From NCBI RefSeq assembly GCF_002285415.1, contig NZ_NSBU01000004.1:822001-886000 (forward strand): a DNA stretch of 64,000 nt, given 5' to 3'. Of the stretch, positions 1-64,000 are shown one piece after another. Every line of letters begins with the position of its first letter. The stretch's first letter is position 1. Made by a program: the position numbers and the translations under genes. The notes under the pieces are model-generated. The model saw nothing but the letters and a program-made list of their open reading frames with translations, had not been told where the DNA came from and searched no databases. Origin of the DNA: Actibacterium pelagium (GTDB lineage Bacteria; Pseudomonadota; Alphaproteobacteria; Rhodobacterales; Rhodobacteraceae).

Positions 1-105
1 CTTGTGGTCCGGGATCATCTGGCCGTGGCGCCGGACGCGCCGGGCATCGGGGTTAGCTTTGATTGGGCGGCGCTTGAACGGGTGCATATCGAGCAGCCGG
101 TGTAG
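1..105 (+). CDS. Enolase-superfamily sugar-acid dehydratase, C-terminal fragment
   Basis: Only the last 34 codons are in the window; the gene enters from the left edge and stops at TAG 103-105. The readable tail contains APDAPGIGV followed by a short Trp-containing stretch, which resembles the end of mandelate racemase/muconate lactonizing enzymes in the enolase superfamily (PG-G-V near the C-terminus). Many such proteins dehydrate sugar acids, which fits the neighbouring catabolic cluster, but the metal ligands and catalytic bases lie outside the window, so substrate and even subfamily are inference. It converges on the lysR-type gene with a 6-base gap. Confidence 0.55.
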   Translation, partial: LVVRDHLAVAPDAPGIGVSFDWAALERVHIEQPV

Positions 106-111
106 CGCCTG

Positions 112-1104
112 TCACGGACCGTCGGAACGCTGCACGGCGTCAAGCTCGATATCCTGAACCTTAAGGCTGTGCTGGGCCAGAACCTTGTTAAGCGTTTGGT
201 CGTGGATTTCGGCCTCGGCCTCTTGCCAGTCAAGGAACAGGCGTACGGCACGACGTTGCAGGTGCCGGGTCGGGCAAAGCGCCCAGTAAGCCGGAAAACG
301 CAACACCGGGAGCTTTGGCGTGACCGGGACCAACCGGCCCTCGGACACCTCGGGCAGCGCAAGTGCAAGCGACTCCAAGACGATACCGGCCCCATCAAGG
401 GCCAGCTGCAGGGACATAGAGGACCGATCCATGAGAATGGTCTTGCGGTTGCCCCGTGTCGCGATGCCATTTTGTAGAAGCCACAGATCCCATTGGCAAA
501 GCGCGCGCGCACTGTCTATCAGCCGCGCGGCATCGAAAAGGTCGGCGGGGCTTGCGCCCTTGGGCAGCGAGGCAAGGTAATCTGGGCTGCACAGTGGCAA
601 TACGTGGTCGTGCATCACCACGCGGGTATGAAAACCGCTCCAGTGATCACTGCCAAGACCGCTGCCGTAGCGAATGTCGAGATCCATGACTTCGCGGTTG
701 AAATCGGTCGGGTCTGGGGCCGCGTCGACACGCAGGTCCCAATCTGGATAGCGGGTGATGAAGTCATGCAGACGCGGGGCAAGCCAGCGAACGCCGAAGC
801 TGGGGGTGACGCGCAGGTTTAGGCGGCGCGATTCCCGCGTGCGACCAAGGTTTCTCTGGGCGTCTCGCAGCATGGTAAGCGAGGTCGACGACGTTTGGAA
901 AAGCTGTTCGCCTTCAAGTGTCAGGCTAAGCCGGCGCCCCTCGCGGCGAAAGAGGCGCACGCCAAGGTATTGTTCCAGAAGTTTGATCTGCTGGCTGACC
1001 GCCGAGGGTGAGACGGTTAATTCCTCGGCAGCGCGTGTGATGGTGCCCCGCCGCGCCACCGTCTCGAAATAGAGATAGGCGTTGAGGTTCAGTGCGCGGG
1101 CCAT
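112..1104 (-). CDS. LysR-family transcriptional regulator (GcvA-like)
   Basis: A 330-residue protein with the usual LysR layout: winged helix-turn-helix at about residues 5-65 (ARRGTITRAAEELTVSPSAVSQQIK) is written here only by its key part, AAEELTVSPSAVSQQI, followed by a substrate-binding domain at about 92-300 of the GcvA type (RVTPSFGVRWLAPRL). The length is typical plus a short tail. It lies 30 bases downstream of the FAH-family gene on the same strand, so it is probably the last gene of the gntR-fah-lysR operon. LysR proteins usually sense a pathway metabolite; the ligand here cannot be read. Function as a DNA-binding regulator is secure, its target is inference. Confidence 0.9.
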   Translation of the reverse strand: MARALNLNAYLYFETVARRGTITRAAEELTVSPSAVSQQIKLLEQYLGVRLFRREGRRLSLTLEGEQLFQTSSTSLTMLRDAQRNLGRTRESRRLNLRVTPSFGVRWLAPRLHDFITRYPDWDLRVDAAPDPTDFNREVMDLDIRYGSGLGSDHWSGFHTRVVMHDHVLPLCSPDYLASLPKGASPADLFDAARLIDSARALCQWDLWLLQNGIATRGNRKTILMDRSSMSLQLALDGAGIVLESLALALPEVSEGRLVPVTPKLPVLRFPAYWALCPTRHLQRRAVRLFLDWQEAEAEIHDQTLNKVLAQHSLKVQDIELDAVQRSDGP

Positions 1105-1134
1105 CGGGGCACTTTCTGATTCGGTGTGGGGCGC

Positions 1135-1974
1135 TTAGCGCGCCGCCACAGCAGTTTGTTTCTGGCTGCCCAGTCCTTCGACCTCTAGTTCCATGACTTC
1201 GCCAGGCTGTAGGAAGCGTTGCGGAGTCATACCAAGGCCAACACCAGAGGGCGTGCCGGTGGCGATAAGATCGCCGGGCATCAGTTTCATGAAGCGGCTC
1301 ATGTAAGAGACGATCTGGGCAACGGTGAAGATCATATCGTCGGTGTTCGAATCCTGAACAACCTCGCCGTTGAGTGACAGCCACAGCCGCAGGTTCTGGG
1401 GGTTGGGCACCTCGTCGGCGGTCACGAGCCAGGGGCCGGTGGGGCCGAAAGTGGGGGCCGATTTGCCCTTGATCCATTGACCGCCCATTTCAGCCTGAAA
1501 AGCGCGTTCGGAAACATCGTTGATAGTGCAGTAACCGGCAACGTGATCCAGTGCGTCTTCTTCGGAAACGTAAAGCGTCTCTTTACCGATCACCACGCCC
1601 AGCTCGACTTCCCAGTCGGTCTTGAGCGAGTTGCGAGGGATTTCGACATCGTCAAAGGGACCGTGCAGCGACGATGTCGCTTTGGAAAACAGGATCGGTT
1701 CGGCGGGTGGTTTAGCACCGGTTTCGGCGGCGTGTTTGGCATAGTTGAGGCCAATGCAGAAGAAGTTCGGGACCGACGCAAGGCAGCTTCCGATGCGACC
1801 CGGGTTTTCGACGACCGGCAGGTTTTCGATGTCGAGGGCGCGCAGCTCGTCCAAGCGTTCCAAGGATACACCACGACCTTCGAAATCAGAACCGGATAAG
1901 GCCCGGACCTGCCCATTTGCATCAAGAATGCCGGGCTTTTCTTCACCTGCGGGGCCATATCTAAGAAGTTTCAT
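1135..1974 (-). CDS. Fumarylacetoacetate hydrolase (FAH) family protein, diketo-acid hydrolase-like
   Basis: A 279-residue FAH-superfamily enzyme. The N-terminal part (1-65) is the small FAH_N-like region and the catalytic domain follows, with FCIGLNYAKHAAETG, ELGVVIG, and metal-site acidic residues in the DWEVELGVV stretch, and FMKLMPGDLIATGTPSGVG near residues 225-250. The group includes L-2,4-diketo-3-deoxyrhamnonate hydrolase, ureidoglycolate lyase-like and hydroxyhepta-dienedioate isomerase-like proteins. Next to an SDR resembling 2-keto-3-deoxy-L-fuconate dehydrogenase, cleavage of a 2,4-diketo-3-deoxy sugar acid to pyruvate plus a hydroxy acid is the best inference. Its ATG overlaps the gntR stop by four bases, indicating translational coupling. 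Confidence 0.85.
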   Translation of the reverse strand: MKLLRYGPAGEEKPGILDANGQVRALSGSDFEGRGVSLERLDELRALDIENLPVVENPGRIGSCLASVPNFFCIGLNYAKHAAETGAKPPAEPILFSKATSSLHGPFDDVEIPRNSLKTDWEVELGVVIGKETLYVSEEDALDHVAGYCTINDVSERAFQAEMGGQWIKGKSAPTFGPTGPWLVTADEVPNPQNLRLWLSLNGEVVQDSNTDDMIFTVAQIVSYMSRFMKLMPGDLIATGTPSGVGLGMTPQRFLQPGEVMELEVEGLGSQKQTAVAAR

Positions 1975-2660
1975 TGGGGGTCTCCTGTTGGCGTGCCAGC
2001 GGAATTGTTGGCCGCACTTTCTTTTTCGATCACTTCGCGAATGTCCTCGGCAAGATGCCAGAGGTGGTTGTCTATCGCGGCGCGGGCCGCCTTTGCATCG
2101 CGTCCGCGCAGGGCGTTCAGAATCAGCGTGTGTTCGTTGACGACGCGTTGCCGATTACGGCGCTGGCTCGCGGCCAGATAGCGCGCGCGCCACAGGCGCT
2201 GAAGAAAGGTGCGGTGCGTTTCGGCAAGCGCTTTGTTCTTTGATGCATCCGCAATTGCGGTGTGAAAGGACATGTCGATCTCGAACATGTCGAGCGGGTC
2301 AGAGGTGTCGAAATGCTCTGACATGTGATCGACAATGCCCGCAATGTGGCTGATATCCTCGTCGGATGCGTTCTTGACGGCCAGTTCGGCGGACAGTTTT
2401 TCCAGCGCGATCAAGACCTGTGCATGGTCTTCGACATTCTTGAAGTTGGGCCGGGCTACGATCGGGCTGCGGGAAGGGCGAAGCTGTATCAGACCCTCTT
2501 TGGCGAGGATTCGAATCGCCTCTCGCATCGGCGTGCGGCTGACCCCCATTTCGGCGGCGTTGTCGCGTTCCTTGATGGATTCTCCCGGCGCGAGCTTGCC
2601 CCGCAGGATGTCGCGGCGCAACTCGTTAGCGATATGTTCTGCAAGCGTTGGTTCTGCCAT
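1971..2660 (-). CDS. GntR-family (FadR/FCD) transcriptional regulator
   Basis: A 229-residue regulator with an N-terminal winged helix (about 5-70, including GVSRTPMREAIRILAKEGL, the GntR signature) and a C-terminal FCD ligand-binding domain with the expected Asp and His residues (MFEIDMSFHTAIADAS and a HLWHL near the end). FCD regulators usually bind a carboxylate or sugar acid that releases them from DNA. It heads the leftward operon, diverging from the TRAP transporter, and two TGGTATACCA palindromes lie between them, the kind of site FadR-subfamily regulators use. A GTG nine bases upstream (2669) is an alternative start; I chose ATG because the alignment begins there. Confidence 0.92.
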   Translation of the reverse strand: MAEPTLAEHIANELRRDILRGKLAPGESIKERDNAAEMGVSRTPMREAIRILAKEGLIQLRPSRSPIVARPNFKNVEDHAQVLIALEKLSAELAVKNASDEDISHIAGIVDHMSEHFDTSDPLDMFEIDMSFHTAIADASKNKALAETHRTFLQRLWRARYLAASQRRNRQRVVNEHTLILNALRGRDAKAARAAIDNHLWHLAEDIREVIEKESAANNSAGTPTGDPQ

Positions 2661-2740
2661 GCGGATCACATGCCCTGTTTCCTAGTGTTTTTCCAGCGTC
2701 GTGACCCCGCTTAGAGTGCATAAATCGTCGCGGTCTGAAA

Positions 2741-2754
2741 TTTGGTATACCAAA
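2741..2754. promoter_or_regulatory. Candidate GntR operator O1 (perfect palindrome)
   Basis: TTTGGTATACCAAA is a perfect 14-base palindrome, 80 bases upstream of gntR and about 125 bases upstream of dctP. The TGGTATACCA core is shared with a second palindrome at 2795-2810. FadR-type GntR proteins recognise short GT-N-AC palindromes of this kind. Assignment to the adjacent regulator is inference. Confidence 0.65.
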
Positions 2755-2794
2755 ACAGGTTGCTTGTCGAGCCGACGTTAGTTACCTTTCGTGG

Positions 2795-2810
2795 AGATGG
2801 TATACCATCT
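2795..2810. promoter_or_regulatory. Candidate GntR operator O2 (perfect palindrome)
   Basis: AGATGGTATACCATCT is a perfect 16-base palindrome with the same TGGTATACCA core as the site at 2741-2754. The two centres are 55 bases apart, close to five helical turns, so cooperative binding or looping by a dimeric regulator is plausible. The site lies 68 bases before the dctP start, where it would block the TRAP-operon promoter. Confidence 0.65.
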
Positions 2811-2878
2811 GTGCCGTGCGTTGGAGGACGTGCGAAACGAAACCGGCGGTCAAAGAGCCGCCTAGGGAGGAAAAACGA

Positions 2879-3892
2879 ATGACGCTGAAGTTGATTACGA
2901 TGCTGGCTGGTGCGACCACACTGGCAGCTACTGCCGCGCTCGCCGACCCGGTGACGCTGCGGGTCCAGACCCACTACGCAACGGAACACCCGACCGGCAA
3001 ACAGCTGGCGATCTGGGCCGATGATGTACAGACCATGTCTGGCGGCGAGATCACCGTTGAGATGTTCTATTCGTCTTCGGTTGTTGCAACCACCGAGACG
3101 TTCGATGCTGCCATCAACGGTATCGTCGACTGTGACGCGACTGGCGGAGCGTATCAGACCGGTAAGAACCCGGCGTTCCAGTTCGTCGGCGACATCATGG
3201 GTGGCTACGACACCCCGTGGCAGCAGTATTCGTGGCTGTACTACGGTGACGGTTATGCCGCTGCACAAGAGCTGTACAACGCACAGAACATGCAGCTGAT
3301 CGGCTGGGCTATCTATGGTCAGGAATCGATGTCTTCGTCCAAGCCGATTGCTGGCTTTGAAGACCTGAAAGGCTGGAAGTTCCGTTCGCCCCCGGGCATG
3401 GAAACCGAAATCTTCGAAAAGCTCGGCGCATCGCCGATCGTGATGGACTTCACCGAGATCTTTACCGCGCTGGAAACCGGCATCATCGACGGTGCAGACG
3501 CCTCGGGCCTCTACAACAACGTGGGTCTGGGTCTGTATGACATCGTGAAGCACGCGACCTATCCGGGCTTCCACTCGATGCCGTCGGACCACCTGGCGTG
3601 TAACCTTGACGTTTGGAACGGTCTGTCCGAAGCGCAGCGTCGCATCATCGACACCGCATGGCAGAAGCTTTCGTTCCAGATCGCTCTGTCGAACGGCCTG
3701 AACAACGACAAGGCAGCGGCCGAGCTGACCGCCGCAGGCGTCACCCTGTACGACTGGTCGCCGGAAGATCGTGCGACGTTCCGTGCCGCAGCTCAGGCTG
3801 CGTGGGATGACTGGGCAACGCGTTCGCCTGAAGCTGACGCGCTGGTCAAGAGCCACAAGGCCTTCCTGACCCAGATCGGTCTGATCAAGTAA
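2879..3892 (+). CDS. dctP: TRAP transporter solute-binding protein (DctP family)
   Basis: A 337-residue periplasmic binding protein. Residues 1-22 form a Sec signal peptide ending in AALA before DPVT. The mature domain follows the DctP fold; Arg169 in the WKFRSPPG stretch sits where TRAP binding proteins hold the conserved arginine that salt-bridges the substrate carboxylate, and YDTPWQQYSW and the FTEIFTALETGIIDGAD motif are typical. The ATG is preceded by GGGAGG at a good distance, which fixes the start. It is the first gene of the rightward operon and is followed by hairpins that probably raise its level over dctQM. An acidic sugar or keto acid is the likely ligand; the exact one cannot be read. 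Confidence 0.92.
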   Translation: MTLKLITMLAGATTLAATAALADPVTLRVQTHYATEHPTGKQLAIWADDVQTMSGGEITVEMFYSSSVVATTETFDAAINGIVDCDATGGAYQTGKNPAFQFVGDIMGGYDTPWQQYSWLYYGDGYAAAQELYNAQNMQLIGWAIYGQESMSSSKPIAGFEDLKGWKFRSPPGMETEIFEKLGASPIVMDFTEIFTALETGIIDGADASGLYNNVGLGLYDIVKHATYPGFHSMPSDHLACNLDVWNGLSEAQRRIIDTAWQKLSFQIALSNGLNNDKAAAELTAAGVTLYDWSPEDRATFRAAAQAAWDDWATRSPEADALVKSHKAFLTQIGLIK

Positions 3893-3901
3893 GATCATAT
3901 G

Positions 3902-3946
3902 GGCGTCCCAGAGACGCCGCGGTGAGCCTGCTTTCGGGCTCACCGC
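3902..3946 (+). terminator. Tandem hairpins between dctP and dctQ
   Basis: Two adjacent hairpins follow the dctP stop: GGCGTC/GACGCC at 3902-3918 and a 10-pair stem GCGGTGAGCC/GGCTCACCGC at 3919-3946. No T tract follows, so this is more likely a 3'-end stabiliser or partial attenuator than a full terminator. Such structures after a binding-protein gene are common and would allow more DctP than membrane subunits to be made. Confidence 0.6.
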
Positions 3947-3994
3947 AGACTACAAAATCAAGAAAATCCAAAGATTCGTCGGGGAGGGACGAGA

Positions 3995-4801
3995 ATGGAA
4001 GATGACAGCGTCTGGCTTGGCCGCTTAAGACAAACGATGCGGATGCTCATGCTGGCAAGCACTGGACTCGTCGCGCTCCTCTACGTTTGGCTGGTTGCGA
4101 ACCGCCTTCTGTCCGATGAGGCGTATGGCATGCATGAGATGATCCGGCCCGAAGGGCGCCCCATTGTGTGGGCGATGTTGGCCGCGATCGGAGCATCGGT
4201 TCTTTTTTCCTCGCTTTATTTGTCGGACTTCAGAGGCTCGATCGAGACCGAACCGGATGGGTTCTTTGACATTCTCTCGTTGATCACCTCGCGCATGGCG
4301 ATGATCATGACGGCGATGATCGTGATCGTAATGTTTTACGAAGTCGTGTCGCGTTATGTCTTTTCGCGCCCGACTTTGTGGGCGAACGAGTTATCCTTGT
4401 GGATCGCGGCCTTCGTGTTCCTGTTTGCAGGCCAGTATGCTATGCAGCAGCGCAGCCATATCCGCATTTACGTGATCTACGACATGATGCCCCGTTGGGT
4501 GCAAAAAGCGGCTGACGTGCTGTCGGTGCTGTTGATCACCGGGTTCACCTTCGCGCTTGTGTGGGGGAACTATGCCGACGCCAAGCGCCGGATGCTGCGG
4601 ATGGAGACCTTCGGCACGGCTTGGGATCCGCCCATTCCGGGCATCGTCAAACCTGCCATCCTGATAATCATCATTCTTGTTTGTCTTCAGGCAATCTCAA
4701 ACCTGATTGCGGACTGGAACAAGGCACCCGAACATCATTCGCCTCTCGACGATATCGACGAGTCGGAAATCGAAAACATTAAGAAAACCCTGGGAGACTG
4801 A
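3995..4801 (+). CDS. dctQ: TRAP transporter small permease subunit (DctQ family) with N-terminal extension
   Basis: A 268-residue membrane protein. The core DctQ domain of four helices lies at about residues 95-250, with FYEVVSRYVFSRPTLWANELS, the classic DctQ signature region, near 110-130. It is longer than the usual 160-200 residues because two extra predicted helices (about 16-35 and 57-75) precede the core. It forms the TRAP membrane complex with the large subunit encoded two bases downstream. A GGGAGGGACG stretch before the ATG supports the start. Confidence 0.88.
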   Translation: MEDDSVWLGRLRQTMRMLMLASTGLVALLYVWLVANRLLSDEAYGMHEMIRPEGRPIVWAMLAAIGASVLFSSLYLSDFRGSIETEPDGFFDILSLITSRMAMIMTAMIVIVMFYEVVSRYVFSRPTLWANELSLWIAAFVFLFAGQYAMQQRSHIRIYVIYDMMPRWVQKAADVLSVLLITGFTFALVWGNYADAKRRMLRMETFGTAWDPPIPGIVKPAILIIIILVCLQAISNLIADWNKAPEHHSPLDDIDESEIENIKKTLGD

Positions 4802-4802
4802 C

Positions 4803-6428
4803 GTGGAATTCCTTGCAATGTTCTCCTGGATGAAGGTGGGCGATGTCGCCACCCTCAGCCTGATCCTTCTACTTGGCATGTTCTTCCTGCTCGCCATCGG
4901 GATGCCGCTTGGCTTTGCTTCGGCATTTCTGGCGGTGGCGGTGATCGTGATGAAATTCGGGCCAGAGGTGTCCTTTGGCCGGTTCGGCTCGGGACCGATG
5001 TCGATTCTCGCGCAGGCGGTGTATCGACAAATGACGAACTATGTTCTCATATCAGTGCCCTTATTCATATTCATGGCCTCGCTGCTGGAACGCTCCGGCA
5101 TCGCCCGGGACATGTACAACTCGCTTAACATGTGGCTAAGCCGGACGCGCGGCGGGATCGCGATTGTGACCTCGATCATGGCGGTGATTATGGCGGCAAT
5201 GTCGGGGATCATCGGCGGCGAAGTGGTGCTGCTGGGCCTGATCGCACTGCCGCAGATGTTGCGTCTGGGATATAACCAGAACCTCGCCATCGGTACGATC
5301 TGTGCTAGCGGTTCTCTGGGCACCATGATCCCTCCGTCGATCGTTCTGATCTTCTATGGTCTGGTGACGGAAACATCGATCAAGGCGCTGTTCACGGCGT
5401 CGTTCCTTCCGGGCTTCATGCTGGCGTCGTTCTTCATCATCTACATCGTGGTGCGGACCAACCTGAACCCGTCGCTGGCGCCTTTGCCAGAGGAAGATCC
5501 GGATGCGCCGAAAGGTAAGCAAAAGTTCCTGATGTTCGTGGGCTTCCTGTCGCGTTTCGGTCTGTGGATTCTAGGCGCGCTGATCCTGCGCAACCTGTTC
5601 TTCACCGCCATGGGGCAGAACACGGTGGCAGAGGGCGTCGATCCCATCGCGCTTGGCATGGTTTCTGACCTGCCGTGGCTCTTTGGGGCGCTGGTGTTGG
5701 CCGGGGTTCTGATGTTCCTGATCGGGAAAGAGCGCGTGAATACCGGTTGGGACATGGGCAAAGGCCTGATCGCACCGGTCGTCGTGATTGGCGTGGTACT
5801 GGGGTCGATCTACATGGGGATCACAGGCATCACCGAAGCGGCCGGTATGGGCGTTGTCGCGGTGTTCACGATTGGCTTGATCCGCCGCGAAATGACGTTC
5901 GAAATCGTTTGGGACAGTCTGATGCGGACGCTCAAGTCGACGGGTACGATCATCTGGGTGACCATCGGTGCGGCCTCGCTGGCGGCGGCCTACACACTGG
6001 CCGGCGGTCCGACCTATGTGGCCAACATGATCGTCGCGGCAGAACTGCCGACGATGGGCATCATCCTAGTGATGATGGTGATCTTCCTGATCATGGGCAT
6101 GTTCATGGACTGGGTAGGTATCGTGCTGCTGATCATGCCGGTGTTCCTGCCGATCGTTCTGAAACTGCCGGTGGAAGAAATCGGTGTCTTCGGCGAGTTG
6201 AACCCGCGCCACGTGGCGATCTGGTTCGGTGTCGTGTTCTGTATGAACATGCAGGTAAGCTTCCTCAGCCCACCCTTCGGGCCTGCGGCGTTTTATCTGA
6301 AATCTGTGGCACCGCCGCATATTTCGCTGACCGCGATTTTCCGGGGCTTCCTGCCGTTCATCGTGCTGCAATTGCTGGCGCTGAGCGTGCTGCTGATCTG
6401 GCCGAATATTATCTCGATCTTCTTATAA
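4803..6428 (+). CDS. dctM: TRAP transporter large permease subunit (DctM family)
   Basis: A 541-residue sodium-coupled transport subunit with at least twelve predicted helices. It contains the DctM hallmarks: GIAIVTSIMAVIMAAMSG and LGTMIPPSIVLIFYG in the first half, and GMFMDWVGIVLLIMPVFLP in the second, the two inverted halves of the elevator domain. A hydrophilic loop (about residues 215-245) is rich in charged residues. The start is taken as GTG 4803, one base after the dctQ stop, because GGGAG lies at a good distance; ATG 4818 has no comparable ribosome site. Length exceeds the common 430 residues because of an insert of helices around 255-330, seen in one branch of the family. Confidence 0.9.
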   Translation: MEFLAMFSWMKVGDVATLSLILLLGMFFLLAIGMPLGFASAFLAVAVIVMKFGPEVSFGRFGSGPMSILAQAVYRQMTNYVLISVPLFIFMASLLERSGIARDMYNSLNMWLSRTRGGIAIVTSIMAVIMAAMSGIIGGEVVLLGLIALPQMLRLGYNQNLAIGTICASGSLGTMIPPSIVLIFYGLVTETSIKALFTASFLPGFMLASFFIIYIVVRTNLNPSLAPLPEEDPDAPKGKQKFLMFVGFLSRFGLWILGALILRNLFFTAMGQNTVAEGVDPIALGMVSDLPWLFGALVLAGVLMFLIGKERVNTGWDMGKGLIAPVVVIGVVLGSIYMGITGITEAAGMGVVAVFTIGLIRREMTFEIVWDSLMRTLKSTGTIIWVTIGAASLAAAYTLAGGPTYVANMIVAAELPTMGIILVMMVIFLIMGMFMDWVGIVLLIMPVFLPIVLKLPVEEIGVFGELNPRHVAIWFGVVFCMNMQVSFLSPPFGPAAFYLKSVAPPHISLTAIFRGFLPFIVLQLLALSVLLIWPNIISIFL

Positions 6429-6439
6429 GGTCCTATGAC

Positions 6440-6466
6440 GCGGGCCGGGAAAACTTCCCGGCCCGC
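6440..6466 (+). terminator. Strong hairpin after dctM
   Basis: A perfect 12-pair stem GCGGGCCGGGAA/TTCCCGGCCCGC with a three-base loop lies 11 bases after the dctM stop and is followed by the pyrimidine-rich GCCTTCTCTTGCTT. It could terminate part of the transcripts between transport and enzyme genes; the lack of a real T run makes full termination uncertain. Confidence 0.55.
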
Positions 6467-6498
6467 GCCTTCTCTTGCTTGTTCCGACAGGTGTACCC

Positions 6499-7449
6499 AT
6501 GAGTCTGATGCTGACAGAGGAGCAGATCGCGCGGTTCGAAACCGAGGGCGTTCTGGTCGTCGAAGACGTACTGCCTGAACCGGTGTTGAACGCGGTCAGG
6601 GCGGAATATGAAACCTTGCTTGATGGCATGTACGCCATCTGGCAGGCGGAAGGGCGCGTGCCCGATGGCGCGGGGCTTGGGTTCTTCGACAAGCTGTTGA
6701 TTGCATACGAGGCCGGGTGCGAATGGTTCCAGCCAATGGATATCTCTCTGCCCGGGTCCAAGATCGAAGCGGACACACCGTTTCACATCGGTCCGGCGGT
6801 TTTTGACATGCTGACCTGCCCACGTCTGTTGGACATGGTGGAAGACCTGATTGGGCCGGAAATCACCTCGAACCCGATCCAGCACGTGCGGCTCAAACCC
6901 CCGGCGCGGACCCTGCGCGGCGACGAGACCACGGCGCACATCATGTCCACTGATTGGCATCAGGATCGTGCCGTCGCGCATGAAGATGGCGATGAGACCC
7001 AGATCGTGACGGTTTGGCTGGCCATTTCGGATGCGACGCTGACCAATGGCTGTCTTGAGGTGATCCCGGGCAAGCCGCGTATGTACCCGCATTGCCCCAA
7101 GCGCCAGACCTCGATTGCTGACGGGTTCATCAACGAAGCCGCCGCACGCCCGTTGCCGGTCAAGGCTGGCGGTGCCGTGATTTTCCACCCGCTGACACCG
7201 CACGCAGCGCGTGACAACACGTCAGAGATCTTCCGCTGGTCTTTTGACATTCGCTACAACGTCACAGGCCAACATACGGGCCGTGCACATTTCCCCGATT
7301 TCGTTGCCCGGTCGCGTAAAGCGCCGAAAACTGAACTGCGCGACTGGGAGGTTTGGCGCGACATGTGGCTGGACGCCCGTGCGCGACTGGCCCCCGAGCC
7401 GCATATTCCGATCCACCGCTGGACGGGGGACAGCCCCGCCTGTGCCTGA
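6499..7449 (+). CDS. Phytanoyl-CoA dioxygenase (PhyH) family Fe(II)/2-oxoglutarate oxygenase
   Basis: A 316-residue non-haem iron oxygenase. The facial-triad pattern is visible: TDWHQDRAV near residue 153-159 supplies His and Asp, and TPHAARDNTSEIFRWSFDIRYN near 235-255 supplies the distal His and the 2-oxoglutarate-binding Arg. Typical PhyH features around the metal (NGCLEVIPGKPR) are present. These enzymes hydroxylate or oxidatively demethylate small substrates; here it lies between the TRAP transporter and sugar-acid dehydratase genes, so it may modify or unmask the imported compound, for example by O-demethylation. That role is inference. ATG 6499 is preferred over upstream TTG 6475. Confidence 0.85.
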   Translation: MSLMLTEEQIARFETEGVLVVEDVLPEPVLNAVRAEYETLLDGMYAIWQAEGRVPDGAGLGFFDKLLIAYEAGCEWFQPMDISLPGSKIEADTPFHIGPAVFDMLTCPRLLDMVEDLIGPEITSNPIQHVRLKPPARTLRGDETTAHIMSTDWHQDRAVAHEDGDETQIVTVWLAISDATLTNGCLEVIPGKPRMYPHCPKRQTSIADGFINEAAARPLPVKAGGAVIFHPLTPHAARDNTSEIFRWSFDIRYNVTGQHTGRAHFPDFVARSRKAPKTELRDWEVWRDMWLDARARLAPEPHIPIHRWTGDSPACA

Positions 7450-7458
7450 GGTTTGCCT

Positions 7459-8952
7459 ATGAATACCGTTCGTCTGTCGGATGCCGACAATGTTGTGACT
7501 GCAATTCGCCAATTGGCTCCCGGAGAGGAGGGCGCCAGCGAGGTGATCCCCCGCGGGCACAAGCTGGCCACCGTCCCGATTGCCAAGGGGGAACCAGTGC
7601 TGAAATACGCTCAGGTGATCGGGTACGCCGCCGAGGATATCGCTGCGGGCGCGCATGTTCATACGCATAACCTCGAATTTCGCAATGTGGATACCGATTA
7701 CGCGTTCTCGACCAACCTACGCCCGGTCACGCCAGCAGCAGAACCCGACATGTTCATGGGCTATCGTCGCCCGAGTGGCCGGGTGGGGACGCGCAATTTC
7801 ATTGCCGTTTTGACCAGCGTGAATTGTTCCGCCACCGCCGCACGGATGATCGCGGCGCATTTCACGCCCGAAGTTCTGGCCGACTATCCCAATGTCGATG
7901 GGGTGGTGGCCTTTGTGCATGGCACGGGCTGCGGCATGGCCGGGCAGGGCAGCGATGGGTTCGAGGCGTTGCAGCGGGTGATGTGGGGCTATGCCCGGCA
8001 TCCGAATATTGGCGGTGTACTGATGGCGGGTCTGGGATGTGAGATGAACCAGATCGACTGGTTGGTCGAGGCTTACGGTCTGACGCCAGGGCCTCTTTTC
8101 CAGGCGATGAACATTCAGGATGTGGGTGGGCTGCGCAAAACCGTGGCACTGGGGATCGACAAGATCGAGGCGATGCTGCCGCGGGTCAATGAAGCGCAGC
8201 GCGAACCGTGTCCGGCGTCTGAACTGATGGTGGCCTTGCAATGCGGCGGGTCGGACGCGTGGTCGGGGATCACCGCCAACCCCGCAGTGGGCCATGCCTG
8301 TGACCTGTTGGTGGCGCAGGGCGGAACCGGGGTATTGGCCGAGACGCCAGAGATTTACGGTGCCGAGCATCTGTTGACGGCGCGCGCGATCGATCAAGAC
8401 GTGGGTGACAAGCTGGTGGAGCTGATCCGCTGGTGGGAAGACTATACCGCGCGCAACAAGGGCAGCATGGACAATAACCCTAGCCCCGGAAACAAGAAGG
8501 GTGGGCTGACCACGATCCTTGAAAAGTCTCTGGGGGCGGCGGCCAAAGGGGGCACGACGCCACTGACCGGGGTTTACAAATATGCCGAACCGGTGCGCGC
8601 GCGCGGTTTCACCTTCATGGACAGCCCCGGATACGACCCCGCAAGTGTGACCGGACAGATTGCATCGGGGTGCAACCTCGTGGTGTTCACCACCGGTCGT
8701 GGGTCGGCTTTTGGGTCTAAGCCTGCGCCGACCGTAAAGGTGGCCACCAACAGCGAGATGTTCGGGCGCATGACCGAGGACATGGATATCGATGCAGGCC
8801 GCGTCCTTAGCGCAGGCACCAGTGTCGAAGAGGTCGGACGCGAAATCTACGAGATGTGGTTGCGCGTTGCCTCGGGAGAGGAAAGCAAATCCGAAGCGCA
8901 GGGGTTGGGCGATTACGAATTCGTACCCTGGCAGATTGGTGCGGTGATGTGA
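7459..8952 (+). CDS. UxaA-family hydro-lyase (altronate/galactarate dehydratase type)
   Basis: A 497-residue single-chain enzyme: an N-terminal SAF domain (about residues 1-95, with VIPRGHKLATVPI) joined to the D-galactarate dehydratase/altronate hydrolase core (about 105-497). Conserved stretches include RPSGRVGTRNFIAV, TGCGMAGQG, GLGCEMNQ and LQCGGSDAWSGITANPA, the last two in the region of metal and substrate binding. The family dehydrates hexarates or hexonates to 2-keto-3-deoxy acids. The start ATG has GAGG seven bases before it. Its stop shares one base with the start of the next gene. Actual substrate is unknown; the cluster also holds an unrelated IlvD-type dehydratase. Confidence 0.88.
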   Translation: MNTVRLSDADNVVTAIRQLAPGEEGASEVIPRGHKLATVPIAKGEPVLKYAQVIGYAAEDIAAGAHVHTHNLEFRNVDTDYAFSTNLRPVTPAAEPDMFMGYRRPSGRVGTRNFIAVLTSVNCSATAARMIAAHFTPEVLADYPNVDGVVAFVHGTGCGMAGQGSDGFEALQRVMWGYARHPNIGGVLMAGLGCEMNQIDWLVEAYGLTPGPLFQAMNIQDVGGLRKTVALGIDKIEAMLPRVNEAQREPCPASELMVALQCGGSDAWSGITANPAVGHACDLLVAQGGTGVLAETPEIYGAEHLLTARAIDQDVGDKLVELIRWWEDYTARNKGSMDNNPSPGNKKGGLTTILEKSLGAAAKGGTTPLTGVYKYAEPVRARGFTFMDSPGYDPASVTGQIASGCNLVVFTTGRGSAFGSKPAPTVKVATNSEMFGRMTEDMDIDAGRVLSAGTSVEEVGREIYEMWLRVASGEESKSEAQGLGDYEFVPWQIGAVM

Positions 8953-9986
8953 TGGCGGCCGCAGTTCCCATTTGCGTCATCGGAGGCGGCAGCATCGGGC
9001 TGCGTCATGCCGAACAGGCGATCGAATGCGACGCTGTGTCGTTGAGCGCGGTGGTCGAACCGGGCGCGGCACGGCGCGAAGAATTGCAGGCGATGGGATT
9101 GCCTGCCGTAGCCACGTTGGATGATGTCCCCGATGGGACACGGGCCGCCGTGGTGGCCACGCCGACGCCGGATCATGTGGTGTCAGGCCTTGCCGTGATC
9201 GAACGGAGTTGGGCCGCCTTGGTCGAAAAGCCGATCACGCAGACGATCGAAGAAGGCACGCTACTTTGTGAAGCGGCAGAGACACGCGGCGTGCCGCTTG
9301 TCACGGGGCACCACCGCCGGTGTCATCCCTTCGTGTCTGAAGCGCGTGCAATGCAGGATCGGATCGGAGATCTGGTTGGTGTGAATGGCCTCTGGTCATT
9401 GCGCAAGCACGACACCTATTACGATGTGCCGTGGCGGCGGCAAAAGGGGGCAGGGCCGATCCTGACCAACCTAAGCCACGAGATCGACCTTTTGCGCTTC
9501 TTTGCTGGCGAAGTTGTCGAAGTGTCGGCAATGACCGCCAACGCGCGGCGCGGGTTAGAGATCGAGGACACAGCGGCAATCGCGTTCCGGTTCGCAAACG
9601 GTGCGTTGGGAACGTTCCTGATCTCGGATGCCGGAGCGTCGCCATGGGCATTCGAAGCGGCCTCGGGTGAGAACCCGGCGATCGCCTTCTCTGGAGAGGA
9701 TGCGATGCGGATCGTGGGAACCAAAGGGGCGTTTGGGTTTCCCTCTCTCGACTTATGGCAAGGGGGCGCGGGAAAGGACACTGATTGGCGCAACCCGATG
9801 CAGGTTACCAAGGGGCCGAACTTGCCTGTGGTTGACCCGATCCGAGAACAATTGGCGCGTTTCGCGCGGGTGGCCGACGGTGGTGAAGAGCCGCTCCTTG
9901 CGACGGGGCGCGACGGGCTGGCGACGCTTGCGGTGACAGAGGCCGTGCTGAAGTCGGCCGAAAGTGGCCGTGTTGAGAGCATATGA
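8952..9986 (+). CDS. Gfo/Idh/MocA-family oxidoreductase
   Basis: A 344-residue NAD(P)-dependent dehydrogenase. The N-terminal Rossmann motif is ICVIGGGSIGLRHAEQ (about 6-21), the EKP motif that carries the catalytic lysine is present as ALVEKPITQT (about 95), and the alpha/beta C-terminal domain includes GAGPILTNLSHEIDLLRFF with the His-Asp pair typical of sugar dehydrogenases in this family. The ATG at 8952 overlaps the uxaA stop (TGATG), and the longer open frame upstream lies inside uxaA. These enzymes oxidise sugars, inositols or sugar acids at a secondary alcohol. Substrate is unassigned. Confidence 0.88.
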   Translation: MAAAVPICVIGGGSIGLRHAEQAIECDAVSLSAVVEPGAARREELQAMGLPAVATLDDVPDGTRAAVVATPTPDHVVSGLAVIERSWAALVEKPITQTIEEGTLLCEAAETRGVPLVTGHHRRCHPFVSEARAMQDRIGDLVGVNGLWSLRKHDTYYDVPWRRQKGAGPILTNLSHEIDLLRFFAGEVVEVSAMTANARRGLEIEDTAAIAFRFANGALGTFLISDAGASPWAFEAASGENPAIAFSGEDAMRIVGTKGAFGFPSLDLWQGGAGKDTDWRNPMQVTKGPNLPVVDPIREQLARFARVADGGEEPLLATGRDGLATLAVTEAVLKSAESGRVESI

Positions 9987-10843
9987 AAGACATGGCTGGG
10001 CAGGGGGATATCATTCGGTGTGGCCTGATCGGCGAGAACCTTGGCCGGAGTCGGTTTGCCGATGGGTTGGATCATTTGTGCCGAGCGCATGGGCTGACGC
10101 TTGCTTTCGAACTTATCGACAGCATCGGACGGCCGGGTTTCGATTTCGAGGCCACGCTGGAAGAGTGTCGGGCGCAAGGATGGACGGGGGTTAGCGTGAC
10201 CCATCCCTATAAGCCGCAGGCGGCCTCTTGGATTGGCGCGTCGCTTGACCCTGCCTTGGCGCGGATTGGCTCGAGCAACCTTGTGATCTTTGAACCAGAT
10301 GGTGTCCGAGGTGGGAACACGGATTATTCGGGCTTTTTGTCGGCTTGGCGGCAGAAGATGGGTGACGCAAAACCGGGGCGCGTGGCTATGGCCGGTGCGG
10401 GCGGTGTGGCGAGGTCGCTGGCGCATGCCTTGGCCAATCTGGGTGCAGAAGAGATCGTGATCTGGGACCGCAATCAGGATCTGGCGCGGGATTTGGCAGA
10501 GGCGGTCGGCCCTGTTGCGCGGGCGGTCCCAATGGGGGATTTGCCCAAAGTGCTAGAAGGTATGGATGGGCTCGTAAATGCAACGCCGCTAGGGATGCAT
10601 GCCTATCCGGGATCGGCCTTTCCCACGCCCCTACCCTGCAAACCGGGGTGGGTATTTGATGCGGTCTATACACCTGTTGAAACAGAATTTGTGAAGGCGT
10701 GCCGGAATGCGGGAGCGGAAGTGATCACTGGCTTCGACCTTTTCCGGCACATGGTACAACGCAGCTTTCAAGCCTATTCCGGGATTGCCCCGGAGGCGCA
10801 AAAGAAGCTGGCGGGATTAGAAGATTTGAAGCCTAAGGAGTAG
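9983..10843 (+). CDS. Shikimate dehydrogenase-like protein (AroE/YdiB family)
   Basis: A 286-residue AroE-family protein. The catalytic Lys in SVTHPYKPQA (about residue 72) and Asp in GGNTDYSGF (about 112) are present, and the NADP-binding Rossmann turn is GAGGVARSLAHAL. The serine motif that usually holds shikimate carboxylate (S-x-S-P) reads GRSRFAD here, so the second Ser and the Pro are missing. Its position, overlapping the Gfo/Idh gene by four bases in a catabolic operon, argues against the housekeeping aroE role; a quinate/shikimate-like or cyclitol-like substrate is possible. Confidence 0.82.
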   Translation: MKDMAGQGDIIRCGLIGENLGRSRFADGLDHLCRAHGLTLAFELIDSIGRPGFDFEATLEECRAQGWTGVSVTHPYKPQAASWIGASLDPALARIGSSNLVIFEPDGVRGGNTDYSGFLSAWRQKMGDAKPGRVAMAGAGGVARSLAHALANLGAEEIVIWDRNQDLARDLAEAVGPVARAVPMGDLPKVLEGMDGLVNATPLGMHAYPGSAFPTPLPCKPGWVFDAVYTPVETEFVKACRNAGAEVITGFDLFRHMVQRSFQAYSGIAPEAQKKLAGLEDLKPKE

Positions 10844-10847
10844 GGCA

Positions 10848-11741
10848 ATGGGAAAACCGAAAATCGGATTCATTGGTCTTGGCCTGATGGGCCGGGCGAT
10901 GGTGGAGTGCCTTCAAAAGGCCGGCTACGCGGTGGTGGTTCTGGGCAACAGGGACCGGACTGGCGTGGAAGAGGCGATTGCGCGCGGCGGGCAAGAGGCG
11001 GCGTCGGCCAAGGCTCTGACCGAGGCAAGCGATGTCGTGATGCTCTGTGTCGGAACCTCCGAGCAGGTCGAAAGCCGGGTCTACGGCGAAGACGGCATTC
11101 TTGCGGGTGCGCGCGATGGGCAGGTGGTGATCGACTTCGGAACCTCGCTACCCGGCTCGACACTTAAGATTGGTGCAGACCTTGCGAACAAAGGCGCGGC
11201 CTATCTGGATGCTCCGCTGGGACGGACGCCTGCCCACGCCAAGGACGGGCTATTGAACATCATGTGCGCAGGGGACGAAGACGCCTATCAAAAGGTCAAG
11301 CCGGTGTTGGACGTGCTGGGGGAGAACGTGTTTCACCTTGGCAAGTTGGGCAATGGCCACACGATCAAGCTGATCAACAACTATTTCGCGATGACGACGG
11401 CCTGCGCCATGGCCGAGGCCTATGCGCTGGCAGATGCGGCAGGGATCGATCGGCAGTCGCTTTATGACGTGATGGCGGCAGGGCCGAACCATTCGGGAAT
11501 GATGGATTTCATCACCAACTTCGCCACCAAGGGCCAGATCGACCTTGCGTTCTCGGTGGACAATGCGGCCAAGGACGTCGGGTATTACCGACGGATGGCT
11601 GAAAACCTTGGGCTGTCGAGCCGCATGTCGGGCGCTGCTGATGCGACGCTTGGCGAGGTCCGTGCGAAAGGGGACGGCGCGCTTTTGGTTCCAGAATTGG
11701 TGAACTGGATGAGTGCAAATCTTGGGAGCAATAAAGAATGA
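10848..11741 (+). CDS. 3-hydroxyisobutyrate dehydrogenase-family beta-hydroxyacid dehydrogenase
   Basis: A 297-residue NAD(P)-dependent reductase. It has the N-terminal GFIGLGLMGRAMVE dinucleotide motif, the LGNGHTIKLINNYFAM segment with the catalytic Lys (about residue 171), and the all-helical C-terminal domain. The substrate-binding motif, usually DAPVSGG, reads DAPLGRTPAHA. As I recall it, sulfolactaldehyde reductase (YihU) has a related GRT motif, so an anionic substrate such as tartronate semialdehyde or another acidic aldehyde is plausible. AAGGAG lies seven bases before the ATG. The gene overlaps the next by four bases. Confidence 0.88.
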   Translation: MGKPKIGFIGLGLMGRAMVECLQKAGYAVVVLGNRDRTGVEEAIARGGQEAASAKALTEASDVVMLCVGTSEQVESRVYGEDGILAGARDGQVVIDFGTSLPGSTLKIGADLANKGAAYLDAPLGRTPAHAKDGLLNIMCAGDEDAYQKVKPVLDVLGENVFHLGKLGNGHTIKLINNYFAMTTACAMAEAYALADAAGIDRQSLYDVMAAGPNHSGMMDFITNFATKGQIDLAFSVDNAAKDVGYYRRMAENLGLSSRMSGAADATLGEVRAKGDGALLVPELVNWMSANLGSNKE

Positions 11742-12460
11742 GACTGGCTGGGAAGCGAGCGTTCATCACGGCGGCGGGGCAGGGGATCGGCCGCGCGGCG
11801 GCTGAGACTATGGCAAGAGAGGGAGCCCATGTTGTGGCGACCGACCTGATTGGCGAACTGCTGGAGGGGCTTGAGGTCGCTCAGACCTTTGCGCTGGATG
11901 CACTCGACAAGGCTGCGTTGGTCGCGGCCGTTCAGGACGCAGCGCCGGATATTTTGGTCAACTGCACCGGGGTGGTACATGCCGGCACGATCTTGGAGGC
12001 CACGGATGACGAGTTCGATTTTGCTATGAACCTGAACGTTCGGGCGCATTTCCACGCAATCCAGGCAGTGGTGCCGGGGATGCTGGAGCGCGGCGGCGGG
12101 TCGATCGTCAATATCGCCTCGGTCTGCTCTAACTTGCGCGGGCTTCCCAACCGGTTCATCTATGGCACGTCCAAGGCCGCGACGATCGGGCTGACCAAGC
12201 AGGTGGCTGCCGATTACATCACGCAAGGCATTCGGTGTAACTGTATCGCACCGGGGACGGTGGACAGTCCAAGCCTGCACCAGCGCTTGCACGACACGGG
12301 TAACTATGAAGAAGCCATGAAGCAATTTGTGGCTCGCCAGCCAATGGGCCGGTTGGGCGAGGCGCAAGAGATTGCTGACCTTGTGGTGTATCTGGCCTGC
12401 GACGAAAGCCGATATATGACCGGACAATGTGTGGCCATTGACGGCGGGATGACACTTTAG
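11738..12460 (+). CDS. SDR oxidoreductase, 2-keto-3-deoxy-L-fuconate dehydrogenase-like
   Basis: A 240-residue classical short-chain dehydrogenase with TAAGQGIGRA as cofactor motif, NCTG in place of NNAG, and the YGTSK catalytic pair (about residues 146-150) with Ser in the preceding strand (NIASVCS). The C-terminal part (RQPMGRLGEAQEIADLVVYL) is strongly like the DHRS6/2-keto-3-deoxy-L-fuconate dehydrogenase branch. Such an enzyme oxidises the C4 hydroxyl of a 2-keto-3-deoxy acid to a 2,4-diketo acid, which the FAH-family hydrolase of this cluster could then split. The pairing is inference from family and context. Confidence 0.87.
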   Translation: MRLAGKRAFITAAGQGIGRAAAETMAREGAHVVATDLIGELLEGLEVAQTFALDALDKAALVAAVQDAAPDILVNCTGVVHAGTILEATDDEFDFAMNLNVRAHFHAIQAVVPGMLERGGGSIVNIASVCSNLRGLPNRFIYGTSKAATIGLTKQVAADYITQGIRCNCIAPGTVDSPSLHQRLHDTGNYEEAMKQFVARQPMGRLGEAQEIADLVVYLACDESRYMTGQCVAIDGGMTL

Positions 12461-13369
12461 ATGGTGGTCCGGCCACGCGAAGAACGAACCAGCGGTGGCG
12501 TCGCCATGATGCTGCTGGCGGTGATGTTTTTCACCGGCATCGACACCAGCGCCAAATGGCTAAGCATCGCCGGATTGCCGGTCTTGCAGATCGTGTTCGT
12601 TCGATACGCCGGGCATTTTCTTTACGCTAACCTGATTTACTTGCCGCAGGAGGGCGCGTCCGCCTATCGGTCGCAGGCGCCACTGAAGCAATTCATGAGG
12701 TCGGTGTTCCTGTTCGGCGGGACGGTGCTGAACTTCTATGCGCTGAAATACCTTCCGATCACTGTGACGACGACCATTGCCTTTGCCGGACCTATCGTTG
12801 TGACCCTTCTGGCCATCCCGATCCTAGGAGAAAAGGTGGGGGTCCGTCGGATCGCGGCGGTATGCACCGGATTTGTCGGGGTGGTGGTGGTGGTTCAGCC
12901 GTGGGGGGCAGAGTTCCACCCGGCGATGTTCTTCAGCCTTGGCACGCTTTTGTTGGCGTCGATGTACTTCGTCATGACGCGGATGCTGGCCGGGGTAGAG
13001 ACCAACGCCACGCAACAGATCTGGTCGAGTGGGTTGGCGACTTTGGCACTGGCACCATTCGGGCTGACGGCGTGGGTTTGGCCGGAAAACACCTTAACTT
13101 GGATGGTGCTGCTGGGGATCGGGGCCTTTGGGCTTTTCGGGCATATATGGGCCACGATCGCGCATCGCTGGGCGGATGCCTCGATCTTGGCGCCGCTGAT
13201 TTACAGCCAAGTATTTTGGGCGGCTCTGGTCGGGGTCTTGATCTTCGACACATGGCCCACGGTTTGGACACTGGGCGGCGGTGCAATCATCATCGCGTCA
13301 GGCCTTTATATCTGGCGGCGGGAAGTCGCAAAGGCACAGCAAGGGGGATCGCATGGTCGTACGGTTTGA
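12461..13369 (+). CDS. DMT/EamA-family transporter
   Basis: A 302-residue membrane protein with about ten predicted helices and two EamA repeats (about residues 12-145 and 155-290). LKYLPITVTTTIAFAGPIVVTLL at the end of the first repeat is typical. The ATG directly follows the SDR stop with no spacer, so it is cotranslated within the operon. EamA proteins import or export metabolites; in this place it may export an intermediate or take up a related compound alongside the TRAP system. Substrate not readable. Confidence 0.88.
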   Translation: MVVRPREERTSGGVAMMLLAVMFFTGIDTSAKWLSIAGLPVLQIVFVRYAGHFLYANLIYLPQEGASAYRSQAPLKQFMRSVFLFGGTVLNFYALKYLPITVTTTIAFAGPIVVTLLAIPILGEKVGVRRIAAVCTGFVGVVVVVQPWGAEFHPAMFFSLGTLLLASMYFVMTRMLAGVETNATQQIWSSGLATLALAPFGLTAWVWPENTLTWMVLLGIGAFGLFGHIWATIAHRWADASILAPLIYSQVFWAALVGVLIFDTWPTVWTLGGGAIIIASGLYIWRREVAKAQQGGSHGRTV

Positions 13370-13450
13370 AAAACCTGCCCCGGGGATGTGCCGGTTACTC
13401 GGGTCGACCGACGTAAAGGGCGCGCTGAAACTGGGACAAGAGAGAATGCC

Positions 13451-15181
13451 ATGACCAAGACACCCGAGGACCTTCGCTCGGCCCGCTGGTTCGCACCTGA
13501 TGACCTGCGCTCGATGGGGCATCGCAGCCGGGCGATGCAGATGGGGCTGGATGATGCCGACTGGGAGGGCAAGCCAGTCATCGCGATCATCAACACATGG
13601 TCGGATCTGTCGCCCTGTCACCATCACCTGCGCGACCGGGCAGAGTTCGTGAAAAAGGGTGTGTTACAGGCCGGGGGCATGCCGGTAGAGATGCCGGTTC
13701 ATTCCTTTTCCGAGCAATTCCTGAAGCCGACCTCGATGCTTTACCGCAACATGGGGGCGCTTGAAGTCGAAGAGACATTGCGCGCGCATCCTATCGACGG
13801 GGCTGTCCTGCTTGGCGGGTGTGATAAGTCCACGCCAGCTTTGGTGATGGGGGCCGTAAGTGCGGGGCTGCCGTTCATTTTCATGCCCGCGGGCGCGATG
13901 CTTCGAGGGAATTATGCCGGGCAGAAACTTGGGTCGGGCACAGATGTCTGGAAATACTGGGATGAACGCCGCGCCGGGACCATCGGCAAGGAAGAATGGA
14001 TGGGTGTCCAAGGGGGGATCGCGCGCAGCTATGGCACCTGCATGACGATGGGAACAGCCAGCACGATGATGTCTATCGCCGACGGTTGGGGGCTTACGTT
14101 ACCCGGCGCCTCGTCCATCCCGGCGCCCGATGCCGGGCACAAGCGCATGGCGGCCGCCTGCGGTCGCCGGATCGTCGATATGGTCTGGGAGGACCTGACA
14201 CCGGACAAGATCATGACCGACGCCAGCACGCGCAATGCCGTGACCGTGGCGATGGCCACGGGCTGCTCTACGAACGCGATCATTCACCTGATCGCCATGG
14301 CGCGGCGGGCGGGTGTCGACCTTGGGCTGGAAGATCTGGACGAGATCGGTCGCACGACGCCGGTGATCGCCAACATTCGGCCTTCGGGCAAGGAATACCT
14401 GATGGAGGACTTCTTCTATGCCGGGGGCTTGCCTGCGCTGATGCAGGAGTTGGGCGACAAGCTGGACCTGTCGGTGATGACGGTGTCGGGCAAGTCGCTG
14501 GGCGAAACCATCGAGGGTGCCCAGAACTACAATACCGATGTGATCCGCCCTCTGACGAACCCGGTGTATCACGAGGGGTCGCTGGCGGTGCTGAGGGGAA
14601 ATCTGGCACCGGATGGGGCGGTGATCAAACCGGCGGCGATGGATCCGAAATTTCAGACGCACCGGGGCCCCGCGATCGTGGCCGACAGCTATGCCGAGAT
14701 GAAGGAAATCATCAACGACGAGGATTATCCAATGACCCTGAACCATGTGCTTGTTCTGCGCAATGCAGGGCCGCAGGGTGGACCAGGGATGCCGGAATGG
14801 GGGATGATCCCGATGCCCAAGGCGCTGTTGAAGCAGGGGCATCGCGACATGGTACGGCTATCGGATGCGCGCATGTCAGGCACGTCCTATGGGGCTTGCA
14901 TCCTTCATGTGGCGCCCGAGGCGTTCGTGGGTGGGCCGCTGGCGTTGATCGAAACCGGCGACATCATCGAGCTGGACATCCCGAACCGCAGGCTTGACGT
15001 GCAACTAAGCGACGAAGAACTGGCCACACGCCGTGCCAATTGGACGGCGCCGCCGCCGCGCTATGAGCGGGGCTATGGCAAGATGTTTAGCCAGCATGTG
15101 GAGCAGGCCGACAAGGGCTGTGACTTTGACTTTCTGCGCACTGATTTCGGCGCAGCGGTATCCGAACCGGAGATCAACTGA
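13451..15181 (+). CDS. IlvD/Edd-family sugar-acid dehydratase (arabinonate dehydratase type)
   Basis: A 576-residue [2Fe-2S] dehydratase. The three cluster cysteines can be seen at Cys56 (NTWSDLSPCHHH), Cys124 (GGCDKSTP) and Cys197 (GTCMTMGTAST); the Lys after Cys124 is the one carbamylated for Mg binding. The W-SDL-PCH motif and the length match the pentonate/hexonate branch (L-arabinonate, D-xylonate) rather than IlvD of branched-chain synthesis (about 610) or Edd. It would make a 2-keto-3-deoxy acid for the DapA-type enzyme encoded next, with which it shares one base (TGATG). A frame continuing 63 bases upstream has no better start. Confidence 0.9.
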   Translation: MTKTPEDLRSARWFAPDDLRSMGHRSRAMQMGLDDADWEGKPVIAIINTWSDLSPCHHHLRDRAEFVKKGVLQAGGMPVEMPVHSFSEQFLKPTSMLYRNMGALEVEETLRAHPIDGAVLLGGCDKSTPALVMGAVSAGLPFIFMPAGAMLRGNYAGQKLGSGTDVWKYWDERRAGTIGKEEWMGVQGGIARSYGTCMTMGTASTMMSIADGWGLTLPGASSIPAPDAGHKRMAAACGRRIVDMVWEDLTPDKIMTDASTRNAVTVAMATGCSTNAIIHLIAMARRAGVDLGLEDLDEIGRTTPVIANIRPSGKEYLMEDFFYAGGLPALMQELGDKLDLSVMTVSGKSLGETIEGAQNYNTDVIRPLTNPVYHEGSLAVLRGNLAPDGAVIKPAAMDPKFQTHRGPAIVADSYAEMKEIINDEDYPMTLNHVLVLRNAGPQGGPGMPEWGMIPMPKALLKQGHRDMVRLSDARMSGTSYGACILHVAPEAFVGGPLALIETGDIIELDIPNRRLDVQLSDEELATRRANWTAPPPRYERGYGKMFSQHVEQADKGCDFDFLRTDFGAAVSEPEIN

Positions 15182-16077
15182 TGAATCTTGCAGACGCGTT
15201 GAAAGGGGTTTCTGGCATCCTCGTGACGCCATTTGATGCGGCGGGCGACATTGCGCCAGACCTGCAAAAACCGATTATCGACCGCGCGATTGCAGCGGGG
15301 GTGCAGGTGTTGACCGCCAATGGCAACACTGGCGAGTATTATGGGCTCACGGTAGATGAGGCCGAAGCCATGGTGACAGCGACCGGTCGGTTCATCGCAG
15401 GCAGGGTGCCCATGGTGGCGGGAGTCGGACGCGGCATTCGCGATGCGCAACGGCTGGCTGAAGCCTCGCGTTCGGCAGGAGCCGCGGCCTTGATGATTCA
15501 TCAACCGCCTGATCCCTTTGTCGCACCGCGCGGTCTGGTCTCTTACATCGAGGGGGTGCGCGAGGCGGCAGACGGGCTGCCGCTTATCCTCTATTTGCGC
15601 AATGATGCCATCGGAACCGACGCCATCGCGGCGCTTTGCTCTGTCGAGGGCGTTGTCGGGGTGAAGTGGGCGACGCCTAACGCGATGAAGCTGAAAGCCG
15701 CGATCGAGGCTTGCCCGGATCACATCATCTGGACTGGTGGGTTGGCCGAGGTCTGGGCGCCGGTCTTCTATGCGGTGGGCGCGCGCGGCTTTACCTCGGG
15801 GCTGATCAATGTCTGGCCGGAACGCTCGGTCGCGATCAATTCCGCTTTGGAGGCGGGCGATTATGCCAAGGCGCGGCACCTGATCGCTGAAATGCAGGTG
15901 TTCGAAGATATCCGTGCCGAAGAGCAGGGTGGTGCCAACGTGCCGGGCGTGAAGGCCGCGCTACAGATGATGGGCGAGGATTGCGGCGCAGCCCGCCCGC
16001 CTGCGGCATGGCCGCTAAGCGCGGTGCAGCGCGAGCGGCTGAAAGAATTCATGAGCAAAAACAGCTTGATAGGTTGA
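15181..16077 (+). CDS. DapA/NanA-family lyase or dehydratase of 2-keto-3-deoxy acids
   Basis: A 298-residue TIM-barrel class I enzyme. The Schiff-base Lys162 is in VVGVKWATPN, the partner Tyr138 in LILYLRND, and the carboxylate-binding loop is GNTGEYYGLT (about 48-57), with T instead of the usual G-TGE serine variants. In the non-phosphorylative arabinose and galacturonate pathways, members of this family dehydrate a 2-keto-3-deoxy acid to 2-oxoglutarate semialdehyde, substrate for the ALDH encoded downstream. An aldolase role giving pyruvate plus aldehyde is the alternative. Coupled to the IlvD-type gene. Confidence 0.87.
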   Translation: MNLADALKGVSGILVTPFDAAGDIAPDLQKPIIDRAIAAGVQVLTANGNTGEYYGLTVDEAEAMVTATGRFIAGRVPMVAGVGRGIRDAQRLAEASRSAGAAALMIHQPPDPFVAPRGLVSYIEGVREAADGLPLILYLRNDAIGTDAIAALCSVEGVVGVKWATPNAMKLKAAIEACPDHIIWTGGLAEVWAPVFYAVGARGFTSGLINVWPERSVAINSALEAGDYAKARHLIAEMQVFEDIRAEEQGGANVPGVKAALQMMGEDCGAARPPAAWPLSAVQRERLKEFMSKNSLIG

Positions 16078-16098
16078 GCGTCAGATAGCGAGAGCACG

Positions 16099-16824
16099 AT
16101 GAGTGAACATCCCCTAAAGCCGGAAACAAAGGATATGCTGGCCCAAGTATCAGTGGCCACGCTGGCCACGGCCTTGTTCAAACGCGGGTTACGCAACCAA
16201 GTGATACAGGACGTGCGGCCGATCAAGGGCAAGGGCCGCAACATGGTCGGCCCGGCGTTTACGCTGCGCTATATCCCGGCGCGCGAGGATCGGAACCAAT
16301 TGACGGTCTTCCGTAATCCAGAGCACCCGCAGCGCCACGCGATTGAAACCTGTCCGGAAGGTCACGTCTTGGTCATGGACAGCCGCCGCGATGCCTCGAT
16401 GGCTTCGGCCGGTGACATCCTGATCACCCGCCTGATGGTGCGGGGCGGCGCAGGTGTGGTCACGGATGGAGGGTTCCGCGACGCGATGAATATCGGCGAG
16501 CTGGACATCCCCGCCTATCACAATCGCCCGTCGAGCCCGACGAACTTGACCAATAACGAAGCGATCGAGATCAATGGCCCGATCGGGTGTGGCAACGTTG
16601 CGGTCTTCCCCGGTGACATCATGGTGGGCGACGACGACAGCGTGATCGTGATCCCAGCATACCTTGCCGATGAGGTGGCGCAGGAGGCCATCGAGATGAC
16701 AGCTTATGAAGATTTTGCCATCGAACAGGTGAGGGACGGGGTATCGATCATTGGGCTTTACCCTGCCACCAAGGAAGAAAACCTGGAGAGATTTGCAGCT
16801 TGGCGTAAGAAAAATGGGCGCTGA
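16099..16824 (+). CDS. RraA-like / HMG-CHA aldolase family protein
   Basis: A 241-residue protein of the RraA/4-hydroxy-4-methyl-2-oxoglutarate aldolase fold. The GGAGVVTDGGFRD stretch (about residues 114-126) carries the Arg-Asp pair that binds metal and pyruvate moiety in the aldolases, and GCGNVAVFPGDIMVGDDDSVIVIP matches the conserved end of the fold. True RNase E regulators are about 160 residues; the longer form here usually occurs in catabolic clusters. A lyase acting on a 4-hydroxy-2-oxo acid is plausible. It is 21 bases after the DapA-like gene. Confidence 0.83.
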   Translation: MSEHPLKPETKDMLAQVSVATLATALFKRGLRNQVIQDVRPIKGKGRNMVGPAFTLRYIPAREDRNQLTVFRNPEHPQRHAIETCPEGHVLVMDSRRDASMASAGDILITRLMVRGGAGVVTDGGFRDAMNIGELDIPAYHNRPSSPTNLTNNEAIEINGPIGCGNVAVFPGDIMVGDDDSVIVIPAYLADEVAQEAIEMTAYEDFAIEQVRDGVSIIGLYPATKEENLERFAAWRKKNGR

Positions 16825-16848
16825 ATTGGTGGCACAGTGACAATAGCC

Positions 16849-16942
16849 GCATGATGCTTGATGACATGGGACAAGCGAAATCCCGTGTCGCATCGGGTCA
16901 AACAAAAACATGGGTATGGGGGCAGAGGAATCCGCATCATGC
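16849..16942 (+). repeat. Intergenic inverted repeats before the aldehyde dehydrogenase gene
   Basis: The 173-base gap before the ALDH start holds GCATGATGC at 16849-16857 and its inverse GCATCATGC at 16934-16942, and between them a hairpin ACATGGGA/TCCCGTGT at about 16864-16888. The set could fold into a branched leader RNA. No T run follows, and no copy of the TGGTATACCA operator is seen here. Confidence 0.4.
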
Positions 16943-16997
16943 CCGATAGGCGTAACAGGTTTGGGTAGGGACCCGACCAAGGATAATGAGGACTAAA

Positions 16998-18518
16998 ATG
17001 GGAGACGAGATGACATTTGCGCCCCACGGGAAACATCTGGTGGCCGGGGAATGGGTCGCCGGTGACACAACGTTCCGCTCTGAACCGGCGCACGGCCCGG
17101 CCTTTGACTATTCCGTCGGCACGCCGGCACTGGTTGATCGGGCTTGCGCGGCTGCGGAAGAGGCGTTCTGGAGCTACGGTTATTCCAGCCGGGAAAGCCG
17201 GGCGGCGTTTTTGAATGCGATCGCGGACGAAATCGAAGCGCGGGGCGCACTGATCACCGAGATCGGCACGTCAGAGACCGGATTGCCCGCAGCGCGACTA
17301 GAGGGCGAGCGGGGCCGCACGACAGGACAGCTTCGGCTTTTCGCTAGCCATATCCTGCAGGGCGACTATCTCGATCGGCGTCATGACGAAGCACTGCCGG
17401 ATCGGGCGCCTTTGCCGCGGCCGGACCTGAAGATGGTGCAACGGCCCATCGGCCCTGTCGCCGTGTTCGGGGCGTCGAATTTCCCGTTGGCGTTTTCGAC
17501 GGCGGGGGGCGACACGGCCTCGGCCTTGGCGGCGGGCTGTCCCGTGGTAGTGAAGGGGCATTCGGCGCATCCGGGCACCAGCGAGATCGTGGCTGAAGCC
17601 ATCAACGCCGCGATTGCGCGCTGTGATGTGCATCCGGGCGTCTTTTCGCTGATCCAAGGCGGCAAGCGCGACGTCGGAACCGCGTTGGTCCAGCACCCGC
17701 TGATCAATGCCGTGGGCTTTACCGGGTCGCTTGGCGGCGGTCGGGCATTGTTCGACCTCTGCGCGCAACGCGAGACACCGATCCCATTCTTCGGCGAATT
17801 GGGCTCGGTCAACCCGATGTTCATGCTGCCCGAGGCGATGTCCGCGCGCGCAGAAGCGATGGCCGCCGGGTGGGCCGGGTCGCTGACTATGGGCGCCGGA
17901 CAGTTCTGTACCAACCCGGGTATCGCGGTGGTGATCGACGGGCCCGAGGCGGACGCTTTCGCCGCTGCCGCCGTTGCTGCGCTTGAACCGATTGGCGCGC
18001 AAACCATGCTGACCGACGGCATCGCCGCCGCCTATCGCGCCGGGCGCGACCGAGTGGCGGGATCGCAGGGCGTGCAAGAGGTGCTGACCTCGATGTGCGA
18101 CCTGCGCAACGCCACACCCTATCTTTATGTCACCACGGGTGCCGAATGGTTGGCAAACGAGGCTTTGGGCGAAGAAGTATTCGGGCCGCTGGGCTTGATC
18201 GTGCGGGTGGCGGACAAGGATGAGATGCGAAAGATCGCTGCCAGTCTGCAGGGTCAGCTGACCTGTACGCTGCACATGGACGACGCTGACACCGCGCTGG
18301 CGCAAAGCCTGATGCCGGTTCTGGAACGCAAGGCGGGCCGAATTCTGGTCAACGGGTTCCCGACCGGCGTCGAGGTCTGCGACGCGATGGTGCATGGCGG
18401 GCCTTACCCGGCCTCGACCAACTTCGGGCATACTTCGGTTGGTACTCTGGCGATCCGGCGCTTTCTGCGACCTGTTTGCTATCAGAACATGCCGGATTCT
18501 TTGATGTCAGAGGCGTGA
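16998..18518 (+). CDS. NADP-dependent aldehyde dehydrogenase, 2-oxoglutarate-semialdehyde type
   Basis: A 506-residue aldehyde dehydrogenase with catalytic Cys304 (GQFCTNPG) and general base Glu267 (FFGELGSVNP), and GASNFPLAFSTAGGDTASALAAG as the cofactor region. The sequence around these residues matches the 2,5-dioxovalerate (alpha-ketoglutarate semialdehyde) dehydrogenase branch, the last step of non-phosphorylative pentose and uronate pathways. ATG 16998 has GAGGA upstream; 16986 and 17010 are alternative starts. It is separated from rraA-like by 173 bases, so it may have its own promoter. Ends facing the modC gene. Confidence 0.88.
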   Translation: MGDEMTFAPHGKHLVAGEWVAGDTTFRSEPAHGPAFDYSVGTPALVDRACAAAEEAFWSYGYSSRESRAAFLNAIADEIEARGALITEIGTSETGLPAARLEGERGRTTGQLRLFASHILQGDYLDRRHDEALPDRAPLPRPDLKMVQRPIGPVAVFGASNFPLAFSTAGGDTASALAAGCPVVVKGHSAHPGTSEIVAEAINAAIARCDVHPGVFSLIQGGKRDVGTALVQHPLINAVGFTGSLGGGRALFDLCAQRETPIPFFGELGSVNPMFMLPEAMSARAEAMAAGWAGSLTMGAGQFCTNPGIAVVIDGPEADAFAAAAVAALEPIGAQTMLTDGIAAAYRAGRDRVAGSQGVQEVLTSMCDLRNATPYLYVTTGAEWLANEALGEEVFGPLGLIVRVADKDEMRKIAASLQGQLTCTLHMDDADTALAQSLMPVLERKAGRILVNGFPTGVEVCDAMVHGGPYPASTNFGHTSVGTLAIRRFLRPVCYQNMPDSLMSEA

Positions 18519-18549
18519 GGTTAGTCTAACCAAACCGGGGCCCTTAAGT

Positions 18550-19632
18550 TCAGGTGCCGATGTCGATCGGGGCGATGGCGACTGTTTTGATGACTGCCGT
18601 GCAGCGGTCGCCAACATTCAGTCCCATTGCCTGAGCCGATCGTTTGGTGATCCGCGCGGGAACAAGGCCGGCGGGGGTGCTTAGGGTGACCATCATGCCG
18701 GGGCCGCCGCCGCTGTGCAGGGCGGTGATCTCTCCTTCAAGGATGTTCAGCGCAGAAATCCCTTCGGGTCGGCCGCGCGATAGCAGGACCTCATGGGCAG
18801 CTATTCGGACGCGAACGTTTTGGCCAACTGGTTGCGGGATGCGGGGTAGGAAAAGTGGTTCACCCCCGGCGTTCAGCTCGGTCAATCCGTCGTCGTGGTG
18901 TTGCCGGACCGTTGCGTCCAGAACCGCACCCGCCGCGCGGACGCCACCGGGCAGGTGGTCCGGTGAGCTTAACACTTCGGCAGCACTGCCGATCCGCGTG
19001 ACGCGCCCTTCGTGCAGGGCGACGACGGTTGTGGCAAGGCGGGCAACCTCGGCGGCAGAGTGGCTGACGTAGAGGATCGGGATGTCGGTCTCGTCCCGCA
19101 GCCGTTCGAAATAGGGCAGGATGTCTTCCTTGCGATCGGCGTCCAAAGAGGCCAGCGGCTCGTCGGCTAGGATCATCTTCGGGCTGGCCAGAAGTGCACG
19201 GCCAATGGCAACCCGCTGTTTTTCGCCACCCGACAGATCGGACGGGCGGCGTGACAGAAGGTGGCCGATGCCCAACATTTCTGTCACGCGCGCCTCATCT
19301 TCGGGCCGCGCGTTGCGCGGAGCGAAACGCTGACCGTAACGCAGGTTCTGCTGGACTGTCATGTGGGGGAAAAGGCGCGCCTCTTGAAAGACATATCCCA
19401 ACCTCCGTTTGTGGGGCGGCAGGCACATGCCTTGGCTTGTGTCGCAAAGCAGCCAGTCGCCGACAGAGATGCGGCCATTATCAGGACGCAGCAGCCCGGC
19501 CACCGCGTTGATGACGGTGGTTTTGCCAGACCCCGATTGGCCGAAGAGAACGGTCACCCCGGGCGGTGCCTCGAAAGAGACGTCCAGCGAGAAGTCGTCA
19601 CGCCTGTGGGTCAGGTGTACGGATAGCGTCAT
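18550..19632 (-). CDS. modC: Molybdate ABC transporter ATP-binding protein
   Basis: A 360-residue ATPase. Walker A is FGQSGSGKTT (about residues 30-39), the signature LSGGEKQRVAIGRALL (about 128-143), Walker B MILADEPLASLD, and H-loop YVSHSAAEV. The C-terminal part (about 290-356) is a TOBE/Mop oxyanion-binding domain (SALNILEGEI and AGLVPARITKRSAQAMGLNVGD region). It energises molybdate import for the molybdenum cofactor. ATG 19632 overlaps the modB stop by four bases; the open frame before it lies within modB and is not coding. Confidence 0.93.
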   Translation of the reverse strand: MTLSVHLTHRRDDFSLDVSFEAPPGVTVLFGQSGSGKTTVINAVAGLLRPDNGRISVGDWLLCDTSQGMCLPPHKRRLGYVFQEARLFPHMTVQQNLRYGQRFAPRNARPEDEARVTEMLGIGHLLSRRPSDLSGGEKQRVAIGRALLASPKMILADEPLASLDADRKEDILPYFERLRDETDIPILYVSHSAAEVARLATTVVALHEGRVTRIGSAAEVLSSPDHLPGGVRAAGAVLDATVRQHHDDGLTELNAGGEPLFLPRIPQPVGQNVRVRIAAHEVLLSRGRPEGISALNILEGEITALHSGGGPGMMVTLSTPAGLVPARITKRSAQAMGLNVGDRCTAVIKTVAIAPIDIGT

Positions 19633-20324
19633 GATCCACCCACCCGTTTCGCCGCTTTGTGCGCCAGCCACTCCGAGACGATCAATGCCCCCATCGCGAC
19701 GATGATCGACACGATTACCAACCGGATCGCAGAGCTTTCGCCGCCGGGAACCTGCAGGAAGGCATAGATGGCCGAGGGCAAGGTTTGTGTTTGGCCGGGA
19801 ATGTTGGACACAAAGGTGATCGTTGCACCGAACTCGCCCATCGCCTTGGCGAAACACAGGACGGCGCCAGCCAGAACGCCGGGCAGGATCAGGGGAAGGG
19901 TCACGGTCAGGAATACCATCGGGCGAGAGGCGCCAAGCGTGCCTGCGGCTTCCTCTAGCTTTTGGTCCACTGCTTCTATCGAAATGCGGATGGCCCGCGT
20001 CATCAACGGGAAGCCCATAACACCCGCAGCAAGGGCGGCACCCGACCAGCGGAAGGCAAAGACGATGCCAAAGTTTTCAAGGAACCCACCGATCGGCCCT
20101 TGGGTGCCAAAGCCCAACAGTAGCAGGTAGCCAGTGACCACCGGCGGCAAGATCAATGGCAGGTGCACCAGCCCATTGAGAAGTTGCCGCCCCGGAAACC
20201 GCCAGCGCGCCAGCGCATAGGCGGTTAGTATTCCAAACGGCAACGCCACCAGCGTCGCCCAAAAGGAAACCCGAAGCGACAGGGCCACCGCCTGCCATTC
20301 CTGAGGGCTAAGCCAATCAGTCAT
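19629..20324 (-). CDS. modB: Molybdate ABC transporter permease
   Basis: A 231-residue inner-membrane permease with about five helices and the EAA loop EEAAGTLGASRPMVFLTVTLPLI near residues 132-155 that contacts ModC. Typical ModB stretches LPLILPPVVTGYLLL and FAKAMGEFGATITFVSN are present. The start is the ATG giving MTDWLSPQEW, eight bases inside modA, which is the usual N-terminus of the family. Forms ModB2C2 with the neighbours. Confidence 0.93.
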   Translation of the reverse strand: MTDWLSPQEWQAVALSLRVSFWATLVALPFGILTAYALARWRFPGRQLLNGLVHLPLILPPVVTGYLLLLGFGTQGPIGGFLENFGIVFAFRWSGAALAAGVMGFPLMTRAIRISIEAVDQKLEEAAGTLGASRPMVFLTVTLPLILPGVLAGAVLCFAKAMGEFGATITFVSNIPGQTQTLPSAIYAFLQVPGGESSAIRLVIVSIIVAMGALIVSEWLAHKAAKRVGGS

Positions 20325-21108
20325 CGCGCCCTCCGAGAACCTGAAAGCCGTTTTCGACAAACCTTTCAGCTGCCGTGTCCGAGGACAAATAGGCAAGGAA
20401 GGCCGCTGCGGTTTCGTTGCCCGATGTCGTCAGCGCGGCCGGGTAGATGATCGGCGGATGGCTGTCCTCTGGGAAAAGGCTCATTGCGGTTACACGGGGA
20501 TCCGCTGCCGCGTCGGTGGCATAGACCACGCCCATCGGCGTCGCCCCGGTAGCAACCAAGGCCAGCGCTGCGCGGACGTTGTCGGTCTGGGCGACCTTGG
20601 GCGCGACGGCGTCCCAAAGCCCCAAACGTTCCAGTGCCGCTTTGCCATAGATGCCCGCGGGGACCGCATCGACCAAGGCCATGGCCAGCCGGCCGTTGCC
20701 CAGCATATCGGCCAAGGGCAGCTCTGGCGTTATCGCCAGCATGATCGCGGCCTCGCCATGGACAATCAGGGCAAGCCGGTTGCCAAGCAGATTGACGCGC
20801 GACGCGGCATCGATGTGCCCACCCTGCTGCAGGTAATCCATCCAGGCGGTGCTTGCGGACAGGTAAAGATCTGCAGGGGCGCCCAGTTCAATCTGCCGAG
20901 CCAAAACCGAGGACCCGCCATAGCTGATCGTGATCTTGTCGCCGGTGTCTTCCTGAAAGTCCTGCGTGACCTGATCCAAAGCCGTTTTCAGGCTGGCTGC
21001 TGCGAAAACGGTTGCCTCTCCGGCCCGGGTTTCCGGGGCGGTCAGCAGCCCAAGCAGACCGCCAAGCAAAACCATAATCGCCTGAATTCTCAGATATTTC
21101 AGCAACAC
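20317..21108 (-). CDS. modA: Molybdate ABC transporter substrate-binding protein
   Basis: A periplasmic binding protein of 263 residues with GTG start. The first helix (LLKYLRIQAIMVLLGGLLGLL) is only described here as a signal peptide ending near residue 31, before GEATVFAAASLKTALDQV, the diagnostic ModA motif that binds the oxyanion with Ser residues. GGSSVLARQIELGAPADLYLS follows as expected. GTG 21108 has AAAGGG six bases before it; the in-frame TTG at 21162 would add residues with no signal function. First gene of modABC, transcribed leftwards. Confidence 0.9.
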   Translation of the reverse strand: MLLKYLRIQAIMVLLGGLLGLLTAPETRAGEATVFAAASLKTALDQVTQDFQEDTGDKITISYGGSSVLARQIELGAPADLYLSASTAWMDYLQQGGHIDAASRVNLLGNRLALIVHGEAAIMLAITPELPLADMLGNGRLAMALVDAVPAGIYGKAALERLGLWDAVAPKVAQTDNVRAALALVATGATPMGVVYATDAAADPRVTAMSLFPEDSHPPIIYPAALTTSGNETAAAFLAYLSSDTAAERFVENGFQVLGGRDD

Positions 21109-21209
21109 GTCCGGCCCTTTGCCATTTGCAGAAATATCACCGCCGCAGATGGTTGCGCGCAAGAGCTAAGTTGAAGACCTGCCCGGAAGCGGTCCGAAAG
21201 TCGCGGAGC

Positions 21210-21533
21210 TTACGCGTTCTGCTTCTCGATATAGGCGCGCAGTTCTTCGGCTTCGTTGCGCGCTTCCCGCAGCCCATCCATCGCCGCGCTAAGCTCGGCT
21301 TCAAGCTGAGAGATCTTGCTGGTCAGCTCTGCCTCGCGCTGATGCAGGTAGTGGATCGCTTCTTCTTTTTCTTCGCTGGCTTCGTGCAGTTCTTTGGCCA
21401 TCTGGTCCAATTCGCCCATGTCGGCCTTGGTGACGCGAACCACTTTGTGAACCAGCCAATAGCCGAACCATCCAAGAAGGAAGGTCAGGAACAGCACGAT
21501 CGCGGTGAAGATGATGAATTCGATTCTGTCCAT
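21210..21533 (-). CDS. Small membrane protein with coiled coil, unknown function
   Basis: A 107-residue protein: an N-terminal transmembrane helix (about residues 6-28) followed by a charged heptad-rich coiled coil (about 40-105, rich in Glu, Leu and Lys) facing the cytoplasm if the N-terminus is periplasmic. It lies nine bases downstream of the large OmpA-family gene, so the two are probably cotranscribed and may form an envelope assembly. No known family was recognised. Confidence 0.75.
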   Translation of the reverse strand: MDRIEFIIFTAIVLFLTFLLGWFGYWLVHKVVRVTKADMGELDQMAKELHEASEEKEEAIHYLHQREAELTSKISQLEAELSAAMDGLREARNEAEELRAYIEKQNA

Positions 21534-21542
21534 ACTGGGTCC

Positions 21543-23618
21543 TTACTCGCTGGCAGGAGCGGTTGACGGGCGCGCCACTAGCTTGGCGTCGGCACCGGGG
21601 CCGGTCGGTTTGATCTGATCAGACGCTGTGTCCTCGTCAGACGGGACGTCGGACGGGCTGGAATCTGCCTCGGGGGCTGGCTCTTCCTCGGATGCCGTCG
21701 TCTCTGCGGTCTCTGTTTCTGGGGCCGGGGTCGCTTCAGTCTCGGCGTTCTCTGCCGTGTCTTCGGTTTCTGGGGTGGTCTCGGCTTCGGGCTCAGGCTT
21801 GGGCCCGAGCAGGGTGAACTCGATACGGCGGTTCGCCTCGCGGCCTTCTTCGGTGCCGTTGTCGGCAATCGGGTTGGTCTCGCCATAGCCTTTTGCCCGC
21901 AGGTTTGTCGTTAGGATGCGGCGCGCCAGAAGGGCGTTCAGAACAGCTTCTGCACGCGACTGGCTAAGCTGAAGGTTCATCTCTTCTCGACCCTGACTGT
22001 CGGTGTGGCCAGCGATCTCCATCGGGACGTCCTGACAATCCTGCATTGCTTCGGCGATCTTGTTGATCACGCCGACAGAGGCACCTTCGATCGTGACAGA
22101 ACTGGGGGCAAAGGTAATCTTGTTGGCCTTTAGGATATCGTTCACACGGTCAACGCACTCTTGCGGAGTGGGCTTGCCCGCCTCGGGGTCGAGTGTCTCA
22201 AGATATTCGACGTCGATGCTGTAGACTGCGCTGCTTTCCAGATTGCGGCCAAAAAGTTGTGTGACTTGCGAACGGGCCTCTTCATAGCCCGTTGTCCCGC
22301 TTAGTTCGAGGTAACTTGGCTGGATGGTGACGATGCCATGGTTCAGAAGCGACAGCGCCTCGATCCCGGTCAGGACACGCAGGGGCCAGCCGTCGGGCAG
22401 GGTCTCGGACTGTTCAATCCGGTTGCTGATGTGCTCGCTCCCGAAGCGCGAGTAGACATAGCTTTCAACCGCCTGCTGGCTAAGGTCATCGGGCAGCGGG
22501 CCCGAAAGGCGCACATGACCTTCGGGGCTGAGGATCACCTGAAACTCTGGCACGTCCTTGTTGGCAACGTCGGTCTTCGAGACTTTGGCGGGCCGGATCG
22601 TCGCGAGCAACGTATAGGGGGACGGCAGGGCGCGTGCCAGCGCGTTGGTTTCCGCCTCGAACAGGGCAGGGTCGACATCTGACGCCGCCACCAACGAGAT
22701 GTCCGCATTGGTGAAGGTCACGCTGCCATCGCCAATCTTGCCAAGAGTTTCGATGGCCAGTGCTGCGGCCTCTCCCCACTTGTCAGAAGGGGCGCCAAGA
22801 CCCAGAACGCAGTTCAATCCACCCTCAGCACCGGCCTCTCGGGCGGCGAGCAGGATCTGGCTGCGTTCGCCGGCGGTGCTGGCAGAGCAGGCGTCGAAGC
22901 GAAGGGCTTCGCCTTCTCGGACGGCGCGCAGAACGAAGGGCGTGATGGCCGGGCGCGGCGCGACGATTTGGGTCACGACCGAAACACCCTCGGGGGCGTC
23001 ATCACGCAGGCGGCTCGACAATTCACGGCGCGCGCGTTCGTTGTCGGTAATGGATTCGACAAACACCAACCCCGGTGAGATCGACACTTTCGCGCGCGGA
23101 AGCCCTGCCACCACAGAGACCCCGTACTCAACAGCATCGGTCCAGCCATCGGGTAGCGGATAGTCGGCGGTTTCAAGAAGATCGGTCAGGTCCGCTCCCT
23201 CTGCCGCGTCGTCCAGATCGGTCAGCAACTTGGCGCGGTCCTGCGATGCCGGGATCAGCCCGATTGCAGAAAGACCGTTGGGTTTGCGCAGGATCTCGAT
23301 CGAGAACTCGGGCGCGCGGATGTCCTTGGTCGGGGTGACGCCCATTTCGTCAATCACACGGTCAGAGTCGATGATCTGACCCGCAAGGGTCAGGGCGCGG
23401 AACCGCGCGGACTCGGTTGGTGCGACACCCGCAAGGTGAACCCGCAGGCCATCCGGGGTGACCTGTGCCCAGTCATAGCCTTCCAGCCCAAGAACCCGTT
23501 GAATTTCAAAGGCTGTCCGACGCTCGACAGCGTTGGCGGCAAAGATCGCCCCGATCACGGCAAGGCCAATCGCCAGGGCAAATGTAAGCGCAGTGGCTTG
23601 GGTTAGGTTCAGACGCAT
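21543..23618 (-). CDS. Large OmpA-family envelope protein with acidic C-terminal tail
   Basis: A 691-residue protein. Residues about 8-28 form an N-terminal signal/anchor helix. The long middle contains repeated BON-like segments (for example YDWAQVTPDGLRVHLAGV and SPEGHVRLSGPLPDD). The OmpA peptidoglycan-binding domain is at about 495-610, with ITFAPSSVTI, IAGHTDSQGREEMNLQLSQSRA and ANRRIEF. It is followed by about 75 residues almost wholly Glu, Pro, Thr, Ala and Ser, an acidic disordered tail, which is unusual because OmpA domains normally end the protein. It probably anchors the envelope to peptidoglycan. Confidence 0.85.
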   Translation of the reverse strand: MRLNLTQATALTFALAIGLAVIGAIFAANAVERRTAFEIQRVLGLEGYDWAQVTPDGLRVHLAGVAPTESARFRALTLAGQIIDSDRVIDEMGVTPTKDIRAPEFSIEILRKPNGLSAIGLIPASQDRAKLLTDLDDAAEGADLTDLLETADYPLPDGWTDAVEYGVSVVAGLPRAKVSISPGLVFVESITDNERARRELSSRLRDDAPEGVSVVTQIVAPRPAITPFVLRAVREGEALRFDACSASTAGERSQILLAAREAGAEGGLNCVLGLGAPSDKWGEAAALAIETLGKIGDGSVTFTNADISLVAASDVDPALFEAETNALARALPSPYTLLATIRPAKVSKTDVANKDVPEFQVILSPEGHVRLSGPLPDDLSQQAVESYVYSRFGSEHISNRIEQSETLPDGWPLRVLTGIEALSLLNHGIVTIQPSYLELSGTTGYEEARSQVTQLFGRNLESSAVYSIDVEYLETLDPEAGKPTPQECVDRVNDILKANKITFAPSSVTIEGASVGVINKIAEAMQDCQDVPMEIAGHTDSQGREEMNLQLSQSRAEAVLNALLARRILTTNLRAKGYGETNPIADNGTEEGREANRRIEFTLLGPKPEPEAETTPETEDTAENAETEATPAPETETAETTASEEEPAPEADSSPSDVPSDEDTASDQIKPTGPGADAKLVARPSTAPASE

Positions 23619-23683
23619 TCTGTTCCAGCTCGAGTGGTCAAGGCAGGTGGCAACGTTCTAAGGCCATTGGCCCCCCGGCGCAA

Positions 23684-24649
23684 TCACAGGAGAAGGGCCA
23701 GCACCAGCCCGACGGCGGGAATCAGCCCGGCGTCGCGGTTGGCGCGGAAAAGCTTCAGGCAGACGTCGGGGTTGTCGATGTCGAGCCGCACCATCTGCCA
23801 GGCCATATGCCAGCCCAATGCCCAGACCCCTGCAATCGCGGCCAGCGTTCTCACAATACTGTCCGAAGACAGCAATCCCATCACAACACCCGCCGTCAGC
23901 AACAGGACCGTTGCCATTTGGAACAGGCGCAGGAATTTCGGTGTTTCTTCGCCAAACAGGCGTGCGGTGGACTTGATACCAACCAATGCGTCGTCGTCTT
24001 TGTCCTGATGGGCATAGATCGTGTCATAGAACAGCGTCCACGCGATCCCACCTGCATAGAGAAGAAGGGAAGGCACGCCGATCTCTCCGGTATGGGCCGC
24101 CCAGGCCACCAGCGCGCCCCAGTTGAAGGCCAGCCCCAGAAAAACCTGCGGCCAGAAGGTGAACCGCTTGGCAAATGGATAGATCACCACCAGCACCAGC
24201 GAGGCGATGCCCAGAAGGATCGCGGTTTTGCCAAAAGTCAGCAGGATTATAAACGCCAAAGCCGCCTGAATAGCCATCCAAGCGGCGGCCTGTTTCACGG
24301 TCACCTGACCCGAAGGGATTGGACGGGATTTGGTCCGTTCGACCTGACCGTCAAAATCGCGGTCGGTGATGTCGTTCCAAGTACAGCCCGCGCCGCGCAT
24401 CAGCCACGCACCAAGCCCGCAGCCAAGGATGATCCATAGGTCAAACCGGGTCCAGCCGGTGGCATTGGCAGCCAGCAGGACGCCCCATAGGCAGGGAATG
24501 TACAGAAGCCATGTTCCGATCGGACGATCCGCGCGCGACAGGCGCAGATAGGGGCGGGTCCATTCCGGCGCTTGGGTGTCGACCCAATTGCCTGCGACCG
24601 CGTCTGAAACGGTGCCCTCAGCCTCTGGCGTTTTGTCGGTCTCGGCCAT
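23684..24649 (-). CDS. ubiA: 4-hydroxybenzoate polyprenyltransferase
   Basis: A 321-residue integral membrane prenyltransferase of ubiquinone synthesis, joining the polyprenyl chain to 4-hydroxybenzoate. Both Asp-rich Mg-diphosphate motifs are present: NDITDRDFD at about 92-100 and YDTIYAHQDKDDD at about 209-221. Around nine helices are predicted. The N-terminal 30 residues are polar and slightly longer than usual. It diverges from rsmE with only 12 bases between start codons, so the promoters must overlap or lie inside the coding ends. Confidence 0.94.
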   Translation of the reverse strand: MAETDKTPEAEGTVSDAVAGNWVDTQAPEWTRPYLRLSRADRPIGTWLLYIPCLWGVLLAANATGWTRFDLWIILGCGLGAWLMRGAGCTWNDITDRDFDGQVERTKSRPIPSGQVTVKQAAAWMAIQAALAFIILLTFGKTAILLGIASLVLVVIYPFAKRFTFWPQVFLGLAFNWGALVAWAAHTGEIGVPSLLLYAGGIAWTLFYDTIYAHQDKDDDALVGIKSTARLFGEETPKFLRLFQMATVLLLTAGVVMGLLSSDSIVRTLAAIAGVWALGWHMAWQMVRLDIDNPDVCLKLFRANRDAGLIPAVGLVLALLL

Positions 24650-24661
24650 ATGGTCGCCCTC

Positions 24662-25399
24662 ATGGTGCAGCGAAAATCAGCAAAAGTCAGGTTGTATGTA
24701 GAGCACCCGGTCGGGCAGGGGCAAACGGTTCCTTTGTCGCGGGAGCAGGCACACTACCTTTTCGGCGTAATGCGGCTTACCGCAGGTGACATGGTCGCGG
24801 TTTTTGATGGAAAAAACGGCGAATGGCAGGCCGAGGTTGCCGAGGCGGGCAAGCGTAAGGGCATCTTGGTCTGCGTCGAGGAATCGGCCCCTCAGATGGA
24901 TCCGCCCGACCTTTGGTTGCTGTTTGCGCCGATCAAGAAAGCCCGAACGGATTTCATCGTCGAGAAAGCCGCCGAGATGGGCGCGCGCCGGATCGTCCCG
25001 GTGCAGACTGATTTCACAAATTCCGAACGCATTCGACAGGATCGCCTGCAGGCCCACGCGGTCGAGGCCGCCGAGCAGTGTGGCGGAACTTATGTGCCCG
25101 AGGTTGCTGATCTGGAAAAGCTGGAAAGTATGCTGGCCAACTGGCCGGAAGACCGGAAGCTGATGTTTTGCGACGAAGCCGAGGCAGGCAACCAGTTGTT
25201 TCTTGATCAAACCGATGATGGCAGCCCTTGGGCCATCCTGATCGGCCCCGAAGGCGGGTTCTCTGACGCTGAACGTGCGCGCCTGAAATCCTTACCCTTC
25301 GCGCATGTGGTCAGTCTTGGCCCGCGAATTTTGCGAGCTGATACCGCCGCGGTCGCCGCGATGACCCTCTGGCAGCAAACGCTTGGAGACTGGCGGTGA
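24662..25399 (+). CDS. rsmE: 16S rRNA (uracil-1498-N3)-methyltransferase
   Basis: A 245-residue SPOUT methyltransferase that methylates U1498 in 16S rRNA. The N-terminal PUA-like part includes QAHYLFGVMRLTAGD; the knotted AdoMet site is formed by ILIGPEGGFSDAE and SLGPRILRADTAAVAAM near the C-terminus. The start may be ATG 24662 or 24650; neither has a clear ribosome site, and I took the shorter because family members start close to KxRLYVEHP. Overlaps the next gene by four bases (GTGA). Confidence 0.92.
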   Translation: MVQRKSAKVRLYVEHPVGQGQTVPLSREQAHYLFGVMRLTAGDMVAVFDGKNGEWQAEVAEAGKRKGILVCVEESAPQMDPPDLWLLFAPIKKARTDFIVEKAAEMGARRIVPVQTDFTNSERIRQDRLQAHAVEAAEQCGGTYVPEVADLEKLESMLANWPEDRKLMFCDEAEAGNQLFLDQTDDGSPWAILIGPEGGFSDAERARLKSLPFAHVVSLGPRILRADTAAVAAMTLWQQTLGDWR

Positions 25400-25950
25400 G
25401 CTTCATCCGCCCCGAGGTGCAGGACGCCTTGCACCGCTGGCGAGAGGCCCTGATCGGCGTTGTCGTCACAGCGGTCGGTCTGATGGGGGCCGTATCGACC
25501 TTTGGGATTACGCGCTGGGTCTTTGCCGTTATCGTTTTTGCCGGGATCGCCTTGGTCTGGAGCGGCGTCCGCCGTGCCCGTTTCCCGTCAGAGGACGGTG
25601 GGCTGGGCGTTGTCGAGGTTGATGAGCGGCAGATATCCTATCTCAGCCCTGTTGGCGGCGGGGCCATCTCGATCGAGGACCTGATCCGTATCGAAATCAC
25701 CACCTCTGACATGGGTCCATTCATGCCCGACCTGTTCTGGGTGTTCAAAGACTCTGGCGGCAAGCGGTTGGTCATTCCCGGAAATGCTGCGGGATCGGAT
25801 CGGATTCTCGATGCCCTGACAGCCCTTTCCGACGTGGACTATGCGGCGATCACCAAGGCCTCGGGTCGTTCGGACAAGTCCGAAACCGTGGTCTGGGAAA
25901 AGTTCCCTTCTGGCCATGACAATATCGAAATCCTTCCGCCCCGCTCTTGA
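25396..25950 (+). CDS. Hypothetical membrane protein
   Basis: A 184-residue protein starting with GTG inside the rsmE stop. Two helices (about residues 19-37 and 41-58) are followed by a soluble region of about 120 residues with strand-rich PH-like features (VVEVDERQISYLSP, RIEITTSDMG, KRLVIPGNA), reminiscent of bacterial PH-like membrane-bound domains. No known function. Its coupling to rsmE is by position only; it has no evident part in rRNA methylation. Confidence 0.8.
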   Translation: MSFIRPEVQDALHRWREALIGVVVTAVGLMGAVSTFGITRWVFAVIVFAGIALVWSGVRRARFPSEDGGLGVVEVDERQISYLSPVGGGAISIEDLIRIEITTSDMGPFMPDLFWVFKDSGGKRLVIPGNAAGSDRILDALTALSDVDYAAITKASGRSDKSETVVWEKFPSGHDNIEILPPRS

Positions 25951-26010
25951 CTTGGCTTGCCTCGGGAGACAGGTGTGAAGGTCAGAAGACAGGCATAAGG
26001 TAGCATTCCC

Positions 26011-27381
26011 ATGTCCATCCCCCAGTCCGGCGGCGGGCCGATCGAACATTATGAACAGTTGGCCGAGTATCTCTCTTCCGGCTGCAAGCCCAAGGAAGAC
26101 TGGCGCATCGGGACCGAGCACGAGAAGTTCGGCTATTGCAAGGACACGCTGAAACCGCTGCCCTATGACGGCCCGCGGTCCATTCTTGCCGTTCTGGAAG
26201 GTCTGCGCGACCGCCATGGCTGGAACCCGGTTCTGGAAGCTGACAAGCTGATCGGCCTGACCAAGGACGGAGCAAATGTCAGCCTGGAACCCGGCGGCCA
26301 GCTAGAGCTGTCCGGTGCCCCATTGGAAAGCATCCACCAGACCTGTGACGAGGTGAACCAGCACCTGCGCGACGTCAAAGCCATTGCGGACGAGGTCGGC
26401 GTCGGCTTCATCGGATTGGGCGCCGCCCCGATCTGGACGCATGAGCAGATGCCGGTGATGCCCAAGGGCCGTTACAAGTTGATGACCAATTACATGGATC
26501 AGGTCGGCACCATGGGCAAAACCATGATGTACCGGACCTGCACTGTTCAGGTGAACCTCGACTTCGCGTCCGAGGCCGACATGGTCCAGAAACTGCGCGT
26601 CGCGCTGGCCCTACAGCCGGTTGCCACGGCGCTGTTTGCGAATTCGCCCTTCTTGGAAGGCAAGCCCAACGGCCACAAAAGCTGGCGCTCGCGCGTCTGG
26701 CGCGATCTGGATGCTGACCGTACCGGCATGCTGCCATTCGTGTTCGAGGATGGCTTTGGCTTCGAGGCTTGGGTGGAATATGCGCTCGATGTGCCGATGT
26801 ACTTCGTCTATCGCGACGGGAAATATATCGACGCGCTGGGCCAGTCCTTCCGCGATTTCCTGAAAGGTGAACTGCCCGCGCTGCCCGGCGAAAAGCCGAC
26901 CCTGTCGGATTGGGCCGACCACCTGACCACAATCTTCCCCGAAGCGCGGATCAAGAAGTTCATCGAAATGCGCGGCGCCGATGGTGGCCCGTGGCGTCGC
27001 CTGTGTGCGTTGCCCGCTTTTTGGGTTGGCCTTACCTATGATCAGAACGCGCTGGATGCGGCGTGGGATCTGGTTAAGGACTGGGATGCCGAGACCCGCG
27101 AAGCCTTGCGCGTCGCTGCCTCGGAACAAGGGCTGCAGGCGGAAGCCGCTGGCGTGAAAATGCATGACCTCGCGCGTGAGGTTTTGACCATCGCCGAGGC
27201 CGGCCTGAAGGTCCGCGCCAAACCCGGCGCCGGCGGATTGGTGCCGGATGAGACGCATTTCTTGAACGCTTTGAAAGACAGCGTGGAAACGGGTATGGTT
27301 CCTGCAGATGAGCTGCTTCAGCACTATGAAGGCGATTGGGGTGGCAACCTGACCCGGATCTACAAGGATTTCAGCTATTAG
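26011..27381 (+). CDS. gshA: Glutamate-cysteine ligase, plant/proteobacterial type
   Basis: A 456-residue ATP-dependent ligase making gamma-glutamylcysteine, the first step of glutathione synthesis. The family markers WRIGTEHEKFGY (about 31-42), LEPGGQLELSGAP (about 90-102), MMYRTCTVQVNLDF (about 172-185) and FIEMRGADGGPWRRL (about 318-332) are all present and form the ATP-Mg and glutamate sites. This type is common in alphaproteobacteria and plants and is unrelated in sequence to E. coli GshA. The last codons overlap the DUF1810 gene. Glutathione turnover gene chaC also occurs in this window. Confidence 0.95.
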   Translation: MSIPQSGGGPIEHYEQLAEYLSSGCKPKEDWRIGTEHEKFGYCKDTLKPLPYDGPRSILAVLEGLRDRHGWNPVLEADKLIGLTKDGANVSLEPGGQLELSGAPLESIHQTCDEVNQHLRDVKAIADEVGVGFIGLGAAPIWTHEQMPVMPKGRYKLMTNYMDQVGTMGKTMMYRTCTVQVNLDFASEADMVQKLRVALALQPVATALFANSPFLEGKPNGHKSWRSRVWRDLDADRTGMLPFVFEDGFGFEAWVEYALDVPMYFVYRDGKYIDALGQSFRDFLKGELPALPGEKPTLSDWADHLTTIFPEARIKKFIEMRGADGGPWRRLCALPAFWVGLTYDQNALDAAWDLVKDWDAETREALRVAASEQGLQAEAAGVKMHDLAREVLTIAEAGLKVRAKPGAGGLVPDETHFLNALKDSVETGMVPADELLQHYEGDWGGNLTRIYKDFSY

Positions 27382-27796
27382 CGACCTGCAGCGGTTCATA
27401 ACGGCGCAACAGCACAGCTATGACATCGCCTTTCGCGAGATACGAAACGGGCGCAAACTTTCCCACTGGATGTGGTTCATCTTCCCCCAGCTCAAAGGTC
27501 TGGGCCGGTCGGTCAATGCTGATCGCTACGGCATAAACGGTTTGACCGAGGCACGGGAGTATCTGGCCGATCCGATCCTAGGGCCCCGGCTGGTCCGTAT
27601 CAGCGAGGCCTTGCTGATCCACAGCAACATGCGGCCCGACGCGATCATGGGAAGCGCGGTCGACGCCATGAAACTCAGGTCATCCGCGACCTTGTTCGAG
27701 GCTGCTTCGGGCAAACCGGGCCCGTTCACGGATATCCTTGAATGTTTCTTCGGCGGCATGCGCTGTCTGAAGACGCTGGAGATGCTGGGCACCTAG
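27377..27796 (+). CDS. DUF1810 family protein with apparent ATT start
   Basis: A protein of about 139 residues. The DUF1810 domain is recognisable from its first conserved residues (DLQRFITAQQHSYDIAF) through GRKLSHWMWFIFPQL and LKLRSSATLFEAA-like segments (here MKLRSSATLFEAAS) to FFGGMRCLKTLEML. The first in-frame ATG (27470) would delete 31 conserved residues, and no ATG, GTG or TTG exists between the upstream stop (27350) and it. ATT 27377 overlaps the gshA stop (ATTAG) and has AAGGA eight bases before it, so a rare ATT start coupled to gshA is the best reading. CTG 27386 is an alternative. Function unknown. Converges on plsY with a four-base overlap. Confidence 0.75.
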   Translation: MSDLQRFITAQQHSYDIAFREIRNGRKLSHWMWFIFPQLKGLGRSVNADRYGINGLTEAREYLADPILGPRLVRISEALLIHSNMRPDAIMGSAVDAMKLRSSATLFEAASGKPGPFTDILECFFGGMRCLKTLEMLGT

Positions 27797-28401
27797 CCCT
27801 TTTTCCCGATCTTGGTTTCTTCACCCTTCAGCAGGCGCTGAATGTTCTCGTGGTGCCGCATCAGGATCAGGATGGTCAGCGCCGCACAAAGGGTCGTCTT
27901 GTCCGGGTGGCCCAACAGCGTGGCCCAGACGGGCGACAAGGCCGCCGCGACCAGCGCCGACAAGGAAGAGTAGCGGGTGATCAACGCCACGATCAGCCAT
28001 GTCGCACAGGCCATGACACCCACGGGGAAGGCCAGCGCCAGCAGCGTGCCAAGGAAGGTTGCCACGCCTTTGCCGCCCCGGAACCCCAGATAAGCCGGGA
28101 AGAGGTGGCCGACGAAGGCTGCGAAACCGGCGATCTGGGCTGCGTCCTCGCCCACCATGGCGCGGGCCACCAGCACGGCGATCCCGCCTTTGCCCGCGTC
28201 CAGAACCAGTGTCAGAAAGGCCGCCAGCTTGTTGCCCGTTCGCAGGACATTGGTTGCCCCGATATTGCCCGACCCGATCTTGCGCAGGTCGCCAAGACCA
28301 AACACCCGCGCCATGACGATGCCAAAAGGGACAGAGCCCAGAAGATAGGCAAGGATCGCGACGAGGATCAGAATTTCGCGGTGGGTGACGATCTCGGGCA
28401 T
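27793..28401 (-). CDS. plsY: Acyl-phosphate glycerol-3-phosphate acyltransferase
   Basis: A 202-residue membrane acyltransferase with about five helices that makes lysophosphatidic acid from acyl-phosphate, the first step of phospholipid synthesis in most bacteria. The three conserved loops are present: GSVPFG, the glycerol phosphate motif GSGNIGATNVLRTGNK (about 43-58), and HLFPAYLGFRGGKGVAT (about 98-114). The start gives MPEIVTH; the open frame upstream lies in pyrC'. The start shares one base with the pyrC' stop, so it is the last gene of pyrB-PH-pyrC'-plsY. Confidence 0.94.
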   Translation of the reverse strand: MPEIVTHREILILVAILAYLLGSVPFGIVMARVFGLGDLRKIGSGNIGATNVLRTGNKLAAFLTLVLDAGKGGIAVLVARAMVGEDAAQIAGFAAFVGHLFPAYLGFRGGKGVATFLGTLLALAFPVGVMACATWLIVALITRYSSLSALVAAALSPVWATLLGHPDKTTLCAALTILILMRHHENIQRLLKGEETKIGKKG

Positions 28402-29675
28402 CAGCTTTCTCCGTAGACGCGGTTTCCGGCGACCCATGTGCCCAGTACACGACCTTGCATGCGGGCTCCGTCGAAGGGGGTGTTCTTCGATTTCGACTGC
28501 AGCTTGGTGCGGTCCATCACGAAAGGCGCTTCGGGGTCAAAGAGGACAAGGTCGGCAGGCGCACCTTGCGACAGGCGGCCACCGGGCAGACCAAGCCGTT
28601 GGGCCGGGTTCAGCGACATCGCTTTCCAAAGCGTCGGCAGGTCCAGCGCCCCGGCGTGATACAGGCGCATCGCGGCAGGCAGCAAGGTTTCCAGCCCCAC
28701 GGCGCCAGAGGCGGCCTCTTCAAACGGCAGGCGTTTGGATTCCTCGTCCTGTGGCGTGTGCATCGAGCTTATCACGTCGATCAGCCCGCTGGCCACGGCT
28801 TCGACCATGGCATTGCGATCATCCTCGGACCGAAGCGGCGGCTTGACCTTGAAGAAGGTCCGATAGTCGGCGACGTCGAATTCATTCAGCGTCAGATGGT
28901 GGATCGAGACCCCGGCGGTGACATCAAACCCGTTCTTCTTGGCGCGTTCCAACGCGGGCAGGGCGCGGGCGGTGGTGATCTGGTCGGCGTGGTATCTCAC
29001 GCCGGTCATCTCAACCAAGGCGATGTCGCGGTCCAGTCCCATGCGTTCGGCCATCGGGGTGACCGCTGGCAGACCTTTCAGCGATGCGAACTTGCCGCTG
29101 GTCGCTGCCGCGCCCTTGGACAGGCCCGGTTCTTGCGGATGGGCGATGACCAACGCGCCAAGCGAGCGGGCATAGGTCATGGCACGGCTCAGCACCTTGG
29201 TGCTGGTTGTGACTGCGTCGCCATCGGTAAAGGCCACGGCCCCGGCGTCCAGAAGGAAGCCAAACTCGGTCATCTCACGCCCCTCGCGGCCCTTGGTCAG
29301 GGCAGCCATCGGGTAGACATTGACCGGGGCAACCTCTTGCGCACGACGGGTGACGAATTCCAGTGCCTCGGGCGTGTCGATGGCGGGCAGGGTGTCAGGC
29401 CGCGTGACAATGGTGCTCACGCCCCCCGCTGCCGCCGCCAGACCGGCCGAGCGGAAGCTTTCCTTGTGCCGCTCTCCGGGTTCGCAAATCTTCACGCCAA
29501 GGTCGACGATACCGGGGGCAAGGCATTTGCCGCCCGCGTCCAGCACCATATCCGCCTCGGGCGCGTCGCCAGAGCCGGTGTCCCAGATTACCCCGTCCTT
29601 GACCAGCAGCCAGCCAAGGCTGTCGGTGCCGGTCTCGGGGTCAATCAGGCGGGCGTTTTCAATCAGCTGTTTCAT
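28401..29675 (-). CDS. pyrC': Dihydroorotase-like protein lacking metal ligands (PyrC'/PyrX type)
   Basis: A 424-residue amidohydrolase-fold protein clearly related to class I dihydroorotases, but the catalytic residues are gone: the DxHxH motif after APGIVD reads DLGVK (Gly60, Lys62), the third His site reads YHADQ (Gln232 instead of His), and the DHAPH motif reads SSMHTPQ (Met305, Gln309). It should therefore not bind the two zincs. In Pseudomonas an inactive PyrC' is a structural partner of aspartate transcarbamoylase, and this gene shares an operon with pyrB, so the same role is inferred. A functional dihydroorotase must be elsewhere. Overlaps the PH-domain gene by four bases. Confidence 0.85.
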   Translation of the reverse strand: MKQLIENARLIDPETGTDSLGWLLVKDGVIWDTGSGDAPEADMVLDAGGKCLAPGIVDLGVKICEPGERHKESFRSAGLAAAAGGVSTIVTRPDTLPAIDTPEALEFVTRRAQEVAPVNVYPMAALTKGREGREMTEFGFLLDAGAVAFTDGDAVTTSTKVLSRAMTYARSLGALVIAHPQEPGLSKGAAATSGKFASLKGLPAVTPMAERMGLDRDIALVEMTGVRYHADQITTARALPALERAKKNGFDVTAGVSIHHLTLNEFDVADYRTFFKVKPPLRSEDDRNAMVEAVASGLIDVISSMHTPQDEESKRLPFEEAASGAVGLETLLPAAMRLYHAGALDLPTLWKAMSLNPAQRLGLPGGRLSQGAPADLVLFDPEAPFVMDRTKLQSKSKNTPFDGARMQGRVLGTWVAGNRVYGES

Positions 29676-30106
29676 CTCAGTCCTCCGCCCAGGTGGCGCT
29701 CGATCTGCTCGCGCGTGCCGGTCTTGTCGGCCAGGTATTTCATCAGGTGTTTGTCACCAGTGTTGGTGACGATCTGCACGGCGCTGCCAAGGCTGCGAAG
29801 CTCTTTGATCTCGCCCAGTCGAACTTGTCGATTTTGCGGGCCGATCAGGCGGCGGTCGGTCAGTTCCCAAAAGGCCGCCAGATCGTCCGAGGCCAGATAG
29901 GTGGCGCGCACGCCGATCGCCAGAATGGCGGCCGGACCGCCGACCCACCAGACCTCGCCCATGTAGTGCAGCACGATCATCGCGCCGATCCCCAGCACAA
30001 CGGCCATCACCACGTGATCGCGGATATAGGTGGTGCGATCAGCGTCGAACCGGGCGATCACTTTCTCGCCTTCATTCAGCTTCGCGCGGGTCTTGGGCTC
30101 ATACAT
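29672..30106 (-). CDS. PH-domain membrane protein
   Basis: A 144-residue protein with two adjacent transmembrane helices (about residues 29-65) followed by a bacterial PH-like domain (about 75-135, [41 protein letters not shown]). ATG 30106 is chosen because GAGG precedes it by six bases; ATG 30118 is possible but lacks a site. It is inserted between pyrB and pyrC' with overlaps on both sides, so it is translated with the pyrimidine genes although no pyrimidine role is apparent. Confidence 0.82.
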
Positions 30107-31052
30107 AGACGCCCTCATCTTTTGGGGCGCGCAGGTTTCGGGCCAAAAGGTCCATCGCGGCCATACGGACGGCCACGCCCATCTCGACCTGCTCCTGAAT
30201 CACGGATCGGTTGATGTCGTCGGCGATGTCACCGTCGATCTCGACCCCGCGGTTCATGGGGCCAGGGTGCATGACGATGGCGTCGGGCTTGGCATGGGCC
30301 AGCTTTTCGGCATCCAGACCGTAGCGGTGATAGTACTCGCGTTCCGAGGGGATGAACCCGCCGTCCATCCGCTCGCGCTGAAGGCGCAGCATCATGACGA
30401 CGTCGACGTCTTTCAGACCTTCTGCCATGTCCTCATAGACCTCGACCCCGAACTCGCCGATGCCCGAGGGCATCAGGGTGGGCGGGCCGACAAGGCGGAC
30501 ACGGTTTTCCATCTTGCCCAGAAGGATCAGGTTCGACCGCGCCACGCGGCTGTGAGAGATGTCACCGCAGATGGCGATGTTCAGGCGGTGCAACCGGCCC
30601 TTGGCGCGGCGAATGGTCAGCGCGTCCAGCAGGGCCTGAGTCGGGTGTTCGTGCTTGCCGTCGCCTGCGTTCAGCACGGCGCAGTTCACTTTCTGCGCCA
30701 ACAGGTCAACCGCGCCCGAATGTGGATGGCGCACGACCAGCAGGTCGGGATGCATGGCGTTCAGCGTCAGCGCCGTGTCGATCAGCGTCTCGCCCTTTTT
30801 GATGCTGGACGCCTGCATCGCCATGTTCATCACATCGGCGCCCAGACGCTTGCCCGCCAGTTCAAAGCTGGCCTGCGTACGGGTGGAGTTTTCGAAGAAC
30901 ATGTTGATCTGGGTAAGGCCCCGCAGCGCATCGCCATGTTTGTTCGGCTGGCGGTTCAGATCTACGTATTTGTCGGCCAAATCAAGAATGGTGGTGATTT
31001 CCACCGGGTGCAGCGGTTCGATCCCCAAAAGGTGGCGGGCACTGAATGTCAT
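30099..31052 (-). CDS. pyrB: Aspartate carbamoyltransferase catalytic subunit
   Basis: A 317-residue enzyme condensing carbamoyl phosphate with aspartate in pyrimidine synthesis. The carbamoyl-phosphate site [15 protein letters not shown] is at about 52-66, HPTQALLD at about 139-146, and the aspartate-side RLQRERM and HPGPMNRG motifs are present. No pyrI is nearby; instead the operon carries a PH-domain gene and pyrC', fitting the class with an inactive dihydroorotase partner. The 95-base gap upstream holds the likely promoter. Confidence 0.95.
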
Positions 31053-31147
31053 GGAACCTCCGGGCTTTGGCTGGAGATGCTTATAGGAATGCTAGGACGA
31101 CGCGGCAAGTCGTGGTTTGCCCGGCCGGGCCTTGTTTGACACGCTTT

Positions 31148-31894
31148 TTACAGCGCAACCGCAGTCGCATAGAGCATACGCATCGCAAGACCCGCCAGAA
31201 TGATCAGCAAAAGCCGATCAAACGCCTTGCGGGACATAACGCGTCCCAAGGCCATGCCGACCGGCATGGCGGCCAACAGCGGGATCAGCGCCAACGCGCT
31301 TAGCGCAAGGCGGTCCCACGTCATGATGCCAAAGGCAATCTGCAGCGGCAGTTGCACCAGTCCAACCGAAAAGAAGAAGGTTGAGATGGTGAAGATGAAC
31401 TGGGGCCGCTCTAGCTGAAGGGCGTTCAGGAATGAGATCGACACCGGGGCTGACAGGCCGGTGCCGCCCTGAAAGAGGCCCGCAACCAACCCCATTGGCG
31501 CGGAGAGCTTTTCTGCGATGTTCATCTGCAGTTTCCAGCCGGAATTCAGAAGGCGAAAGCTGATATAAAGTAGCAGAATGCCCGCGATCCCGGCGATCAG
31601 CACATCACTTGGAAATGAGGCAAGCGCATAGGTTCCAAAGACGGCCCCAACCCCGCCCAACACGGCAAACTTCAGTACAAAGCTGCGCGGGACATCGACT
31701 TTGCGAAAATGCCATGCCTGCCAGAGGTTCGGGATCAAATTCGGCAGCAGGAAAACTGCCACCGCGAATTTGACGTCGAATAGCATCGCCAGCAGTGGCA
31801 CGGCCAACAAAGGCGCGCCCGCTCCGGTCGCGCCTTTCAAAACTCCGCCTATGGCAAATGCGATCCCGACAAGGATCAGGCTTTGTGTGTCCAA
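31148..31894 (-). CDS. TSUP (TauE/SafE) family permease
   Basis: A 248-residue membrane protein with about eight helices. The duplicated TSUP fold shows in FAIGGVLKGATGAGAPLLAVPLLAM near the N-terminus and GLVAGLFQGGTGLSAPVSISFL in the second half. Members export or import sulfonates, sulfite or organic acids; no partner gene indicates the substrate. The start is TTG 31894, as no ATG or GTG precedes the first helix, with AGGA upstream. It diverges from the uracil-DNA glycosylase gene across 134 bases. Confidence 0.87.
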   Translation of the reverse strand: MDTQSLILVGIAFAIGGVLKGATGAGAPLLAVPLLAMLFDVKFAVAVFLLPNLIPNLWQAWHFRKVDVPRSFVLKFAVLGGVGAVFGTYALASFPSDVLIAGIAGILLLYISFRLLNSGWKLQMNIAEKLSAPMGLVAGLFQGGTGLSAPVSISFLNALQLERPQFIFTISTFFFSVGLVQLPLQIAFGIMTWDRLALSALALIPLLAAMPVGMALGRVMSRKAFDRLLLIILAGLAMRMLYATAVAL

Positions 31895-32028
31895 CTTTGT
31901 TTTTCCTACCCACTTTAGCCGACATCTTTCTTGTCGGGGTTCTGGCCGGGGAATTCAATGCCAGACGTGATGTTCTGCCCGTATCGAATCTATTTACCTC
32001 TTGTGCCCACGGCCCTAGCTTAGGCGCT

Positions 32029-32808
32029 ATGGAACAGGCGCTCGATTATCACACCGCGTTGGCCATGCTTGATTGGCAGATCGAGCTTGGCGCGGATGAG
32101 GCCATTTCCGAAACGCCTATCAACCGTTACGAAGCCCCCGCGCCGAAACCTGCGGTCAGGCCGGACGCCGCGCCTGCCGCTGTGCCGGTCTTGCCAGAGG
32201 TTGATCCCGTGGCCGAGGCCAAGGCCCTGGCCAAGTCAGCCGGTGATCTGGATGCGTTGCGCACAGCGATTGAAGCGTTTGAACATTGCGAGCTGAAACG
32301 TGGCGCCCGCAATCTGGTCTTTGCTGATGGGCAGCCCAACGCGCGGGTTATGGTGATTGGCGAAGCGCCGGGCCGGGACGAGGATATGCAGGGCAAACCC
32401 TTTGTCGGTCGGGCCGGGCAACTGCTGGACAAGATGTTCGCCGCGATCGGGATGGACCGGACCAGCCCCGATGCTGAGGCGGCGCTTTATATCACCAATG
32501 TTCTGCCATGGCGGCCTCCGCAGAACCGCGACCCAAAGCCGGAAGAGGTCGCTATGCTGCTGCCCTTCGTGCAGCGCCATATAGAGCTGGTAGATCCTGA
32601 TCTTGTTGTCCTGATGGGCAATCACGCATGTCAGGCGCTTCTGAAGAAAAAGGGCATCACCCGTTTGCGCGGCAAATGGGCCGAGGCCTTGGGGCGCCCG
32701 GCGATGCCCATGCTTCACCCTGCCTATCTGCTGCGAAATCCCGTTGCCAAGCGTGACGCATGGCACGACCTGCTGATGGTGCAGGCGAAACTAAGAGAGA
32801 CCAAATGA
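32029..32808 (+). CDS. Uracil-DNA glycosylase superfamily protein lacking most Fe-S cysteines
   Basis: A 259-residue protein. After a Pro/Ala-rich N-terminal linker (about 25-62) comes the UDG fold with motif A GEAPGRDED (111-119), the NVLPWRPPQNR strand (157-167), and the C-terminal LHPAYLLRNP motif. It most resembles family 4/5 enzymes, which hold a 4Fe-4S cluster with four Cys. Only Cys87 of the first pair remains; the partner is Phe84, the Cys before RPP is Trp161, and the last is Leu. It probably removes uracil or related bases from DNA but without a cluster. Stop overlaps moaB by four bases. Confidence 0.85.
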   Translation: MEQALDYHTALAMLDWQIELGADEAISETPINRYEAPAPKPAVRPDAAPAAVPVLPEVDPVAEAKALAKSAGDLDALRTAIEAFEHCELKRGARNLVFADGQPNARVMVIGEAPGRDEDMQGKPFVGRAGQLLDKMFAAIGMDRTSPDAEAALYITNVLPWRPPQNRDPKPEEVAMLLPFVQRHIELVDPDLVVLMGNHACQALLKKKGITRLRGKWAEALGRPAMPMLHPAYLLRNPVAKRDAWHDLLMVQAKLRETK

Positions 32809-33347
32809 GCCGTATCGACGAAAGCAAAGATTTCCTGCCCATCCGCATTGCAGTTCTGACGGTCAGTGACACGCGCGGGCTGGACGAAGATCGTTCGGGT
32901 CAGACGCTTGTCGATCGGCTAGAGGGTGCAGGCCATATCCTCGCAGACCGGAAGATTTTGCGCGATGAACGGGCCGAGATTGCAGAACAGCTGCGCACAT
33001 GGTGCGCGGACCCCGGGATTGATGTGGTGATTTCCACGGGCGGCACCGGCCTGACCGGCCGGGATGTGACGGTCGAGGCGCATCGCGATGTCTATGAGAA
33101 AGAGATCGATGCCTTCGGAACGGTGTTCGCCATGATCTCTATGCAAAAGATCGGGACGTCAGCGGTGCAAAGCCGGGCGACCGGAGGTGTGGCAAACGGA
33201 ACTTATCTGTTCGCCCTGCCGGGCAGCACCGGGGCCTGCAAGGATGCATGGGACGAGATCTTGAAGTGGCAGCTGGACTATCGCCACCGACCCTGCAACT
33301 TCGTTGAAATCCTGCCGCGACTGGACGAGCACCTGCGCCGGAAGTGA
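32805..33347 (+). CDS. moaB: Molybdenum cofactor biosynthesis protein B
   Basis: A 180-residue MoaB/MogA-type protein that adenylylates molybdopterin. The MPT-binding motif STGGTGLTGRDVT (about 74-86) and GGVANGTYLFALPGSTGACKDAWDEIL (split here as GVANGTYLF and ALPGSTGACKDAW) are conserved. The ATG overlaps the uracil-DNA glycosylase stop. Together with modABC, moaD and moaE it covers part of Mo cofactor supply in this window. A bidirectional terminator follows. Confidence 0.94.
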   Translation: MSRIDESKDFLPIRIAVLTVSDTRGLDEDRSGQTLVDRLEGAGHILADRKILRDERAEIAEQLRTWCADPGIDVVISTGGTGLTGRDVTVEAHRDVYEKEIDAFGTVFAMISMQKIGTSAVQSRATGGVANGTYLFALPGSTGACKDAWDEILKWQLDYRHRPCNFVEILPRLDEHLRRK

Positions 33348-33372
33348 CCGAATATTTCCAGTATCAAATTGA

Positions 33373-33397
33373 AAAGACCCGCTGATCGCGGGTCTTT
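33373..33397. terminator. Bidirectional Rho-independent terminator
   Basis: A perfect 10-pair stem AAAGACCCGC/GCGGGTCTTT with loop TGATC lies between the converging moaB and kinase genes. The A run before and the T run after let it work on both strands. Confidence 0.8.
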
Positions 33398-33419
33398 AAG
33401 TTTATTCTGGTGCCCCTGA

Positions 33420-35573
33420 CTATGGTTTCGCGGTGACCAGAATTTTGCTGTCCAGCGATAGGATCGTGCTGTTGCCGTTGGCGTTCTCCTCGCGCAGAGC
33501 TTCGGCATAACCGCTGGCCGATTCCGTGGTCGGGCGCAGGCCGTCGAAAAGCGGTTTGTCAGAATGCAGAACGATGATCTTGCTTTTGCCTAGTGTGCTG
33601 TCATCCACGCGGAAAGCCAGTTTGGCAGCCGAGTCGACCTCGGAAATGGCATAGGCAACCCGGACGGGCAGCGGTCCGGTGTTGTCGCCCCGCAGGCCCG
33701 CGACAGAGTTGTCAGTTCGGTTCAGATTCGGCAGCAGGTGGAACACGTTGCCCGATACATCCAGCACCGAAACCGACAGGAAGCCGTCCTGAACAGACGG
33801 TGGAACCATCACATCAATCACCGGGTTTTCGCCCACGAAGAAACGTCCGGATGCGTTCGGGTCCAGCGTATCACCGAAGCGGAATTCGATATCAATCGCG
33901 CTGTCGGGCGCGTTGGGCAGGAAGCTTTCGATCAGACAAAGCGTGGGGTTCAGGATCTCGGTGTCGATCTTGATGCTGCGGTCCCCGGCTATGGCGCGCA
34001 GACTGTCGAAAAGCGCGGTACGGGTGACGGTGTCAGCAAGGCGACCCGTGACGGTGATCGTATCGTCCAGCCCATAACCGACCGAGGGCAGGCCGGGCAG
34101 GGACAGAGGCCCACAATCGGCATGCTGCGCCAGAACTGGAGAAACCATTTGCGGGGTCACAAGCAAAGGCCCAAGAATGATATTGGCCGTTCCCTGCAAG
34201 GCGCCGGGCAATCCGCCCGCGAAAGTGCCTTTGATCGAGGCATGCAGGTCGCGGTCATTCACCACGGCCTGAACATTCGCGGCATTGCCTTCAACCACGA
34301 CTTTCCATTCGTCTGCGGGCGCGATCGCATTCAGAACCGTCACCACGTCCTGCCCCCATGTCTCAGCAATTTCGCCGGTGGCCAGAGTTAGGTTGATGTC
34401 GCCTTGCAACGCCTCAATCGGGGCAGAGATGGCGGCTTCGATCTCTTCCGTCGGGGCATTGCCCGACACAGAGGCGGAGCCGGAAACGGGGCGCTCCGCC
34501 AAGAGCAGGTAAGGGTCGGCAACCGGCAGTTTGGGGCCGCCAATGAAGCCGCCAAAATAAGCCCCGGCACCGGCGCCCGCGATGACCAAAACGGCCAGCG
34601 CCGCGATCAGTCCGCCAGAGGATTTCTTTTCCTTGGAAACGGGTTTGGGCTGGGACTGTTTCGGAGACTCGGCAGGCGCACTTGGTTTGACGGTTGTCGC
34701 TGCAATCACTGTGGCGTCGTCCAGAAGGTCATCGACCGCCGCCATGACCACGCCGCCATCCAGCATGTTCAGAACCTCGTCCACGCTTTGGGCACGTGTG
34801 GCGGGGTTCGGGTCGGTCATCTTGTCGATGATCGCCTTCAAAGGCTCAGGAACACCCGAGGTATCGAGCGGCTGCGACTTGTTCTGTACAACCTCCATCG
34901 GGTTGCCGCCCACATCGGGTTTCTTGCCGCGGAAGTTCGCCAGAAGCAGAGCGCCAAGCGAATAGATGTCCGAACGCGCATCGGTCTGACCGCTTAGCTG
35001 TTCGGGTGCGGCATAGGCGTATTTCCCTGCAAATTCATTGCCAACAATGGTTTCCGCGCCAGGGTTGGTGTCTTTCGCGATGCCGAAGTCGATGATTACC
35101 GCTTGCGCCGGATCGCCACCCCGCAGGATGATATTATCCGGTGACAGATCGCGATGGACGATATTCTTGGCATGGGCCACCTGCAAGCCTTCGCACACGC
35201 GTCGGCATATGGTTAGCAGGTCGTCAATCGGCATCGGGCCCTGCTTAAGCTTGTTGTCCAGCGCCGGGCCCTCGATATAGTCCATCAGCAGATAGACGTG
35301 GCCTTCGGGCGTGCGGTGGTTTTCGGAATACCGGACAATCGCATCGTGACGGATATCACGGATGTCTTCTTCGCGCGTCAGCAAGACGAGATAATCGTCA
35401 TTTGCCGACAGCTCAGCTTTCAGAACTTTCAGCGCCACAAGCCGGCCCGAAATCTCGGAACGGGCGCGATAGACCTCTGATGTGCCGCCCCGCCCGAGGA
35501 TGGCTTCGATCCGATATGTGTTGTTCAGCAAATCACCGGGTTGAAAGGTATCACCCGGAAGAGACTCGGTCAT
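33420..35573 (-). CDS. Transmembrane serine/threonine protein kinase with extracytoplasmic domains
   Basis: A 717-residue receptor-type kinase. The kinase domain (about 19-272) has the glycine loop ILGRGGTSEVY, Lys49 in VALKVL, HRDLSPDN (140-147) and DFG (162-164). The catalytic-loop Lys of HRDxKxxN is Ser here, a variant seen in some bacterial kinases. After a Pro/Lys-rich linker and one helix (about 320-341), the extracytoplasmic part includes a BON-like segment (VTGRLADTVTRTALFDSL) and a DUF4384-like segment (GFLSVSVLDVSGNVFHLLPN). It lies 41 bases after an OmpA-type gene on the same strand, suggesting envelope sensing. Target proteins unknown. Confidence 0.88.
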   Translation of the reverse strand: MTESLPGDTFQPGDLLNNTYRIEAILGRGGTSEVYRARSEISGRLVALKVLKAELSANDDYLVLLTREEDIRDIRHDAIVRYSENHRTPEGHVYLLMDYIEGPALDNKLKQGPMPIDDLLTICRRVCEGLQVAHAKNIVHRDLSPDNIILRGGDPAQAVIIDFGIAKDTNPGAETIVGNEFAGKYAYAAPEQLSGQTDARSDIYSLGALLLANFRGKKPDVGGNPMEVVQNKSQPLDTSGVPEPLKAIIDKMTDPNPATRAQSVDEVLNMLDGGVVMAAVDDLLDDATVIAATTVKPSAPAESPKQSQPKPVSKEKKSSGGLIAALAVLVIAGAGAGAYFGGFIGGPKLPVADPYLLLAERPVSGSASVSGNAPTEEIEAAISAPIEALQGDINLTLATGEIAETWGQDVVTVLNAIAPADEWKVVVEGNAANVQAVVNDRDLHASIKGTFAGGLPGALQGTANIILGPLLVTPQMVSPVLAQHADCGPLSLPGLPSVGYGLDDTITVTGRLADTVTRTALFDSLRAIAGDRSIKIDTEILNPTLCLIESFLPNAPDSAIDIEFRFGDTLDPNASGRFFVGENPVIDVMVPPSVQDGFLSVSVLDVSGNVFHLLPNLNRTDNSVAGLRGDNTGPLPVRVAYAISEVDSAAKLAFRVDDSTLGKSKIIVLHSDKPLFDGLRPTTESASGYAEALREENANGNSTILSLDSKILVTAKP

Positions 35574-35614
35574 GGAAACCTCGGACTAGGGACTGGATAT
35601 AACTTTACGCGGAC

Positions 35615-36379
35615 TTAGCCGAGCGCCTGGAACTCGACCCGACGGTTTTCATCCGCTCGGGGGTTGCTGGTGTTGTACGGGGCGCTTTCGCCGACACCGA
35701 TGGCCTGAAGGCGCTGTTCAGCGATGCCGCAATCGTTCACGAGGTACCGTTTCACTTCTTGTGCACGCAGCAGCGACAGTTTCTCGTTATAGGATGCAGA
35801 GCCGGAACTGTCGGTGTGGCCCACGATCTGGAAGACCGAGACATCGACATTGCGCATCACCTGACACAGGGTGGCCAACTTCGGCTTTTGGTCCGCTCTT
35901 AGCGCGGCAGAGTCGAAGTCGAAGGAAATCTGGACGTTCACCTGATCGGCTTTCTCTACCGCCACATAGGTCGGCTGAACCACAACCGGCGCCGTCATTG
36001 TCGGGATCGAGGTCGAAGGTGTCGCGGTCGGGGCGGTCGACGCAACCGTAGCTGCCGGGGCGGCGGTCACCGGGGCTGTGGCGGTAACGGTGGTGCTGGC
36101 AACGGGTGCGGATGGGGTTGCTGGAGTGGCAAGCGCTGTCGGTGCGACAGGTGTCGCAACCGCGGTGCTGCCCGCAGCTATAGAGCTGCCAGCAGAGGTG
36201 GCGGCCTCGTTGGTCACCGGTGTGGCCAGAACAAGGCCGCGGGTCTTCTGTTTCTTGAACAGAGCTTCGATTTCTTCGGCGGAAAGCTCAGACGCGTCCT
36301 GCGCGACGCTGGCCACCGGCGCGACGGCGGCCATAGCAAGGGTCAGAGACAATCCCAAGGCGTGTTTGAAAATGGGCAT
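35615..36379 (-). CDS. OmpA-family protein with low-complexity linker
   Basis: A 254-residue envelope protein: signal peptide (about 1-26, ending SVAQ/DAS), a short acidic helix (SAEEIEALFKKQKTRGL), a long Ala/Thr/Pro/Val linker (about 55-135), then the OmpA peptidoglycan-binding domain (about 145-254) with ISFDFDSAALRADQ, IVGHTDSSGSASYNEKLS and ENRRVEFQ. It is encoded upstream of the transmembrane kinase and may present or tether its signal. The linker is of the type that spans the periplasm. Confidence 0.88.
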   Translation of the reverse strand: MPIFKHALGLSLTLAMAAVAPVASVAQDASELSAEEIEALFKKQKTRGLVLATPVTNEAATSAGSSIAAGSTAVATPVAPTALATPATPSAPVASTTVTATAPVTAAPAATVASTAPTATPSTSIPTMTAPVVVQPTYVAVEKADQVNVQISFDFDSAALRADQKPKLATLCQVMRNVDVSVFQIVGHTDSSGSASYNEKLSLLRAQEVKRYLVNDCGIAEQRLQAIGVGESAPYNTSNPRADENRRVEFQALG

Positions 36380-36571
36380 GATCTTACTTTCTGTAAAAAA
36401 AGAAGAGGGATTTCTTGAAAAGAGTATACCACGGTTTGGGTTGTAACAACGATTTTGCGAGGAATGCTTAGGTAACTGTCTGCCATGTGACTTGCGTTTC
36501 GTCTGTTTGCGCCGTTTTAATTACCGTCAAAGGGCGCGGGTTCCGTCGCGCTGTAAAGATTTGAGGTTTTC

Positions 36572-37399
36572 ATGCGCGTTCTACCGGCCGTCATTCTGGC
36601 CATCGCCATCGTATTGGCCCCAGTGATCTGGCTGTTCCTGCCCAAGTTGCTGGGTCAGGAGACCTTCGACGGTCCAGCAATCGACAGCGGTGCCCGGATC
36701 GAGATCGAGCTTTTGCGCGGCCAGATTCAGGACCTCGAAGCCGAAATCGGCGACCTGCGCAGCCAACTGGGCAGCGTTCAAAGCGGGAGTGTCCCACTTA
36801 GCCCTTTAGATGAAGAGCCGGTGCGCACCGGCCCGAACACCATTCTGGATGCCTATGCTCAGGTGGTGGATATCGTTGATCGGCGCAATGTGAACCGGGG
36901 GCTCCAGGTGGCCTCGCCGGACTATCTGGAAGCTAAGCTAGGTCGCCCGCGCGAAGACCTCAACGATCAGTGTCAGGCGATGACAAATCCGGGGCTCAAG
37001 AACATCCTGTTTCTCGAACAGGTGGGTCCGATCCGCGTGAACATGCTGCGCCCGGCGATCGACTCGCTGGCCAACGTGTTCGAGAACATTCGCCGCGCCG
37101 ACCCAGACTTGTACGAGCGGATCAATACCTCTGGTTCTCTTTGCGTTCGGCGCATCCGTGGCACCACCAATCGTCTCTCTACCCACAGCTATGGGCTTGC
37201 GGTCGATCTTAATATTGACGGGCATCTGGACAATTTTGCCGATGGCAAGACTCAGCTAGGCCTGACCATACTTGCGGACTTCTTCCGCGAGGAAGGCTGG
37301 GTCTGGGGCGCGGGTTTTGGGCGTGAGGACTCGATGCATTTCGAAATCAGCCGCAGGCAGCTGGATGAGTGGCTGGCTGCCGGGATTATCGGTCAATAA
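36572..37399 (+). CDS. Membrane-anchored M15-type peptidoglycan peptidase
   Basis: A 275-residue protein with one N-terminal helix (about 7-27), a short coiled coil (about 41-70), and a C-terminal M15 domain. The zinc ligands can be read as His205 and Asp212 in STHSYGLAVDLN and His256 in DSMHFEIS. This arrangement matches M15 L,D- or D,D-peptidases that cut cell-wall cross-links or stem peptides. The gene diverges from the OmpA gene across 192 bases and precedes the S49 peptidase. Confidence 0.82.
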   Translation: MRVLPAVILAIAIVLAPVIWLFLPKLLGQETFDGPAIDSGARIEIELLRGQIQDLEAEIGDLRSQLGSVQSGSVPLSPLDEEPVRTGPNTILDAYAQVVDIVDRRNVNRGLQVASPDYLEAKLGRPREDLNDQCQAMTNPGLKNILFLEQVGPIRVNMLRPAIDSLANVFENIRRADPDLYERINTSGSLCVRRIRGTTNRLSTHSYGLAVDLNIDGHLDNFADGKTQLGLTILADFFREEGWVWGAGFGREDSMHFEISRRQLDEWLAAGIIGQ

Positions 37400-37478
37400 C
37401 GCGTTAAAGACGCAACAGGGGGTAACGTTTATCCCGCGCACCTTGTTCCGGGGTATCAGACGCTCTACATCACCTCGC

Positions 37479-38279
37479 ATGAAACGCTGGATCCCATTCC
37501 TCAAGTCCGAGCCTGTCGTGGCCGTTGTGCGCCTTCAGGGCGTGATCGCGGCCAGCCCGCGGTCGGGCGTTTTGAACGATGCAGCCCTTGCGCCGGTTCT
37601 GGAACGCGCGTTCCGCAAGCGTAAGCCTGCTGCGGTGGCTTTGGTCATCAATTCACCGGGCGGATCCCCGTCGCAATCTTCGCTCATCGCCAGTCGTATC
37701 AAGCGCCTGTCGACAGAGCTTGATGTCCCGGTCCATGCCTTCGTCGAAGATGTTGCCGCCTCGGGCGGGTATTACCTTGCGACGGCAGCGGACGAGATTT
37801 GGCTGGATAAGCATTCCATCGTGGGGTCGATCGGCGTGATTTCGGCGGGGTTTGGCTTTTCCAAGTTCATCACGCGCCACGGGATCGACCGCCGCGTCTA
37901 TACCGCGGGCAAGTCGAAATCGATGCTGGACCCGTTCAGCCCCGAAAACCCCGAGGATATTACCCGTCTGAAAGGCCTGCAGGAGCAGATCCACGAAACC
38001 TTCATCGCCCATGTCAAAGATGGTCGAGGCGATCGCCTGACAACCGAGGCCGACCTGTTCACCGGAGAGGTCTGGGTAGGCGAAAAAGCGGTCAATCTGG
38101 GTCTGGCAGACGGCACAGCCCATCTGGTGCCCAAGATGAAAGAGCTTTTCGGCGACAAGGTGCGTTTCCTTCCCTACGGTCTGCGCCGCCCGCTGTTCCA
38201 GCGCTTTGGGACGCAACTGGTGTCCAGCGTCTCGCACGGTCTGGAAGAACAGGCGCTTTGGGCGCGGTACGGGTTGTAG
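37479..38279 (+). CDS. S49-family signal peptide peptidase (SppA/SohB-like)
   Basis: A 266-residue serine peptidase with the S49 fold. The nucleophile Ser95 is in VAASGGYYLA, and the catalytic Lys is Lys145 or Lys147 in YTAGKSKSMLDPF; NSPGGSPSQS forms the oxyanion region. It lacks the long duplicated form of E. coli SppA and has no obvious transmembrane helix. It probably degrades cleaved signal peptides. ATG 37479 is chosen because the preceding open frame runs through the M15 gene. Confidence 0.88.
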   Translation: MKRWIPFLKSEPVVAVVRLQGVIAASPRSGVLNDAALAPVLERAFRKRKPAAVALVINSPGGSPSQSSLIASRIKRLSTELDVPVHAFVEDVAASGGYYLATAADEIWLDKHSIVGSIGVISAGFGFSKFITRHGIDRRVYTAGKSKSMLDPFSPENPEDITRLKGLQEQIHETFIAHVKDGRGDRLTTEADLFTGEVWVGEKAVNLGLADGTAHLVPKMKELFGDKVRFLPYGLRRPLFQRFGTQLVSSVSHGLEEQALWARYGL

Positions 38280-38280
38280 A

Positions 38281-38448
38281 ATGCTATTCAAGATCATCAC
38301 ATTTTTCCTGATTTTCATGGCCGTGCTGGCCATGTTCGGAAGATTGCGTTTTCCCAAGTTTAAGAAGGGGCTGCTGAAGCAGGGCAAATGCCGTCACTGC
38401 GGCGCCCCCAAGGTCGGCAAGGGTCCATGCCCCTGCGGAAAAGGATAA
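38281..38448 (+). CDS. Small membrane protein with zinc-ribbon motif
   Basis: A 55-residue protein starting one base after the S49 stop. One helix (about residues 4-19) is followed by basic FPKFKKGLLKQ and a Cys-rich end, CRHCGAPKVGKGPCPCGKG, with CxxC and CPC pairs that could hold one zinc. It has no recognised family. Position suggests it works with the S49 peptidase or the antiporter, which is only inference. Confidence 0.75.
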   Translation: MLFKIITFFLIFMAVLAMFGRLRFPKFKKGLLKQGKCRHCGAPKVGKGPCPCGKG

Positions 38449-38456
38449 ATACCTAA

Positions 38457-39416
38457 ATGGTTCTGGATCTTCTTCTCGTCGGGCTCGGCCTTGTAATTCT
38501 TTTGCTGGCCGGTGACGCGCTTGTCCGTGGGGCCGTAAACCTTAGTCTCCGTCTTGGCATTCCTGCCTTGATCGTCAGCCTGACCATCGTAGCCTTCGGT
38601 ACCTCAGCGCCTGAGCTGCTGATTGCGGTTCAGGCCGCGTTGGAGAACGCCCCCGGCATCGCGATGGGTAACGTGGTGGGGTCGAACACCGCCAATATCC
38701 TGTTAGTCCTTGGAGTTCCGGCGATCATTTCCGGTCTGAAGACCGACGAATGCGACACCAAGCGCAATTATCTGTTCATGATCGGGGCGTCGTTGTTGTT
38801 TTTCGCTCTGTGTTTCGTAGGTCAGTTCACTTGGCAAACGGGGTTGATCCTGCTGGCCGCTCTGGCCTTTGTCCTTTGGGACGCGGTGCATAGCGCGCGC
38901 CGTCACCGGGCCGCGGGCGACGCCAGCGCTTCTGACGAAGACGAAGAACCCGAAGGCGCTGACCCCTCGATGCCATGGTGGAAGATCATCGGCTTTTTGG
39001 CCCTTGGCCTGATCGGCCTGCCACTTGGTGCCGACCTGCTGGTCGAAAGCTCGATCGACATTGCGCGCGTTATCGGCGTCAGCGAAGCCGTGATTGGCCT
39101 GACGCTAGTTGCGGTTGGCACGTCGTTGCCGGAACTGGCGACCACGGTCATGGCTGCAATGCGCCGTCAGGCGGATGTGGCTTTGGGCAACGTGATCGGC
39201 TCGAATATGTTCAACCTGCTGGCCATCATCGGCATTGCCAGCTTTGTTGCGCCCATCCCAGTCCCGTCCGAGATGCTGCGGTTTGACCTGTGGGTCATGT
39301 TGGCCGCTTCGCTGGCGCTGGTGCCTTTCGTGTTCCTGCGTTGGAATATGACCAAGGTCTGGGGCTTTGCGCTAACCGGCCTATATGTAGCGTATGTTCT
39401 GGCGGTGCTGTTCTAA
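38457..39416 (+). CDS. Calcium/sodium antiporter (CaCA family)
   Basis: A 319-residue membrane exchanger with ten predicted helices and the two inverted alpha repeats: AFGTSAPELLIAVQ with GNVVGSNTANILLV (about 43-85) and AVGTSLPELATTV with GNVIGSNMFNLLA (about 218-262). The acidic residues in the GTS-PE motifs bind the cations. A hydrophilic, acidic loop (about 153-172) joins the halves. YrbG/CaxA-type. It probably exports Ca in exchange for Na or protons. Confidence 0.93.
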   Translation: MVLDLLLVGLGLVILLLAGDALVRGAVNLSLRLGIPALIVSLTIVAFGTSAPELLIAVQAALENAPGIAMGNVVGSNTANILLVLGVPAIISGLKTDECDTKRNYLFMIGASLLFFALCFVGQFTWQTGLILLAALAFVLWDAVHSARRHRAAGDASASDEDEEPEGADPSMPWWKIIGFLALGLIGLPLGADLLVESSIDIARVIGVSEAVIGLTLVAVGTSLPELATTVMAAMRRQADVALGNVIGSNMFNLLAIIGIASFVAPIPVPSEMLRFDLWVMLAASLALVPFVFLRWNMTKVWGFALTGLYVAYVLAVLF

Positions 39417-39425
39417 GGAGGCGTC

Positions 39426-40211
39426 ATGGCGGCAAAACGTGCATTGGTGACCGGGGCAGGAAAACGCCTTGGACGCGCCATGGCCCTGTCGCTGGCTGAC
39501 GCTGGCTTTGACCTTGCCCTGCATTACGCCTCTTCCGCGGCTGAGACAGAAGCTCTGGCCGATGAAATCCGTACCAGAGGCTGTCAGGCAGAGACGGTTC
39601 AGGCGGACCTGCTGATTGAGGCCCAGACCGCCACGGTCATTCCCGCTGCGATGCAGGCGCTTGGCGGTCCTTTGACACTGCTGGTGAACAACGCCTCGAT
39701 CTTTGAAGATGACGATCTGGACACCATGACCCGCGAAAGCTGGGACCGGCATATCGAAAGCAATCTGCGGTCTCCGGTTGCCCTGACACAGGCTTTCGCC
39801 GCCCAGGCCCCTGCGCCAGAGGTCGATGCAACGAATGAGCCGCGCGCGCAGGCCCTTGTGGTCAACATGATTGATCAGCGCGTCCGCAAACTGACCCCTG
39901 ACTTCATGTCCTACACCACCGCAAAGATGGGCCTTTGGGCCTTCACGCGAACCGCCGCCCAAGCCTTGGCCCCGAAGGTGCGCGTCAACGCCATCGGTCC
40001 CGGTCCAACCCTGAAAGCTGCGGGCCAGACAGAAGCGAATTTCATGCGCCAAAGGTCGGTGACTCCGTTGAACCGAGGCTCCAACCCTGAAGACATCTGC
40101 GCTGCGTTGCAGTATTTTATTGCCGCGCCCGCAGTGACCGGACAGCTTATCTGCGTTGATGGTGGACAGCATCTGAATTGGCAAACGCCGGATGCGATGG
40201 GGCTTGAGTAA
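39426..40211 (+). CDS. SDR oxidoreductase, pteridine-reductase-like
   Basis: A 261-residue short-chain dehydrogenase with TGAGKRLGRAMA, the TGxxxRxG cofactor motif that marks the FolM/pteridine reductase branch, NNASIF, and the YTTAK catalytic pair (about 161-165). The C-terminal GQLICVDGGQHL is typical. It may reduce dihydrofolate or dihydrobiopterin using NADPH. Nine bases after the antiporter, so likely in the same transcript. Confidence 0.85.
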   Translation: MAAKRALVTGAGKRLGRAMALSLADAGFDLALHYASSAAETEALADEIRTRGCQAETVQADLLIEAQTATVIPAAMQALGGPLTLLVNNASIFEDDDLDTMTRESWDRHIESNLRSPVALTQAFAAQAPAPEVDATNEPRAQALVVNMIDQRVRKLTPDFMSYTTAKMGLWAFTRTAAQALAPKVRVNAIGPGPTLKAAGQTEANFMRQRSVTPLNRGSNPEDICAALQYFIAAPAVTGQLICVDGGQHLNWQTPDAMGLE

Positions 40212-40513
40212 AGACATATTTAAGATGCAGCGCAGCGAAGTTGTGCACCGTGGACACCCCTGAATTACTTTTGTAACAAAAATGTAATGTTTTCAGGTGT
40301 TTGGCTGTGTGGATAATAAAATAACATTTAAAATCAATAACTTGCAAAAGCGCCTAAAAAATAGGCAATGTCAATAAAACCCCATGAATCAAGGGAAATT
40401 CGCCTCCTCCGAATAGTTCCCCCCAAACTTATCCACAGAAACAGTGGAAATGTTTTCTCTTGCCCTTGTCCAAAGATCATTGCAGCCAGAGAACGGAATC
40501 ACGGACAAGCCTT
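40212..40513. other. AT-rich 302-base intergenic region with two perfect DnaA boxes
   Basis: This gap before uvrC is far richer in A and T than its surroundings. It contains TGTGGATAA at 40308-40316 and the inverted TTATCCACA at 40429-40437, both perfect matches to the consensus DnaA box and 121 bases apart, with A/T runs such as AATAAAATAACATTTAAAATC in between (written partly). It could be a replication origin, a DnaA-controlled promoter for uvrC or a DnaA titration site. No parAB, hemE or dnaA is visible within the window. Confidence 0.55.
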
Positions 40514-42382
40514 ATGAGCGACGCTAGCGATAACAACCGACACACAGGTCATGATTGCATACAATCGTATTTGAACACGCTCGACCACTCACCGGGCGTG
40601 TATCGGATGTTGGATGCGGAAAGCCGCGTTCTGTATGTGGGTAAGGCGCGCAGCCTGAAGAACCGGGTGACGAATTACGCCAACCGCACCGGCCACAGCC
40701 CCCGTATCGCGCGGATGATCCGTGAAACCGCCTCGATGATGTTCCTGACCACCAAGACGGAAACCGAGGCGCTGCTGCTGGAACAGAACCTGATCAAGCA
40801 GTTGAAGCCGCGCTATAACGTGCTGCTGCGCGACGACAAAAGTTTCCCGAATATTCTGGTGTCCAAGGAACACGGGTACCCCCAGATCAAGAAGCACCGT
40901 GGCGCGAAGAAAGAGAAGGGCAACTACTATGGCCCCTTCGCCAGCGCAGGCGCGGTCAACCGGACCTTGAACCAGTTGCAAAAGGTCTTTCTGTTGCGCA
41001 ACTGCTCGGACGCGATGTTCGAAAGCCGGACGCGGCCTTGCCTTCTGTATCAGATCAAGCGCTGCTCGGCGCCCTGCGTCGGCAAGATCAGCGAAGCGGA
41101 CTATGCAGATCTTGTTGCCGATGCCGAAAGGTTCCTACGCGGGCGGTCTACCCGCGTTCAGGAAGAGTTGGCCGAAGAAATGGCCGCAGCGTCCGAGGCG
41201 ATGGAGTTCGAACGTGCCGCCGCCCTGCGCGACCGTATTCGCGCCCTGACGCAGGTCCAGCAGGCCCAGGGCGTCAACCCGCGCGGCGTGGCCGAGGCCG
41301 ACGTGATCGCCTTGCACATGGAAGGGGGCCAAGCCTGTGTGCAGGTCTTCTTCATCCGTGCGAACCAGAACTGGGGCAACAAAGACTTCTACCCTCGGAT
41401 CGACCGGGACACGCCCGCCGAAGAGGTCCTGCAAGCCTTCATCGGCCAATTCTACGATACCAAGGAACCACCCCGCCAGTTGATCCTGTCCCATGGGATC
41501 GAAGACGCCGACCTGATGGCGGACTTGTTGGCCGAAAAGGCGGGCCGCAAGGTTGAAATCACCGTCCCCCAACGCGGCGAGAAGATGGAGTTGGTCTCAA
41601 ACGCTGCCCGCAATGCCCGCGAAAGCCTTGGCCGCAAGATGTCCGAAAGCGCGGCGCAGTCGAAACTGCTGGCTGGTCTTGCTGAAGCCTTCGACCTTGA
41701 TGCCCCGCCGCAACGGATCGAGGTCTACGATAACTCGCATATCCAAGGCACCAACGCCGTCGGCGGCATGATCGTCTCGGGCCCCGAAGGCTTCGTAAAA
41801 AGCCAATACCGCAAATACAACATCAAGGGCACCGACCTGACGCCCGGCGACGACTTTGGCATGATGAAAGAGGTTCTGACTCGCCGCTTCCAGCGCTTGC
41901 TGAAAGAAGACCCCGATCGCGAGGGCGAGACATGGCCGGACCTGCTGCTGATCGACGGCGGTGCGGGCCAGGTCAGCGCCGTGCGCCAGATCATGGAGGA
42001 CCTCGGCGTCGAAGATATCCCCATGGTGGGCGTCGCCAAAGGTGTCGACCGCGACCACGGCAAGGAAGAGTTCCACCGCACCGGCCAACGCCCCTTCGCG
42101 TTGAGGCGCAACGATCCGGTCCTCTACTTCATCCAGCGCCTGCGGGACGAGGCCCACCGCTTTGCCATCGGCACCCACCGCGCCAAACGCGCCAAGGCCG
42201 TGGGTGCAACGCCTCTAGACGACGTCCCTGGCGTCGGCGCTACCCGCAAACGCGCCCTCTTGGCCCATTTCGGCAGCGCCAAAGCGGTCAGCCGCGCGGG
42301 GCTTGCGGACCTGAAGGCCGTCGATGGTATTTCAGACGCCTTGGCAGAAACCATCTATGGGTTCTTCCATGAACAGGGTTAA
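40514..42382 (+). CDS. uvrC: Excinuclease ABC subunit C
   Basis: A 622-residue nuclease that makes both incisions in nucleotide excision repair. Domains in order: GIY-YIG endonuclease (about 25-105, [20 protein letters not shown]), a Cys-rich region ([17 protein letters not shown]), a UVR segment binding UvrB (about 220-255), an RNase H-like endonuclease (about 395-550, [28 protein letters not shown]) and C-terminal helix-hairpin-helix pairs. ATG 40514 gives the usual N-terminal length; the TTG 40460 frame upstream is AT-poor but unlike the family. An 18-base gap leads to pgsA. Confidence 0.96.
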
Positions 42383-42400
42383 CCCGTTACACCTTCGCTC

Positions 42401-43066
42401 ATGACATGGAATATCCCCAATATCCTCACCGTTGGTCGCCTGCTGGCGGCCCCCGCTTTGGCGCTGGTCTATATCTTTTTCGGCGCGCCCTACGCAGACT
42501 GGGCGGCTGTGATCCTGTTTGCCGGGGCCTCGGCCACCGACTGGCTGGACGGCTATCTGGCCCGCAAGTGGAACCAGACCAGCCGTTTTGGCGCGATGCT
42601 GGACCCTATTGCCGACAAGGCGATGGTGATCACGGCGCTTTTCGTGCTGGTGGCGCTGTTTAACTTCAACTTCTGGATTGCCGTGCCCGCCGTGGCGATC
42701 TTGTTCCGCGAGGTCTTTGTCTCGGGCCTGCGGGAATTCCTTGGCGCACAGGCGGGGCTGTTGAAGGTCACCAAGCTGGCCAAGTGGAAGACCACCGTAC
42801 AGATGGTGGCGATTGCGGTGCTGCTGTCTAACGGGTTGTTCGCTCATTACGTCGGCATGGGCACCTTCGGGATGGACGGCCAGACCTTCGAAGACGTCCT
42901 GAACGGGGTGGTCGAAGGTCCCAGTGGCCTTATCTTCCAATACCGTGGCATGATCGCGTCCGAACAAGGGGGCATCTTGCTGCTGTGGATCGCGGCCGCT
43001 CTGACGCTGATCACCGGGTGGGACTATTTCCGCAAGTCGCTGCCGTTTTTGAGGGATGACGCATGA
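42401..43066 (+). CDS. pgsA: CDP-diacylglycerol-glycerol-3-phosphate 3-phosphatidyltransferase
   Basis: A 221-residue membrane enzyme making phosphatidylglycerol phosphate. The CDP-alcohol phosphotransferase motif is complete: DWLDGYLAR-(11)-GAMLDPIADK at about 47-72, with all four Asp. NIPNILTVGRLL at the N-terminus is typical of PgsA. An insertion of about 35 residues (about 150-185) lengthens the protein beyond E. coli PgsA. It overlaps moaD by four bases. Confidence 0.94.
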   Translation: MTWNIPNILTVGRLLAAPALALVYIFFGAPYADWAAVILFAGASATDWLDGYLARKWNQTSRFGAMLDPIADKAMVITALFVLVALFNFNFWIAVPAVAILFREVFVSGLREFLGAQAGLLKVTKLAKWKTTVQMVAIAVLLSNGLFAHYVGMGTFGMDGQTFEDVLNGVVEGPSGLIFQYRGMIASEQGGILLLWIAAALTLITGWDYFRKSLPFLRDDA

Positions 43067-43311
43067 TCGACGTTCTGTATTTCGCTTGGGTCCGGGAACG
43101 GATCGGACTGCCGAAAGAGCAGGTAGAGACTTCGGCCACCACCGTCGCCGAACTGGTCGACGAACTGGTCGCCCGGGAAGAGCGTTATGCTGCTGCTTTC
43201 GCCGACCGCGACGCACTGCGCGTGGCCGTGGATCAGGATCTAACCGACTTTAGCGCGTCTTTGGCTGGCGTGCGCGAGGTTGCCTTCTTCCCGCCAATGA
43301 CCGGGGGCTGA
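43063..43311 (+). CDS. moaD: Molybdopterin synthase sulfur-carrier subunit
   Basis: An 82-residue ubiquitin-like protein ending in the required Gly-Gly (PPMTGG), whose last Gly is thiocarboxylated to carry sulfur into precursor Z. VLYFAWVRERIGLPKE at the start is typical. Overlaps pgsA by four bases and is two bases before moaE, its catalytic partner. Confidence 0.95.
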   Translation: MIDVLYFAWVRERIGLPKEQVETSATTVAELVDELVAREERYAAAFADRDALRVAVDQDLTDFSASLAGVREVAFFPPMTGG

Positions 43312-43313
43312 CA

Positions 43314-43760
43314 ATGACCGTCCGCGTTCAGGAAGCCACATTTGATTTCGGGGCCGAGGCCAACGCCTTTGCCACCGGCCGCACCGACGCGGGCGCCGTG
43401 GTGACCTTTACCGGCATCGTCCGCGATCTGGCGACCACCGAACTGTCGAAAATGGTGATCGAGCATTACCCCGGCATGACCGAACGCGCCCTTGAAAAGA
43501 TCGAGGCAGAGGCCCGCGATCGCTGGGACCTGCGCGATTGCCTGATCATCCATCGCTACGGCCCGATGGAACCGGGCGACATGATCATGATGGTCGCCAC
43601 GGCCTCGCCCCATCGGGTGGATGCCTTTGAGGCGGCAGAGTTCCTGATGGACTACCTCAAATCCCGCGCACCTTTCTGGAAGAAAGAATACACCGGGGAC
43701 GGGGAAGACTGGGTCGCAGCAAAGGACGAAGACGAGGACGCCCTGTCGCGATGGGACTAG
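43314..43760 (+). CDS. moaE: Molybdopterin synthase catalytic subunit
   Basis: A 148-residue protein that, as a MoaD2E2 complex, converts cyclic pyranopterin monophosphate to molybdopterin. The catalytic lysines are in YLKSRAPFWKKEY (about 119-131). HRYGPMEPGD and ASPHRVDAFEA are conserved around the MoaD tail groove. The final ten bases overlap the LRR gene. Confidence 0.95.
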   Translation: MTVRVQEATFDFGAEANAFATGRTDAGAVVTFTGIVRDLATTELSKMVIEHYPGMTERALEKIEAEARDRWDLRDCLIIHRYGPMEPGDMIMMVATASPHRVDAFEAAEFLMDYLKSRAPFWKKEYTGDGEDWVAAKDEDEDALSRWD

Positions 43761-44434
43761 GTCTGTTGGCCAAGCGCGGGCTGCAGTTTCTGGCGCTGAT
43801 GCTTGTCATCCAAACCGTGCTTGTGGCGAACTCTGCCCGGGTGGATCATGCCAAAGCCGAGAAACGGATCGATGCCGCGGCTGAAAACGGCCAAACGGTT
43901 CTGGACCTGTCAGAGCTGATGAACCTGCGCAAAATCCCCGACGACATCGCGCGGATCGAGAACCTGTCCCGGCTGGACCTGTCCGATACCTCGGTTGCTG
44001 ACCTGTCCCCTCTGCGGGAGCAGACCCGGTTGCAGTACCTGACCGTGCGCAACAGCCGGGTGGAGGACCTGACCCCGTTGTCCGAACTGCCTAGCCTACG
44101 GCATTTGGTGATCAGCCGGTCGCAGGTCCATGACCTGAACCCCCTTGCCGATACGCCCAGACTGGAGCGCCTTGCCGTGGGTGGGTTGGAGCTGTACTCG
44201 CTCGAACCGCTCACCCGCATGTCGTCTTTGCGATGGCTGAACCTGCACGCCGCCTATGCTCGGGACGGCTCGAACAGCTATTACCGGCAGCTGACTGCCG
44301 AGGTGCCAGAGGTCTATAACGGCTCGGCGTTCCAGCAGAACTATGTTCCCGGGCCGATGTGGTTGCTGCGAACGTGGCTGACGCGTACCGCCGAAGACGC
44401 AGGCCTACGTCATCCGTCTGCGCGCAGTCGATAA
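43751..44434 (+). CDS. Leucine-rich repeat protein with N-terminal anchor
   Basis: A 227-residue protein with one N-terminal helix (about 5-25), then about five 22-residue leucine-rich repeats of the internalin/SDS22 type (about 50-180; repeating L-x-x-L-x-L-x-x-S-x-V-x-D-L-x-P-L pattern, e.g. LSRLDLSDTSVADLSPL). It probably sits in the periplasm, membrane-anchored. Translation is coupled to moaE by a ten-base overlap although no role in cofactor synthesis is known. Confidence 0.85.
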   Translation: MGLGLLAKRGLQFLALMLVIQTVLVANSARVDHAKAEKRIDAAAENGQTVLDLSELMNLRKIPDDIARIENLSRLDLSDTSVADLSPLREQTRLQYLTVRNSRVEDLTPLSELPSLRHLVISRSQVHDLNPLADTPRLERLAVGGLELYSLEPLTRMSSLRWLNLHAAYARDGSNSYYRQLTAEVPEVYNGSAFQQNYVPGPMWLLRTWLTRTAEDAGLRHPSARSR

Positions 44435-44451
44435 AGCTGTTACGCTTGGGT

Positions 44452-44937
44452 TCAGAAAACACCCATCGTCAATCCGGCCCCAAGGGCCGCTCCGACCTCG
44501 CGGCAGCGGTCCAGATCCGCCTTGGAGATCTGCTTCTCAGCTAAAATTGCCTCGGGCGTTTGCGCATGTGTGCAGATGATCAGCGGCGGCTGAACTTCTT
44601 TCAAACGCCAGCCGGTGGCGATGCGGGCCAATTGTCGTGCCGCCCCATCACCGTCAGATCCCGCGCAGATCATCTGGGCATAGGGGCGACCCTCTATCCG
44701 GCCCAGAACGGGGTAGTAGCAGCGGTCGAAGAACTCTTTCATCTGCCCGGACAATGAGGCGAGGTTCTCCGGTGCGCAGAAAATGTATCCGTCGGTCGTC
44801 AAAAGATCCTCTGGCCCGACCTCAATCGCGGGCTTTAATATCGCGGAGCCTTCGGCCTGTGCGGCATCAAAAGCTGCGTCGGCCATCTGAAGACTGCCGC
44901 CCGTGCGCGAGTGATAAACGATCAGAAGCTGGGTCAT
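44452..44937 (-). CDS. Flavodoxin-family protein (NAD(P)H oxidoreductase-like)
   Basis: A 161-residue flavodoxin-fold protein. HSRTGGSLQMADA near the N-terminus is the FMN phosphate loop, and the FCAPENLASLSGQMKEFFDR stretch (about 60-80) matches flavodoxin_2-type FMN isoalloxazine loop. It is likely an FMN-binding reductase or electron carrier. ATG 44937 gives the usual N-terminus; converges on the LRR gene. Substrate unknown. Confidence 0.84.
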   Translation of the reverse strand: MTQLLIVYHSRTGGSLQMADAAFDAAQAEGSAILKPAIEVGPEDLLTTDGYIFCAPENLASLSGQMKEFFDRCYYPVLGRIEGRPYAQMICAGSDGDGAARQLARIATGWRLKEVQPPLIICTHAQTPEAILAEKQISKADLDRCREVGAALGAGLTMGVF

Positions 44938-45036
44938 ATCTTCTGTTACCCAATGGTAGCCGTTATTTCCATCGCCGCCGGGTGGGGGACGATCTGGCCG
45001 TATGGCGATCCGCATGCGCAGACTGAATGTTAGCGC

Positions 45037-45861
45037 TTACCTCTCCCACGCCTCGAACGCCCCGGAGAAACTTCCATGAGAGAAGATTGGCGGTAAGAAG
45101 TGGATGCATTCGGTTAATTGCATATCCTGTTCTAGATCGAGCAGTAACCTGTTCAGCATCCAATCAATGGATATCTCGCGATACAGCGGGTTCGTCAGCA
45201 ACTGTGCTCGCAGGGACTCGATTAGTTTGCGGCTCATCAGGTAGCCACAGGTGGTGTTTGTGACCGGCTTGCGAAAACTGATCTGGTCACCGGTTCGTTC
45301 TTTTTCCAAGGCCAGAACACCGATATCTATTAGATCAAAACCTCCGGCCAGATCCCAATAGAAGGATTGGGTTTCTGTTCGCTGGTTTTTCAAACCCTGA
45401 AAGGCGCTGCAGAACCGTTCAATGCTATCGGGCTTAAACAAAGCATCATCTTCAAGCACCAGAAGGTGGTTCGCACCGCTTTCAAGAAACGAGTCCCATG
45501 CCCGAAGGTGTTTGTCCGTCACCGACATTTGGATCAAGGCGTTGCGGCGTGCCCTTTCTTGTTCCTTGGGGGTGCGTTTAAGGTGCGTTTTCACGATGGA
45601 AAGAAGTTGTGAAACAAATACCTTTCGTCTGGTTTTCCGCGTCAGATACTTGTCCCAGGAATGAAACAGCATCTGCGCACGTAGGTCGCGCTTCAACGCG
45701 CTTTTGGCTGAGAATTCGGCCCTCAGGTCTTGGTGAGAAAATTCGTGTGATGAGACCGAAGCAGAGGCAGCTAACGCTTTCGAAAGCGCCTGAATACCGG
45801 GCCGGATAACGTCCAGCCGCCCGGCATCGTTGTTGTGTATGAGGGCCAGAAAAATCTCCAT
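45037..45861 (-). CDS. Glycosyltransferase family 25-like protein
   Basis: A 274-residue protein with the GT25 hallmark LLVLEDDALFKPDSIERF (about 133-150), in which the ED-D acidic residues bind the nucleotide-sugar metal. The flanking KHLRAWDSFL and GYLMSRKLIESL are also GT25-like. It probably adds a sugar to lipooligosaccharide or another surface glycan. Base use is more AT-rich than in its neighbours accA and mcl1, suggesting acquisition by transfer. It lies 29 bases after accA on the same strand. Confidence 0.7.
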   Translation of the reverse strand: MEIFLALIHNNDAGRLDVIRPGIQALSKALAASASVSSHEFSHQDLRAEFSAKSALKRDLRAQMLFHSWDKYLTRKTRRKVFVSQLLSIVKTHLKRTPKEQERARRNALIQMSVTDKHLRAWDSFLESGANHLLVLEDDALFKPDSIERFCSAFQGLKNQRTETQSFYWDLAGGFDLIDIGVLALEKERTGDQISFRKPVTNTTCGYLMSRKLIESLRAQLLTNPLYREISIDWMLNRLLLDLEQDMQLTECIHFLPPIFSHGSFSGAFEAWER

Positions 45862-45890
45862 GAGAGTGCGTTCCCAGCCCGCTTTTGGCC

Positions 45891-46850
45891 TTAAGCGGCC
45901 AACCCCTTGCTTCCCATGTTCAGGAACTTCTCGCGGCGGTGTTTGATCAGCTCTTTGGGCGACTTGCCTTCGAACTGCGCAATAGCCGCCTCAATCGCTT
46001 TGCCGACACCGTCCAGCACCGTGTCACGGTCGCGCTGTGCGCCACCTACGGGTTCGGGGATGATCTGATCAATGATCTCCAGCTTCAGCAGGTCCTGCGC
46101 GGTCAGGCGCAGCGCCTCGGCCGCTTCGCGCATCTTGTCGGCGTTCTTCCACAGGATAGAGGCGCAGCCCTCGGGCGAGATCACCGAATAGACGGAATGT
46201 TCTAGCATCATCAGCTTGTTGGCGGTCGCAAAGGCGACAGCCCCGCCAGAGCCACCTTCGCCGATCACGACCGAGATCAGCGGCACGCCGATCTCAAGGC
46301 ATTTCTGGGTCGAGCGTGCAATCGCCTCGGACTGGCCGCGCTCTTCCGCGCCCTTGCCGGGATAGGCGCCGGGTGTGTCCACCAGTGTGACCACCGGCAG
46401 GCCGAACTTATCAGCCATTTCCATCAGGCGGATCGCCTTGCGATAGCCTTCGGGACGGGCCATGCCAAAATTGTGGTGCAGGCGCGACTGGGTGTCGGTG
46501 CCCTTTTCCTGACCGATCACGACGACGGGACGGTCGTTCAACCGCGCCAAGCCGCCCATGACGGCGGCGTCATCGGCAAAGTTCCGGTCACCAGCCAGCG
46601 GTGTGTATTCGGTGAACAGCGCCTCGATATAGTCGCGGCAATGCGGGCGGTCAGGGTGACGTGCCACCTGACATTTCCGCCACGGGGTCAGATCTTTGTA
46701 GAGGTCTGCCAGAAGGCTTTCGGCCTTCTTGTCCAGCCCTTTGGCCTCGGCCTCCATGTCGACCGCGTCTTCGCCATGCGCCATCGCACGCAGCTCTTCG
46801 GCTTTGCCTTCGATTTCGGCGAGGGGCTTTTCAAATTCCAAATAGTGCAT
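45891..46850 (-). CDS. accA: Acetyl-CoA carboxylase carboxyltransferase subunit alpha
   Basis: A 319-residue subunit that with AccD transfers CO2 from biotin to acetyl-CoA, the committed step of fatty acid synthesis. [14 protein letters not shown] at the start, [16 protein letters not shown] (about 150-165), [13 protein letters not shown] and [14 protein letters not shown] are all characteristic. Length and start match the family. The mcl1 terminator lies upstream, so accA has its own promoter. Confidence 0.96.
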
Positions 46851-46995
46851 CTACCGCTCCACAAGGTGTTCGCAGCTATATGGCTTCCCATTCGGTAATT
46901 TGCAACTGATCGTCGTGGTCGAGATGCGCGATTGCGTTCGTAAACTCGTCTGCAGAGGGGGCGAACTGTACTTGCCGCCTTGTCCAAAATGACAA

Positions 46996-47016
46996 ACGGG
47001 GCCGCTTGGGCCCCGT
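46996..47016 (-). terminator. Rho-independent terminator of mcl1
   Basis: On the minus strand, ACGGGGCC and GGCCCCGT form an eight-pair stem with a five-base loop, followed by TTTGTCATTTT. It lies 55 bases after the mcl1 stop. Confidence 0.75.
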
Positions 47017-47035
47017 CCGCAATTCGTATGTACAG

Positions 47036-47057
47036 GTTCTGTACGCGTTCTGTACGC
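47036..47057. repeat. Tandem 11-base repeat downstream of mcl1
   Basis: GTTCTGTACGC occurs twice head to tail (47036-47046 and 47047-47057), between the mcl1 stop and its terminator. It does not form a clear hairpin. Function, if any, unknown. Confidence 0.6.
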
Positions 47058-47071
47058 GAAACAGCAGCCCT

Positions 47072-48031
47072 TTAGTCAGCCGAAATCAGCTCTGCCTGGG
47101 CCACGATGACCTCTGCCTGCTTGATGCTGGCAATGTCGACCAGACGGCCCTTGTAGACGGTTGCGCCTTCGCCGTTGGCTTTGGCCTGTTCCATCGCAGC
47201 AAGGATCTCGCGGGCTTCTGCCACGGCCTCGTCCGAGGGGGTGAAGACTTCGTTTGCCAGCGCGATCTGCTTGGGGTGGATGGCCCATTTGCCAACCATG
47301 CCAAGGGTCGCCGAGCGTTTCGCCTGCGCGATAAAGCCCTCGTCATCCGAGAAGTCGCCGAAGGGGCCGTCGACCGGCAGAACGCCGTGGGTGCGGCAGG
47401 CCGCAACGATGGCCGTCTGCGCCCAGTGCCACGGGTCGGACCAGTGCTTTTCGCCTTCGCGCAGCATGTAATAGTTCTCTTGCGTGCCGCCGATACCGGT
47501 GGTCTGCATGCCCATCGAGGCCGCGAAATCCGCTGCTCCCAAGGACATAGCCTGCAGGCGCGGGCTGCTGGCCGCGATCGCCTCGACATGTGCGATGCCT
47601 GCGGCAGATTCGATGATGACCTCAAGGGTGACCGGCTTGGTGCGGCCTTTGGCGGCCTCTACCGCGGTGATCAGCGCGTCCACGGCATAGACGTCTTCAG
47701 CGCAGCCAACTTTCGGGATCATGATCTGGTCCAGACGGTCGCCGGTCTGCTCTAGCAGATCAACAATGTCGCGGTACCAGTAGGGCGTATCAAGGCTGTT
47801 GATCCGCACCGACATGTACTTGTTGCCCCAGTCGATGGTGTTCAGCGCCTCGATGACATTGGCGCGAGCCACGTCCTTGTCCGAAGGCGCAACGGAATCT
47901 TCAAGGTCAAGATTGATAACGTCCGCGGCGCTGGCGGCCATCTTCGGAAACAGTTTGGTGTTCGAGCCTGGGCCGAACAGCTGGCAGCGGTTCGGGCGGG
48001 CGGGGGCCTGGGGCTGAAGGCGGAAGCTCAT
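47072..48031 (-). CDS. mcl1: L-malyl-CoA/beta-methylmalyl-CoA lyase
   Basis: A 319-residue CitE-like lyase. It splits beta-methylmalyl-CoA to glyoxylate and propionyl-CoA and L-malyl-CoA to glyoxylate and acetyl-CoA in the ethylmalonyl-CoA pathway. RLQPQAPARPNRCQLFGPGSN is abbreviated as the N-terminal signature PARPNRCQLFGP; INLDLEDSVAPSDKDVAR (about 40-57) holds Mg-binding Glu/Asp, and LEVIIESAAGI (about 137-147) the second Mg ligand. ATG 48031 follows GAGGGACC-like sequence. Diverges from dgcN. Confidence 0.93.
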   Translation of the reverse strand: MSFRLQPQAPARPNRCQLFGPGSNTKLFPKMAASAADVINLDLEDSVAPSDKDVARANVIEALNTIDWGNKYMSVRINSLDTPYWYRDIVDLLEQTGDRLDQIMIPKVGCAEDVYAVDALITAVEAAKGRTKPVTLEVIIESAAGIAHVEAIAASSPRLQAMSLGAADFAASMGMQTTGIGGTQENYYMLREGEKHWSDPWHWAQTAIVAACRTHGVLPVDGPFGDFSDDEGFIAQAKRSATLGMVGKWAIHPKQIALANEVFTPSDEAVAEAREILAAMEQAKANGEGATVYKGRLVDIASIKQAEVIVAQAELISAD

Positions 48032-48174
48032 ATCGGGTCCCTCGGTAAGGATGTTACGTTTTGTGTCGTGCGATTGGTAGATTATTGCTCTTTCTCCTGC
48101 AAGCGCGAATTTGCAGGTGCAGCAAAGCCGCTGCGCTGCAGAGCGATTCAATTTCGCCGGAGCGTTTGTCGATA

Positions 48175-48219
48175 ATTATTCGAATAATATCATCAACTAT
48201 CGAATAATCTTCGAATATT
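48175..48219. promoter_or_regulatory. AT-rich TCGAATAAT repeats in the mcl1-dgcN divergent promoter
   Basis: ATTATTCGAATAAT (48175-48188) is a perfect 14-base palindrome. The unit TCGAATAAT occurs at 48180-48188 and 48200-48208, and TCGAATATT at 48211-48219. The cluster stands out in an otherwise GC-rich region, between the starts of two oppositely transcribed genes, 81 bases before dgcN. It looks like an operator array for an unidentified regulator. Confidence 0.5.
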
Positions 48220-48299
48220 ACTCAATTATATGCCAACTTCGGTGAGAAACTCTTGTCCGACCTGCGTTATCTGTCGCCTGAAATGAGGGGACAAATGTA

Positions 48300-49301
48300 A
48301 TGATCGAGACACCGTATCTGCTTTTCTTGGGCGACGCGCCTGACCAACTTGCGGCCAAAGTGGCCATCGGAATCAGGGATTGGCGCCCTGAGAATGCCGT
48401 GGGCCAGTTGCGCCTTGAAGGCTGCGGCGCCGACCTTGGCCTGACCGACCTGACGCTGGAGCAGGGTCTTGAGGCCGGTGCCAAAACGCTGGTGATCGGT
48501 GTTGCCAACCGGGGCGGCGTGATCTCGGCCGCGTGGAAAGAGGTCCTGATCAAGGCGCTTGAGATGGGCTATGATCTGGCGTCGGGCCTGCACAACCTGC
48601 TGCGTGAAGAGGGCGACCTTGTTGCCGCCGCACAGGTGAACGGCGGCACCCTGCATGACGTGCGAATCCCGAACGTTCAGTACCCGATTGCCAACGGCAA
48701 ACCCCGCAGCGGCAAGCGCTGTCTGGCGGTTGGGACCGATTGCTCTGTCGGCAAGATGTACACTGCCATGGCAATGGACGCGGCGATGCGCGAGCGCGGG
48801 TTGAAATCGACCTTCCGCGCAACTGGCCAGACCGGCATCCTGATCACCGGCAGCGGTGTTCCGCTGGATGCGGTTATCGCCGACTTTATGGCAGGTGCGG
48901 TCGAGTACCTGACGCCTGACAATGACGAAGATCACTGGGACATGATCGAAGGGCAGGGCAGCATCTTCCACGTTTCCTATTCGGGCGTGACGATGGCGTT
49001 GATCCACGGCGGTCAGCCCGACGCGCTGATCCTGTGCCACGAGCCAACCCGAGAGCATATGCGCGGACTGCCGGGGTTCAAGCTGCCCTCGCTGGAAGCC
49101 CTGCGCGATCTGGCGCTGGAGTTGGCCAAGGTTTCGAACCCGGCCTGTCAGGTGGTCGGTGTTTCGATCAACACCCAGCACCTTAACGATGAAGAGGCCA
49201 AGGCCTATTGCGCCGAGGTCGAAGCTCGTATGGGTCTGCCCACGGTTGACCCGTATCGCCACGGTGCCGACCGTCTGGTCGACGCGCTGGCCTCAATCTA
49301 A
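48300..49301 (+). CDS. dgcN: D-glutamate N-acetyltransferase (DUF1611)
   Basis: A 333-residue DUF1611 protein. The C-terminal P-loop is GTDCSVGKM (145-153). DgcN has been described in marine Proteobacteria as a D-glutamate N-acetyltransferase acting with DgcA; the assignment here rests on the family and on the adjacent racemase gene. NNQHLNDEEAKAYCAEVEARMGLPTVDP-type C-terminus (here TQHLNDEEAKAYCAEVE) is conserved. GAGGGG precedes the ATG. First gene of the dgcN-dgcA-dat operon. Confidence 0.85.
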   Translation: MIETPYLLFLGDAPDQLAAKVAIGIRDWRPENAVGQLRLEGCGADLGLTDLTLEQGLEAGAKTLVIGVANRGGVISAAWKEVLIKALEMGYDLASGLHNLLREEGDLVAAAQVNGGTLHDVRIPNVQYPIANGKPRSGKRCLAVGTDCSVGKMYTAMAMDAAMRERGLKSTFRATGQTGILITGSGVPLDAVIADFMAGAVEYLTPDNDEDHWDMIEGQGSIFHVSYSGVTMALIHGGQPDALILCHEPTREHMRGLPGFKLPSLEALRDLALELAKVSNPACQVVGVSINTQHLNDEEAKAYCAEVEARMGLPTVDPYRHGADRLVDALASI

Positions 49302-49388
49302 TCAACCGGGTCCCCCTTCCCGGTGGTCCTCTGCGCTGGAAACAGTGCGGAGGGCCGGTTATTGAAGGGGCATCGCGCAGGAGACCTG

Positions 49389-50354
49389 ATGAAACTTACC
49401 GTCACCCCCGACACGTTCCGCCTTGCCCAGGTATTCACCATCGCCCGAGGCTCGCGGACCGAGCAGAAGGTTCTTACAGTCCGGATCGAGGACGGCGCGC
49501 ATAAGGGCTGGGGCGAATGCGTCCCCTATGCCCGCTATGACGAAACCATGGAAAGCGTGGCAGCACAGATCACCGGGCTGGACCTGCCGATCGACCGCGC
49601 GGCCCTGCAAAAGGCGTTACCCGCCGGAGCGGCGCGAAACGCCGTTGATTGTGCCTTGTGGGATCTGGAATCGAAACGCGCCGGTAAACGCGTGTGGGAA
49701 CTGGCAGGCTTGCCACAGCCGGGGCCCGAGGTGACCGCCTATACCTTGTCTTTGGATGTTCCCGAAAAGATGCGCGCCGAGGCCCAGAAACACGCCCACC
49801 GGCCCCTTTTGAAGATCAAGCTTGGCACCCCGGATGACATGGCCCGTTTGGAAGCGGTCCGCAAAGGTGCCCCCAAGACCCCGATCATCGTCGATGCCAA
49901 CGAAGGCTGGACCGCCGAGGTCTATTCCGATCTGGCCCCGCATATGGTGCGTCTGGGCGTCAAGATGGTCGAGCAGCCGCTGCCCGCCGGGCAGGATGAC
50001 CTGCTGGCCGAGATCGACCGACCCCTGCCGGTTTGCGCCGACGAAAGCTGCCACGATCGCGCCTCGCTGCCCAAACTGAAGGGCAAGTACGACCTGATTA
50101 ATATCAAGCTGGACAAGACCGGCGGCCTGACCGAGGCGCTGGAACTGCGCAAGGCGGCCGAGGCCGAAGGCTATGGCATCATGGTTGGCTGTATGATGGG
50201 CAGTTCGCTTGCAATGGCCCCGGCCGTGCTGGTCGCCCAGGGTGCGGCAGTCACAGACCTTGACGGCCCGTTGCTTCTGGCCGAAGACCGTGCAACAGCT
50301 TTGCGTTATGACGAGGCCGGGGTGTACCCACCCGAACCCGGCCTTTGGGGATAA
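49389..50354 (+). CDS. dgcA: N-acetyl-D-glutamate racemase (dipeptide-epimerase-type enolase superfamily)
   Basis: A 321-residue enolase-superfamily racemase. KIK at 142-144 and Lys240/Lys243 in INIKLDKTGG supply the two-base catalysis; Asp169 (VDANEGW), Glu195 (VEQPLP) and Asp218 (CADES) bind Mg. The branch was long called L-Ala-D/L-Glu epimerase; in the D-glutamate pathway it interconverts N-acetyl-D- and N-acetyl-L-glutamate. The choice follows from the dgcN neighbour and remains an inference. ATG 49389 is 87 bases after dgcN. Confidence 0.85.
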   Translation: MKLTVTPDTFRLAQVFTIARGSRTEQKVLTVRIEDGAHKGWGECVPYARYDETMESVAAQITGLDLPIDRAALQKALPAGAARNAVDCALWDLESKRAGKRVWELAGLPQPGPEVTAYTLSLDVPEKMRAEAQKHAHRPLLKIKLGTPDDMARLEAVRKGAPKTPIIVDANEGWTAEVYSDLAPHMVRLGVKMVEQPLPAGQDDLLAEIDRPLPVCADESCHDRASLPKLKGKYDLINIKLDKTGGLTEALELRKAAEAEGYGIMVGCMMGSSLAMAPAVLVAQGAAVTDLDGPLLLAEDRATALRYDEAGVYPPEPGLWG

Positions 50355-50364
50355 GGAGACCATC

Positions 50365-51225
50365 ATGAGCCGTACCGTCTATGTGAACGGAGAGTATCTT
50401 CCCGAGGAAGACGCCAAGATCTCGATCTTTGACCGGGGTTTCCTGATGGCCGATGGCGTCTATGAGGTCACCAGCGTTCTGGACGGCAAACTGGTCGATT
50501 TTGACGGCCACGTGAAACGCCTTGCGCGCTCTTTGAACGAGCTTGGAATGGGCGAGCCGCTGACCGCGGACGAGCTGCTGGAAATTCACCGCAAGCTGGT
50601 TGCCGAGAACGAGGTGATCAACGGTGGCGTTTACCTGCAGATCACCCGTGGCGCGCCTGCGGATCGCGATTTTGCCTTCCCGCCAGAAGACACGCCGCAA
50701 ACGGTCGTCCTGTTTACCCAGAACAAGCCTGATCTGGCCGAAAGCCCCGCTGCTGCACGTGGCATCAAGGTGATCTCGATCGAGGATATCCGTTGGGGAC
50801 GTCGTGACATCAAGACCGTGCAGTTGCTGTACCCCTCGATGGGCAAGATGATGGCCAAGGCGGCTGGCTGCGACGATGCGTGGATGGTCGAGGATGGCGC
50901 GGTGACCGAGGGTACCTCGAACAACGCCTATATCATCAAGGACGGCAAGATCATCACGCGCCAACTGTCCAATGACATTCTGCACGGCATCACCCGCGCC
51001 GCTGTGCTGGAGTTTGCCCGTGAAGCGCAGATGAAAGTCGAAGAGCGTCCTTTCACCATCGAAGAGGCACAACAGGCGGACGAGGCCTTTATCACCTCGG
51101 CAACCACTTTTGTGACCCCCGTGGTCGAGATCGACGGTGTGACCGTTGGCGCTGGCGAACCGGGTCCCGCGGCCAAGCGGTTGCGCGAACTTTATATCGA
51201 AGGCAGTCGCGCCGCGGCGGTCTGA
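50365..51225 (+). CDS. dat: D-amino acid aminotransferase
   Basis: A 286-residue class IV PLP aminotransferase. Schiff-base Lys150 lies in RRDIKTVQLL, and the GTSNNAYIIKDGKIITRQLS stretch (split as GTSNNAYII and DGKIITRQLS) binds the phosphate and 2-oxo acid. D-alanine transaminases with this sequence make D-glutamate from 2-oxoglutarate and D-alanine. Placed after dgcN-dgcA, it may channel D-alanine nitrogen into D-glutamate for N-acetylation. The AAGGAG before the ATG is clear. A strong terminator follows. Confidence 0.88.
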   Translation: MSRTVYVNGEYLPEEDAKISIFDRGFLMADGVYEVTSVLDGKLVDFDGHVKRLARSLNELGMGEPLTADELLEIHRKLVAENEVINGGVYLQITRGAPADRDFAFPPEDTPQTVVLFTQNKPDLAESPAAARGIKVISIEDIRWGRRDIKTVQLLYPSMGKMMAKAAGCDDAWMVEDGAVTEGTSNNAYIIKDGKIITRQLSNDILHGITRAAVLEFAREAQMKVEERPFTIEEAQQADEAFITSATTFVTPVVEIDGVTVGAGEPGPAAKRLRELYIEGSRAAAV

Positions 51226-51232
51226 CGAACAG

Positions 51233-51255
51233 GGGCTGCTTCGGCAGCCCTTTTT
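51233..51255 (+). terminator. Rho-independent terminator with UUCG loop
   Basis: GGGCTGC-TTCG-GCAGCCC, a seven-pair stem closed by a stable UUCG tetraloop, followed by TTTTTCTTTT. It ends the dgcN-dgcA-dat transcript. Confidence 0.9.
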
Positions 51256-51432
51256 CTTTTGTGCCTCTGCAATTCTGTTAGGCTTTCGCGAAGACCAGAA
51301 TATCGAGGCGGCAATATTCAAGGCCAAAGCGGATGTGGCGCCGTTACCCAATATGTGGGCTACGTCTGAATGATCTGGTGCAACCCAAATCTACATGGTT
51401 AAACATGCGGCGAGCTGTCCGTTGACTTCAAT

Positions 51433-51457
51433 AACTGGTAAAGAATATTAACCAGTT
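51433..51457. promoter_or_regulatory. Inverted repeat upstream of lldD
   Basis: AACTGGT (51433-51439) and ACCAGTT (51451-51457) form a perfect inverted repeat with an 11-base AT-rich spacer, 33 bases before the lldD start. The half-sites resemble GT-N-AC operators of GntR regulators such as LldR, but the spacer is wider than in those. A regulator-binding site is plausible; the protein is unknown. Confidence 0.45.
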
Positions 51458-51489
51458 TAGCAATCTTGAGCTAAACCCCGGAGGACCCC

Positions 51490-52635
51490 ATGCGTCTGTC
51501 TCAATGTCACAACTTTCAGGATTTCCGAGAGTTGGCGCGTCGTCGCCTTCCCGGACCGATCTTCAACTACATTGATGGCGGTGCGGATGACGAGGTGACC
51601 CTGCGCGAGAACACCGCGGCGTTCGAACGCTGTGATCTGCTGCCGTCGGTTCTTACGGGTGTGTCTGACGTGGACATGTCAGTGACCGTCATGGGCCAGA
51701 AGCTGGACATGCCGTTCTATTGCTCTCCCACTGCGTTGCAGCGCCTGTTCCACCATCAGGGAGAGCGCGCCGTGGCGGCTGCGGCTGAGAAATACGGGAC
51801 GATGTTCGGGGTATCTTCGTTGGGCACCACCAGCCTTGAAGAGCTGCGCAAGAAGCACAAGAACCCGCAGGTCTATCAGTTCTACTATCACAAGGATCGC
51901 GGTCTCAACCGGGCCATGATGCAGCGCGCCAAGGAAGCGGGCGTCGAGGTCATGATGCTGACAGTGGACAGCATCACCGGCGGCAACCGCGAGCGTGACA
52001 AGCGGACCGGGTTCTCGATCCCATTCCGTCTAACGCTTGGCGGGATGATCCAGTTCGCGATCAAGCCGATGTGGGGCATCAACTATGTCACGCATGAGAA
52101 ATTCGCCTTGCCGCAGTTGGATGAGCATGTCGACATGGGGGGCGGTGCCAGCTCTATCGGGGGGTATTTCACCGAAATGCTCGACCCGTCGATGAACTGG
52201 GACGACGTGGCCGAAATGGTTCAGGAATGGGGTGGTCAGTATTGCCTGAAGGGTATTATGACCGCCGCCGATGCACGTCGCGCGGTAGATATTGGATGTA
52301 CGGGGATCATCCTGTCGAACCATGGTGGGCGGCAGTTGGACGGCTCTCGTACCGCATTCGATCAGTTGAAAGAGGTCGTGGATGAAGTTGGCGACGAGAT
52401 CGACGTCATCATGGATGGCGGCGTGCAGCGCGGCACCCATGTGCTAAAAGCCCTGTCGCTTGGCGCTAAGGCCGTTGGTATCGGGCGTGGGTACCTTTAC
52501 CCACTCGCCGCAGCGGGTCAGCCGGGTGTAGAGCGCGCGCTTGGTTTGATGCGAGACGAGGTTGAACGCGGGATGAAGCTGATGGGGGCCACCAGCGTCG
52601 ATCAACTTAGCCCGGAAAACCTGCGCTTTCGCTAA
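51490..52635 (+). CDS. lldD: FMN-dependent alpha-hydroxy-acid dehydrogenase (L-lactate dehydrogenase type)
   Basis: A 381-residue membrane-associated flavoprotein oxidising L-lactate or a related 2-hydroxy acid to the keto acid. The catalytic His is in SNHGGRQLDGSRT (about residues 277-289), with the substrate Arg in the same motif; IFNYIDGGADDEVTLREN at the start binds FMN. VIMDGGVQRGTHVLKAL and GIGRGYLYPLAA are the FMN phosphate sites. Lactate specificity is the usual call but other hydroxy acids cannot be excluded. GGAGG precedes ATG 51490. Ends three bases before a converging gene. Confidence 0.9.
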   Translation: MRLSQCHNFQDFRELARRRLPGPIFNYIDGGADDEVTLRENTAAFERCDLLPSVLTGVSDVDMSVTVMGQKLDMPFYCSPTALQRLFHHQGERAVAAAAEKYGTMFGVSSLGTTSLEELRKKHKNPQVYQFYYHKDRGLNRAMMQRAKEAGVEVMMLTVDSITGGNRERDKRTGFSIPFRLTLGGMIQFAIKPMWGINYVTHEKFALPQLDEHVDMGGGASSIGGYFTEMLDPSMNWDDVAEMVQEWGGQYCLKGIMTAADARRAVDIGCTGIILSNHGGRQLDGSRTAFDQLKEVVDEVGDEIDVIMDGGVQRGTHVLKALSLGAKAVGIGRGYLYPLAAAGQPGVERALGLMRDEVERGMKLMGATSVDQLSPENLRFR

Positions 52636-52638
52636 GGT

Positions 52639-53034
52639 CTAAGGGATGAATTCGTACTGAAGACATCCCGTTTCCGGATCCAGTTGCGGTCGTTGCCAGG
52701 TAGACAGAGCGTCTGGCAACTCGAAGTTGGCGCAAAGCTCGTAACTGGTCTCGCTTAGCTTCCGGTAAACATAGGGCGTACCGTCGAACGGGTCGGTGCG
52801 GTCCAGCTCGCGCCGACACTCGTTGTTTCCGTCAAGGCTATCGGGCAGCGTCTTGTCGCGGGCACGGGCAACGCAGGTGACATAGTTCTGAAGCGCTCTG
52901 ATATCAGAGAGGCGCGCCTGGTCGCGCTTCTCCATGCGTCCGGTGGCGGGGCCACCCACCGTTACGATCCCGCCGATGATTGCCAGAACGACAACCACCC
53001 CAAAGCCGATTTTGGCCAGATCTTCAGTCTGCAT
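52639..53034 (-). CDS. Hypothetical single-pass membrane protein
   Basis: A 131-residue protein with one helix (about residues 8-27) and a soluble part of about 100 residues containing four Cys (CVARARDK, NECRREL, YELCANF, TGCLQYEF), which could form disulfides in the periplasm. No family recognised. Starts 11 bases inside the DUF5671 gene, so the two are translated together. Confidence 0.75.
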   Translation of the reverse strand: MQTEDLAKIGFGVVVVLAIIGGIVTVGGPATGRMEKRDQARLSDIRALQNYVTCVARARDKTLPDSLDGNNECRRELDRTDPFDGTPYVYRKLSETSYELCANFELPDALSTWQRPQLDPETGCLQYEFIP

Positions 53035-53659
53035 CTTCGGCCTCTTTCATCTCACCCCGGAAATAAAGAAATATCAGGCCCGCCACGACAGCGACAATTG
53101 TGCTTTTGACAAAGAAGCGGGCGGTCAGATCACCATTCAGGTAGGCGTGAATGACCACGATCAGATCGCTTAACAGGGTCAAAGTTGCGCAAAACAGCGT
53201 CAGATAGGTGATCCATTTGCGCACGCCAGAGCGGCGTTTGCCCTCGTCCTTTTTGACGGCTTTGCCGATCAGGTTGTTCAGCCACAGGAACATGGGGAAG
53301 AACACGATCAGCGCCGAGATCGACCAGCGCACAGTCGAGCGGCTGTAATACCCGTAGGTGTGGGCTGGATCGGGGATCCAGTTGTCAGCAAGCTCGAACC
53401 CCAAAATGACCAGATGTACGGCGGTGACAGCCAGCGATACGAACATCAACCCGTATAGGAACGCCTCTTTGGCCGAAACCATCGGGCGGGGGCGCGGGAC
53501 TGGCGGGTTGAAATCGCCGTCGGCCCAAGCATGTAGGGCAGCGCGGATTTCAGGGCCGGTCCAGCCGGCATCTGACAGGGCAGTGGTAATTTCTTCGCGC
53601 GACCGCCCGGCTTTCAGGGCGTCAGCGACGAAGGCGGCAAGTTGGTCTGCAGGTCGCAT
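53024..53659 (-). CDS. DUF5671 family membrane protein
   Basis: A 211-residue protein. The N-terminal 60 residues form a small helical domain (DALKAGRSREEITTALSDAGWTGPEIRAAL, abbreviated as DALKAGRSREEI, with AGWTGPEI), then four predicted helices (about 73-95, 118-140, 158-180, 188-203) make up the DUF5671 domain. Function unknown. Start ATG 53659 gives MRPADQLAAF. Paired with the downstream Cys-containing membrane protein. Confidence 0.8.
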   Translation of the reverse strand: MRPADQLAAFVADALKAGRSREEITTALSDAGWTGPEIRAALHAWADGDFNPPVPRPRPMVSAKEAFLYGLMFVSLAVTAVHLVILGFELADNWIPDPAHTYGYYSRSTVRWSISALIVFFPMFLWLNNLIGKAVKKDEGKRRSGVRKWITYLTLFCATLTLLSDLIVVIHAYLNGDLTARFFVKSTIVAVVAGLIFLYFRGEMKEAEDAD

Positions 53660-53724
53660 GGGGCCATCCTTGGTTGAGCTGGCCCCATGATGCGTCAACT
53701 GACCGTGAAGGGCCAGTCAGGCTT

Positions 53725-54042
53725 TCAGCCTTCTTTGTCGGTGACGTTTTCTTTGAAGGCCACTTCAAACGCGGCCTGCTTATCGGCGTTTGCTTCGGTT
53801 TGATAGTTGGCTTTCCATTCGGCCATGGTCATCCCATAGAATGCCTCGCGGCCCTCGTCCTTTGACATCTCGATGCCGCGCTCGTTGGCGGCTTCCTGAT
53901 ACCAGCGGCTCAGGCAGTTCCGGCAAAACCCTGTAAGGTTCATCATGTCGATGTTCTGAACATCGGTGCGATCTTCCATCAGGTGCTGCTTGAGGCGGCG
54001 GAAAGCGGCTGCTTCCAGTTCGATGCGGGTCTGGTCATCCAT
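53725..54042 (-). CDS. DUF1244 family protein
   Basis: A 105-residue protein of the DUF1244 family, nearly all of whose members are this size. The conserved GFCRNCLSRWY (about 38-48) holds a CxxC pair and YGMTMAEWKANYQ (about 69-81) is diagnostic. Structure-based function is not known. It lies ten bases after the tautomerase-like gene, probably one operon with N-formylglutamate amidohydrolase. Confidence 0.88.
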   Translation of the reverse strand: MDDQTRIELEAAAFRRLKQHLMEDRTDVQNIDMMNLTGFCRNCLSRWYQEAANERGIEMSKDEGREAFYGMTMAEWKANYQTEANADKQAAFEVAFKENVTDKEG

Positions 54043-54051
54043 TTTGAGCTC

Positions 54052-54393
54052 CTAAAGCGTGCGTTTGTCATAAGCGGCGTCAAGAACGCCAAAGTTTACA
54101 GAAAGGCTGCCGACATCAGGCAGGAATTCGCTGAGCGTCGAGATTACTGCAGCCGTCATTGCTGCCTTCTGGGCGTCCGTCCGCCCCGGTAGTGCCAGCA
54201 AGGTGCCGTGGACGAAGCTGGAAGGTTCGCTTCCAATTACCCAAACCGGGCAGGGGATCGTGCGGATCTTCAGGCTTGAGGGGTTGGGAACCTCCGGCAA
54301 TGCGGCCAAGCTATCGAACAGCGCCTGACAAAGCGCCTGAAGGTCGTGGCTTTCCGCCAGCGGGGCTGAATGTTCCAGTGTTAGATGTGGCAT
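54052..54393 (-). CDS. 5-carboxymethyl-2-hydroxymuconate isomerase-like (tautomerase superfamily)
   Basis: A 113-residue CHMI-family protein. Mature tautomerases use the N-terminal Pro; MPHLTLEHS has Pro2 as needed. The C-terminal half (GRTDAQKAAMTAAVISTLSEFLPD) fits the fold. No homoprotocatechuate genes are near, so the true substrate is uncertain. Its ATG shares one base with the amidohydrolase stop (TAATG), which fixes the start. Confidence 0.8.
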   Translation of the reverse strand: MPHLTLEHSAPLAESHDLQALCQALFDSLAALPEVPNPSSLKIRTIPCPVWVIGSEPSSFVHGTLLALPGRTDAQKAAMTAAVISTLSEFLPDVGSLSVNFGVLDAAYDKRTL

Positions 54394-55130
54394 TATTTCA
54401 CCTCGTCCAGAAGGCCGTCCATTGAGGCGGCCAAAATCTCGGCCCACTTGGTCTGGCCGGGGTCGGTTTCGATCAGGTCCTGGCGCAATTCGATCAGGAC
54501 ATTCGGGCGCCCATGTTTCAGCGCGTGAGTGTCAACGGAGTCTCCGGGCAGGTATCCCGAATAGGGAACATTCGGCGCCGACGTGATACCCGACATCGCC
54601 TGCAACCGTTCCAGCATCGGATCAGAAATCCGCGTGTCCCACGCGTGCAGCAGGCCGATATGCCAAGGTCGCGGGTGACGGCCGTTCAGGCGGGGGGTGA
54701 AGCTGTGAACCGCCACCAGCGCGGGAGCGTCGCGGCTTTGCAGCAGCTTTTCGACAGCCTCGTGATAGGGACGATAGCAACGGTCTAGACGCTCTTCCGC
54801 CTCTTCTTCGGTGATCGCGCGGTTTCCGGGAACAATCGTTCCGTCATAGAGGCGCATGATCAGGGTTGGGTCTTCTTCGCCCCGGTTCGGGTCGACCACA
54901 AGGCGCGAAAAGTTCGAAAGGATGACCGGTGCATCCAGTAGATTGCCAAGATGGCAGGCCACGCCCGCAGCCCCGATATCATAGGCGATATGGCGTCCCA
55001 TTTCGGCCTTGGGCAGGCCAAGGTCGCCGCCGTTAACGAAGTCAGGCACATGGTTCGTAGCATGGTCGCAGGTCACGACCCAATTCGACTTTCGCTCGGT
55101 GCCGAAGATCTGGAATGGTTGCTCTGTCAT
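54393..55130 (-). CDS. N-formylglutamate amidohydrolase family protein
   Basis: A 245-residue amidohydrolase. CDHATNHVPD near residue 21 is the conserved metal motif (usually CDHASN-iP), with VAVHSFTPRLNG (about 136-147) carrying the second His. It hydrolyses N-formyl-L-glutamate or related acyl-amino acids. It is not in a histidine-degradation cluster, so its substrate is open. ATG 55130 gives MTEQPF; the frame upstream lies in the promoter region shared with pyk. Confidence 0.87.
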   Translation of the reverse strand: MTEQPFQIFGTERKSNWVVTCDHATNHVPDFVNGGDLGLPKAEMGRHIAYDIGAAGVACHLGNLLDAPVILSNFSRLVVDPNRGEEDPTLIMRLYDGTIVPGNRAITEEEAEERLDRCYRPYHEAVEKLLQSRDAPALVAVHSFTPRLNGRHPRPWHIGLLHAWDTRISDPMLERLQAMSGITSAPNVPYSGYLPGDSVDTHALKHGRPNVLIELRQDLIETDPGQTKWAEILAASMDGLLDEVK

Positions 55131-55235
55131 GCCATTGTCACTTAGTTGCGTCACAGACCGAGTTAAGCGAAACTGGTCTGAAGTAAAAGATGCGACATTT
55201 TGGCGTTGATTTTCAGACAAGCTTTCGAGTAATCA

Positions 55236-55247
55236 GTTAGCGCTAAC
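55236..55247. promoter_or_regulatory. Palindromic operator candidate before pyk
   Basis: GTTAGCGCTAAC is a perfect 12-base palindrome with central CG, 17 bases before the pyk start and between pyk and the divergent amidohydrolase gene. Its form fits LacI-family repressors, which often control central carbon metabolism in Alphaproteobacteria. The regulator is not in the window. Confidence 0.55.
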
Positions 55248-55264
55248 ACAGTAGGCGGGATTCC

Positions 55265-56710
55265 ATGAGACGACTTCGCAACGTAAAGATCGTGGCCACA
55301 CTTGGCCCGGCCTCGAACGATTATAAAATGATCCGAGCTTTGTTCGAAGCAGGCGCAGACGTCTTCCGACTGAATATGAGCCATGGGTCCCACGATGAGA
55401 TTGCCGAGCGTCACAAAATTATTCGGCAGATCGAAAAAGACACCAACAGCCCGATCGCCATTCTTGCCGACCTTCAGGGCCCCAAGCTGCGCTGCGGAGT
55501 TTTTGCGAATGGCTCGGAAGAGCTAGAGACCGGCGCGAAATTCCGGTTTGATCTTGATGCGTCAGAGGGCGACGCCTCTCGTGTGTGTTTGCCGCACCCC
55601 GAGATTTTCGCGGCGCTGGAACCCGGCGCGACCCTGTTGATCAATGACGGCAAGATCCGTGTCACCGTCGACAGCTGTGGTTCTGACTTTGCGGACTGTA
55701 CCGTTGTGAACGGCGGGACGATTTCGAACCGCAAAGGTGTCAACGTGCCTGACGTGGTCCTGCCGCTGGCCGCTTTATCGGAAAAAGACCGCAAAGATCT
55801 GGAATTTGTCTGCAACCTTGGTGTCGACTGGCTGGCGCTTTCGTTTGTGCAGCGTCCAGAAGATGTCATCGAAGCGCGCGAATTGGCCAAGGGCCGCGCC
55901 TCGATTCTGTCCAAGATTGAAAAACCGGCTGCTGTAAAAGCCTTTGATGATATTCTGGCTGTCTCTGATGGCATCATGGTTGCGCGCGGCGACTTGGGTG
56001 TTGAACTGCCTGTTCAGAATGTTCCGCCAATCCAGAAACGCCTGGTGCGCCGGGCGCGTTCGGCCGCCAAGCCTGTGATCGTTGCGACGCAGATGATGGA
56101 AAGCATGATCGAAAGCCCCGTGCCGACCCGGGCCGAGGTTTCGGACGTTGCGACAGCCATCTACGAGGGCGCCGATGCCGTCATGCTGTCGGCCGAATCG
56201 GCAGCGGGCAGCTATCCGGTCGAGGCCGTGACCACCATGAACAACGTCGCAATCGAAGTCGAAAGCGACCAGACCTATCGCGACGTTCTGGAAGCCAGCC
56301 GCGTGATCGAACGCGGCACCGTGGCCGACGCTATCGTATCGGCGGCCCGCGAAGTGGCCGAGGCGATTCACGTGAAGGCGATCTGCTGCTTCTCAGAATC
56401 GGGTACGACAGCATTGTTGACCGCACGCGAACGTCCGCGCGTGCCGATCATCGCCCTGTCGACGATTCCGAACACCGCGCGAAAGCTGTGCCTTGTCTGG
56501 GGAACAACCTGTGTCGAGACCAGCGAGATCGATCGCTTTAAAATGGCGGTTGTGAACGGTGCCAGAGCGGCGCGCAATCTGGGAATTGCCGAAGCAACGG
56601 ACCATGTGGTTGTGACCGCAGGCGTCCCGTTCAACGTCCCCGGTACCACCAATATCCTTCGCGTTGCGCCCTGCGATGAAAGGTTGATTTTCCAGAGCGA
56701 TCCTGAATAA
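55265..56710 (+). CDS. pyk: Pyruvate kinase
   Basis: A 481-residue glycolytic enzyme turning phosphoenolpyruvate and ADP into pyruvate and ATP. ATLGPASNDY and FRLNMSHGSHDE at the start, SILSKIEKPAAV with the catalytic Lys (about 218), MVARGDLGVELP with Mg ligands (about 238-249) and TRAEVSDVATAIYEGADAVMLSAE (given in part as TRAEVSDVATA) identify it. GGCGGGA serves as ribosome site. A LacI-type palindrome overlaps its leader. Confidence 0.96.
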   Translation: MRRLRNVKIVATLGPASNDYKMIRALFEAGADVFRLNMSHGSHDEIAERHKIIRQIEKDTNSPIAILADLQGPKLRCGVFANGSEELETGAKFRFDLDASEGDASRVCLPHPEIFAALEPGATLLINDGKIRVTVDSCGSDFADCTVVNGGTISNRKGVNVPDVVLPLAALSEKDRKDLEFVCNLGVDWLALSFVQRPEDVIEARELAKGRASILSKIEKPAAVKAFDDILAVSDGIMVARGDLGVELPVQNVPPIQKRLVRRARSAAKPVIVATQMMESMIESPVPTRAEVSDVATAIYEGADAVMLSAESAAGSYPVEAVTTMNNVAIEVESDQTYRDVLEASRVIERGTVADAIVSAAREVAEAIHVKAICCFSESGTTALLTARERPRVPIIALSTIPNTARKLCLVWGTTCVETSEIDRFKMAVVNGARAARNLGIAEATDHVVVTAGVPFNVPGTTNILRVAPCDERLIFQSDPE

Positions 56711-56743
56711 TCAAAGGATATTTAAATTACCCGGGGAGCGGGT

Positions 56744-56968
56744 ATGACAGGTGATTATTTCCTAGTGGGCGCTGTTATTATGGGCCTGCTGTCCTTTCCA
56801 TCGCTGCTGGGTGCGTTTACCCATGGCCGAAGTTTTCTAATGCCGATCCTGTTGCTTGTGGGCAGCGGGGTCAGTCTGGTTATGACATTCCGATACAAGC
56901 CTGAAGGGTTCGGATTCGAAGAAATACCAGACTCTTTTATCCGAGTGATCGGGGCGTTTTTGAACTAG
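56744..56968 (+). CDS. Small membrane protein, unknown
   Basis: A 74-residue protein with two predicted helices (about residues 5-25 and 31-49) and a short C-terminal tail. GGGGAGCGGGT precedes the ATG. It lies 33 bases after pyk and may be cotranscribed. Not recognised; similar small proteins often follow pyk in Rhodobacterales as far as I recall. Confidence 0.7.
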   Translation: MTGDYFLVGAVIMGLLSFPSLLGAFTHGRSFLMPILLLVGSGVSLVMTFRYKPEGFGFEEIPDSFIRVIGAFLN

Positions 56969-57080
56969 CGCTTGCCAAGTCAGCCTGAGGCCGGTATAGG
57001 CCCGACTTCTAACCGGCACGACCGGCCCATGTGGCATGCCGAGTCGCGCAAAAACCGTTTGCATTCCAAAGGAGACGGAA

Positions 57081-57281
57081 ATGCCCAAGATGAAGACTAA
57101 GTCGAGCTGCAAAAAGCGGTTCAAGGTGACGGCCAAAGGTCGCGTTAAAACCGGTCAGGCCGGTAAGCGCCACGGCATGATCAAACGCACCAACAAATTC
57201 CTGCGCAACGCGCGCGGTACCACCACGCTGTCGACCCCTGACGAGAAAATCGTCAAGTCGATGATGCCGTATTCGCGCTAA
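57081..57281 (+). CDS. rpmI: 50S ribosomal protein L35
   Basis: A 66-residue basic protein beginning [17 protein letters not shown], the L35 signature, and containing GKRHGMI. GGAGACGG lies just before the ATG. It is twelve bases upstream of rplT, the usual pair. Sequences after the promoter may fold as an autoregulatory leader for L20, but no clear L20-site pseudoknot could be read. Confidence 0.97.
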
Positions 57282-57293
57282 GGAGGTCAGATC

Positions 57294-57656
57294 ATGTCTC
57301 GAGTAAAAGGCGGAACCACCACCCACGCACGTCACAAGAAGGTCATCAAGGCTGCGAAAGGCTACTACGGCCGTCGTAAGTCGAACTTCAAGACAGCAAC
57401 TCAGGCCGTCGATAAGGCGAACCAGTACGCAACACGCGACCGTAAGGCCCGTAAGCGTAACTTCCGTTCGCTGTGGATCCAGCGCATCAACGCTGCTGTC
57501 CGTTCGCACGACGAAGCACTGACCTATTCGCGTTTCATCAACGGCCTGTCGCTGGCAGGTATCGAAGTTGACCGTAAAGTTCTGGCCGACCTGGCCGTGA
57601 ACGAGCCGGAAGCCTTCGGTTCGATCGTTGAAAAAGCGAAAGCTGCTCTGGCCTAA
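57294..57656 (+). CDS. rplT: 50S ribosomal protein L20
   Basis: A 120-residue basic protein with [17 protein letters not shown] at its start and [13 protein letters not shown] and [11 protein letters not shown] further on, all diagnostic of L20. It is needed early in 50S assembly and often represses its own operon. AAGGAGG precedes the ATG. A strong terminator follows. Confidence 0.98.
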
Positions 57657-57682
57657 GTCGCCGGAACAACTGAGTTTGAAAG

Positions 57683-57713
57683 CCGCGGCGCCGAAAGGTT
57701 GCCGCGGTTTTTT
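57683..57713 (+). terminator. Terminator of rpmI-rplT
   Basis: CCGCGGC (57683-57689) pairs with GCCGCGG (57701-57707) across an 11-base loop and is followed by TTTTTT. The T run reaches the stop of the converging chaC gene. Confidence 0.88.
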
Positions 57714-58443
57714 ATGGCTTGGCAGGGTGGGCGCAGACATCGGTCCAGAACTGTTTCAGGTCCGCGTCGTGTATGCGCATCTCTTCGAAATGGGTGATGA
57801 TGTTTTCAACATAAGCCCGTGAGGTCCCCAGAAACCCTTCGCCTGTTGCGCAAAGTGCCACCTGCCGGTCATAGGGCAGGTCTGGTTGGATCAAGTAGGC
57901 CTTGTAATCGGCGATGAAGGTCAGGGCTTCGACATCTCCCATCTCGGTCTGGACAGTGATGAAGGCGGGCAGATAGGCGTGGCCGATCCTTTCACGCTGC
58001 CACAGGCGGCGCGTTTCCTCTTCCAGCAATTCACGCGGAACCCGCAGCGCCAAGCCGTCGCATCCATGCCCGTAGTCCAGTGCGGCCATCACCCCCGGCG
58101 AGGCGACTGACCCGCGTCCGCCGCTGGTGTCCACAAGGATGAACCGGCGCGCATAACCCGGCGCGTGGGCGCGGCGTAGTTCTGAAAACACGATTGCGGG
58201 GTCCCAGATCAGTGATCCATAGGCAAAGACCCACATATCCGTGTCCCATCGGTCTTTCAGGAATGCGGCGCGTTCGGTGTCGCGGTCTTCGTCGGGGGTT
58301 ATGAAGCTTGGGTCGCCGCCATGTTCGGTGACGAACTGAAGGATGGCGTTGGTATCAATGTGCCGAAAAGTCGACTCTTCCGCCGGAATCACAAGGTCGC
58401 GCAGGCGGGGGTGATGTCGGAAAGGGTCGGAGGTATCGATCAT
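57712..58443 (-). CDS. chaC: Gamma-glutamylcyclotransferase (ChaC family)
   Basis: A 243-residue enzyme that degrades glutathione to 5-oxoproline and Cys-Gly. VFAYGSLIWDPA near residue 72 is the YGSL substrate loop, and the catalytic Glu lies in the later GLALRVPRELLEEETRRLW region (about 141-159). N-terminal 60 residues are a polar extension typical of bacterial ChaC. Converges on rplT; diverges from the GT2 gene over 122 bases. Complements gshA in this window as glutathione turnover. Confidence 0.9.
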   Translation of the reverse strand: MIDTSDPFRHHPRLRDLVIPAEESTFRHIDTNAILQFVTEHGGDPSFITPDEDRDTERAAFLKDRWDTDMWVFAYGSLIWDPAIVFSELRRAHAPGYARRFILVDTSGGRGSVASPGVMAALDYGHGCDGLALRVPRELLEEETRRLWQRERIGHAYLPAFITVQTEMGDVEALTFIADYKAYLIQPDLPYDRQVALCATGEGFLGTSRAYVENIITHFEEMRIHDADLKQFWTDVCAHPAKP

Positions 58444-58565
58444 CTCCTGTTTCTTAACCTTGGTTTCTGTCCCACACCAGAGTGGGGGAACTTATTGGCA
58501 GAGAAGTAACCTTTGGCAGGATGAAATTCATATTTCATTAACGTTGGTTTCCGAATGCTTTCCGC

Positions 58566-59447
58566 ATGTTGTCGATAATCATTCCCCACTTCAATCAGCA
58601 CGCTGCGCTGGCCGTGTTGCTACAAGACCTAGCCCCGCAAGCGCGCCGGTTGGGGGCAGAGATCATCGTGGTGGACAACGGCTCGGAACGCCTGCCTTCG
58701 GAAGAAGTGGCCCCGTTTCCCGGTGTCCGGTTAGAGCTTCAGCCCGAACCGGGTCCGGGCCCTGCGCGAAATATGGGGGCGGCCCTTAGCAAAGGGGATC
58801 GGCTGGTGTTCATAGATGCCGATTGTCGCCCCGCGCCCGATTGGCTGGACCGCATCGACCTTGGTCTGTCTAACGCTGAAATTTTGGGGGGCGACGTTCG
58901 CATCCTGCTGGATGATCCCCAACACCCCACGATCTGGGAGGCCTATGAGGCCGAATTCGCCTATCGGATGGAGCACTACATCCGCGATCAGGGGTTCAGC
59001 GGCACCGGCAATCTTGCCATGCGCCGGGTTGTGTTTGCAGAGGTCGGCCCCTTTGCCGGTATCGCTCTGGCCGAGGATCGGGATTGGGGGCAGCGGGCGA
59101 CGGCCCTTGGCTACACATTCACGTGGTCGCCCGACATGGTGGCCTATCATCCGGCGCGCGGCAGTTTCGGCGAGCTGGCTCGAAAGTGGGATCGGATGAT
59201 CTCTCATGATGCGGTTGGGACCAATCGACTGCTGTGGTTTGCCAAGGCGGTGGTGCTATTGGTGTCTCCGATTTGGGCGCTTCCCCGCATTTTGCGGTCC
59301 CCTCGTATCCCCGGTGGGCTGCGTGGCAAATGGCGCGCTCTGCAGGGCCTGATTGCCATCCGCGCCTACCGAAGCTGGTCGATGCTGCGTCATTTTCCGG
59401 GGCGCACGGACCCAATGGCTGCCAAACGCTGGCGCACGCGCCACTGA
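58566..59447 (+). CDS. Glycosyltransferase family 2 protein
   Basis: A 293-residue GT-A transferase. SIIIPHFNQHAALAVLL at the start and IIVVDNGS bind UDP-sugar; FIDADCRPAPDWL holds the DxD-like metal site (about 80-92); SGTGNLAMRR and LAEDRDWGQRA complete the fold, the last carrying the catalytic acidic pair. A hydrophobic segment (about 220-240) may anchor it to the membrane. Target glycan unknown. It lies alone between chaC and pheS. Confidence 0.88.
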   Translation: MLSIIIPHFNQHAALAVLLQDLAPQARRLGAEIIVVDNGSERLPSEEVAPFPGVRLELQPEPGPGPARNMGAALSKGDRLVFIDADCRPAPDWLDRIDLGLSNAEILGGDVRILLDDPQHPTIWEAYEAEFAYRMEHYIRDQGFSGTGNLAMRRVVFAEVGPFAGIALAEDRDWGQRATALGYTFTWSPDMVAYHPARGSFGELARKWDRMISHDAVGTNRLLWFAKAVVLLVSPIWALPRILRSPRIPGGLRGKWRALQGLIAIRAYRSWSMLRHFPGRTDPMAAKRWRTRH

Positions 59448-59507
59448 CCACCTTGCATTCCCGTCCTCCTGTGATAGCAGAAGGCCCTGAATACTGGAGG
59501 GCCGGAT

Positions 59508-60581
59508 ATGGATGACCTGCGCGTAAAATACCTTGATGCGATCGCCAACGCTGCTGATGAAGCCGCGCTGGAAGACCTGCGCCTGCAGGCCGTCGGCAAA
59601 AAGGGCGAGGTCAGCCTGAAGATGCGCGAGCTGGGCAAGATGACCCCAGAAGAGCGTCAGGTCGCTGGCCCCGCGCTGAACGCGCTGAAGGATGAGATCA
59701 ACAGCGCCCTGTCCGCCAAGAAGTCTGCGCTGGCCGATGCCGCGCTAGACGAACGCCTGCGCGGCGAGTGGCTGGACGTCACCCTGCCGTCGCGCCCGAC
59801 CCGTCAGGGTAGCATCCACCCGATCAGCCAAGTCACCGATGAGGTCACCGCGATCTTTGCCGACATGGGTTTCTCGGTCGCCGAAGGCCCGCAGGTCGAA
59901 AGCGACTGGTACAACTTTGATGCGCTGAACATCCCCGGCCACCACCCCGCGCGGGCCGAGATGGACACGTTCTATATGCACCGGGCCGAGGGCGACGACC
60001 GTCCGCCGCACGTGCTGCGCACCCATACCTCGCCGGTTCAGATCCGTTCGATGGAAAAGGCCGGGGCGCCCCTGCGTGTGATCTGCCCGGGCCGCGTTTA
60101 CCGTGCCGACTATGACCAGACCCACACGCCGATGTTCCATCAGGTCGAAGGCCTTGCCATCGACAAGGACATCTCGATGGCGAACCTGAAATGGGTGCTG
60201 GAAGAATTCGTGCGCGCCTTCTTCGAGGTCGACCACGTTGAACTGCGCTTCCGCGCCAGCCACTTCCCCTTCACCGAGCCTTCGGCCGAGGTCGACATCC
60301 GCTGTTCGTGGGAAGGTGGCACGCTGAAAGTGGGCGAGGGCGACGACTGGCTGGAAATCCTTGGGTCCGGCATGGTCCACCCCAAGGTGCTGGCCGCCGG
60401 CGGCATTGACCCCGACCAGTGGCAGGGCTTTGCCTTTGGCGTCGGGATCGACCGGATCACCATGCTGAAATATGGCATCCCCGACCTGCGCGCCTTCTTC
60501 GACAGCGACCTGCGCTGGCTGCGCCACTATGGCTTTGCCTCGCTTGATCAGCCGAACCTTCAGGGCGGCCTAAGCCGTTAA
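59508..60581 (+). CDS. pheS: Phenylalanine-tRNA ligase alpha subunit
   Basis: A 357-residue class II synthetase subunit. Residues 1-85 form the tRNA-binding coiled coil; motif 1 lies at [14 protein letters not shown], motif 2 at [29 protein letters not shown] (given as [10 protein letters not shown]), and motif 3 [18 protein letters not shown] near 307-324. It forms the alpha2beta2 enzyme with PheT, encoded 54 bases on. Confidence 0.97.
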
Positions 60582-60635
60582 TCCATTCCGACCGACCGGA
60601 ACGCGCAATCGCGCATTTGAGACAGGACCAGACCC

Positions 60636-63035
60636 ATGAAATTCACCCTCTCCTGGCTGAAAGAACATCTGGAAACCGAGGCCACCCTCGACGAGATCAC
60701 CTTTGCCCTGTCCGACATGGGGCTAGAGGTCGAAGAGGTCGTGAACCCGGCCGAGAAGCTGCGCGATTTCACCATCGCCAAGGTGACCCACGCCGAGAAA
60801 CACCCCGACGCCGACAAGCTGCGCGTCTGCAAGGTTCTCTCGGATGAGGGCGAGACCCAGATTGTCTGTGGTGCCCCAAACGCGCGTGAAGGTATCACCG
60901 TGGTTCTGGCCAAGCCGGGCAGCTATATCCCCGGTCTGGATATCACCATCAACGTGGGCAAAATCCGCGGCGTCGAAAGCTTCGGCATGATGGCCTCCGA
61001 GCGTGAGCTGGAGCTGTCTGACGAACACACTGGTATCATCGAGCTGCCCTCGGGCGAGGTCGGTCAAAGCTTTGCAGACTGGCTGGCCGAGAATGATCCG
61101 GCCAAGGTCGATCCGGTGATCGAGATTGCGATCACCCCGAACCGCCCCGACGCGCTTGGCGTACATGGCGTTGCGCGCGACCTTGCGGCGCGGGGTCTGG
61201 GTAAGCTGAAACCGCTGGCCGTTGAGAAGATCGAAGGCACGTATCCGAGCCCGATCAACATCACCATTGATGAGGACGCACAGACCGATGGCTGCGAAGT
61301 CTTCGCCGGTCGTCTGATCAAAGGCGTCAAGAACGGCCCGTCCCCGCAGTGGCTGCAGGACAAGCTGACCGCGATTGGGCTGCGCCCGATCTCAAAGCTG
61401 GTCGATGTGACGAACTACTTCACCTATGACCGCAACCGTCCGCTGCACGTCTTTGACGCGGACAAGGTGCAGGGTGACCTGCGCGTGCACCGCACCAAGG
61501 GTGGTGAAACGATGGTGGGTCTGGACGAGAAAGATTACACCTTTGCCGAAGGTATGGTCGTGATCTCGGACGACACGGGCGTGGAAAGCGTGGGTGGCAT
61601 CATGGGTGGCCTGCCGACGGGCTGTACCGAAGAGACCGTGAATGTCTTCCTTGAAGCCGCTGTCTGGGACCGCGTGCAGATTGCCTATACGGGTCGTGGC
61701 CTGAAGATTAACTCTGACGCGCGGTATCGGAATGAACGCGGTATCGACCCGGCTTACAACATGCAGGCGCTGGATGATGCGACGCAGATGATCATCGACC
61801 TCTGCGGTGGTGAGCCGTCCGAGGTTGTGGTTGCTGGCGAGGTGCCGGATGTGTCCCGTGCCTACAAGCTGGACACCGACCGCGTTCAGTCGCTGGTGGG
61901 TATGGACATCGCCCCCGAAACGCAGCGCGCAACGCTAGAGGCGCTTGGCTTCACGCTGGATGGCGACATGGCCAACGTGCCGACTTGGCGCCCTGACGTG
62001 ATGGGCGAGGCCGATCTGGTGGAAGAGGTCGCGCGGATCGCCTCCCTGACCAAGCTGGAAGGCAAGCCCATGCCGCGCGCCGAGGTTGGTGTGCCGAAAC
62101 CAGTTCTGACCCCGATGCAGAAACGCGAAAGCATTGCGCGGCGCACGGCGGCTTCGCTTGGCTACAACGAATGCGTCACCTACAGCTTTATCGACCAGAA
62201 GAGCGCGGCGTTCTTCGGCGGTGGCACTGATGCAACCATGCTGGCCAACCCGATCTCTGCCGATATGAGCCACATGCGCCCGTCGCTGCTGCCCGGTCTG
62301 CTGCAGGCGGCTGCCCGCAATCAGGCGCGTGGCTTCATGGATCTGGCATTGTGCGAGGTTGGTCCTGTCTGGCACGGCGGTGAACCTGACGAGCAAGAGC
62401 TGATGATCACCGGCGTCCTGATCGGCCACACCGGCCCCAAAGACGTGCATGGCGCGCGTCGCCCGGTGGACGTCTATGATGCGAAAGCTGATGCAGAGGC
62501 CGTTCTGGCCGCCATCGGTGCGCCGGCGAAGGCGCAGATCCTTCGTGGCTTGAATGACTGGTGGCACCCGGGCCGCTCGGGCAAGATATGTCTTGGTCCG
62601 AAGAAGGTACTAGCGGGCTTTGGCGAGCTGCACCCGAAGGCGCTGCAGGAAATGGACGTCAAAGGCCCTGCCGTTGCCTTTGCGATCCATCTGGCGAACA
62701 TCCCGTTCCCGAAAGCAAAGTCGGCGACCCGTCCGGCACTGGAAATCCGTGACCTGCAGGCAGTCGAGCGTGACTTTGCCTTTGTCGTGGATGCCGATGT
62801 CGAGGCCCTGAAACTGGTCAACGCCGCAGCCGGTGCTGACAAGGCGCTGATCGAAGAGGTCCGCGTGTTCGACGAATTCATCGGCGGCTCGCTTGGGGAA
62901 GGTAAGAAATCCCTTGCCATCACCGTGCGCCTGCAGCCGACCGAAAATACGCTGAAGGAAAAAGACATCGAAGCGGTCAGCGCCAAGATTGTCGAGAAAG
63001 TCACCAAAGCCACCGGCGCGACGCTGCGCGGGTAA
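60636..63035 (+). CDS. pheT: Phenylalanine-tRNA ligase beta subunit
   Basis: A 799-residue subunit. In order: N-terminal B1, the EMAP-II-like tRNA domain (about 39-150, KVTHAEKHPDADKLRVCKV and CGAPNAREG), B3/B4 editing domain (about 210-385), B5 (about 405-475), catalytic-like core and the C-terminal ferredoxin-like anticodon-binding domain (about 705-799, RDLQAVERDFAFVVD). The editing domain removes mischarged tyrosine. Full length, follows pheS as usual. Confidence 0.97.
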   Translation: MKFTLSWLKEHLETEATLDEITFALSDMGLEVEEVVNPAEKLRDFTIAKVTHAEKHPDADKLRVCKVLSDEGETQIVCGAPNAREGITVVLAKPGSYIPGLDITINVGKIRGVESFGMMASERELELSDEHTGIIELPSGEVGQSFADWLAENDPAKVDPVIEIAITPNRPDALGVHGVARDLAARGLGKLKPLAVEKIEGTYPSPINITIDEDAQTDGCEVFAGRLIKGVKNGPSPQWLQDKLTAIGLRPISKLVDVTNYFTYDRNRPLHVFDADKVQGDLRVHRTKGGETMVGLDEKDYTFAEGMVVISDDTGVESVGGIMGGLPTGCTEETVNVFLEAAVWDRVQIAYTGRGLKINSDARYRNERGIDPAYNMQALDDATQMIIDLCGGEPSEVVVAGEVPDVSRAYKLDTDRVQSLVGMDIAPETQRATLEALGFTLDGDMANVPTWRPDVMGEADLVEEVARIASLTKLEGKPMPRAEVGVPKPVLTPMQKRESIARRTAASLGYNECVTYSFIDQKSAAFFGGGTDATMLANPISADMSHMRPSLLPGLLQAAARNQARGFMDLALCEVGPVWHGGEPDEQELMITGVLIGHTGPKDVHGARRPVDVYDAKADAEAVLAAIGAPAKAQILRGLNDWWHPGRSGKICLGPKKVLAGFGELHPKALQEMDVKGPAVAFAIHLANIPFPKAKSATRPALEIRDLQAVERDFAFVVDADVEALKLVNAAAGADKALIEEVRVFDEFIGGSLGEGKKSLAITVRLQPTENTLKEKDIEAVSAKIVEKVTKATGATLRG

Positions 63036-63046
63036 GGGGGTAGCTT

Positions 63047-63496
63047 ATGACACTGAAGGTTTATCTGTCGGGCGAGATTCACACCAGCTGGCGTGAAGAC
63101 TTGATCGCAGCCTGTGACGGTCTGGACGTCAAGTTTGACGCACCGGTCACGGATCACGGGGCTTCTGATGACTGCGGTGTCGCTATTCTGGGCGCAGAAG
63201 ACAACAAGTTCTGGCACGACCACAAAGGAGCGAAGGTAAATGCCATTCGTACACGCAAAGGCATCGAAGATGCCGATGTGGTCGTCGTCAGGTTTGGTGA
63301 AAAGTACAAGCAATGGAACGCGGCGTTTGACGCGGGCTATGCCGCAGCGCTTGGGAAATCCCTGATCGTGATGCATCAGGCAGAACACCAGCACGCGTTG
63401 AAAGAAGTCGACGCCGCTGCCTTGGCGGTTACCGAAACGCCAGAGCAGGTCGCACAGATCCTGCGCTATGTTCTGACCAGCGTATTGCCAGGTTGA
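63047..63496 (+). CDS. ytoQ: YtoQ family protein
   Basis: A 149-residue protein. VYLSGEIHTSWR at the start and DVVVVRFGEKYKQWNAAFDAGYAAALGK (given as VVRFGEKYKQWNAAFDAGY) are the family hallmarks; the fold recalls nucleoside 2-deoxyribosyltransferases, with Glu/Asp in the DADVVVVRF context, but no activity is established. It follows pheT by 11 bases. GGGGGTAGC precedes the ATG weakly. Confidence 0.85.
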   Translation: MTLKVYLSGEIHTSWREDLIAACDGLDVKFDAPVTDHGASDDCGVAILGAEDNKFWHDHKGAKVNAIRTRKGIEDADVVVVRFGEKYKQWNAAFDAGYAAALGKSLIVMHQAEHQHALKEVDAAALAVTETPEQVAQILRYVLTSVLPG

Positions 63497-63497
63497 C

Positions 63498-63541
63498 CTT
63501 ACGTCCGGGGAAAACCCGGTTATAATTTCCCTTAACGTAAG
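63498..63541 (+). terminator. Nested hairpin between ytoQ and mscL with overlapping -10-like box
   Basis: CTTACGT (63498-63504) pairs with ACGTAAG (63535-63541), enclosing CCGGG/CCCGG with loop GAAAA (63505-63519). The same stretch contains TATAAT at 63521-63526, a perfect -10 hexamer for mscL 85 bases downstream. No good -35 at 17 bases is seen; TTGACC at 63493 is 22 bases away. Confidence 0.5.
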
Positions 63542-63610
63542 ACCAAAAAAGGGGCAAAGATGCCGTCCAGCGCGCGTCAAAGTGGCGCGGCCAGGATAAG
63601 GGAAGGCATC

Positions 63611-64000
63611 ATGCTTAAGGAATTCAAGGATTTCATCGCCAAAGGCAATGTCATGGACATGGCCGTTGGTATCATCGTCGGGGCGGCCTTTACCGCCATC
63701 GTAAAGTCTATGGTCGGCGACCTGCTGAACCCGATCATCGGCCTGATTGTCGGCGGTATCGACTTCAACAACATGTTCGTTCTGCTGAGTGGCGAGGGTG
63801 AATACGCCTCGGTCGAAGCAGCGCGAGAAGGCGGCGCAGCGGTCTTTGCTTACGGCGCGTTCCTGACGGCCGTGATCAACTTCCTGATGGTTGCATTCGT
63901 CGTGTTCATGCTTGTGCGCTACGTCAATAAAGTGAAAGAGGCGTCTGCGAAGAAGGAAGAAGAAGCACCCGCAGAAGAGGCACCCAAGGGGCCGTCGCAG
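63611..64000 (+). CDS. mscL: Large-conductance mechanosensitive channel, truncated at window edge
   Basis: The first 130 residues of MscL, running off the right edge without a stop. [28 protein letters not shown] is the amphipathic N-helix and TM1 (about residues 1-40), with [10 protein letters not shown] closing the pore constriction; TM2 is at about 85-108, followed by a charged Lys/Glu tail. MscL opens on osmotic downshift to release solutes. AAGGGAAGG precedes the ATG. Confidence 0.95.

Follow-up and report, generated by a model that had tools for sequence, protein, structure and literature searches.

A likely DARS-type element, mostly beside uvrC, in Actibacterium pelagium and other Alphaproteobacteria

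Introduction

What purpose do two perfect DnaA boxes serve in the A/T-rich gap just upstream of uvrC in the GC-rich chromosome of Actibacterium pelagium? The initial annotation of this locus offered a replication origin, a DnaA-regulated uvrC promoter or a titration site. We addressed the question in a window of 64,000 nucleotides, the whole stretch of DNA that was analysed (C4:822001-886000, in a genome of 3.49 Mb on 7 contigs), and in related genomes of the family and the class.

A DnaA-reactivating sequence (DARS) stimulates DnaA to release ADP, and its deletion makes initiation late. The core of one such site, DARS2, is described in a passage of PMC4245941 as conserved specifically among gammaproteobacteria related to Escherichia coli. 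Part of the text of PMC10380432, citing another work, refers to sequences like DARS1 and DARS2 in many proteobacterial species, and DARS-like sequences of Vibrio cholerae are mentioned in a passage of PMC6090056. Our literature search covered open-licence papers only and brought up no description that we recognized as the element reported here; an earlier one elsewhere is possible. As far as these searches reach, a DARS-type element would be new for the Alphaproteobacteria.

Results

Two DnaA boxes upstream of uvrC

Both boxes lie in a 302-base intergenic stretch (positions 40212-40513, 40.4% GC) flanked by a short-chain dehydrogenase (SDR) gene and uvrC (Table 1). They are perfect and inverted (TGTGGATAA and TTATCCACA), as initially annotated; the 121 bases given as their spacing are the distance between box starts, with 112 bases of DNA between the boxes. 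This DNA is indeed A/T-rich, at 36.6% GC compared with 59.9% for the window. The 64 kb contains no exact DnaA box besides these two, compared with an expectation of 0.19 in all, and two were obtained in 0 of 100 shuffles; the whole genome has 12. The pair is real, but it is not a conserved unit: the uvrC-proximal box is retained in 77 of 79 relatives and the distal box in 2 of 79, and a pair at similar spacing anywhere was found in merely 5 of 295 family genomes, including that of A. pelagium itself. In the window, GGGNAGGG occurs 16 times on the plus strand and twice on the minus strand. Sites for sigma-54, LexA and CtrA were set aside on by-eye judgement only.

Table 1. Features at the uvrC locus, with positions in the window
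Feature	Position	Strand	Remarks
SDR gene	39426..40211	+	Upstream of the element; also adjoins it in three class loci that have no uvrC
Weak DnaA-box-like site TTGTGCACC	40241..40249	+	TTKTSCAC at -186 to -189
Distal DnaA box of the pair	40308..40316	-	TTATCCACA on minus strand; rare, at the same place in L053 and L057
IHF consensus WATCAANNNNTTR	40332..40344	+	Window letters AATCAATAACTTG, exact
Palindrome GCCTAAAAAATAGGC	40352..40366	.	Fits Fis consensus GNNYANNNNNTRNNC
DnaA box III	40417..40425	+	Separated from box II by 3 bp; a poor match in the window, TTCCCCCCA
DnaA box II (conserved box)	40429..40437	+	TTATCCACA; uvrC-proximal
Inverted DnaA box I	40443..40451	-	5 bp after box II; minus-strand reading ATTTCCACT
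TTGCAG + GAATC block	40480..40500	+	Conserved; putative uvrC promoter
uvrC	40514..42382	+	Start taken as ATG 40514; UvrC, GIY-YIG and UVR Pfam domains

Position relative to the replication origin

DnaA boxes, an IHF motif and AT-rich DNA are all present in the gap, as might be expected of an origin, but the skew switch, the parS sites and the oriC synteny all lie elsewhere and together place oriC about 450 kb away. The suggestion of a replication origin therefore failed, and we give next to no weight to the element being one. GC skew, sampled in 39 stretches and the window, turned from negative to positive between the C4 stretches at 350 and 380 kb and turned back near 0.75-0.85 Mb of C7, and the window at 822-886 kb sits in a mostly positive part, far from the switch. 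Single stretches deviated: C4:100 kb was slightly positive within the negative part, C4:700 kb and, inside the window, 8 kb at 862-870 kb were slightly negative within the positive part, and C7:250 kb and C7:1250 kb ran against their half. Two perfect parS sites were found, at C4:416314 and C4:418192, and the distance from the element to parS is 446 kb; the element thus has neither the skew switch nor parS nearby. The gap at C4:412.75-413.15 kb contains one TTATCCACA and separates maf from hemJ-rho-mnmE-mnmG-rsmG-parA, genes named here from their protein sequences; this neighbourhood is presumably the usual alphaproteobacterial place of oriC. The dnaA gene is at C4:309 kb.

Conservation of the element in the family

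The conserved arrangement consists, in order, of an IHF consensus, a palindrome of the Fis consensus type, box III, box II and inverted box I. It was followed in the 80 uvrC loci of relatives, of which 79 had enough upstream DNA (L056, whose upstream part is cut, was dropped); L065 and L109, with no box at the usual place, were left out of the alignments. The family alignment is nearly free of gaps over most of the intergenic gap. Box II keeps its place and orientation in all of its 68 exact and 9 one-mismatch occurrences, and exact matches numbered 0 in 500,759 bases of controls. Box III, commonly TTATCNNCA in the family and closer to TTNTCCACA in the class, has on average 6.4 of 9 matches in the 78 family sequences, and box I has 5.8 of 9, versus 2.2 for each in shuffled flanks; box I is missing from one sequence (L118), and L122 is without the block after box I. 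The window's own copy has a perfect box II, IHF motif and palindrome, and its boxes III and I each have 6 of 9 matches.

On the box III side, the palindrome is found at -77 (±2) in 66 of 78 family sequences (controls, 2/1170; shuffled sequences, 3/1560), and the IHF motif, allowing at most one mismatch, at -97 (±2) in 61 of 78, 26 of them exact (controls, 0/1170; shuffled sequences, 6/1560). Still further upstream, the weak TTKTSCAC box is present in 68 of 78. The consensus that the palindrome fits is the one quoted for Fis in a passage of PMC4585315. The genome of A. pelagium has 8 HTH_8 matches, all in frames of 189-523 amino acids, and no Fis-sized HTH_8 protein was found among them. Fis itself has about 98 amino acids.

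On the uvrC side, the alignment columns of TTGCAG are at least 95% conserved, and 76 of 78 family sequences carry GANTC at a distance of +66 to +69 from box II. This block is probably the uvrC promoter. GANTC is the CcrM methylation motif, and its copy just before uvrC (40496-40500, at the same place across L048-L127) hints at cell-cycle control of uvrC.

Comparison with DARS and datA of E. coli

In the part of PMC5742627 that describes them, the DARS1 and DARS2 cores comprise three equally spaced DnaA boxes, with box I opposite to II and III, and both cores were located in MG1655 after that description. Written as III-II-inverted I, the DARS1 core is TAATACACA-TGG-TTATCCACA-GGAAT-AGTGGATAA, in the bioD-uvrB gap and at the map place given in the same text; the DARS2 core is TTCTTCACA-ACT-CTATCCACA-GAAAA-GGTGAATAA (L128:1636-1670), between primer stretches printed in PMC4585315. 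The corresponding segment of a family example, L054, is TTATCGGCA-GAG-TTATCCACA-GAAAC-CGTGGACAT. Order, orientation and the 9-3-9-5-9 layout are common to the element and both E. coli cores, with box I of the element likewise opposite to boxes II and III. A second cluster with the same spacing is present in the DARS2 locus at L128:1958-1990.

The likeness to DARS2, which lies between rppH and mutH, extends beyond the core. Both are intergenic, the element also being apart from oriC, and at the level of motifs both have IHF sites on the box III side, at -97 in the element and at -99 and -83 (one mismatch each) in DARS2, whose two IHF sites are 3 bp apart in the account of PMC4245941. Both carry a Fis-consensus site on that side, with the exact match at -137 in DARS2 versus -77 in the element; in DARS2 it lies beyond the IHF sites, whereas in the element it is nearer to the core than the IHF motif is. 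The Fis sites of DARS2 that Fis binds are FBS2-3. The element further differs from DARS2 in the letters of its boxes, in mostly adjoining uvrC and in coming from a genome where no Fis-sized protein was found. With DARS1 it shares the spacers, TTATCCACA as box II and a seat upstream of a uvr gene, but the DARS1 core points away from uvrB and the element's core points towards uvrC. No IHF motif within one mismatch was found in the bioD-uvrB gap.

Distribution in the class

A sequence model (R1) was built from 50 of the 78 family sequences, with the IHF motif outside the model. It matched the genome of A. pelagium once. Within the family it had matches in 144 of 150 genomes and across the class in 203 of 385 (E ≤ 0.001 per genome), and the remaining 182 of 385 gave no match at this strict filter. 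A genus-level search for relatives returned only the genome of A. pelagium. The class follow-up drew on 60 further loci among the matches listed, nearly all of them one per family. Outside the family, 82 of 85 class loci reached 20 or more of 27 for the three boxes at their best-scoring place and 70 of 82 had the palindrome, counts that are partly circular in loci found with the model. Class loci were nearer to the DnaA consensus than the training family (box III, 7.2 versus 6.4 of 9; box I, 6.9 versus 5.8), with the class means taken from the best three-box fit in each locus, which favours high scores. The IHF motif, with at most one mismatch, was found at -98 (±3) in 48 of 82 class loci, compared with 16 of 1640 in shuffled sequence.

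A scan that started from uvrC gave scores of at least 26, a cut-off chosen after the scores had been seen, in 21 of 30 loci, or 18 of the 27 from outside the family, and in 0 of 240 controls; the other 9 of the 30 loci fell below it. At a score of at least 24, the counts were 22 of 30 loci versus 1 of 240 controls, the top control scoring 25.

Among the matches listed, 57 could be joined to uvrC matches, 3 of them in the family of A. pelagium (the match in G382, with no uvrC match, was left out). The distance of the element from uvrC varies widely among them. The uvrC gene is present in 59 of 85 class loci, and the core was found in 58 of these, always on the strand of uvrC; several of the 26 class loci without uvrC are either truncated at a contig end or weak, and could be chance matches (e.g., L174, L183, L190, L205, and L209). 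In three loci without uvrC (L175, L192, and L216), the element is near the same SDR gene. The order in L175 is antiporter, SDR gene, element and a decarboxylase gene that faces the element, so that the neighbours are convergent and neither can be driven by the element. A minority of class genomes, with L136, L147, L164, L207 and others among the loci, have different neighbours, by eye putative tatD, an ntrX-like end, hisZ-purA and rpe-coaE.

Distances from the element to parS ranged from 0.09 to 0.96 of the replichore for 11 elements in 10 other genomes, 8 of the 11 lying at 0.27-0.58; these are 10 of the 20 genomes in the parS search, and some lengths were rounded. Two small single-contig class genomes, G505 and G496, had 18 and 13 parS matches, respectively, which were not confined to one cluster.

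Discussion

We consider it likely, on the strength of motif arrangement and conservation, that positions 40332-40451 form a DARS-type element. Our confidence is kept slightly lower by the poor match of the window's own box III and by the partly circular class counts. Other points against it are the 9 of 30 uvrC loci below the cut-off, the 182 of 385 class genomes with no match at the strict filter, the different place of the Fis-consensus site in DARS2 and the absence of a Fis-sized HTH_8 protein among the matches in the A. pelagium genome. The proposals made at the outset of a DnaA-regulated uvrC promoter or a titration site were right in that an element with DnaA boxes is mostly tied to uvrC, but they are too unspecific: what is conserved is arranged like a DARS core accompanied by an IHF site, and it is also found away from uvrC.

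A uvrC promoter controlled by DnaA and IHF, which would tie excision repair to the replication cycle without any reactivation of DnaA, is the strongest competitor, although we think it unlikely. It would account for the 44 of 57 joined matches that lie 27-605 nucleotides upstream of uvrC on the same strand and for the promoter-like block with GANTC that follows the element in the family, and it has a parallel in the regulation of E. coli uvrB by DnaA stated in a passage of PMC6015884. The persistent same-strand place upstream of uvrC fits such a role and counts against a DARS. An operator would not, however, need exact DARS spacers, nor does the widely varying distance to uvrC suit a promoter; the other 13 of 57 joined matches, some of them short or weak, lie elsewhere, and in L175 the element sits between convergent genes without uvrC. 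Its presence apart from uvrC in some genomes indicates that the element is not merely a uvrC promoter, and any effect that it has on uvrC is likewise presumptive.

DnaA boxes with an IHF motif outside oriC are also what a datA-like or simple titration site would offer, where bound DnaA, perhaps with hydrolysis of its ATP, would restrain reinitiation. We could compare datA, which stimulates ATP hydrolysis, by description alone: in the relevant part of PMC5742627, its IHF site is placed between its DnaA boxes, whereas the IHF motif here is outside the three-box core. If the weak box at -188 is counted, the IHF motif of the family sequences does have boxes on both sides, yet the order, orientation and spacers of the core are those of DARS, and a datA-like or titration function seems improbable. 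Still less probable is a conserved small RNA or RNA leader in place of a DNA site, despite the long, nearly gap-free conservation. RNAalifold retained a hairpin formed by the 5- to 6-bp arms of boxes II and I and, on the minus strand, a short stem within the palindrome, and z-scores against shuffled columns were about -5 to -11 in hairpin-bearing regions. The energies, calculated over as many as 345 columns, are only 0 to -7 kcal/mol, however, and the hairpin arms show no covariation because their sequence hardly varies. The conservation is explained by fixed DnaA and IHF motifs, and the sole Rfam match in 1.5 kb falls outside the element and does not reach its threshold.

If the element is a DARS, then ADP-DnaA would bind boxes III and II, which share an orientation, as well as box I, which opposes them head to head, while IHF, about 97 bp off on the box III side, would bend the DNA and a putative protein on the Fis-consensus palindrome would assist. 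The DnaA oligomer might then let go of ADP, and the empty DnaA would take up ATP, preparing the cell to initiate again at oriC. The element also points to a further DNA-binding partner, the candidate palindrome protein, for which HTH_8 proteins of the RegA and NtrX types come first to mind. With its precise DARS core and a length of 120 bp, it makes the question of DnaA recharging directly testable in Alphaproteobacteria.

Whether DARS extends beyond the relatives of E. coli in this form is, in our estimate, close to an even call: Alphaproteobacteria would broadly carry one such element, in most cases next to uvrC, using IHF together with a different protein that replaces Fis on the TTAGGC palindrome. 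If this is true, the use of a fixed DNA site to reactivate DnaA would be an old trait of proteobacteria, and its location next to a uvr gene in both classes (uvrB and uvrC) would connect the licensing of replication with excision repair.

Some class genomes have two or three copies of the element among the matches listed. The two copies in G467 are at C1:488773 and C1:497931, and G344 has the L193 copy plus a uvrC-linked match (C1:1428658 and C1:948822). Class genomes with two copies, one of them away from uvrC, resemble E. coli with its pair of DARS1 and DARS2.
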